DNA from: a virus
IMG/VR virus record: IMGVR_UViG_3300042868_000229
Coordinates: 1-29,814 of that record
Reading direction: 5' to 3' (one strand)
Length of the DNA: 29,814 nucleotides
This document shows, one piece after another, positions 1 through 29,814 of the stretch; position 1 is the first letter of the stretch, and every line of letters begins with the position of its first letter. The translations under genes were made by a program, and so were the position numbers. The notes below the pieces were generated by a model. That model saw only the letters and a list, made by a program, of their open reading frames with translations, had not been told where the DNA came from and did not search any database.

Positions 1-1017
1 TTTATAGAACTCAACTAACGCTTGTTCACGAAGGGACGATGGTGGGGGAATAGGTGACTCTGCAGTGGTACGAGCACCAGTTGCCTTACTAATAGCAGCC
101 TCAGCAATACCGGGAACAATTTCACCAACTGCTTCAAGAGCAACTGCACCGGGAGATGTAATTTCACCTTCTGTTGCTAATTGTGCAGCAGCTTCACCAC
201 CAGCACCAGCACCAGCTTGGCTAATAATTTCTGCACTAGTTCCAGCAACAGTACCAAGAGCCTTGTCACCTAATGCTCCCTTAACTGGAGCAAATAACCG
301 TCCAGCAATACCAGCAGATAGAGCATCAAATGCACCAACAGCAATACCACGAGTTGCGGCATCATTACGTGCTTCTGACATTAGATCTGGATTAGAGAAA
401 GCTGCCTTTAACTGATCTGGGTCAGACGTATTAACGCCTTTAGACGTAAGAAATTGATTAAGAGAACTTGCATATTCTGTCGCGGCAGAACCAGCACCTA
501 CACCAGTCGAAAGGCCAACAGTTGCACCAACAGGTCCAGCAACAGCACCAAGCAAACCACCAATAAGACCAGTACCAATTGATGTTGCAGATGCAGGAAT
601 ACTTTCACCAAGGACAGAAGGAATTACGTCAAGGTTCCTTGCAATAGCAAGACCTGTCTCTTTCCATCCTTGAGCACTTTGAATCTCTTCCATGCCCTTA
701 CGAACTGATTCGGGCATAGCATATTGCTTTGCAGCTTCAGTACTAGCAGCAATATTAGCAGCAGCTTCTTCAGGGGTTAGAAGTCCAGTTTCAAGACCAA
801 GAACATTTAGTCCAGTCTTTGCACCATAATAACCACGAGCAATAGCTTCTGGGACATCTCCAAGAGCCGTAGTAGTACGCGCTATAAAACCTTCAGCAGG
901 AGGTTGTGGTTCCTGCTTTAAGATATTATTTTGGATAGCAGAGGAAATTTGGTCATTAGTCATCCCATCAGGGAATTCAACAAGACCAATTCCCGGAACT
1001 TCAACTTGTGTTGGCAT
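1..1017 (-). CDS. Large virion-associated protein, N-terminal part (cut by left edge)
   Basis: The frame is open from an ATG at 1017 to the window edge (339 codons seen), so the C-terminus is missing. The N-terminus reads QVEVPGIGLVEFPDGMTNDQ, a short element that I recall at the N-terminus of many large phage virion proteins (internal, ejected or polyvalent proteins). Residues about 120-200 are Gly/Ala-rich with glycine-zipper-like stretches (GTGLIGGLLGAVAGPVGATV), compatible with membrane interaction during DNA ejection. It follows the 678-residue virion protein with a 17-nt gap, at the promoter-distal end of the block. No enzyme domain is visible in the part present; a transglycosylase, protease or polymerase domain could lie outside the window. 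Function as an internal or ejected virion protein is inference from position, the N-terminal element and composition. Confidence 0.7.
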   Translation of the reverse strand, partial: MPTQVEVPGIGLVEFPDGMTNDQISSAIQNNILKQEPQPPAEGFIARTTTALGDVPEAIARGYYGAKTGLNVLGLETGLLTPEEAAANIAASTEAAKQYAMPESVRKGMEEIQSAQGWKETGLAIARNLDVIPSVLGESIPASATSIGTGLIGGLLGAVAGPVGATVGLSTGVGAGSAATEYASSLNQFLTSKGVNTSDPDQLKAAFSNPDLMSEARNDAATRGIAVGAFDALSAGIAGRLFAPVKGALGDKALGTVAGTSAEIISQAGAGAGGEAAAQLATEGEITSPGAVALEAVGEIVPGIAEAAISKATGARTTAESPIPPPSSLREQALVEFYK

Positions 1018-1034
1018 ACTATATCCTAGTGAAA

Positions 1035-3071
1035 TTATTCAACTTTGCCAGTGGCAGGGTTATACTTTAACACAGGCGGTGCAGTTTGACCAGTGGCTTG
1101 AGGAGCCGTTTGAACTACAGGTTCTTCACCTAAAGTAAGAAACTTGCCTAGCTTATGCCTATCAATTGCTTTTTGATATGCAATATTAGATGCCTCATCT
1201 GCTGAAGCCCCATATGTTGCTTTATATGCGTCTTTTTGTTTTGTTGTGGTAGCATCATTAAACCCAGACTGCCAACTCTTTGCAGCTTGAAGTGCTGATC
1301 GTTCCGCGAATGGGAGAACAGTTTGTGCAGCATGTTGTTGTGCTATGATTTGCTCAGTCGTTCCAAATTGCCCCGCCGCTGCCTGTTTCAGCGCAGTTTG
1401 AAGTGAAGTAGCTACTAACTCCGCACTTTGTACTGCTGCCGGACGCTTATCTATTCCACCAGCCTGAGCAATAGATTGCTCATAAGCCGCCACCCGCCGC
1501 TCTTCAAGTGCAGCTTTATCTGCATCTTCTTTTGCTTTCTTAGCTGCTTCACGTTGCTTTGCCATAACAGCAACAGCACCCTGTCCAGCCTCACCAAGAG
1601 AACCAAGGAAGTCTGGATTCTTAGATGCCATCATGCCAAGACCAAGCTGCAGTAAAGCGTCACTGAAACCAGCTTGTTCAAACAACGACTGAATACCACC
1701 AACAGATGGATTCTTTGCTACGGCAGTTGCAGTTTCCTGAATGGCCTTTTTGTCGTCCTTAGTAGGTTTATCATCCAATCCACTACGAAATGCAGGAGGA
1801 GTAGCCGAAGGCTGCGAAGAAGTCGAAGGAGCCGAAGTTACCCTAGTAGGATCAGTACCCGCGACAAAGGCAGGAGTAGGAGTAGAATCCCTACCGATAC
1901 CAGTAGGATCAACACCGCGAGGCGCAACACCACCAGTACCTGCTTCAGCCGCGCCGCCCGTACTCGAAGGAAGGGCAGCGATACCAGTAGGATCAACGGC
2001 CTTACGACGTTCCCTATCATAATAATCTTTACGAAGTTGTTGTACTCCCTCTTCACCTAAAGCAATGCTAGTAGGTGTCTCAAATGGTTTACCTTCAGTA
2101 AGCATTTCTTGTCGATCTGTAACTACTGGCCTTGATAGAGCTTCATATAAATCTTTTCCTACAACAGCAGCCTTACCACCTACGTCCTTTGCAACTCCTG
2201 CTATACCTTTCTTCTTAAAAGTGTCGCTTATTCCAAAGCCACCAGCCTCATCGCGCTTTGCCATATTAGCTGCAAAGTTTTCAGAGATTGGAGGACTCAT
2301 TGCAGAACTAGTGGCCTTTTGATCAGTAGCAGCAAGAGGATTTGATTCATTTGAGAAAAATCCACTAGTCCCTGCACGTTCCTTATCAAACTTTTCTTGT
2401 AAAATTTTAGAATTATATGCATCGATTTCGGATTGAGGAGTGCTAAAGCCAGAACCAAAGTTACCTTCTGAATCAGTCCCTCTTTGAGTATCTTTAGAAA
2501 CTGAACGGAATCCAGATCCAAAGTCACCATCTGAACCTGTTCCTCTTTGATAATTAGGATTATTACTTGGTTCCTTAGATGCAAGACGTGATGTAGGACG
2601 AACATTCAGTGGATCAAGATAAGCCTTATCCTTCGCTGGTGTTCCACGTTGTGTTGGACCACCAGTAGTGCCGGAGCCAATTAGAGACTCAAGGTAGTTA
2701 CCACGCTCAAACCCGCTTGGAGCCGAAGACTGACCAATAATATCTTCGAGTGTAATAAAATCCTTCGTGGGATCAGAGACTGTAAAATCCTTAATAGGCT
2801 TTGTGCTAATAGTTTCACCAACACTTTTCTTTGGTGCAGCAGTAGTCTCACCAGATAGACGAGTTCTCACAATGTTTTGAACTTCTTCTAACCTTGATGC
2901 TGGAACTAGATCATTACGAAGCATCTTGATAAGCTCATCAGTGGAGATATCAAGGTAGCTTGATATTACTAAGTCACCATCAGCATATTTGGCAACACGT
3001 TCTAGCACGTCAGTCCTTGGAAGACGTGTCTTTGACGAATCTACTGGTTTAAACAGAGAAGCAATGCTCAT
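1035..3071 (-). CDS. Putative internal/ejected virion protein, 678 aa
   Basis: Not recognised as a named family. The N-terminal ~75 residues look folded and charged. Residues 80-460 are low-complexity and rich in Ser, Thr, Pro and Gly. They contain two near-identical copies of QRGT-S-G-FGSGF (residues 175-188 and 196-209) and three DPTG/DPTR units (360-363, 388-391, 407-410). Residues 500-540 form an Ala/Lys/Glu helix likely to be a coiled coil, and the C-terminus is Ala/Gln-rich. It lies between two other probable virion proteins with gaps of 14 and 17 nt. The architecture (disordered linker plus long helices) resembles podoviral internal or ejection proteins, but this is inferred from position and composition only. 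Its start at 3071 is within 25 nt of a GTTTAAAC octamer (3047). Confidence 0.8.
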   Translation of the reverse strand: MSIASLFKPVDSSKTRLPRTDVLERVAKYADGDLVISSYLDISTDELIKMLRNDLVPASRLEEVQNIVRTRLSGETTAAPKKSVGETISTKPIKDFTVSDPTKDFITLEDIIGQSSAPSGFERGNYLESLIGSGTTGGPTQRGTPAKDKAYLDPLNVRPTSRLASKEPSNNPNYQRGTGSDGDFGSGFRSVSKDTQRGTDSEGNFGSGFSTPQSEIDAYNSKILQEKFDKERAGTSGFFSNESNPLAATDQKATSSAMSPPISENFAANMAKRDEAGGFGISDTFKKKGIAGVAKDVGGKAAVVGKDLYEALSRPVVTDRQEMLTEGKPFETPTSIALGEEGVQQLRKDYYDRERRKAVDPTGIAALPSSTGGAAEAGTGGVAPRGVDPTGIGRDSTPTPAFVAGTDPTRVTSAPSTSSQPSATPPAFRSGLDDKPTKDDKKAIQETATAVAKNPSVGGIQSLFEQAGFSDALLQLGLGMMASKNPDFLGSLGEAGQGAVAVMAKQREAAKKAKEDADKAALEERRVAAYEQSIAQAGGIDKRPAAVQSAELVATSLQTALKQAAAGQFGTTEQIIAQQHAAQTVLPFAERSALQAAKSWQSGFNDATTTKQKDAYKATYGASADEASNIAYQKAIDRHKLGKFLTLGEEPVVQTAPQATGQTAPPVLKYNPATGKVE

Positions 3072-3085
3072 TTATTTTACCTTAT

Positions 3086-4006
3086 TTAATATCTTGGAGT
3101 CATACTGCCGAAGCCACCCGGTGAAAATCCACCATAGCCACCATATAATGACAAACCTGCAAGACCAGCACCAGCAATTTGCGAGAACGGATTTGCTTGT
3201 GGAGCAGTTGTCGTTGTCGTGCTGCTTGTTGGACCCGGCTGATAGTAAGATCCCTTAAGTCCAGCCTGTAGTCTAGCAAGGTTCTGATATGGCTGTTCAC
3301 GTTGTTCCATGAAGTTACCATACGCAAGGTCAAGTCCACGCTGTCCCTGAGTCTGCTGCATAGCACCAGTACCAAGCATGGTATTGATATCCTGCACACC
3401 CATAGCCTGTTCCTGAGCACCCTGCTGACCCAACAACTGACCAGCCTGTAGCTGCCTAGCACGATCAGCGTTAGCTTGTCCCATCGCACCTGTGAATGCG
3501 CTACTGTAGGCTTTCGACGTTAGATCACCAACATTCTGGGTGTATCCACGTTCACGTTCTGCAGCCTGAATAGCACCACGAGAACCACCAAACGCACCCA
3601 TCTGTGCAGCTTTACCCTGCTGTGCAAGACGAAGCTGCTCATTAGCCTTAGCAGTTTCACGCAAAGCTGGGTCCAGAACTTGCTGCGTATATGGATTCAT
3701 GTATTGCTGAATCTGCTCAGGTGTAATTGCTTGACTAGACTGTTCTGCTAACGACTGACCCTTTTGCAATGATGCAAGGCCACTACCCTCAGAACCACGA
3801 GCTATTTCCATAGCCTTAAGCTGATCTGGCGTAAACCCTTGGATACGCTCACCACCATACAATGGCTGATTTAGATTCTGGGTATAAAGATCTTTCGCCG
3901 CTCCGTAGACGCTTTCCGTCTCACCAATGTTTTTCTTATAGAAGTCCTCTAACCATTTAGGTACTTCTGTTTTTTGAATCGTTTGACTCGCACCACCACA
4001 GCACAT
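3086..4006 (-). CDS. Putative internal virion protein with MCCGG N-terminus, 306 aa
   Basis: The ATG at 4006 is preceded by AGGAG at good spacing, which fixes the start. The protein opens with MCCGG, then GGERIQGFTPDQ (51-62), MNPYTQQVLDPAL (103-115) and GAFGGSRGAI (137-146). I recall this set of motifs in uncharacterised structural proteins of aquatic short-tailed phages. Residues 80-245 are Gln/Ala-rich and predicted mainly helical. The C-terminus (278-306) is Gly/Tyr/Phe-rich with a mildly hydrophobic patch. It lies between the GNAT gene (9-nt gap) and the 678-residue virion protein (14-nt gap). The role of an internal or ejectosome component is inferred; no enzymatic motif is seen. The MC(C/G)GG start is shared with the lysozyme-fusion protein two genes upstream. 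Confidence 0.78.
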   Translation of the reverse strand: MCCGGASQTIQKTEVPKWLEDFYKKNIGETESVYGAAKDLYTQNLNQPLYGGERIQGFTPDQLKAMEIARGSEGSGLASLQKGQSLAEQSSQAITPEQIQQYMNPYTQQVLDPALRETAKANEQLRLAQQGKAAQMGAFGGSRGAIQAAERERGYTQNVGDLTSKAYSSAFTGAMGQANADRARQLQAGQLLGQQGAQEQAMGVQDINTMLGTGAMQQTQGQRGLDLAYGNFMEQREQPYQNLARLQAGLKGSYYQPGPTSSTTTTTAPQANPFSQIAGAGLAGLSLYGGYGGFSPGGFGSMTPRY

Positions 4007-4015
4007 ATTAAACTC

Positions 4016-4453
4016 CTAGCATATGTATATACCGCCTATGCGGTTTAAACCATTAAACTCAAAGAACTTGTCCTTTCTCTCAACATCATCTCCACTGGAG
4101 ACTCCGCATATGAGCCTTAGACCAAGGTTCTTCGCGTACTTCTTTAATTCTTGTATCAGCTTAAAAGCTATGCGTGACTTCCTGTGAGCAGGATGCACGA
4201 AGAAGAAACCTTCTGAAATAAACTTTTCTTTCGAATACCAGTATTCAGCTTCAAGACCAGCAATTACACCAACAATCTTATGGTCTTTCTCTATGAAAAA
4301 TACCACACCTTCAACCACATGTCTACATACATACAGTAAAGTCTTGTCAAAGTCTACTTTTGGGAAGGTGGTAACATAACTACCATGAAATTCATCTATT
4401 AAGAACCTCGTGATATCTAGTATGTTATTTTCTTGAGCCACCTTTACTTGCAT
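4016..4453 (-). CDS. GNAT-family N-acetyltransferase-like protein, 145 aa
   Basis: Length and layout fit a single GNAT domain. An N-terminal beta/alpha part (1-45) is followed by the strands VVFFIEKDHKIVGVIAG (50-66) and the acetyl-CoA-binding motif A region FFFVHPAHRKSRIAFKLIQE (83-102). The helix LKKYAKNLG (103-111) and a final strand and turn FFEFNGLNRIGGIYI (130-144) come next. In the pyrophosphate loop the usual R/Q-x-x-G-x-G/A is R-K-S-R-I-A, so the central glycine is replaced by arginine. Acetyl-CoA would donate to an unknown amine or protein substrate. It starts inside the 3' end of the virion lysozyme gene (29-bp overlap). Such GNAT genes occur among structural genes of other phages, where their substrate is not known. 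Confident of the fold, not of activity. Confidence 0.8.
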   Translation of the reverse strand: MQVKVAQENNILDITRFLIDEFHGSYVTTFPKVDFDKTLLYVCRHVVEGVVFFIEKDHKIVGVIAGLEAEYWYSKEKFISEGFFFVHPAHRKSRIAFKLIQELKKYAKNLGLRLICGVSSGDDVERKDKFFEFNGLNRIGGIYIC

Positions 4454-6041
4454 TGCCTTCAGCCTTCTTCATCATCTGGTGTAGTTTACGAGCACCTTCC
4501 ATCCTATCACCATTTCCCATGCCGCGCACTGCACGGCCCGTGAATACAAACTCTCCATCTGACAGTGCTGCTGGTGTCTTACCACCAATCAAAGCTGGGA
4601 CACTATCTGACGTTTCTGTACCCGGACCCTTTACAAGACCACCGTTACGCTTCTTGTTTTCCTCGTCTGGTGCAATAACAGGTTCACGAAGTAAGATAGG
4701 CTGTCTGTTAGGGAAGTAGTTATACTCTGGCGTAAACGTGCCATATGTAGAAATGCCCATGTCATAGTAAGCCTTCTCAAGAGGCGACAATGCGGCATAT
4801 TCTTCATCAGATAGCTTACGAGTATTAGGTGTAGTACCCGGTGCTACGGGAGTCGTTGTAGACTGCGGAACAATAGTAGGCAAAGCCGCAGGTGTAGTTG
4901 CTGCTACAGGAGCGACAGGCTCAGTTGCAGCTTTCTTTTCTTGAGGTTTATTTGCCCCGCCGCCATTACCATACTGCTCACGGTACTGATCACGAGTTAA
5001 ATCACCACCCGGACCATATCCAATTCCTTCACTTGTGATAGAACCCGGATCAGTAGGAGAAATTGATACGTTACCATCACCACGCACCATATTGGCAACT
5101 GATGGCCCACCAAGTGCTGCAGAAGCAAGACTCGCTACACCAAGTGCTGGACTAATAATACCGGGAACCATATTAAGACCAGCATTAATAACTTTGTCTG
5201 ATAAACTTATTTTTGCTTCTGCTGCTCGGCGTGATGGGGTTGATTCCAATTCAGAAATAGATTCAGAAATAGATTTAGGATCACCACTTTTAGCGGCAGA
5301 AATAACAGATTTAGGAACTGATCCATACTGATAACCAACAGAAGTCATAGCTGCTTTTGCACCTACAGGCAAACTATCCCATGCTTCCTGACCAATTGTT
5401 TTAGCAAGTGTATTTTGAATACCAACAATACGGGCATTTAAGTCTACATTTGCATCTTCAACGCTTATAGTATCATCCATTGTAACACGTCTTTGTTCCC
5501 CTGTTACAGGATCAGTAATTGTATCAGATGACCACCCTACCCTTGGTGCATTAACATCCCAAAATGCTTTTGGAACAAAACCTTCAAATCCTTGAAGAGC
5601 AATAGCAGATTTCGTTAAAGCAGGATCATAGTTAATTCCAGTCCCAGCTAGAGGCGCACCACCGCGAGGACCAAATTGAGTTGGGCTACCGGGCAGTTGA
5701 GGTGCAGGAGCACCCACATAGTCATACCTACCGCCAGAGACATTCGGCGTTGGGACTGAACCTATACCGCCACCACCGATGGGACGACCTACATCTTCAC
5801 CGCCACGGCCCATACCACTACCGCCGCCTTGTCGATCTCTATCACCACCACTGGCTCCGGGGCTACCACTACCGCCGCCTTGACGATCACGATTATCACC
5901 ACCGCCATAAAGTGCTCCACCGCTAACAGGCCCGGCATTGTTCTTAGCTAGGTTGTTTTCAATCGTCCTAGTTAATCTATCAACATAAGACCGACTGTCA
6001 CTCGTGCCGCCATTGCCTTGACTACCACCACCACCACACAT
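4425..6041 (-). CDS. Virion protein with phage-lysozyme-like (GH24-type) domain, 538 aa
   Basis: Three parts are visible. Residues 1-135 are Gly-rich, begin MCGGGG, and contain a duplicated unit, RDRQGGGSG (51-59 and 68-76). Residues 137-280 look like a phage lysozyme. GFEGF supplies the likely catalytic Glu153, WDVN supplies Asp162 nine residues later (the same E-x8-D spacing as in T4 lysozyme), and VGWSSDTIT follows. The position of the T4 catalytic Thr is Arg167 here. Residues 280-325 are moderately hydrophobic, and 365-410 are Pro/Thr/Ala linker. The C-terminus has GPGTETSDSVPALIGG and LSDGEFVFTGRAVRGMG (472-509), a motif I know from the C-termini of other phage virion proteins. The likely role is local peptidoglycan opening at DNA entry, because a separate endolysin exists at 8115. 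The start overlaps the upstream stop as TAATG. Confidence 0.85.
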   Translation of the reverse strand: MCGGGGSQGNGGTSDSRSYVDRLTRTIENNLAKNNAGPVSGGALYGGGDNRDRQGGGSGSPGASGGDRDRQGGGSGMGRGGEDVGRPIGGGGIGSVPTPNVSGGRYDYVGAPAPQLPGSPTQFGPRGGAPLAGTGINYDPALTKSAIALQGFEGFVPKAFWDVNAPRVGWSSDTITDPVTGEQRRVTMDDTISVEDANVDLNARIVGIQNTLAKTIGQEAWDSLPVGAKAAMTSVGYQYGSVPKSVISAAKSGDPKSISESISELESTPSRRAAEAKISLSDKVINAGLNMVPGIISPALGVASLASAALGGPSVANMVRGDGNVSISPTDPGSITSEGIGYGPGGDLTRDQYREQYGNGGGANKPQEKKAATEPVAPVAATTPAALPTIVPQSTTTPVAPGTTPNTRKLSDEEYAALSPLEKAYYDMGISTYGTFTPEYNYFPNRQPILLREPVIAPDEENKKRNGGLVKGPGTETSDSVPALIGGKTPAALSDGEFVFTGRAVRGMGNGDRMEGARKLHQMMKKAEGNASKGGSRK

Positions 6042-6313
6042 TATGCCACCACCGCTCTGTCTGTTACACGCCGCCAGTTTGTACCATCTGAAAAGGCAAG
6101 TACTGCACCGCCAGTTTCATTCGACACATAGATAATTTCACCGGGTTGAGCAGCACTAGGAAGATCTGTCTTTAAAAAAGAAGATACCCGTGCAATAGAA
6201 CCCCTTGTCTGTTTCGTGCGTTCCAAAACGTCAATCGTTGACTCTAGGATACGAACACTCTCATTCGCCCAAGCAACTACACTGTCAGGACTAAGTAAGT
6301 TAGCTAATCTCAT
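6041..6313 (-). CDS. Small virion-associated protein, 90 aa
   Basis: The C-terminal half, from about residue 50, reads LPSAAQPGEIIYVSNETGG followed by AFSDGTNWRRVTDRAVVA. This beta-rich segment is very common at the end of small phage structural proteins and fibre-tip domains. The N-terminal half is helical and amphipathic. The gene overlaps the upstream gp10-like gene by 4 bp (ATGA) and the downstream lysozyme-fusion gene by 1 bp (TAATG), so the three are probably translationally coupled. A structural or tail accessory role is inferred from motif and context; no catalytic motif is seen. Confidence 0.75.
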   Translation of the reverse strand: MRLANLLSPDSVVAWANESVRILESTIDVLERTKQTRGSIARVSSFLKTDLPSAAQPGEIIYVSNETGGAVLAFSDGTNWRRVTDRAVVA

Positions 6314-8115
6314 CTACGACCAACTCCAGATATATCAACACGAATGTCACCAACACGCCACCAATTATCTACAGCATTTGATGAAAGCTTAATAGTCGCC
6401 ACTCGACCCTGAGCACGAGTGTCAACCTTATCTGAAGACTCGTCAAATGTCAAAGTTTTCACTTGTTCGTCAGGTGAATTAGCCCACCTTCGTGTTTTAA
6501 TTTCCATGTTAAGAGTAGAACCAGACTCGAATGAAACGTCTGGAACAATACGAGAAATGTTTACTACGTTCTCACCGTCATCAACGTCGAACTGAGCACT
6601 TTCAATGTAGCAGTCAATTGCTGTACCATCATTATTGTGACCATCTTCGTGGGAATAGATATACCCCGTATCGCCATGAGCATCATAGCCACCAATACCA
6701 ATTGGGTAGTTAAATATGCTACCGTCAACCCAAGCAGTCCTTACAACATCACCAATATACCATGTATTTTCTACATAATTATATGCAACAAATCTATCAA
6801 TCTCTGCATTTGTTGAACTAATACTTGGATAATACCAAACAACTTCATTGAATCTTGAGTTCACAGCACAATTAATAATTGGGTTACCAGCCTTTTCAAG
6901 ATCATCAAACACATATCTACTGACAGTACATGTTAACTCTCTAGGAGCAGAACCGTCATACATAAAGAACTTGTTATTGTTTGACATCCAGAAAGTAACG
7001 CCGTCTACTTCTGCCCATGCCTTACTACCTATCAAGCCACAGTTTGTACCAAGGATATTGAATCCATATACTAGCTCAATGTCTCCAAGATAACGCATGG
7101 CATAGAGAGATGTATCCGTCCAGATTAGATTCTGCACACGTGAAACACCACCACCCATGATGACTGATCCAGACTGCAGCGGAAATTCACCCGAAAGTGT
7201 AGTTGCTGAAGGAGTCCAGTTTGCGTAGTCTTCTTGATCAGACCACCTTACAAGAGTAGGTGAATATGTATCGGTCCCATAATCATGAGTACCAAGACAA
7301 ACAACAAACCTTTCAGGTGTTACAAAGCTATAGTCATTTCTATCAGGACCAGTTGATATATATGTTGCCCTATTGGCTACGTTTCCATCCCATACATATA
7401 ACTTCCCTGCATAAGGATTTGCAACTAGAAAGTTTCCAAACTTAGAGATGGACCAAGTACGTGGGTTTAATGTAACAGAAGATGCGGCTCTTGCGGTTCC
7501 CCAAGTAGACAAACCCCAACCACCAACACCCCAACCAAACTGATAACCACCATACTCAGGACCAATTGAAAGTTCAAACTGATAGTCAATTGTCCTTGAT
7601 GCAGTAGTTACTGTGCTAGTAGCATTTGAAGTGTGTACAACTGTATATGTATTAGCCGTTGGAACTACGGTAACTAAATACGTACCACTAAGTGTAATTC
7701 CACCAACAGCAGAAGATTGATTTGCAAATATAACTGTATCGCCAACAGATCTACCATGACTATTATGTGTGATGGTTACATTAGGAGTTGCATCTACTGT
7801 TGCTATGTTTACTGTAAATGTAGTTGCAGCACCATCTAACGGGGTAATGTTTGATATAGTATTTGATGTATCAGCAATATAAAGCTTCTTGTTTGTACCA
7901 ATAGAAAGGTATTTTCTACCAGACGAATCAGAAAATGATATTACAGCACGACCCTTACCAGAGATGGACGATGTGCTGAACTTTGTCCAACCACCAATCT
8001 TCTCCGGCTTACCACGGAAAAACCGCACGTTTTTACCATCCGACCAGAAACCTTCTGAAGTCAGAGATGGAGAATCTTTAAAGATACCGGGTTGAGCGGG
8101 TAGTTTTTTAAGCAC
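6310..8115 (-). CDS. P22 gp10-like tail/DNA-stabilisation protein, 601 aa
   Basis: The N-terminus (PAQPGIFKDSPSLTSEGFW, then SDGKNVRFFRGKPEKIGGW) and the later WSDQEDYANWTPSATTLSGE plus TDTSLYAMRYLGDIELVYGF match my picture of phage stabilisation proteins related to P22 gp10. These beta-propeller-like proteins plug the head-tail connector and retain packaged DNA. Residues about 100-175 look like an inserted beta domain (ITHNSHGRSVGDTVIFANQS, then a TYTVVHTSNATSTV segment), a unit found in many phage structural proteins. The C-terminal third is beta-rich and ends DISGVGRR. The start codon is GTG at 8115, overlapping the endolysin stop (TAGTG); no other Met is available for more than 300 nt. 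The gene sits just downstream of the lysis cassette, away from the other connector genes. Confidence 0.8.
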   Translation of the reverse strand: MLKKLPAQPGIFKDSPSLTSEGFWSDGKNVRFFRGKPEKIGGWTKFSTSSISGKGRAVISFSDSSGRKYLSIGTNKKLYIADTSNTISNITPLDGAATTFTVNIATVDATPNVTITHNSHGRSVGDTVIFANQSSAVGGITLSGTYLVTVVPTANTYTVVHTSNATSTVTTASRTIDYQFELSIGPEYGGYQFGWGVGGWGLSTWGTARAASSVTLNPRTWSISKFGNFLVANPYAGKLYVWDGNVANRATYISTGPDRNDYSFVTPERFVVCLGTHDYGTDTYSPTLVRWSDQEDYANWTPSATTLSGEFPLQSGSVIMGGGVSRVQNLIWTDTSLYAMRYLGDIELVYGFNILGTNCGLIGSKAWAEVDGVTFWMSNNNKFFMYDGSAPRELTCTVSRYVFDDLEKAGNPIINCAVNSRFNEVVWYYPSISSTNAEIDRFVAYNYVENTWYIGDVVRTAWVDGSIFNYPIGIGGYDAHGDTGYIYSHEDGHNNDGTAIDCYIESAQFDVDDGENVVNISRIVPDVSFESGSTLNMEIKTRRWANSPDEQVKTLTFDESSDKVDTRAQGRVATIKLSSNAVDNWWRVGDIRVDISGVGRR

Positions 8116-8711
8116 TATGCAAACCTATTGTAAGCTTCTTGTAACTTCGTATCATACTTATTCTTTGCATAAGCAGGGCCATTATAACCCTTCGCGAATG
8201 AAGCCCAGTCTTTACTCTTAACGTGCTTTAGTAGGTTATTGTTAGAGATGAAATTTGCCATGTGTTGCAACTGATACAACTCTGAAGCCATCGCCTGTTC
8301 AACCATTGCTTCTGGAGACTCTGCACCAGCAGCTACGTGATTAGATCCTAGAACCTGACCAAGACCCCAAGACGTAGCCATCAGAGCTTCCTTTGGAGCT
8401 ATATTATACGCTGTTTCAATCTCTTTGTATACAGCGTCTGATCCCTTTGGATATGGCTTCTCACCCCACTTAGGATACGCAATACCAGCAGCAATAGCCT
8501 GTGCCAATTCCGTTGGCTTATTCTTTAAGATCTTATAGAACAAGTGACGCTCAAACAACGCCTTTGGTCTACCTGCTTTATCAAACCCATCACCAGCCGA
8601 CTCAACGGCAAGAACGGCACGAAGAGCAGCTACTTCAATTTCCATATTACCAGCTACTTGTGCTACATCGAAGTCGTTTAAACGTGCAGCAGAGCCTTTA
8701 AAACCATTCAT
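8115..8711 (-). CDS. Endolysin, N-acetylmuramidase family, 198 aa
   Basis: This cleaves the glycan strand of peptidoglycan at the end of infection. The N-acetylmuramidase (PF11860-type) signature is clear. AVLAVESAGDGFDKAGRPK contains the presumed catalytic Glu37. ALFERHLFYK (51-60), ATSWGLGQVLGSNH (112-125) and FAKGYNGPAYAKNKYDTKL (172-190) follow. It has the usual length for a single-domain enzyme and no signal peptide, so it depends on the holin encoded immediately upstream. The reading frame also offers a GTG at 8714, but the ATG at 8711 lies about 7 nt from AAGGA, so the ATG is chosen. The start lies 3 nt after the holin stop. An octamer GTTTAAAC lies in the coding sequence at 8676 (residues RLN). 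Confidence 0.92.
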   Translation of the reverse strand: MNGFKGSAARLNDFDVAQVAGNMEIEVAALRAVLAVESAGDGFDKAGRPKALFERHLFYKILKNKPTELAQAIAAGIAYPKWGEKPYPKGSDAVYKEIETAYNIAPKEALMATSWGLGQVLGSNHVAAGAESPEAMVEQAMASELYQLQHMANFISNNNLLKHVKSKDWASFAKGYNGPAYAKNKYDTKLQEAYNRFA

Positions 8712-8714
8712 CAC

Positions 8715-9242
8715 TTAATCCTTGGGAGTTGAATTATATAACATTTTGTCTTTTGTCATGTCTGCTGACGATGCACCAAAGTAAAAAGCCATGATACCCA
8801 TCCACGCAGTTTGTAACGCTCCAAGCAACAGCAACATTGCTTCATTGCCAGTAGTTGGTAAACCGTTAATCAGGATATAGATCAGTATACCAAAAAAACC
8901 TAATGTCACGCCAACGGCAAGAACCCGTGGAATCCAATCTTTTACTTCTCTTTGCATTTCTCTAGCTGACTTCCTGTCATCAACAGCAAGAGCAGCTAAG
9001 TCAATATCTAGAGACTTCATTTGGATCTTGAAGTCAGCGTCGATCTTTTTCACGGCAGCTAACTGGTCTGGAGATGCTGTAGCCATCGCCGCCATAATAG
9101 CGTCCTCTGAGCCATCTTCAGTACCTAAAAGTGCCTGAGATAGAGCCTTTACACCAAGACCAGCCAGTGGCCCCCCCAGAGCCGTAGCAATGCTAGGCGC
9201 GATAGAACCGAGCAGTGGGCCAAATGTTTTAAGAATATCCAT
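8715..9242 (-). CDS. Three-TM holin (GTA/phage holin type), 175 aa
   Basis: This forms the membrane lesion that releases the endolysin. A hydrophobic, Gly-rich N-terminus (MDILKTFGPLLGSIAPSIAT) is followed by a charged amphipathic centre with VDDRKSAREMQREVKDWIPR. Two clear membrane segments follow (VLAVGVTLGFFGILIYILIN, then LLLLGALQTAWMGIMAFYFG) and a short charged tail. This matches the 3-TM holin family (PF11351-like). The frame extends upstream to 9323, but that extension is Cys/Trp/Tyr-rich and lies inside the preceding gene. The ATG at 9242 has AGGAG at good spacing, so it is chosen. The coding strand contains a G7 tract (9171-9177), a possible slippage site. Confidence 0.88.
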   Translation of the reverse strand: MDILKTFGPLLGSIAPSIATALGGPLAGLGVKALSQALLGTEDGSEDAIMAAMATASPDQLAAVKKIDADFKIQMKSLDIDLAALAVDDRKSAREMQREVKDWIPRVLAVGVTLGFFGILIYILINGLPTTGNEAMLLLLGALQTAWMGIMAFYFGASSADMTKDKMLYNSTPKD

Positions 9243-9250
9243 AACAACTC

Positions 9251-9721
9251 CTATTTGTGAGTAAACAATACAATTCCAATTGCAATGCATATAGCAAATA
9301 TAATAACAGCACCAATCAACCAAGCACCCATAATCAAGTCTTTGCGGGTTTCTTCAGCTTCACGCATCGCTGCTGCTGCGGCACGTGCTGCTTCCTTACG
9401 CATTTCTGTTACTTCTTTTTGTATACTAGTCCACGCTGCAATACCATACGCACCTACAAATAGGTTACGTGTATCTAGCTGTAATTTCTGGGCTTTTTGT
9501 TTTAAGGTGTAAAGCTTAATTGCCTCGGCTTCATATTCAGCTTGGCTTTGAAACATACGCTTCTTACGATTACCCGACGTTAACTGTGTAATCTGAGCAA
9601 TTCGCCCGAACAAACTACCGACTTTCTCGGCAACGTCCATCATCTCGTGACCTGAATCTACCGCACCCTTGATGCCGTTATATAGAGCAGTTGCACCAGC
9701 AATGAGGGTAAATGGGTCCAT
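9251..9721 (-). CDS. Putative lysis-associated membrane protein, C-terminal TM, 156 aa
   Basis: Not a named family to me. Residues 1-90 are amphipathic with a basic patch (NRKKR). Residues 98-128 are a helical, Ala/Glu/Arg-rich segment likely to form a coiled coil (MRKEAARAAAAAMREAEETR). Residues 130-152 form one strong hydrophobic span near the C-terminus. This tail-anchored arrangement, inside the lysis cassette and 8 nt upstream of the holin, suggests a membrane protein of lysis or its control. It does not look like a classical Rz inner-membrane spanin, which has an N-terminal TM. The upstream stop and this start overlap by 1 bp. Confidence 0.75.
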   Translation of the reverse strand: MDPFTLIAGATALYNGIKGAVDSGHEMMDVAEKVGSLFGRIAQITQLTSGNRKKRMFQSQAEYEAEAIKLYTLKQKAQKLQLDTRNLFVGAYGIAAWTSIQKEVTEMRKEAARAAAAAMREAEETRKDLIMGAWLIGAVIIFAICIAIGIVLFTHK

Positions 9722-9954
9722 TATTTATCTGCTTTATTGTCTAGACGGTCAAAAATCTGCCTACAAATATCTTTAATTTCCTTCATGCCTTCAGTAAATT
9801 CATCGCGACGAATGTATTGTGTTGGTAATACCACTTCGAGTCTGTGAACATCATTGCGTAGTTCTTTCATCGCAGCCCAAAGTTCATGTGCAAACCAACC
9901 AAGTCCAGCTAACACTAAGCCACCTGCAAAGTTAATTAGAGTTTGTAGATCCAT
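9721..9954 (-). CDS. Small membrane protein with N-terminal TM and coiled coil, 77 aa
   Basis: A hydrophobic N-terminal segment (LINFAGGLVLAGLGWFAHEL, residues 6-25) is followed by a charged helix (AMKELRNDVHRLEVVLP). The C-terminus, QYIRRDEFTEGMKEIKDICR through DNKADK, is a pattern I recall in small proteins next to phage lysis genes. The layout is that of a small holin-like or inner-membrane spanin-like protein. It lies between the glycine-rich adhesin (2-nt gap) and the tail-anchored membrane protein (1-bp overlap). No partner outer-membrane spanin was recognised. Confidence 0.75.
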   Translation of the reverse strand: MDLQTLINFAGGLVLAGLGWFAHELWAAMKELRNDVHRLEVVLPTQYIRRDEFTEGMKEIKDICRQIFDRLDNKADK

Positions 9955-9956
9955 TT

Positions 9957-10841
9957 TTATAAATCCGCTGTATTTGTTGATGGAAATGATCTATTTGGTC
10001 CCCAAATAATACGAACAGCACCGACGCCACCGGGACCACCATTGCCGCCACCGCCGTTGCCTCCACCGCCACCGCCGCCGTATAGCCCAGCAGTACCAGC
10101 ATTGGCAGTGGTTCCTGTCCCACCAGTCGTACCGCCCGATCCACCCTCGCCGCCGAGTCGAACTGCCGCCGCCGCAGCACCACTAGCACCTTCGCCTAAT
10201 ATGCCGACACCACCGCCGCCGCCACCGCCGCCGACGTTATTAGACGTACTACCAGAACCGCCATAACCACCCCCGCCGCCGCCGCCTGTTCCTGCGGTTC
10301 TTGAAGAACCAGTGTAGTTACCACCGCCGCCACCATTACCAGAATAACCAGCAGCACCGCCGCCACCGCCGCCGCCTCTTGCACCATCATTGGCCCAACC
10401 GCCGCCACCGCCTGTTCCACCGCCATCGCCAGTAAATGTTCCTCCAGCGTTTGCTCTTGCTGGGTTAGGAGAGCTACCATTACCAGCACCACCTAGAACA
10501 CCGTTTTGACCGCTTACCGTAGCTAGAGATATAAAATAACTATCTCCACCGTTGCCTTCTATTGCGCCACCTGCCCCAACAACAACTGTATACGCAGTGC
10601 CGGGAGTTACTGCTATATTATTTTTCCAGCCTAAACCACCACCAGATCCACCGTTACCTCCTGATGAGGCAGTCCCACCACCACCGCCCCCGCCGACACA
10701 AACAACAGAAACAGAAGATACACCAGCGGGTGCTACCCACGAATAAGTTCCGGCGGTTGTATATGCATCTTGTCCAACAGCAGACAAACCAGCACCAAAA
10801 CTTCTAGCAGAAGCAGCCCCAAATGATCCTAATACTGGCAT
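9957..10841 (-). CDS. Polyglycine-rich tail adhesin, 294 aa
   Basis: The first ~50 residues end with AYTTAGTYSWVAPAGVSSV, the beta segment that commonly precedes glycine-rich domains in phage fibre tips. Residues about 50-280 are runs of 3-8 glycines broken by Ala, Asn, Ser, Thr and Tyr. This is the composition of polyglycine-II receptor-binding tips such as the gp38-type adhesins of T4-like phages. The C-terminus (AVRIIWGPNRSFPSTN) returns to ordinary sequence. A TTG nine bases further upstream is possible, but the ATG at 10841 sits right after the upstream stop (TAAAATG) and is preferred. GC content is locally much higher than in the neighbours because of GGN codons. Host-receptor binding is inferred from composition and position. 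Confidence 0.82.
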   Translation of the reverse strand: MPVLGSFGAASARSFGAGLSAVGQDAYTTAGTYSWVAPAGVSSVSVVCVGGGGGGGTASSGGNGGSGGGLGWKNNIAVTPGTAYTVVVGAGGAIEGNGGDSYFISLATVSGQNGVLGGAGNGSSPNPARANAGGTFTGDGGGTGGGGGWANDGARGGGGGGGAAGYSGNGGGGGNYTGSSRTAGTGGGGGGGYGGSGSTSNNVGGGGGGGGVGILGEGASGAAAAAVRLGGEGGSGGTTGGTGTTANAGTAGLYGGGGGGGNGGGGNGGPGGVGAVRIIWGPNRSFPSTNTADL

Positions 10842-10842
10842 T

Positions 10843-12234
10843 TTAATCAAACTTCACTTGTGACGCGAGTACTATATATGTAGGCGTGGCTGCAGTTTTA
10901 ATAATAGTATATGAATATGAGTCAGAAGCACTTACACTTCCAGCAGAAGGTGCTCCCCCGCCTTGGTATTTTGGCGTAACCGAAACTCCATCAATTTGTA
11001 TAGCAGTGTTATAATATGCTGTAGCCCCATTTGTTACCGTCATGTTTACAGTAATTATATCACCAACTGCCATTAGTGATGCCAACGTTGTTGCACTACT
11101 ACCGCGAATGTTAAGCGTCCAGTTATTTGCGGTATCTGTTGTAACATACCAGACAGACTGCGTTAACACGTCATAGTTCATCGTGGATGCCCACGTAACT
11201 GAACCATACGTGCCGTTCTCAATAATATTAGGAATCTTCAAAGCTGCTGCTGTAGTAGTTCCGGTAATTTCTACAGTGTCAATTGCTGGGCTTGTAAGTG
11301 TCTTGCTTGTAAGAGTTTGTGTACCAGTAAGAGTTACAACTTCAACACCATTGGCCTGTACAATTCCAGATCCTTTTGGTTTAATATTTACAGAGATATT
11401 TGTACCATCACCACTAGCAGCAATAATAGGAACACCAGTAAAAGTAGCAGTGTGTACACCGCTCTGTGTACCAGTAGTTGTGATAGACGTGCCACCAGTT
11501 GTAGCGGCGATATTAAATGTAGTGCTATTAATTAACTTTACAAAATATGTAGTACCAGAAACAACCCCTGTTGGCAGTGTACCAGTAGATGTAAATACCA
11601 CCGGAGTACCAGTTGGCGGCGTTGCAGCGACAGTGACTACAGCCGGAGCGGCAATTGTCATCGTTGCAGATACTGCAGGTGACGCTGCGTTTGATACAGT
11701 CACTTCATTCACAGCACTTGTAACGGTATCCATGACAATCAATTCGTTGCCATTGGCGTCAGCAATAAATCCACCATCAGAGAATCTAGGTGCGGTAAGT
11801 GTTTTGTTTGTGAGAGTTTGTGTTGCCGTGATCGACGCAGGGTTATTAACTAATTCGCGAATATCAGTTCCATCACAGTAAACATAAGCTTTTGTTCCCC
11901 CGGCAATAATAACACCAGTCTGACCAGAAACTTTTACGGTAACATTATAATTAGAAGCATTATGAAAAATATAAGGACGCTCATATGCTGGTACTGTGTA
12001 TGTTATATCAGCAGTTAAAGTACCTGTAAACTTGTAAACCAAGTTGTGATAGTCACCAATAGTAAAAGCGGTAACTGAAAGTGTGGTATCCGCTGTGGCT
12101 GTAACTTCGAAATATGCATTAGTAGCACCTTCAAGCATTTGGAGATTTTCATTGGTGATAGTACCCCACTCGTTAGAGTTAGCACCAACTTCCATTAATT
12201 CTAATCGTAATGACGAAGACGTACCACTAGCCAT
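10843..12234 (-). CDS. Tail fibre protein with QTLT(N/S)KTLT repeats, 463 aa
   Basis: The N-terminus (MELMEVGANSNEWGTITNEN-like, residues 13-30) resembles the virion-attachment part of many phage fibre proteins. Two repeat elements, [11 protein letters not shown] (139-149) and QTLTSKTLTSP (306-316), belong to the fibre shaft or trimerisation motif seen several times in this module. Between them, residues 200-262 form a beta-rich insert (GTLPTGVVSGTTYFVKLINS) that recurs in phage structural proteins. The C-terminal ~130 residues are a beta-rich tip. SD AAGGA precedes the ATG. The antisense strand is open for 232 codons here, which is a composition effect. Confidence 0.83.
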   Translation of the reverse strand: MASGTSSSLRLELMEVGANSNEWGTITNENLQMLEGATNAYFEVTATADTTLSVTAFTIGDYHNLVYKFTGTLTADITYTVPAYERPYIFHNASNYNVTVKVSGQTGVIIAGGTKAYVYCDGTDIRELVNNPASITATQTLTNKTLTAPRFSDGGFIADANGNELIVMDTVTSAVNEVTVSNAASPAVSATMTIAAPAVVTVAATPPTGTPVVFTSTGTLPTGVVSGTTYFVKLINSTTFNIAATTGGTSITTTGTQSGVHTATFTGVPIIAASGDGTNISVNIKPKGSGIVQANGVEVVTLTGTQTLTSKTLTSPAIDTVEITGTTTAAALKIPNIIENGTYGSVTWASTMNYDVLTQSVWYVTTDTANNWTLNIRGSSATTLASLMAVGDIITVNMTVTNGATAYYNTAIQIDGVSVTPKYQGGGAPSAGSVSASDSYSYTIIKTAATPTYIVLASQVKFD

Positions 12235-12245
12235 TTTTTAAATCC

Positions 12246-13022
12246 TTAATCATTCTGTGCGTTTTGCTCTACCCAAGCCTCTGTCTCAGGAGATACAATT
12301 TCATCCCAAGACTCTATGGAAGTGTTACTTATAGCATTCCACGTCTCTGTTTCACCAAGATCGATTTCGCCTGTACCTTCACCTTCGCTTGATGCAGTAG
12401 ACCAAAACTCGACTTCTCCAGTAGACAATTGACCCCATAGTAAAACATTATTACATGCAATGTTTAACTGTAAACCAGATGGATATACGTTTGCAGCAGC
12501 AGGGATACTTACTGTTCCACCAGCAAATGAAGCTAAAACACCAAGTGCGTTAGTGTTGGCATCTCCTGCTATTACAAGAGATCCTACACTAATAGCTATT
12601 CCATTGCAAGTAACAGAAGTATTAGCGGCAGCGGTTACTATAACTGTGCCAATACTGAAAATTCTTCCAGTGTTTATAGGAAGAACTGAAGCACCAGCAG
12701 CAATGCTTGTGGTTCCTATATTAAGAGCAGCACTAACAGATGTTGATGAAACTCCTGCATTGCCTGTTAGAGTAGTAGCACCAACAGAGAATGACGCATT
12801 TACACCAGACGCAAATGCATTTTTACTTATTGATATCGATACAGAGCCAGTATTTATTGTCATGCCTGAATTTATAGGCAGTACATTAGCACCAGCGGTA
12901 ACAATTGTCGTTCCTACAAACGATACTAGGCTATTCAGCGATGGGTTTATAGTAACACTTGGATTAGCAGCCGTTTCAAAGGCAGTGTTCTCAAATGCTG
13001 TTGATTCAAATGCTGTTGCCAT
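12246..13022 (-). CDS. Fibre-module protein with seven 22-residue repeats, 258 aa
   Basis: Residues 37-190 divide without a gap into seven 22-residue units. Each starts with Gly, has alternating small and beta-branched residues, and has a second near-invariant Gly or Asn turn (GTTIVTAGANVLPINSGMTI is the first unit). Such exact periodicity suggests a beta-solenoid or beta-roll shaft. Before it, residues 3-17 are three copies of TAFE(S/N/T). After it come about 60 acidic residues with regularly spaced Trp (FWST, TWNA, SWDE, AWVE). The gene is coupled to the upstream 52-residue gene by TAATG. A role as a fibre or fibre-capping protein follows from its position between fibre genes and is inference. 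I do not recognise the family. Confidence 0.82.
   Translation of the reverse strand: MATAFESTAFENTAFETAANPSVTINPSLNSLVSFVGTTIVTAGANVLPINSGMTINTGSVSISISKNAFASGVNASFSVGATTLTGNAGVSSTSVSAALNIGTTSIAAGASVLPINTGRIFSIGTVIVTAAANTSVTCNGIAISVGSLVIAGDANTNALGVLASFAGGTVSIPAAANVYPSGLQLNIACNNVLLWGQLSTGEVEFWSTASSEGEGTGEIDLGETETWNAISNTSIESWDEIVSPETEAWVEQNAQND
12453..12914 (-). repeat. Coding region of seven 66-nt (22-residue) units
   Basis: The 462-nt stretch encodes residues 37-190 of the 258-residue protein as seven units of exactly 22 residues, with Gly at unit position 1 in all. The DNA copies are diverged, so this is an old, structure-kept repeat. Confidence 0.8.
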
Positions 13023-13180
13023 TATTCCTCGTCAGCGGGTAGTGGTGTATTGCCCTTGGCTATCCATTCTTTAAACTCTGGATATTCAGCCGTGCATGAC
13101 AGTCTCCACAAACCATCCTCATCTATGCGAATATAGATTTGTTCTTCACCTTCAACCAATGGAAGACATTTAAAAATCAT
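13022..13180 (-). CDS. Small conserved fibre-module protein, 52 aa
   Basis: This short frame runs from an ATG at 13180 that overlaps the upstream stop (ATGA) to a TAA that overlaps the next start (TAATG), so it fills the gap exactly. The protein begins MIFKCLPLVEGEEQIYIRID and ends with EYPEFKEWIAKGNTPLPADE. The WIAKGNTPLPAD ending resembles C-termini of small proteins next to phage fibre genes, which I associate with fibre assembly or chaperone-like partners. It could help fold the fibres on either side. Function is not established. Confidence 0.78.
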   Translation of the reverse strand: MIFKCLPLVEGEEQIYIRIDEDGLWRLSCTAEYPEFKEWIAKGNTPLPADEE

Positions 13181-14382
13181 AGTTCAGCACTCCATCCAAT
13201 ATATGCTACCGTCGAAGCAGCAGCAGAAAGAACTACAGCGGCATTAGCTGTTAATCCAGCCGCCACGGCTGTAGTCAACCAACCATCGTGTTTATTTGCC
13301 TGATTTAATGTTGGTACAGCATTACACAACACGTTTGGTGGCATCATCCGGTAGTTAGCTGCCGTACCTGTTGTATCAATTGCAGTTGGTGCTGTTCTCA
13401 TTTCTACCGGAAATGTTACATGAGCACGACCAGATGTAGTGGTTTGTGCATAGCCAGCATTACCAAGCCAGTTTCCTGAAGTTGTTGTAAACCTAAAGTA
13501 ATACCTCTGACACTGCGCTAACTGAGCATTGTATAACTGCCGCTCAAATGGTGTGGCGACTGTGCCTACTTCAAGCTGTACGCCTGTAACGTAGAAGGTA
13601 GCACCGGATGTGCCGACTACTGAAGTTGCACCTGTGGCTGAAGTGTAGTTAGCCGACGCCCACGCACCAGCAGTTCCAGAAAGTGTTGAGCCAGAGCCAA
13701 TACTCAACATTAAAACTATACCAGTTGCGTTGGTTGTAAGCCAAGTTCCAGATGTATCTCCAGCTATTGTTACAGTTTTTTGCTCCCATGTATTTGCCAC
13801 AGAAATTGTGTAAGTAAATGGATACGACCTAGTGCTGCCATCATTTCTTAGTGACCCACCAAAAGTTCCGGTTAATGAACTACGCACCCAAAAAGACAAA
13901 GTTACTGTTGCCGCAGATGCCGTACCCCAAGCAAAATCAGAAATATTTAAACCTTCAATAACATGTTTAGCGGCAAATACTTCTGCCTCTCCGACGGTGT
14001 AGGCAGAAAGGGAGGTCAGACCAAGATAGTTTATAAACCCTGCTGGCGGGGTTACTGCACCAGCATTTTGACCAATTTTAAATTTAGATGCGGCACTAGT
14101 TGCTGCTGACCACCTATCAATATAATATGTTTGATTTACAGCAGGATTAACTTCAACCCCAGCATTACGCTGATCTACCCGCATATCACCATTGATAATG
14201 CGGTTGCGTAGAAATGACGAGGACGGGACAAGATTACCTGTAATGGTAGTATCACCTGTTATTGTAGTATTACCAGCTACAGTTATGTTGTTACCAAATG
14301 CTACATTACCACTCGTGTCTGCTTCCATATTGACGATAGCAGATGAGGCATTTTGGAAGTTAGTAGATTTTATGGTACTCAT
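13177..14382 (-). CDS. Tail fibre with carbohydrate-binding-like domain, 401 aa
   Basis: The N-terminus has short fibre-like repeats (NITVAGNTTITGDTTITGN, 32-50). The central part starts LRNRIINGDMRVDQRNAG (58-75), then YYIDRW (86-91), a signature I know from many phage tail fibres. It introduces a beta-sandwich (jelly-roll or carbohydrate-binding-like) domain with SFWVRSSLTGTFGGS and VTGVQLEVGTVATPFERQ. The C-terminal ~110 residues from CQRYYFRF onward form the tip. This is probably a receptor-binding fibre. The stop overlaps the 52-residue gene by 4 bp, and the upstream assembly-chaperone-like gene ends 1 nt before this start. Confidence 0.85.
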   Translation of the reverse strand: MSTIKSTNFQNASSAIVNMEADTSGNVAFGNNITVAGNTTITGDTTITGNLVPSSSFLRNRIINGDMRVDQRNAGVEVNPAVNQTYYIDRWSAATSAASKFKIGQNAGAVTPPAGFINYLGLTSLSAYTVGEAEVFAAKHVIEGLNISDFAWGTASAATVTLSFWVRSSLTGTFGGSLRNDGSTRSYPFTYTISVANTWEQKTVTIAGDTSGTWLTTNATGIVLMLSIGSGSTLSGTAGAWASANYTSATGATSVVGTSGATFYVTGVQLEVGTVATPFERQLYNAQLAQCQRYYFRFTTTSGNWLGNAGYAQTTTSGRAHVTFPVEMRTAPTAIDTTGTAANYRMMPPNVLCNAVPTLNQANKHDGWLTTAVAAGLTANAAVVLSAAASTVAYIGWSAEL

Positions 14383-14383
14383 A

Positions 14384-14689
14384 TTACGCTCCCGGCCTTG
14401 TAGGCCAAGTTGGGTTTAATGGGTCCGTAGTATTAGCAGGAAGATCACGCAAAGCCTGACGGTATGTTGCCCATGCTGTCTGTGTTTCGGAAGACATTGC
14501 AGCCCAACGGTCTGGCATTACCGATATATCACTTTCACGGAGTAATTCATCGCGGTACTTACGCAATTTTGACAATGCTTCATCTGCATCAAGTTGAGCA
14601 GCATGGGCAATTATTGCGGCGGCTTCATCATCAGGGATTATGATGATTCTCTGTTCTCCCGTGATTAAGTTAACCTCTATCCGTTCCAT
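14384..14689 (-). CDS. Tail fibre/tail assembly chaperone-like protein, 101 aa
   Basis: The C-terminal half, LRKYRDELLRESDISVMPDR, then TAWATYRQALRDLP and a WPTRP ending, matches the phage tail assembly chaperone type (PF16778-like: R-x2-LL-x2-SD ... YRQ-LR-D-P). The N-terminal part (MERIEVNLITGEQRIIIIPD) is the usual short beta hairpin before it. The same frame is open upstream to 14767, but that stretch is the antisense-frame reading of the preceding fibre gene. The ATG at 14689 has GAGGA just upstream. It lies between two fibre genes, and a role in fibre folding or attachment is inferred. Confidence 0.83.
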   Translation of the reverse strand: MERIEVNLITGEQRIIIIPDDEAAAIIAHAAQLDADEALSKLRKYRDELLRESDISVMPDRWAAMSSETQTAWATYRQALRDLPANTTDPLNPTWPTRPGA

Positions 14690-14694
14690 ATGTT

Positions 14695-14735
14695 CCTCAC
14701 TCGTACATGATGTTGATAGTGCCAGCGTCAAAAGT
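14695..14735. repeat. 41-bp direct repeat, copy 1 (fibre cassette boundary)
   Basis: This element covers the end of the 293-residue fibre gene and the spacer to the assembly-chaperone-like gene. It matches 38 of 41 bases of the copy at 15584-15624 in the same orientation. The two copies, 889 bp apart, bracket exactly one fibre gene. Confidence 0.85.
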
Positions 14736-15578
14736 TTGTACACCACCTGCGGTTGTAATACGAACACGGTCTAATACAGCTCCCAAAGCTACAGATCCGG
14801 TTGTAAAATAAGTAGATGAAATGCCAGATACAGTAATTGCTCCGCTACCAGACCACGTATTTGAGTCAATCAATGAAAAAATTACCTGTCCACTAGCAAG
14901 GTGACTAGCCAACCAATTTGAAGTGTTAACACCAATACCAAAAGCTGCTGTAAAATTAACAGAGAGAACGGCTTGAGCAACAAGAGAATTTCCACATACA
15001 TATCCAGAACTAACTATACCTCCTGCTGTACCAAGTTGAATTTGAGGTGGTGATGTTCCAGTTGTAGAAACACCACGAAAAATCACCGTAACACGCTTTA
15101 CCCACGACGGTATGTCAGTAAAGTCGATGCCAGTACCAGACGTAGATGCTACTGATGTTCCACTGATCAACATCAAATTACCAGCAGTTCCGGTTACAAC
15201 ACCGGAGGTGTCCATACTTATAGATTCAGTGTTACCCGTATATAATGCTATTGGATTAAATGCGTTATTGTCACTATTAATGCCACTTAAATGTGCAACC
15301 CCTCCAATAGACTGTATCCTTAATCCAGCCGCCGCTTCAGTTGACCCAGATAACTGTGTGGCACCACCAACGACAGCTAATCTATAGTTATCGGTCGTCC
15401 CAATCCCAACATTGCCGGACGCATTAACACGCATACGCTCAGTGCCACCCGTCGAGATGCCTACGATATCTGTGCCGTAGAACATACCCGTGTTGGTATC
15501 AGCACCCTGCATCGATGGAGTGGCTGCAGTGCCATCAATCCCGGAAATACCTGTAGAACCGTTTATGGTTACAGTCAT
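14697..15578 (-). CDS. Tail fibre, paralogue A of tandem pair, 293 aa
   Basis: The N-terminus TAATPSMQGADTNTGMFYGT and then GISTGGTERMRVNASGNVGI is a classical phage fibre segment (shaft with 'GGTERMR-x2-ASGNVGIGT'). The last ~155 residues (from about SGTSVASTSGTGIDFTDIPS) are paralogous to the C-terminal domain of the next fibre upstream. They share TDIPSWVKR, FxGVST, LDRVRITT, FDAG-INIMYE and the exact end. The frame opens at 15620, but the ATG at 15578 has GTGAGG at good spacing. The gene is bracketed by two 41-bp direct repeats, so the whole cassette looks duplicated or exchangeable. Confidence 0.85.
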   Translation of the reverse strand: MTVTINGSTGISGIDGTAATPSMQGADTNTGMFYGTDIVGISTGGTERMRVNASGNVGIGTTDNYRLAVVGGATQLSGSTEAAAGLRIQSIGGVAHLSGINSDNNAFNPIALYTGNTESISMDTSGVVTGTAGNLMLISGTSVASTSGTGIDFTDIPSWVKRVTVIFRGVSTTGTSPPQIQLGTAGGIVSSGYVCGNSLVAQAVLSVNFTAAFGIGVNTSNWLASHLASGQVIFSLIDSNTWSGSGAITVSGISSTYFTTGSVALGAVLDRVRITTAGGVQTFDAGTINIMYE

Positions 15579-15583
15579 GTGTG

Positions 15584-15624
15584 CCTCACTCGTACATAAT
15601 GTTGATAGAGCCAGCGTCAAAGGT
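15584..15624. repeat. 41-bp direct repeat, copy 2 (fibre cassette boundary)
   Basis: This element covers the end of the 221-residue fibre gene and the spacer with SD before the 293-residue fibre gene. Its match to the copy at 14695-14735 includes the stop codon, the codons for the shared INIMYE end, and the SD. Confidence 0.85.
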
Positions 15625-16251
15625 ATCTGTGCCGTTCACTGTAGTAATGCGAACACGATCTAGTGTCGCGGCAAGAGAAATCCCGCCGTTTACTGGAATC
15701 CCTATTGCGCCTGAAGATTCACCGTAAAAACCATTAGCAACCCAAGTATTCCCAGATAAAAAAGAAATAATAGTCGCGCCGCTAAGAACATTAGAAGCAA
15801 GGTTTGTCGCAATTCCAAATCCGGTAGTAAAATTTGCACCTCCTGCCAAAGAAGTATTACCAAATCTGCAACTGTAAGATTGATATCCTGTAGTTGTAAC
15901 GCCGGATGATGTTCCTAATTGAATTAGTAAATTTGACGTGCCGCTTGTACTTACGCCGCTAAACATCACCGTGATACGTTTTACCCACGACGGTATATCT
16001 GTAAAGTTTCTGCTAGTTCCAGACGTAGATGCCTGAGCCGTAGCAGATGTAAGTAGGCTGCTCCCCATTGAAGAAACAACCGCACCCGTAATTGTTGGGC
16101 TAGTCAACGTCTTGTTAGTAAGCGTCTGGGTATCGGTTAGGCTTACAAGCGTATCAGTCACAGCAGGAAGCGTAAGCGTCAATGTAGATGCTGTATTTGG
16201 TGCATCTAATGTAACTGAACCACCACCTGCAGAGTTAAGTTTTAAAGACAT
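15586..16251 (-). CDS. Tail fibre, paralogue B of tandem pair, 221 aa
   Basis: A short N-terminal shaft contains LNSAGGGSVTLDAPNTASTL, LTLPAVTDTLVSL and the repeat [15 protein letters not shown]. From about residue 64 the domain SGTSRNFTDIPSWVKRITVM begins, which matches the C-terminal domain of the downstream fibre. It ends in LDRVRITTVNGTDTFDAGSI followed by NIMYE. The C-terminal Ile-Met-Tyr-Glu end is kept in both copies. The gene starts 11 nt after the proximal fibre gene. A receptor-binding role for the shared tip is inferred. Confidence 0.84.
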   Translation of the reverse strand: MSLKLNSAGGGSVTLDAPNTASTLTLTLPAVTDTLVSLTDTQTLTNKTLTSPTITGAVVSSMGSSLLTSATAQASTSGTSRNFTDIPSWVKRITVMFSGVSTSGTSNLLIQLGTSSGVTTTGYQSYSCRFGNTSLAGGANFTTGFGIATNLASNVLSGATIISFLSGNTWVANGFYGESSGAIGIPVNGGISLAATLDRVRITTVNGTDTFDAGSINIMYE

Positions 16252-16262
16252 TTATACCTCAA

Positions 16263-17720
16263 TTAAACGATTGTCCAAACACTACCGGAAGGAACTGTTA
16301 CAACAACACCAGAAGCAATAGTAATAGGACCAAATGTTCCTGCGTTACTACCAGATGGTATTGAATATGGTGAATTTATAGTTTGATCGTTATTATAAAA
16401 CACCAGATCAGTACCACCACCTGTAGGAACTGCACTGCCACCACCGCCACCAGTTTGTTCTACCCACGAAGTATTTCCAGTGCCGTCAGTAGCTAGAACA
16501 TAATCAACTGTACCAGCAGAAGATGGCAAAGTAAGCGTCCAGCCACCAGCCGTAGCATTTGCCTTTACGACAGTTGTACCAGAAGTAGAACCATTTAAGG
16601 TAAAACCAGCAGAACCAATCGTTGGAGTTGTAAGAGTGGGTGACGTTCCAAACACCAAAGCTCCAGAGCCAGTCTCATCCGTAACTGCAGCAATAAGATT
16701 GGCAGAACTAGGTGTACCTAAGAATGTAGCTACGCCAGTACCAAGACCACTTACACCAGTGCTAATAGGCAGACCAGTAGCATTGGTAAGAGTACCACTC
16801 TGTGGTGTACCTAGAATAGGAGTTGTAAGTGTTGGTGACGTAAGTGTTTTATTTGTGAGGGTTTGAATACCGTCAAGCGTTGTAACGGTGCTGTCAATAC
16901 TGAATACTGTACCAGCTAGTTGTAAACCAGTACCCGCAGAATACGATACTGGTGCTGCAAACTGCGTAAATACAATTGACGTGCTACCAATTGTTATTGG
17001 CAACGGTGTCTGCTGAACCCAAGACGTGTTTGCGTTTGTAGAACCATTTGTAATAAGTAAGAAGTCACCAGCATTGACTTGATTAACACTGGAACCAGCT
17101 TCGTCAAAATCCAATGCACGAGTAAGAATGAATGGGTTAGATCCGTCTCCAACCTGAGATACTGTGTAAACACCATTTTGAAATGCAGATGCTTGGTTTT
17201 TTACAAGAATTCTATTGGTAGAAGCGGGTGTGAATCCATCGACAGACAACGCTGCGTTAGCTGTAGCTGTAAGCGTTGCACCTACACCAGACGTGCCGTT
17301 GTCGTATGTACACGTTGCCAGTGCTGCGGCGGTGGCATATTTACAAGCTTCGTGGAAGTTGATACCAGCAGACAAAGAATCTGCATATGTCTTGTTTACA
17401 AGATCATTTGCATTAGTTGGCACAGTTACAGTTGTACCACCAGTGATAACTGGGGATGTAAGTGTTTTATTTGTGAGGGTTTGAATACCAGTAAGCGTAG
17501 CTACGGTTGTATTTACACCAAGCGTACCACTGGAAAGTAGAAGGTCACCAGAAACAGCAATTTCTTCAGCAGCACCTGTACTTGCAGTAGTTCTGCCTAC
17601 AAGTTTACCAGTTGCCAACTGCAACGTATGTTCAGCGTTCCAATTAGAAGGCTGTACAAGCGTTGCATCAACACCGTCTGTTTTTCCTGAGTTAAATGCA
17701 TGTTTTAGTGATATTGCCAT
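16263..17720 (-). CDS. Proximal tail fibre / fibre shaft protein, 485 aa
   Basis: This is the first and largest fibre gene of the module. The N-terminus ([20 protein letters not shown], then [14 protein letters not shown]) is a common fibre start, with NWNAEH typical of the virion-attaching part. Two exact copies of [12 protein letters not shown] (79-90 and 285-296) flank a domain with [17 protein letters not shown] and [15 protein letters not shown] (160-194), known from many fibre proteins. The C-terminal part has further short repeats and a Gly-rich linker (GGGGG at 424-428) before a small tip. The two repeats are also identical at DNA level over 32 bp. The start overlaps the upstream stop by 1 bp. 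Confidence 0.86.
16840..16871. repeat. 32-bp direct repeat in proximal fibre gene, copy 1
   Basis: Identical over 32 bases to 17458-17489. It encodes the second [12 protein letters not shown] unit of the 485-residue fibre. Flanking sequence soon diverges, so the repeat is either recent or maintained by conversion. Confidence 0.85.
17458..17489. repeat. 32-bp direct repeat in proximal fibre gene, copy 2
   Basis: Identical over 32 bases to 16840-16871, 618 bp away. It encodes the first [12 protein letters not shown] unit. Recombination between the two would delete in frame the domain between them. Confidence 0.85.
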
Positions 17721-18139
17721 TACGACAACCTAATAATAGCACTCGAAGAATTTGCAGTTGGGAACACAATCGCAAATGTTCCATTCGTTGAAATCTGATC
17801 AGTCGTAAAGTCTAGGACTGCGATGGCTTTATTTGACTTGGTAAAGTTATAAATAAGCCCATAACGAGCAGTGATAGTAGCAGAGGCCCAAGACGTGTCT
17901 GTAAAGTCTACAATTGCTGTAGAGCCATCAAGAGAAATTACTGCACCTGCCAATGTATTACCACCAGCCGTATATCCAGTTCCGCTGCTGGATACTTCAT
18001 TACTTGTACTGTAAGCCGTAGTTGATGCCGAAACAGACGCTGCACTTGTATAAAGTGCCAACTTAATTACGTCGGTGTCAAGATCGTGAGTCCCTCCAAG
18101 GACTTCTGTTTTAAATGAATTACAAACTTCACTAGCCAT
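17720..18139 (-). CDS. Structural protein next to connector genes, 139 aa
   Basis: The sequence [20 protein letters not shown], then [34 protein letters not shown] and [10 protein letters not shown] is a small beta-rich phage protein type. I have seen this type repeatedly beside connector and tail genes, usually annotated only as a structural protein. It starts as TAATG coupled to the SU10-like connector and ends overlapping the first fibre gene. It may be part of the connector-fibre attachment site, which would fit its position. No catalytic motif is visible. Confidence 0.78.
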
Positions 18140-18747
18140 TAGATAAGACCCTTAGTTTTGAACTCGTCAGATGAGTTCTTTGTTTCCATAAGTTGCAGAC
18201 GCTGCATTGCCTCAGTATAACTTGTTTTGTACATAGTTAAAAGGTCTGGCGCGGCTTGAAGATAAATAGCTCCTTCGTACACACACGCGGCGAATAAAAC
18301 ATCTTCTGCATTTGTTCCAAGCCACGTAGTTGTTGCTGTAACAATAGAAGCAGGGCTATACGTGTATGAGATTTCAACAGTAGACGCAGCAGACGGTGTT
18401 GGTGCTAGGAATACAGTATTAGCATCCCAATGAGCATAGTATTTTGGTGTACCTGTAGTTGCAGTATTAGGTGTGTATTCGCGAATAAAGCTTTCTGCAC
18501 GAAGTTCAAGAAAGTCCCCGGTGTTTAAACGAACATATCTTACAGCTAGACAGTCAAGAGGAAGAGCAAGATATGCATCAGAAATAATAAGATTGGCAGT
18601 TGCGTGTTTTCTAAACAGACGAAGATCGGACTCACGAACAATCCGATTTTCTGCATTTTTAATGATTTGATCTAGGTTGGCTGCAAGTTCTGTAGACTCG
18701 TTGTTCAACCAGCTTACAATACCAGCTTTTAAAGTTGTATAGTTCAT
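18139..18747 (-). CDS. SU10-like adaptor / head-tail connector protein, 202 aa
   Basis: The N-terminal helical part (YTTLKAGIVSWLNNESTELA through IIKNAENRIVRESDLR) is followed by a beta part with LPLDCLAVRYVRLN, TGTPKYYAHWDANTVFLAPT and VEISYTYSP, and a C-terminal helical part with LLTMYKTSYTEAMQRLQL. This order matches the adaptor proteins of short-tailed phages (SU10/T7 gp11-like) that dock on the portal and carry the tail. It overlaps the zinc-finger gene by 4 bp. An octamer GTTTAAAC lies in it at 18533 (residues RLN). Confidence 0.8.
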   Translation of the reverse strand: MNYTTLKAGIVSWLNNESTELAANLDQIIKNAENRIVRESDLRLFRKHATANLIISDAYLALPLDCLAVRYVRLNTGDFLELRAESFIREYTPNTATTGTPKYYAHWDANTVFLAPTPSAASTVEISYTYSPASIVTATTTWLGTNAEDVLFAACVYEGAIYLQAAPDLLTMYKTSYTEAMQRLQLMETKNSSDEFKTKGLI

Positions 18748-19007
18748 GGTCTACCACCTGCTGTGTGCGGAAATGCTGCATCATATGGAGCATTACTTGA
18801 TGTCTGTATTGGTGCGTCATTACGCGGATCTCTTAGAGGTTTAGGATCTCCAAGATCTTTATGTCTAGGTTCTAACTGAGGATGTTTTTCCTCATAGCAT
18901 GATTCGCACACAACCTTGTTTGTCCACTCCTTCTTGAGAGTAACCTTCTTGTACTGTAACCCGCAACGGTCACAGATACCAAGGTACATGTTGCTAATGG
19001 AACTCAT
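18744..19007 (-). CDS. Small C4 zinc-finger-like structural-module protein, 87 aa
   Basis: Four cysteines in two pairs (ICDRCG, Cys12/Cys15; VVCESC, Cys34/Cys37) with a 18-residue spacing indicate a zinc ribbon. KEWTNKVVCESCYEEKHPQ and the following acidic/Pro tail are typical of small phage proteins of this kind, found between head and connector genes. It lies between the two connector genes with a 2-nt gap upstream and a 4-bp overlap downstream. It could bind DNA or a protein during head completion; the role is unknown. Confidence 0.8.
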   Translation of the reverse strand: MSSISNMYLGICDRCGLQYKKVTLKKEWTNKVVCESCYEEKHPQLEPRHKDLGDPKPLRDPRNDAPIQTSSNAPYDAAFPHTAGGRP

Positions 19008-19009
19008 AA

Positions 19010-19675
19010 TTACCTACGCCGCATAGATGGATACATAAATGTACTAGTACGATCACGATCACCTTCCATTGCGTAATTCATATTACGATCAAACTCTGCA
19101 AGAAATGAAGGCCAAGCTGGGGCAGATGCTGGTTTCTTAAGTGCCAACTTATATGTCAGACCTGAGATAATAGCTGGGAGAAGTTGATCAGGAACATCGA
19201 TAGTGTTGGTATAATCACCAACATCTTGGATCTTACGCTTCTTTTCAAACTTAACTGTATATACACCATCTGGAACAGACCAGAGATACAATACAATTGC
19301 GTCTCGTTGCTTATCTACATAATAAGTAGACGGAGTACCTGTTGATGTTTTGTCTGGAATTACGGCATAATCACTATACGAATAACGAGTTAGCTCAATA
19401 TCAGTAGAGCTTACTGTAACTGTCACATTCATAATATCAAGAGCGTTAGCATCTAATACATATGTAGCGGTAGACGCTACAGTAGAAATTGAATCCTTCT
19501 CAGAAATAAATGCAAAGAGATTCCTGTTAGAGAACTCCCTAAATAGAAGGTTTAAGCTTCTACGTGCTGATTTAAGCTCATGACCAGTTGGTGTAAGGAC
19601 TCCAAGTGGCTCATAGGCTTCAGCAATGATGTCATCCACAGTAAGGTTAAATGTAGATGTACCTGAAGTAGCCAT
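19010..19675 (-). CDS. P22 gp4-like head-completion/connector protein, 221 aa
   Basis: The N-terminus (VDDIIAEAYEPLGVLTPTGH, then ELKSARRSLNLLFREFSNR) and centre (VYTVKFEKKRKIQDVGDY, PDQLLPAIISGLTYKLALKK) fit the packaged-DNA stabilisation gp4 family. These proteins attach to the portal after packaging. The Asp/Pro rich turn 'IDVPDQLLPA' and the following helix are a strong hallmark. The C-terminus is basic (MYPSMRRR). It lies between the two small virion proteins and the zinc-finger protein, in the expected head-completion position. P22 gp4 also has muramidase activity, but I see no support for that here. Confidence 0.83.
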   Translation of the reverse strand: MATSGTSTFNLTVDDIIAEAYEPLGVLTPTGHELKSARRSLNLLFREFSNRNLFAFISEKDSISTVASTATYVLDANALDIMNVTVTVSSTDIELTRYSYSDYAVIPDKTSTGTPSTYYVDKQRDAIVLYLWSVPDGVYTVKFEKKRKIQDVGDYTNTIDVPDQLLPAIISGLTYKLALKKPASAPAWPSFLAEFDRNMNYAMEGDRDRTSTFMYPSMRRR

Positions 19676-19687
19676 TTAAAATATTCC

Positions 19688-20071
19688 TTAGTAAGAGCTA
19701 ACTTTTCTCATTTCGAGAATAATTGTATAACGGTCACCTGCCGTAGCACCAACAGTGGTAAACTTAATATCGCCTGTTTTACCTGTACCAGCATTATTCT
19801 TAATGCCGCCAAATCGTGAAAAATCAAAACTCATGTTATTGTCAGGAAGTGTCAATGCTACCACTGGTGTAGTTGCATCAAAAAGAATATCCACACCTAT
19901 GCCCTGAGTTGCAAAGTCAACTCGTTCAATATAAAGCTCGTCGCAATTAAATGTAGATGCAGTAACCTTCGTAACCGCTGCTTCACCAACACCATCAGAG
20001 ATATTGGTAAATTTCATAATAAGACGAGTCCTACTATCGAATAGAGTTTGAGAAGTTACTGCATCTGCCAT
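19688..20071 (-). CDS. Putative small virion protein, 127 aa
   Basis: Not recognised beyond being a beta-rich phage protein. MADAVTSQTLFDSRTRLIMK and FTNISDGVGEAAVTKV are followed by VTASTFNCDELYIERVDF, then a segment TLPDNNMSFDFSRFGGIKN and a final strand YTIILEMRKVSSY. The start pattern with SD AGGAAAA and its location between the 157-residue protein and the gp4-like connector suggest a structural component, possibly a head decoration. No membrane segment or catalytic motif is visible. Confidence 0.75.
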   Translation of the reverse strand: MADAVTSQTLFDSRTRLIMKFTNISDGVGEAAVTKVTASTFNCDELYIERVDFATQGIGVDILFDATTPVVALTLPDNNMSFDFSRFGGIKNNAGTGKTGDIKFTTVGATAGDRYTIILEMRKVSSY

Positions 20072-20094
20072 TTTGTTTTCCTATCAGCTAAAGA

Positions 20095-20568
20095 TTACGA
20101 TACTGCAGCACTGAATGGTGTAGCTGGAGTTCCAGAACCAAGGAGGTTTGCACGAACAACAAATTCACCAGCAGCAACATCCATGATCTCTACGTAAGAA
20201 CCAGCAAGACCACCAGTTGTAGATCCGCTCATAGTAATTGTGTCAGAAGCTGCAACAGTGCTAAACACTGTACCAGTAGTACCAGCAACACTTGCGGTTC
20301 CGATAAGAATATCAGTAGCATTTGCTACTTGGATAATATAGCTATTGCTTGTAACACTCGTTGCGACAACAAAGCGATACATAGCATTTGTACCAGTTGC
20401 AGCAGGAAGAGTAATTGTCATACCAGCGGCAGCAGAAAGATTGATAGTCTGACCGTTATATGTGTCCTGCGTAATAGTAGCAGAAGCAGTCAAAGTAGAG
20501 TTTACATCAGTACCAGTAATAAAGCCACCCTTAGATGTAACTGGACCTGAAAAAGTAGTCGAACCCAT
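20095..20568 (-). CDS. Putative head fibre/decoration protein, 157 aa
   Basis: MGSTTFSGPVTSKGGFITGT starts a Thr/Ser/Ala/Gly-rich, beta-predicted protein. A segment ATITQDTYNGQTINLSAAAG followed by MTITLPAATGTNAMYRFVV is a pattern found in small phage structural proteins around capsid genes. It is the first gene after the capsid terminator and the gap with inverted repeats. SD AGGAG precedes the ATG by 7 nt. Its place after the major capsid protein fits a capsid decoration or fibre protein; this is inference. Confidence 0.76.
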   Translation of the reverse strand: MGSTTFSGPVTSKGGFITGTDVNSTLTASATITQDTYNGQTINLSAAAGMTITLPAATGTNAMYRFVVATSVTSNSYIIQVANATDILIGTASVAGTTGTVFSTVAASDTITMSGSTTGGLAGSYVEIMDVAAGEFVVRANLLGSGTPATPFSAAVS

Positions 20569-20591
20569 TGTAGTCTCCTATTGCGTTAAAG

Positions 20592-20629
20592 TGTACTGTC
20601 TCGCAAAGTCAGCCAAGGCTGTCAGTACA
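20592..20629 (-). repeat. Nested inverted repeat between capsid terminator and next gene
   Basis: The 7-bp arms TGTACTG (20592-20598) and CAGTACA (20623-20629) pair exactly. Between them lies CAGCCAAGGCTG (20610-20621), itself an inverted repeat. It sits in the leader of the 157-residue protein gene, just downstream (in transcription sense) of the capsid terminator. It could be an RNA structure protecting the downstream transcript end, an RNase processing site, or an operator. None of these can be decided from sequence. Confidence 0.6.
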
Positions 20630-20634
20630 AGTTG

Positions 20635-20662
20635 AAAAAGGGGGAGAGACAATCCCTCCCCC
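20635..20662 (-). terminator. Intrinsic terminator after the major capsid gene
   Basis: On the minus strand, GGGGGAGGGA pairs with TCTCTCCCCC (10 bp with one G-U) around a 3-nt loop, and a run of five T follows at once. It begins 8 nt after the capsid stop codon. The next gene in the same direction starts 67 nt later, so this should end or thin out the transcript after the most highly expressed gene. There is no equally clear promoter between it and the next gene, so downstream genes probably rely on read-through. Confidence 0.85.
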
Positions 20663-20669
20663 CAGTTTA

Positions 20670-21572
20670 TTAGACGCCCGGCGAAGCATAGATGGCACGT
20701 GGGTTAGACCAACCGAACGAATAACGCTCGGAAGCCTTGTAACGCACGTTGCCAGACTCAAAGTCGCCTTCCATTGCCGTCTTAAGCGAACGACGTTGGA
20801 ACATCTTCAGGCCGTCTGGGCAGTCAGTCTTGATGAACCACGCATCTGGATCGGTGAGGTAGTTATTGACGGTGTAGCCACCACCAATAAGACCAGTCGA
20901 AACGATAGCGTTGACATCATTGTCTGCAGAACCCGGACGATATTCTGTCTTAAGGAGACGCTCTGCAACGAACGTCAACTCATTAGGAATAATCAGACGG
21001 GAAGCCTGAAGAGCGATTGGAAGGCCACGATCATCGACGAAATCGCCGATTGCAATCAAAGCATTTTCCAGTGCCGTTTCAGAGATGTCTGCAGCAGCGC
21101 GGTTCGACAGTGTACCACCACCCCAGAGAGGGTGGTCAGTTGCAGCAAGAGTCTTACCATCACCACCCGTAAAGCCAGACGCAGCGAAGGCGTTGTTCAG
21201 CACAGATGCTGCCTTAACCTGCTTCGAATGGGCCATAGAACGGGCGAGAGCCTTCGTGTAGCGTGTTGCAAGAGAATCATAAAGATTATCTTCCATCGCC
21301 TCTTCCGTGATCTGGAAGCCAAGGGCCACCGTCTCATGGTTGTAGCGCGACACCCACGATTCAGCAGCGTCGTCATAGGAAATTCCCTGACCTTCTGCCT
21401 TCGTAGGAGCAGCACCGAAACCAACGATCAACACTTCTTCTTCAAAAGCACGATCAGAGGTCATTGCGTCGAAAATCGCAGCGTGTTGATTCTCATAACG
21501 CTTATACTCAATGCCAAAGAGAGCATGGAGGCCGGGTTCAAGTTCCCGGAGGATTTGTGCACGATTAATCAT
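20670..21572 (-). CDS. Major capsid protein, HK97-fold (Mu gpT-like), 300 aa
   Basis: The mature shell protein. The pattern MINRAQILRELEPGLHALFG, then FEEEVLIVGFGAAPTKAEGQ with YDDAAESWVSRYNHETVALGF, QITEEAMEDNLYDSLATRY, AATDHPLWGGGTLSNR and the C-terminal KTDCPDGLKMFQRRSLKTAM is that of Mu gpT-like major head subunits. The length fits an HK97 fold without extra domain. It is preceded by scaffold and decoration-type genes and followed by a strong terminator. GC content is higher and codon choice cleaner than in its neighbours, in line with high expression. SD is GGGAGAA before the ATG at 21572. Confidence 0.92.
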   Translation of the reverse strand: MINRAQILRELEPGLHALFGIEYKRYENQHAAIFDAMTSDRAFEEEVLIVGFGAAPTKAEGQGISYDDAAESWVSRYNHETVALGFQITEEAMEDNLYDSLATRYTKALARSMAHSKQVKAASVLNNAFAASGFTGGDGKTLAATDHPLWGGGTLSNRAAADISETALENALIAIGDFVDDRGLPIALQASRLIIPNELTFVAERLLKTEYRPGSADNDVNAIVSTGLIGGGYTVNNYLTDPDAWFIKTDCPDGLKMFQRRSLKTAMEGDFESGNVRYKASERYSFGWSNPRAIYASPGV

Positions 21573-21587
21573 TGTTCATTCTCCCTA

Positions 21588-22130
21588 TTAACGAGCATAC
21601 AGGTGTTCGTTGATCAAGACGATCACTTCTGCCTGTGTACCATTTGCTGTGCCAAAAGCGGCTCCCGGTGCTGGTACAAGACCAATCAAACGGAACCCAG
21701 CGTCAGTGCCGACGGTGGATGTATCAAGCATCGCACCAGACACGCCAGTGATGTCACTTGCTGTACCAGCGACATGATCGCCAGTCGTGCCAACATCAGC
21801 CTGTGTCAAGTAGTCTGCAGCACCATCGTCATAGCAGGAGAACAAGATGTCAGGATCATCATAGACAAATGCCTTGATGCTCGTTGCACTTGTTTCACCA
21901 GTCCAATGACGGGAGAACTTCGTCTCACCTGCGGCGTTGACGTATGAAACGCCGCCGAAGATACCAACCATCGTGTCACCAGCCGCTGCAAGGTTAATAA
22001 AACCTGAAACGATTTTTACTGGAGCACCAGTGTGGATTTTAGTCGAGTACGCAGCAGAAATAAGGTATTCCTGTGCGCGGATTACACCACCCGAAAGGTG
22101 GCGGTGGGGCTTAAAGCCATAAGCAGCCAT
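21588..22130 (-). CDS. Head-associated protein next to capsid (decoration-like), 180 aa
   Basis: MAAYGFKPHRHLSGGVIRAQ starts a beta-rich protein with TGAPVKIVSGFINLAAAGDT, MVGIFGGVSYVNAAGETKFS, and AFVYDDPDILFSCYDDGAADY. The layout of a 'G-D-x-M-V-G-I-F-x-G' turn and 'DDPD-x-x-F' is recurrent in small head proteins just upstream of Mu gpT-like capsids, which I have seen described as structural or decoration proteins. SD AGGAG precedes the ATG. The 15-nt gap to the capsid gene implies co-expression. Decoration is inference from position. Confidence 0.8.
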   Translation of the reverse strand: MAAYGFKPHRHLSGGVIRAQEYLISAAYSTKIHTGAPVKIVSGFINLAAAGDTMVGIFGGVSYVNAAGETKFSRHWTGETSATSIKAFVYDDPDILFSCYDDGAADYLTQADVGTTGDHVAGTASDITGVSGAMLDTSTVGTDAGFRLIGLVPAPGAAFGTANGTQAEVIVLINEHLYAR

Positions 22131-22167
22131 TTTTTAACTCCTAGTTAGCTGTGGCCCCGAAATAAAA

Positions 22168-22620
22168 TTAATCATCAAATTTATTTTTCCGAGTGCCACG
22201 AGTTGAGGTTGATTTACGCTCCCTCAATAAAGGCATAGAAGGGTGCTGTTCACGCATGATATCATTGTCAATTGCTTCTTCTTGAGTATTAGTCTTACCA
22301 GCATAATAATCTCTGCGAGATTCATTATTCTCATAGCTATTCTTCATTAGAACCAAATCACCGATACCAATTGCTCCAGTGTACTTTCCATCCCCTACAG
22401 AAGGACCATCAAAACCGGAATGTTCGTCCTGCATAACAGGAACCCAGCCTTCCCGGCGACGGCTGGATAAATTCTTAGCGTCATCTTCGTTTCGAATTGC
22501 TACTCGAATCCAACGATACTCAACATCGTCACTATTAGGTGTAGGCATATCAAGGACGGAAGGTGGACGGTAAGTCTTCTTGCGAGAAATCTCATCTCGT
22601 GTTTTACGGGCTGGTTGCAT
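22168..22620 (-). CDS. Uncharacterised head-module protein, 150 aa
   Basis: Not recognised as a named family. It is hydrophilic and charged throughout. RWIRVAIRNEDDAKNLSSRR, EGWVPVMQDEHSGFDGP and GAIGIGDLVLMKNSYENNES form a folded-looking centre (residues 36-105). The C-terminus (MPLLRERKSTSTRGTRKNKF) is basic and likely flexible. It lies between the scaffold (11-nt gap) and the decoration-like gene (37-nt gap). SD AAGGGA precedes the ATG at 22620. I associate similar proteins with head genes of aquatic short-tailed phages, function unknown. A role in head assembly is inferred from position. Confidence 0.75.
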   Translation of the reverse strand: MQPARKTRDEISRKKTYRPPSVLDMPTPNSDDVEYRWIRVAIRNEDDAKNLSSRRREGWVPVMQDEHSGFDGPSVGDGKYTGAIGIGDLVLMKNSYENNESRRDYYAGKTNTQEEAIDNDIMREQHPSMPLLRERKSTSTRGTRKNKFDD

Positions 22621-22631
22621 TTCAATATCCC

Positions 22632-23534
22632 TTATTTTAAATAACGCGCATATTCGGCAAGTGGAACGCCAAGCTTATTTGCCATCTGTACTTGTGATGG
22701 AGAAAGCTTTATTTGGCGGCTAGTGGAGCCACGCGAAACTCCAGCTACTTGCTGCGAGGATGATTTAACTACTGCAGTTTTAGGTGCTTCCTTCTTTGCA
22801 AGGGAAGGAAACTCTTTATAAAGCCGACTGTTAAGTTCCTCGTAATAGTCATCTGAAGAAGGATCAAAACCTTCCGACTTCAGACTCGCATCAATGGCAT
22901 AGGCAGCACCTGTCTTTGCGACATCCTTACCAAACCATTCATTCTTTGAAGCCCAATCAACGGCACGTTCATCTGGTCCGTTTGATCTTGGCCTCTGTAC
23001 AGGCTCTTCTACAACGGCTTCCCGCTTAAGACGACCCTTAAAACCCTCAATGTCACGAAGTTCCGCTTTTAGATCTGTGAGTCGATCAGTAGCCCTGAAC
23101 ATCTCATCAGTGTCGCCACTGTCATAAGAGTTCTTGTAAGTAGTCTGGATTTTCTCAAACTCAGACTTAATAGCTTCTTCACGAGCAGAAAGTGCGGCCT
23201 CGTTAGACCTGATCAAATTAGTTTGGGTTTCTTTATAAGAACCCATGACTTCGTTTAAACGGTCTTCTAGTTCTTTATTCTTTCGTTCAGCCTCTCGACG
23301 TTTCCAAACTTCTTTTGAAATACGTTTACGAACACGATCTCCGTATTCATTAAGGTCTTCACTGTCAGAATCTTCGTCAGAAGTATCTGCAGGTTTCTTA
23401 TCGTCCTGCGGTGCTTCTATTTTGTCTTCTGGCTCAATCTTTGAAAGCTTGTCACGAAGTGGTTCTGTTTCGAGAAACGGAGCCTTGTCGTCAAGCTCAA
23501 TAATAGTGTCTTCCGTGTCAGTTTCTAACTGCAT
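22632..23534 (-). CDS. Capsid scaffolding protein, 300 aa
   Basis: This organises capsid subunits into the procapsid and is then lost. The N-terminal ~60 residues are very acidic. Residues 65-175 are a long charged helix with coiled-coil character (KRREAERKNKELEDRLNEVM and onward), and residues 190-240 contain a conserved-looking segment AVDWASKNEWFGKDVAKTG followed by EGFDPSSDDYYEELN. The C-terminus from residue 270 has a basic helix that would bind the capsid. The frame also offers TTG at 23561 and ATG at 23546. The ATG at 23534 is preceded by GGGGAG and is chosen. It holds an octamer GTTTAAAC at 23253 (residues RLN). Confidence 0.87.
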   Translation of the reverse strand: MQLETDTEDTIIELDDKAPFLETEPLRDKLSKIEPEDKIEAPQDDKKPADTSDEDSDSEDLNEYGDRVRKRISKEVWKRREAERKNKELEDRLNEVMGSYKETQTNLIRSNEAALSAREEAIKSEFEKIQTTYKNSYDSGDTDEMFRATDRLTDLKAELRDIEGFKGRLKREAVVEEPVQRPRSNGPDERAVDWASKNEWFGKDVAKTGAAYAIDASLKSEGFDPSSDDYYEELNSRLYKEFPSLAKKEAPKTAVVKSSSQQVAGVSRGSTSRQIKLSPSQVQMANKLGVPLAEYARYLK

Positions 23535-23570
23535 GGTACTCCCCATGTGATAAAATTGCAAGAGGTAACG

Positions 23571-23915
23571 TTATACCCGCTTGATCTTGGCCTTGATTTC
23601 CTCTGGAACAACCGCAAGAATTTCTTCGTCATTCATGAGGCGGTATTCCTTGCCATCAAGTTCGATACGTGAACCAGCATAACGACCAAATATTACGTAG
23701 TCGCCGACCGCTGCCCAAGGATCATTAATGCCAAGGTCTGGACGATTGTAAGCAAGTTTTCCTAGCCTTACGATCTTTCCAATACTTGTGAGGTTTCGCT
23801 CATTTGATTTAGCCATATCAGGGATATGGATTCCACCAGCAGTGACATTTTGAATGTCAGAAACTTCAATTAATATGCGCCAACCACATGGCGTAGGTAA
23901 AAGTTCTTTACTCAT
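23571..23915 (-). CDS. GroES-like co-chaperonin, 114 aa
   Basis: This probably helps the host GroEL fold the capsid protein, as gp31 does in T4. The Cpn10 pattern is clear: LLPTPCGWRILIEVSDIQNV, the mobile-loop-like TAGGIHIPD (25-33), GKIVRLGKLAYNRPD (46-60), PWAAVGDYVIFGRYAGSRIE (66-85), LDGKEYRLMNDEEILAVV (86-103). Length is slightly above bacterial GroES. It overlaps the 68-residue gene by 8 bp and precedes the scaffold by 36 nt, placing it beside its probable client genes. The gene is AT-richer than host-like codons in the capsid gene. Confidence 0.88.
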   Translation of the reverse strand: MSKELLPTPCGWRILIEVSDIQNVTAGGIHIPDMAKSNERNLTSIGKIVRLGKLAYNRPDLGINDPWAAVGDYVIFGRYAGSRIELDGKEYRLMNDEEILAVVPEEIKAKIKRV

Positions 23916-24114
23916 CTTCTTCGTTCACCTTGACTAGAGATTTAATCGAGTCTATCGACATGTTTAAACCTTTGAGAACGCCAATTCTGAACCTGTAGTC
24001 TTCCATTGAGGAAACATTTCCTGAATAAACAGACTCTTGTTGACCAGTAATGTCTTTGCGAACCTTTTCAAGCAAGTAATAAACAAATGTCTCTACGTCA
24101 GTATTTTTATTCAT
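23908..24114 (-). CDS. Small uncharacterised protein, 68 aa
   Basis: Not recognised. It is acidic and helical. MNKNTDVETFVYYLLEKVRK is followed by DITGQQESVYSGNVSSMEDY, RFRIGVLKGLNMSIDSIKSL and an acidic end. The 'MEDYRFRIGVLKGL' segment resembles a motif of small T7-like phage proteins located near head genes. It overlaps both neighbours by 8 bp, so it is part of a tightly coupled set with the GroES-like gene. It holds an octamer GTTTAAAC at 23962 (residues GLN). Confidence 0.7.
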   Translation of the reverse strand: MNKNTDVETFVYYLLEKVRKDITGQQESVYSGNVSSMEDYRFRIGVLKGLNMSIDSIKSLVKVNEEDE

Positions 24115-24373
24115 CTGAAATAGAATCGTTTATTGCTTGGTGCATCAGATGTTGAAGCACACTAATTCCAAATACGTATTCTTTTAGGTCAACGGTAGAA
24201 CCAAAGTTTACCAAATTACCTTCTGTGGTACGGGCTATGCCGACAATCCAGCTAACAGGACCAACAGAATCTAAACCCTTAATAAGATCTTCCTTGATCT
24301 TTTCATGGTTATCCTGATCTGTCTTTGGTTCTTCCTTTGGGACAACTTTAAGTTGAATTACAGTATCCGTCAT
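24107..24373 (-). CDS. Small uncharacterised protein, 88 aa
   Basis: Not recognised. The N-terminal ~35 residues are charged (VPKEEPKTDQDNHEKIKEDL), followed by SVGPVSWIVGIARTTEGNLV and VDLKEYVFGISVLQHLMHQA. The frame extends to 24394, but the ATG at 24373 follows a GTGAGAA stretch and begins a more typical N-terminus. The gene is the first after the 86-nt AT-rich gap and so may be the first of a transcription unit that runs to the capsid terminator. Confidence 0.7.
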   Translation of the reverse strand: MTDTVIQLKVVPKEEPKTDQDNHEKIKEDLIKGLDSVGPVSWIVGIARTTEGNLVNFGSTVDLKEYVFGISVLQHLMHQAINDSISDE

Positions 24374-24459
24374 TTTGTTCTCACGTTTTAACACTATATA
24401 TCAAGTAATCATATAGTATTTTAAACGCAATACTTTGGCTAACGAAAGTATATACTGTA
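24374..24459 (-). promoter_or_regulatory. AT-rich leader with inverted repeat and TGCGTTTAAA element
   Basis: This 86-nt gap is one of three long ones in the window. On the minus strand it holds AGTATT...AATACT arms (24415-24434) flanking GCGTTTAA. The element TGCGTTTAAA is shared exactly with the palindrome upstream of the portal gene. A TATACT box is present near the upstream end but has no acceptable -35 partner, so I do not call a promoter. It most likely controls the head-gene unit. Confidence 0.4.
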
Positions 24460-24615
24460 TTAACGCTTTTTCTTCTTACCAGCAGCTTGTAGTGCAATAG
24501 CAACCATCTGCTTACGTGACCGAGGCTTTCCACCCATGCCACGTTCTTTGCCAGTCTTCTGATTATCGCGCATCAGTTCCCTGATGTTTTTAGATACATC
24601 TTTACCCAAGGGCAT
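24460..24615 (-). CDS. Small basic protein, 51 aa
   Basis: The ATG at 24615 overlaps the upstream stop as TAATG, and the frame ends in TAA at 24460. The protein (MPLGKDVSKNIRELMRDNQK to GMGGKPRSRKQMVAIALQAA, then GKKKKR) is strongly basic with an obvious pattern of small phage proteins of the DUF6496 type (PLGK-x-x-SKNI-REL ... RKQMVAIAL). Function unknown. It is the third of three consecutive basic proteins downstream of the 261-residue virion protein, which would suit DNA or capsid binding. Confidence 0.75.
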   Translation of the reverse strand: MPLGKDVSKNIRELMRDNQKTGKERGMGGKPRSRKQMVAIALQAAGKKKKR

Positions 24616-24929
24616 TATTTCATCTTTCCCTTAACCATTCCACCATAGCGCATCATCTGATCCGACATTGGAGGCATTGGCATCTGTGGAGACATAGCCT
24701 TCTGCATAGGCTTAGGAGCCATTGCAGGACGAGCCTTACCACGGAGTGTCTTTGGAGACTTACCCGTCTTAGCAGCCATCCCTGCCTTACCTGCGACCAT
24801 CATACTATCGTCGGCGTTGGCAACCATACCGCCACGCTTATAAGATTTACCAGTGACGCAACCGCCACCCTTCATTGCTTTACCCATTCCACGCACTTTA
24901 CGTACTCCTTTTTCGATTTGATGAGACAT
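24615..24929 (-). CDS. Met/Lys/Gly-rich basic small protein, 104 aa
   Basis: The protein is basic and low in complexity: MSHQIEKGVRKVRGMGKAMK then GGGCVTGKSYKRGG, a run of Met, Pro and Lys, and a final MMRYGGMVKGKMK. I know this type as 'KAMKGGG' phage proteins of unknown function. The ATG at 24929 is chosen because the frame upstream (to 24962) adds a hydrophobic stretch that does not fit the family; neither start has a clear SD, so the start is uncertain. It overlaps the 51-residue gene by 1 bp. Confidence 0.65.
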   Translation of the reverse strand: MSHQIEKGVRKVRGMGKAMKGGGCVTGKSYKRGGMVANADDSMMVAGKAGMAAKTGKSPKTLRGKARPAMAPKPMQKAMSPQMPMPPMSDQMMRYGGMVKGKMK

Positions 24930-24949
24930 TGAACTACGATTTATCACGA

Positions 24950-25234
24950 TTAGCACTTCCATCTTTTACGAGCTTGTCTAAGACGACTATTCGGATTGTT
25001 TGCTGCTTCTGGAAAATCGCGCATCTGACCAGCAGATCTAGCGCAATATGACTTCCTACGTTTTGCACGAGCAGGACTTGGACTTGATTCAGTTACGGCA
25101 GTTTTTAGTTTAGAACCCGGATTAGCACGACGATAAGCTTTAACTCCCTTTTCAGTCATACCCGCGCCTGACTTCGTAGGAAGGAAATTACCAGACTTTA
25201 CTGACGTTTTTATCCCCATTCCTTTTTTAGGCAT
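24950..25234 (-). CDS. DUF6321-like small basic protein, 94 aa
   Basis: MPKKGMGIKTSVKSGNFLPT is followed by GAGMTEKGVKAYRRANPGSK and LKTAV, ARAKRRKSYCARSAGQ, then NNPNSRLRQARKRWKC. This is the recurrent phage pattern 'G-A-G-x-T-x-K-G-V-x-x-Y-R-x-x-N-P-G-S-K-L ... CARS ... NPNSR ... RW-C' (DUF6321). It is very basic. It lies between the 261-residue virion protein (1-bp overlap) and the KAMKGGG protein. Function unknown; a virion or DNA-binding role is compatible with composition. Confidence 0.8.
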   Translation of the reverse strand: MPKKGMGIKTSVKSGNFLPTKSGAGMTEKGVKAYRRANPGSKLKTAVTESSPSPARAKRRKSYCARSAGQMRDFPEAANNPNSRLRQARKRWKC

Positions 25235-26019
25235 TAGTCACCCGCAACATTCTTAATAATAATAATGTTGAAGTAGGAAGCCACACTATTATTAGTACCA
25301 CCGCCCTGACCAACGGCTTCTATGTCGGTTTTTTCCGGGATCTGAAGCGGGAAAAGAAATGGATAATGAACACTTCCCGTGTTCAATGTAACAATGGCTT
25401 TATTGATACGAATATTGTTTGTCCCGGTTACCACCAATCTGCCAGACACGGGGTTAGATGTTCCCGTCTGCCCGACCGTAATAGATCCGGCATCCATGTA
25501 CGCCGTGTAGCCAGCAGGGACTGTGTAATGACCCGTAACACGGGTGTTGTAATCAAACTTGATAATGTCATACACAGTAGCAGGAACACCTGCCGTAACA
25601 TTTCCTGTGCCAAAATAGATATTGCCCTCTGCACCGTTGCTCGTTCCAGCAGAAGCAACATAAGCCTCATTTATGCGGATGTATGACTTAACCGTCAATA
25701 CTGCCGTTTGACCGTTTAAGATCACAGTTTCTGATATTTCATTATAATTAGCGTCCAGCCCCTCAACAAAAACAGTCCTTGCGCCAGTTCCGGTAGCATT
25801 GTCATCGGCGTCGTCTGAACTGACCTTCATGGATAATGCTGTAGCCGGATGAGGCATAATACCACCATAAGGCCAGATTGTTTCTTCAGCCGTGTCAACG
25901 TCTGAATTATATCCAAATATTGTTATTGCTTTATGCCAAGGAATTTGATTCCTAACAAGTTGTAGTTCAAATGGTTCTGTTCTTCCAGTCTTACTGATAG
26001 ATGATGGTGTAATACCCAT
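25234..26019 (-). CDS. Virion structural protein, 261 aa
   Basis: A beta-rich protein beginning MGITPSSISKTGRTEPFELQ, with IFGYNSDVDTAEETIWPYGG, then DNATGTGARTVFVEGLDANY and ETVILNGQTAVLTVKSYIRIN. The ends of the strands have 'GTNNIRINKAIVTLN' and a hydrophobic C-terminus. I have seen this type as a structural protein in aquatic short-tailed phages, just after the portal. Its start overlaps the portal stop by 1 bp, implying tight coupling to portal. A head or connector role is inferred. Confidence 0.78.
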   Translation of the reverse strand: MGITPSSISKTGRTEPFELQLVRNQIPWHKAITIFGYNSDVDTAEETIWPYGGIMPHPATALSMKVSSDDADDNATGTGARTVFVEGLDANYNEISETVILNGQTAVLTVKSYIRINEAYVASAGTSNGAEGNIYFGTGNVTAGVPATVYDIIKFDYNTRVTGHYTVPAGYTAYMDAGSITVGQTGTSNPVSGRLVVTGTNNIRINKAIVTLNTGSVHYPFLFPLQIPEKTDIEAVGQGGGTNNSVASYFNIIIIKNVAGD

Positions 26020-28403
26020 TATTGAGTTCCTCTATTTGCTATAACAGTAGCAAGGTCTGCCCTCATCTGCTCACGATCAAGCTGTCCTTTTTGCTGCAGC
26101 TTGGCAACTTCAATGGAAAGTTTATCCTGATGCTCTTGATTCTTCTGAGCTAACTTCTGCTGATCGTTTTGAACGTCTGCTTGTAACTTAGCACCATCTA
26201 ACTGCAGTTTTGCTTGTGCCATTTGCATTGCAGGATCTTGTGCAGCCTGTTGCTGCTGCTGCATCTGAGCCATTTCTGCAGCCTGTTGAGCCAATTGCTG
26301 CATTGCCAAAGCCTGTTTCTGTGCAATGAACGTCTCAACTTCAGGATCAAGCGTTACGTATCCATCATCCTTCGCAGTATTGGACTTGTCGTAGTCAGGA
26401 GCAGGGTTAAGATTTATGTTGGAAACTGCTTCTACCTGTTGACGAATCATATAAGCTTGGTGCTCTGCGACGTGTGCAAGAAGCATTGGAATTACCTGCT
26501 GCAATGCTGGATTCTGCATTGCCATACCCTGCACAATTTGTAGCTGTGCCATGTGTGACTGTGCATGAGCATTGTGATCCTGATACGCATAAGCCTTGAT
26601 AGGATTACCGTTCATGACCGTGAATAGCTCTGTCGCAGGGTCCATTGGTTTGGCCCCACGTTCTGGAGCGAGTACTTCTTCAATGTTCAAAGTACCAAGT
26701 GCCTCGTGCATACGCCTGACAGCTACACGAAGATCATGTTGCTGTGGAAGTTGCGTAGCCAACTGCAACTGCGTCTGTGCTCTCAAGATACGTTGAGACT
26801 CAGAGAAAGTGTTAGGATCTGATACAGGAAGAACGTCTACACGCTTGTCAAAGTCTGCCTTGAAAATAGTTCTTTCGCCACCTTCGACATCGTATGGATA
26901 CTCTTCTGGCAGGAAGTCACGGTTAATACGTGAAAGAATCTTGAATTCCATACGCTGTGCGCGATGAAGACGCTTGTGAATAGCAGACATCACCTTTACG
27001 CCCTGCTCCATCATGGCAAGTGTAGTACCAACTGGTGCTTCACTATTCATATCAGAGACATTCATATCGGCGACTGAGGCAAGACGGCGAGAGTCATCAA
27101 TAATGCGACCAAGTAAAAGGAACAGGGTCTGAGATGGCTCTTTTACAGGAATAGTTATGATAGCCTTGTTCAGATCGTCCCCGTAGCCTTCTACATCACG
27201 GAATTCGCCGAACGACAACGGTGTATCACCACCATCGATACGAACTCCACGAGCCTTAAATCCCGCTGGAAGGTTGGCAAATTGACCAGCATCGACCAAA
27301 GAACGCAAAATAGCAGTAGAGGTCTTCTGCAAATTACCCAGAATGTGCGGCAGACCCATGCCATAGAAACCAAGTCCCGGAAGGAACTTGTAATGTGTAA
27401 ACCACATAAGTTTCTGCTTTTTAGGGTCATTTTCTTCATAATTACGACGAATTGACAGTACTTCTTCGGTAGATTCGTCAATTGTAACTACGTATGGAAG
27501 CTTAATTCCGGTAGGTTCGCCTTCGTCATCAAGGTCTTCAAAGCCCTCAATGTCAAGGTCTACATGGAATTCAAGGAGTTTACGTGTTCCCTTGGATTCA
27601 AACCTCTTAATACCAACAATGTCTTCTTTTGCTTCGCGTACTTCGTTATCTTTTTCATTTTTTGCTTCACCAAGATCAATATCAACATAGAAACCGCTAA
27701 CTTGATGCCTACGAACTTCATTTTCGTCCATCCGAATGATGTGGCAGAACCTTGGGGAAGTTTTAAGATCTGTCGTGTGGTAGGAAATTACGAAATCTTC
27801 TGCAGGAACGTACTTAGATACTGGACGTTCAAAGTGATAGTCGTAATAAGTCTTTTTAAACGTGCTACCAGAGAGTGGTAGATGGAACAACATCGTGTCA
27901 AGTTCATCGAAATACTCTTCCATTTCTTCTGTGAGTTGATAGTTCATGTAATCACGAACACGATCAGCCTGAGACAGCGTTTCAGGAGATGCAGTACCCA
28001 TAAGTTTTGATTTTACTGGTCCACCAGCAGGGAATAGCTCAGAAATTGCACGTGCTTGGAATTGCAAAGCTGCTTCAAGCATCATTGGGTGATGCGCGGC
28101 ACAAGCCCCCGGAAATGGATAGTCTACATCTTCAAGCTTAAGACCGAGGATCTCAATACCCTCTTTATATGTAGCTTCCCAATCCTTGCGGGACTCTAGG
28201 TCATTCTTGAATCCATCGATAAGGTCAGATGCAATTTCCTCAACATCCTCAGATTTCATGTATTCAATTAAATTATCTTCAAACTCAGGCTCTTCAGAGT
28301 CTTCTGGCCCAACGTTAATAATTACAGAACCATCTGGTTCCATAATAATTTCAGTCTCTTGATTCTCATCAATATCATTAAGCACTACGGCTGTATCTAC
28401 CAT
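26019..28403 (-). CDS. Portal protein, P22-like, 794 aa
   Basis: This forms the dodecameric ring through which DNA is packaged and ejected. Residues 60-230 show the portal core (DYPFPGACAAHHPMMLEAAL, then FQARAISELFPAGGPV), and 330-400 hold WFTHYKFLPGLGFYGMGLPH and ANLPAGFKARGVRIDGG, a portal hallmark. Residues 690-790 are Gln-rich and heptad-like (QMQQQQQAAQDPAMQMAQA, EHQDKLSIEVAKLQQKGQL), a coiled-coil C-terminus like the barrel of P22 portals. The start at 28403 lacks a strong SD and follows a promoter-bearing gap of 88 nt with a 14-bp palindrome. The long length fits the P22-type family. Confidence 0.9.
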   Translation of the reverse strand: MVDTAVVLNDIDENQETEIIMEPDGSVIINVGPEDSEEPEFEDNLIEYMKSEDVEEIASDLIDGFKNDLESRKDWEATYKEGIEILGLKLEDVDYPFPGACAAHHPMMLEAALQFQARAISELFPAGGPVKSKLMGTASPETLSQADRVRDYMNYQLTEEMEEYFDELDTMLFHLPLSGSTFKKTYYDYHFERPVSKYVPAEDFVISYHTTDLKTSPRFCHIIRMDENEVRRHQVSGFYVDIDLGEAKNEKDNEVREAKEDIVGIKRFESKGTRKLLEFHVDLDIEGFEDLDDEGEPTGIKLPYVVTIDESTEEVLSIRRNYEENDPKKQKLMWFTHYKFLPGLGFYGMGLPHILGNLQKTSTAILRSLVDAGQFANLPAGFKARGVRIDGGDTPLSFGEFRDVEGYGDDLNKAIITIPVKEPSQTLFLLLGRIIDDSRRLASVADMNVSDMNSEAPVGTTLAMMEQGVKVMSAIHKRLHRAQRMEFKILSRINRDFLPEEYPYDVEGGERTIFKADFDKRVDVLPVSDPNTFSESQRILRAQTQLQLATQLPQQHDLRVAVRRMHEALGTLNIEEVLAPERGAKPMDPATELFTVMNGNPIKAYAYQDHNAHAQSHMAQLQIVQGMAMQNPALQQVIPMLLAHVAEHQAYMIRQQVEAVSNINLNPAPDYDKSNTAKDDGYVTLDPEVETFIAQKQALAMQQLAQQAAEMAQMQQQQQAAQDPAMQMAQAKLQLDGAKLQADVQNDQQKLAQKNQEHQDKLSIEVAKLQQKGQLDREQMRADLATVIANRGTQ

Positions 28404-28428
28404 TTGAAAGATTTTTCCATAAACACTG

Positions 28429-28442
28429 TGCGTTTAAACGCA
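28429..28442. promoter_or_regulatory. 14-bp palindrome with GTTTAAAC core, upstream of portal
   Basis: TGCGTTTAAACGCA is a perfect palindrome in the portal leader, about 7-20 bases downstream of the predicted transcription start. It contains one of the eight GTTTAAAC octamers of the window and is the most extended of them. Its position is that of an operator or anti-termination/attenuation element; as RNA it could form a short hairpin. Role inferred. Confidence 0.55.
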
Positions 28443-28455
28443 GCACAATAAGTAT

Positions 28456-28484
28456 TCTATAACATGTAACTTGCAAAACGTCAA
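28456..28484 (-). promoter_or_regulatory. Sigma70-like promoter for portal and downstream genes
   Basis: On the minus strand TTGACG (28479-28484) is separated by exactly 17 bases from TATAGA (28456-28461), which is preceded by TGT, an extended -10 feature. The -35 matches the consensus at 5 of 6 positions, the -10 at 4 of 6. It starts 7 nt after the terminase stop, inside the longest upstream gap of the portal gene. The transcript would begin near 28449. Confidence 0.65.
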
Positions 28485-28491
28485 CGAAATG

Positions 28492-29814
28492 CTACCAGTA
28501 AGCTTTCCTAGTAGGAACCTCGTAGTCTGCTTCTTCCGGGTCTTCTGGGTGCTGCAAGAACCACCCAGATTTAAGCCTGATCATGGCTTGTGTAAATGCA
28601 TCTACATCGTCGTCATTACGACCGTTAGGAAATGATGTAAGTTGGTTAATAAAATCTTCAGCCCAAGCTTTTTTTGGAATCCAAACTCTACCAGACTCGA
28701 CAAGTGGTGCGACGCTATGTGCTCGTGAAACTTTATCCCGGTCTGGAGAATACTCGTTAATGGGAATACCAGCACGACGAAGATCCTGTATGAGAGATTG
28801 ACCTGAAGCTTTCTTCTCAATGATTACATTATCAGGTTTCCAGTCCTTATACAACTGTTGAGCTTCCGAACGTAGCTGCGGAAACTCCATTCGTCTGTTT
28901 AAACGATGCAGAAGTATTGCGTGTGGTCCGTCGTCCTTAAGAAAGATACCCCATGTTTGTATTGACGTTGGATCTGCTGATGTCTTTATAGAAAAAGCAG
29001 TGTCGTATGATTGGATTACATATTCACAGTCTGGCGGTTGAGACTTGTCCCACCACTGCCACCATTCGCGCTTGAATATATTTCCATCTTCCGCTGTAGG
29101 ACTTTGTTGAAATAGCGCAGACCACTCTCTGCTTCCAACTGTGTTTTTAATTTCAAGCAAACGCTCAACAGGATAAGACTCTTTCCAAAGAGCTTCGCCT
29201 TCTTCTCGACCAAGGACATCATCTTCCTCTGCGATGGCTGGTAGGTTGACGACATCCCATTTCTCATGAGGTGAATTAGCAATAACCCAACCAATTAGAT
29301 CTTCCTCGTGCCATCTCGTGCCAATAATAATAATTGCACCACCGGGCATAAGACGAGTATACGCTACTGACTTATACCAATCAATAACCTGTCTACGAAT
29401 AGCAGATGAGTCTGCGTCTTCGCGTCCTTTAATAATGTCATCAATAACTAGAAGATGAGCACCACGCCCCGTAATTGGACCACCAGCACCAACGGCGAAG
29501 TATGTACCGCCTTCGTTAAGCATGAAGCGTCTGGCAGATTGAGAGTCTCCGCTTAGAAACGTTCCGGGAAATATCTTCTGGTATAACTCTTCATCACGGA
29601 TCTGGTTACGTACTTTACGTCCAAAGTCATCCGCTAGTTCTTGCGCGTATGTCGCGAAGATTACGTACTTACTAGGATTTTTTCCTAAAAACCAAGCTGG
29701 GTAGTTTTCTGAAGTAAGCGCAGACTTTCCATGCCTTGGTGGCAATGAAATTGCGAGTCGTTTAATTTCACCACGCTCTACAGCTTCAAGCTTTTCAGCC
29801 AATAGCTTAATGTG
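28492..29814 (-). CDS. Terminase large subunit, N-terminus missing (right edge)
   Basis: The packaging motor ATPase and nuclease. The frame runs open past the right edge (440 codons seen), and the residues before the first possible internal start continue the family (KLLAEKLEAVERGEIKRL), so the real N-terminus is outside. ATPase: Walker A PPRHGKS (29722-29742), Walker B LLVIDD and the coupling motif IIIIGTRWHEEDL. Nuclease: Asp in QSYDTAFS, Glu in VIIEKKASG and the Asp cluster RNDDDVDAF are in the order expected for the RNase H-like fold. It ends TAG, 7 nt before the portal promoter. It holds an octamer GTTTAAAC at 28897 (residues RLN). Confidence 0.93.
   Translation of the reverse strand, partial: HIKLLAEKLEAVERGEIKRLAISLPPRHGKSALTSENYPAWFLGKNPSKYVIFATYAQELADDFGRKVRNQIRDEELYQKIFPGTFLSGDSQSARRFMLNEGGTYFAVGAGGPITGRGAHLLVIDDIIKGREDADSSAIRRQVIDWYKSVAYTRLMPGGAIIIIGTRWHEEDLIGWVIANSPHEKWDVVNLPAIAEEDDVLGREEGEALWKESYPVERLLEIKNTVGSREWSALFQQSPTAEDGNIFKREWWQWWDKSQPPDCEYVIQSYDTAFSIKTSADPTSIQTWGIFLKDDGPHAILLHRLNRRMEFPQLRSEAQQLYKDWKPDNVIIEKKASGQSLIQDLRRAGIPINEYSPDRDKVSRAHSVAPLVESGRVWIPKKAWAEDFINQLTSFPNGRNDDDVDAFTQAMIRLKSGWFLQHPEDPEEADYEVPTRKAYW

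Follow-up and report, generated by a model that had tools for sequence, protein, structure and literature searches.

A predicted beta-solenoid protein with aromatic end motifs, encoded next to a tail-fibre gene in short-tailed aquatic phages, as a possible fibre-carrying arm

The locus studied here raises the question of what a repeat protein that resembles no named fibre family does in the tail-gene region of a phage. The window, that is the whole stretch of DNA analysed, is one 29,814-base IMG/VR virus record and comes from a short-tailed phage of water bacteria, the short-tailed class being assigned because a SU10-type adaptor and a nozzle protein are present. The protein in question, P0001, has 258 aa and is encoded on the minus strand at 12246–13022. 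We used its translation, its relatives and its gene neighbours to ask whether it may be a tail component, and which one.

On the minus strand, the window carries in this order a terminase, a 794-aa protein at the place expected for the portal (the Pfam portal model had no match in the record), the major head protein and two SU10-type adaptors, followed by a CNSFK protein of 139 aa, several fibre-like genes in a row, the repeat protein and a fibre-like protein, and then by a Gly-rich protein, small proteins, a muramidase, the nozzle protein and an ejection-type protein. The adaptor lies at 18139–18747 (minus strand; Pfam SU10_adaptor, E 1.1e-24) and a second adaptor-like protein at 19010–19675 (minus strand; SU10_adaptor, E 7.6e-15); the two genes nearly adjoin each other. 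The CNSFK protein (17720–18139, minus strand) matches PHROG 644, a group of unknown function. Its gene is 4.7 kb away from the repeat gene, with several fibre-like or accessory genes between; in 51 of 100 relatives a CTSFK/CNSFK-type ORF lies at most 1.5 kb upstream of the repeat gene and is thus its usual upstream neighbour. By adaptor and nozzle, the closest named phages are Roseobacter phages CRP-901/902, Pelagibacter phages HTVC023P/027P, psg01 and DSL-LC04. As a side observation, the proteins encoded at 9957–10850 of the window and at 5191–5928 of the relative L003 both start with MIKMPxLGSFGAASAR and then diverge, the window protein being Gly-rich and that of L003 having a different sequence, which can be read as an anchor that is kept while the distal part is exchanged.

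A first-pass annotation had divided P0001 into three blocks, namely TAFE-x pentapeptides, 22-residue units and a Trp-containing acidic tail, and the translation bears out this layout. At the N-terminus, residues 3–17 (12972–13016, minus strand) read TAFES-TAFEN-TAFET and place Phe at positions 5, 10 and 15. Seven ungapped units of 22 residues follow at residues 37–190 (12453–12914, minus strand), and the exact period that had been claimed for them was recovered as an autocorrelation peak at lag 22. With BLOSUM62, z values of 6.6, 6.8 and 8.4 were obtained for lags 22, 44 and 66, so that a three-unit period of 66 residues is also present, and in none of 2000 shuffles of P0001 did a lag of 50 or less give a value as high as that of the real sequence at lag 22. 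The units are diverged, with a mean identity of 4.3 of 22 residues between adjacent units and 7.5 of 22 between units three apart, and a search for direct repeats at the DNA level of the gene found none. Gly heads 17 of 18 units across three relatives. The tail (residues 191–258) contains 15 D/E and no K/R, and its Trp ladder runs from Trp 196 to Trp 250 (12273–12437, minus strand). Its Trp residues at 196, 207, 228, 239 and 250 give spacings of 11, 21, 11 and 11; the even spacing suggested earlier therefore holds for three of the four intervals, whereas one Trp and one residue have been lost. Three of four spacings of 11 were matched by 21 of 100000 random Trp placements, and in L003, L005 and L134 the spacing is exactly 11 throughout. 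Chance or compositional bias as the source of the repeats was ruled out by the autocorrelation together with shuffles of the profile score described below.

The first-pass suggestion of a beta-solenoid gained support from monomer predictions with AlphaFold2, weakly for the window protein and confidently for the relative L055. The model of P0001 is weak (mean pLDDT 58.4, repeats about 56–75) and has strands recurring every 22 residues; that of L055 is better (pLDDT 77.5, pTM 0.72), with most of the repeat core at 80–95. The units are thus predicted to form a parallel beta-solenoid, while the end motifs have low confidence in both models. In fold comparisons, the P0001 model matched a family 3 pectate lyase (3t9g_B; Z 14.8, rmsd 3.2, 166 aligned) and the L055 model the secretion domain of filamentous haemagglutinin (1rwr; Z 12.5, rmsd 3.8, 175 aligned), scores that come from single-chain models and are often reached by models of repeat proteins. 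Among predicted viral proteins, good fold matches were found only to uncharacterised Caudovirales proteins. The predicted fold is shared with parallel beta-helix proteins such as 3t9g, 1rwr and SufB/SufD (5awf), but these have no sequence relation to the repeat-arm protein and no enzyme function is suggested here; such a common fold reveals no function for it. The curli subunit CsgA is a solenoid of 22/23-residue repeats with a Ser/Gln/Asn/Gln motif in every unit. Its unit length resembles that of the repeat-arm units, but P0001 lacks a Gln ladder and has only a single Gln across its seven units; with no CsgG in the record, a curli-like fibre identity was rejected.

By its sequence, P0001 is a member of a large unnamed and unannotated family of uncultivated and marine phages. 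Against a profile of 87 distant relatives, from whose seed close relatives of the window protein had been excluded, it scored 58.7 bits (E 7.7e-17), compared with a maximum of 6.3 in 2000 shuffles and 10.3 bits for the second-best ORF of the window; the Trp tail alone matched weakly (6.5 bits). The 87 were retained from 122 ORFs after leaving out the 20-residue type as well as short, long-tailed and near-duplicate ORFs, and alignment A2 comprises 64 of them plus the window protein and three close relatives. Close relatives are few (L001–L005 at 62–98%, L134 and L135 at 45%). Among these homologues the unit count shifts by whole 22-residue units: seven units occur in the window and in L002–L005 and four in L134 and L135, L134 differing in length from the window protein by exactly three units. 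The Trp-ladder pattern was found in at least 120 stretches of IMG/VR, most of which, where translated, encode repeats. Among the matches listed, 113 of the 122 ladder-pattern ORFs were testable by length, a period of 22 fitting best in 93 and one of 20 in 16; L107, which is tape-measure-like, is a chance match among the 122. A cellular family was rejected, as eight ladder-pattern matches in genome_contigs stand against at least 120 in viral_contigs. Seven of these eight look like chance matches by their translation, and the sole one with repeats and a fibre gene is L138, a 9-kb contig from a metagenome bin.

No known fibre family could be assigned by sequence, in line with the first-pass annotation, and nothing named was found in Pfam, PHROGs or PDB. 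Sequence searches of these three collections with P0001 gave no family match, a PDB search with the family profile reached only E 0.82, and one of 68 family members hits a PHROG (E 6e-4). Thirteen of the 68 members matched Pfam CTD (Spt5 repeat), which was taken as a chance likeness to the QTPxW ladder, and a Holin_SPP1 match to P0001 (E 0.05) was rejected because it lies under the model's cut-off. Also, tblastn across named phages returned few relatives, we think because the low-complexity filter masks the repeats. Literature searches, out of whose reach most subscription journals lie, found no paper describing the family. By profile, however, four proteins annotated as hypothetical belong to it: HTVC023P gp68 (E 9e-36), HTVC027P gp68 (E 2e-20), WJZ48131.1 of DSL-LC04 (E 2e-65) and URG13121.1 of 023Pt_psg01 (E 2e-14). 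They share with P0001 a next gene of the same kind, and differ from it in how many units they have, which aromatic they use and how long the ladder is.

In the family layout, a repeat spacer of variable make-up separates an N-terminal aromatic triple pentad (aromatic-x4-aromatic-x4-aromatic) from a C-terminal aromatic ladder with a period of 11 residues. The triple pentad occurs within the first 45 residues of 80 of the 110 relatives with a complete N-terminus (mean 2.2 and maximum 9 in 500 shuffles) and reads TAFES-TAFEN-TAFET in the window and GWGRG-TWGSG-TWGE in other relatives; the remaining 30 do not have it, and neither does HTVC023P gp68. In 202 proteins with N-termini made unique by their first 30 residues, aromatic runs at spacing 5 had exactly three members in 192 cases, two in 57 and four in 22, and no run exceeded four, compared with just 2 to 5 runs of three each at spacings 3, 4, 6 and 7. 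Many of the runs of four appear to owe an additional Y or F to chance. The triplets of the repeat proteins are WWW in 94 cases, FFF in 5 and other in 48, so mixed kinds occur.

At the other end, 397 of 402 Trp spacings in the ladder-pattern ORFs equal 11; as the search pattern fixes two spacings per ORF, about 244 of these were forced and about 153 of 158 were free. For the same reason, invariant Trp columns in the family alignments prove nothing, since the search pattern demanded them. Proteins retrieved with the W pattern mostly have W as the ladder residue, and Y is found as well among those retrieved by the next gene. The longest ladder chains have 1, 2, 3, 4, 5 and 6 members in 18, 34, 33, 75, 5 and 32 proteins, respectively. 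Between the two ends, the middle is shortest in L027 (104 aa) and L030 (117 aa), with almost no repeats, and longest in L029 (761 aa), with some thirty units; in L053 (2155 aa) it includes large extra domains. Two variants were also observed. L010, L019, L053, L094, L103 and L111 have repeats of about 20 residues (SETATGTDAVSA; SETATGTD units) together with an 11-residue Trp ladder, and because this type bears the same ladder, one tail is common to shafts of different kinds. L188, L205, L221, L248 and L293 use Tyr as the ladder aromatic (SYSDVATGSNT units, period 11) and often have two triple pentads at the N-terminus.

The gene following the repeat gene begins 11 bases past its stop codon and encodes a tail-fibre-like protein of 463 aa (10843–12234, minus strand), the proposed trimeric partner. 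Its residues 1–140 (11815–12234, minus strand) form a conserved N-terminal domain (LxLELMxxG...WGxxTNxNL in alignment A6; profile E 4.7e-11). With the consensus LxLxxxxTGExSGTWGxxTNxNL, this domain was found in 87 of 96 ORFs located directly after the repeat gene, window included, where about 69 of the 96 had built the profile and the seed did not contain the window protein. Of 120 loci, 20 ended too soon after the repeat gene to be used, and five of the other 100 yielded no ORF there. Many of the PHROGs matched by the next-gene proteins are annotated as tail fibres, tail spikes or virion structural proteins. Peptidase_S74 is present on 19 of 57 scanned proteins, the one of the window being without it, and the N-terminal domain had no match in the PDB (best E 0.46).

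A reverse search by the fibre domain alone yielded an upstream ORF in 97 of about 120 loci. The triple pentad was present in 61 of these 97 versus 98 of 769 other ORFs of the same loci (shuffled upstream ORFs: mean 5.2, maximum 11), and two Trp 11 residues apart were present within the final 45 aa in 37 of 97 versus 3 of 769; when W, Y and F were pooled, any aromatic pair at this spacing occurred in 77 of 97 versus 285 of 769. Repeat gene and fibre gene are also kept together in HTVC023P, HTVC027P, psg01 and DSL-LC04. In CRP-901, the fibre gene comes directly after the CTSFK gene with no repeat gene between, and the arm is therefore a dispensable, optional part. Altogether, the repeat-arm protein is likely associated with tail fibres.

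On the upstream side, the first-pass annotation had considered the acidic tail as a binding site for a partner encoded by a 52-aa ORF. This ORF exists (13022–13180, minus strand) and overlaps the start codon of the repeat gene by one base, but it is not conserved at this place. It is absent upstream of the repeat gene in the relative L003, and tblastn over the loci examined gave, beyond the window, a single weak match (L042, E 8e-5), which lies about 2.4 kb away from the repeat gene of that contig. The ORF was rejected as a partner because its position is not conserved in relatives. It ends with a WxxxGNTPLPAD motif and has weak matches to cyanophage hypothetical proteins (E about 0.01 to 1), and this motif also weakly matches two unknown PHROGs.

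The triple pentad is present a second time in the window, within the nozzle protein of 601 aa (6310–8115, minus strand). The nozzle was identified by phmmer (8zkm_E, E 4.5e-5), by blastp to SU10 gp17 (E 2.4e-4) and by profile matches to 9nwi_Y (E 6.8e-33) and 8zkk_O (E 9.9e-16). Its triplet, W195-x4-W200-x4-W205 (7501–7533, minus strand), sits in GWGVGGWGLSTWG and is the same motif as the GWGRGTWGSGTWGE that opens many repeat proteins; it falls within a stretch of about residues 100–260 that is outside the coverage of the solved nozzles in the profile alignment. An endosialidase-type beta-barrel module is seen at about residues 112–175, just before the triplet (4hiz profile match, E 2e-5; Pfam End_beta_barrel under its cut-off). 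The triplet is retained in 24 of 30 homologues, one of the six peptides used for retrieving the nozzles having included its first Trp; the 30 comprise 29 of 39 loci, the window and psg01, minus L151 with an in-frame stop. Five of the six homologues without it have Y, Y and W at another spacing, and psg01 has a long insertion. Seven of eight isolate or genome records have the triplet, namely WWW in DSL-LC04, HTVC027P, HTVC023P, CRP-901 and MinM2, FFF in Octadecabacter virus DB2 and YYY in Ochrobactrum phage OH; the nozzle of Caulobacter phage GB2A did not align at this place. Among 31 nozzle triplets from related sequences, comprising 16 distinct strings, 26 are WWW, 4 FFF, 1 YYY and none mixed.

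A structural precedent is given by phage SU10, which like the window phage is short-tailed with a SU10-type adaptor and nozzle. According to the structural report (PMC9509320), Trp 839, 847 and 857 in a dock loop of the nozzle gp17 form a quasi-threefold star attaching the trimeric short tail fibre, each Trp contacts Ile 24 of one fibre chain, and every fibre chain clamps the segment preceding a Trp. We confirmed the three Trp in sequence KM044272. P0001 shares with this dock the motif of three spaced aromatics on one chain, but the SU10 spacings are 8 and 10, whereas the repeat-arm family uses pentads and an 11-residue ladder. Also, the SU10 dock is a loop in the beta-propeller of the nozzle, while P0001 is a separate, predicted solenoid protein in a phage whose nozzle bears its own triplet, and the N-terminus of the SU10 fibre (gp16) did not match the profile of the conserved fibre domain (E 0.21). 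By analogy, the likeness between the SU10 dock and the repeat arm is one of principle.

We propose, at slightly less than an even chance, that P0001 is a beta-solenoid arm, a component of the tail whose aromatic-motif ends dock homotrimeric tail fibres. It is read as a fibre-carrying arm because a homotrimer needs three segments from one partner and because the fibre gene adjoins. Each dock would be a single chain presenting three near-identical aromatic segments, one per fibre chain. The N-terminal triple pentad would be the same kind of docking site as that in the nozzle of this phage, and the C-terminal Trp ladder, a second strip with longer spacing, may be a second dock. The solenoid would act as a spacer with its length adjusted by whole 22-residue units, the arm would be detachable, and its cargo would probably be the fibre encoded by the next gene. 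Docking, the trimeric partner and which end binds what are parts that we infer. Against docking, the SU10 spacings (8, 10) equal neither 5 nor 11, and against a threefold ladder, its chain lengths do not follow threes. The mismatch of the SU10 fibre N-terminus, the relatives that lack the triplet, the mixed triplets of the repeat proteins, the missing repeat gene in CRP-901, the frequent pooled aromatic pairs in other ORFs and the weak model of P0001 also weigh against the proposal.

An ordinary trimeric tail fibre or spike, with a trimeric shaft made of the 22-residue units, a virion anchor made of the N-terminal aromatics and the Trp tail as receptor-binding tip, appears rather unlikely to us. 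The gene is placed within the tail-fibre cluster, a solenoid shaft is predicted, and the L055 model matches the beta-helical long tail fibre of phage 7-7-1 (9rkv_M; Z 10.3, rmsd 4.0, 180 aligned), all of which would suit such a fibre. However, the ladder recurs beside the fibre gene in unrelated contigs retrieved by the neighbour gene alone and not by the ladder, which is the opposite of a variable tip and argues against a receptor-binding one. P0001 has neither Peptidase_S74 nor another fibre domain in Pfam, the single-chain model of L055 is already confident, and the same triplet is found in the nozzle, a docking platform. The presence of the triple pentad in a nozzle without such repeats also speaks against a purely structural reading of the aromatic ends, in which they cap the solenoid or let it self-associate and bind no fibre, the protein then being a tail decoration or filler. 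Solenoid ends are usually capped, the first tail Trp (WG) comes straight after the last unit, and the low confidence of the ends in the models would allow such a role; but the repeat type with a 20-residue period has the same ladder, and its variable length is odd for a cap, so that we consider this reading unlikely as well.

Tight coupling of the repeat gene to the fibre gene would also be expected if P0001 were an assembly factor or chaperone for the next-gene fibre, absent from the virion. Small accessory genes beside fibre genes often encode chaperones, and one such gene (Phage_tail_APC) is present at 14384–14767 of the window. A long rigid repeat spacer is unusual in chaperones, however, and one reaching some thirty units, as in L029, would be unusual here, making this the least probable reading and a very improbable one.

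The reading as a fibre-docking arm can be extended to short-tailed open-water phages, cultured SAR11 phages included, as a possibility that we put forward tentatively and with more doubt than the arm itself. The portable triple pentad would be a plug code for homotrimeric fibres, placed both on the nozzle and on the solenoid arm, a separate protein of adjustable length. The residues of the nozzle triplet would co-change (WWW, FFF, YYY) because the chains they contact are identical, and with the arm a virion could bear additional fibres, each held at a fixed distance. If true, this would account for a hypothetical protein that is very common in aquatic phages and is outside Pfam and PHROGs, and would tie its family to the single structure found where three tryptophans dock a fibre. 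It would also provide a readable sequence code for the attachment places of trimeric fibres, and the fibre attachment of SAR11 phages would become directly testable in cultured isolates.
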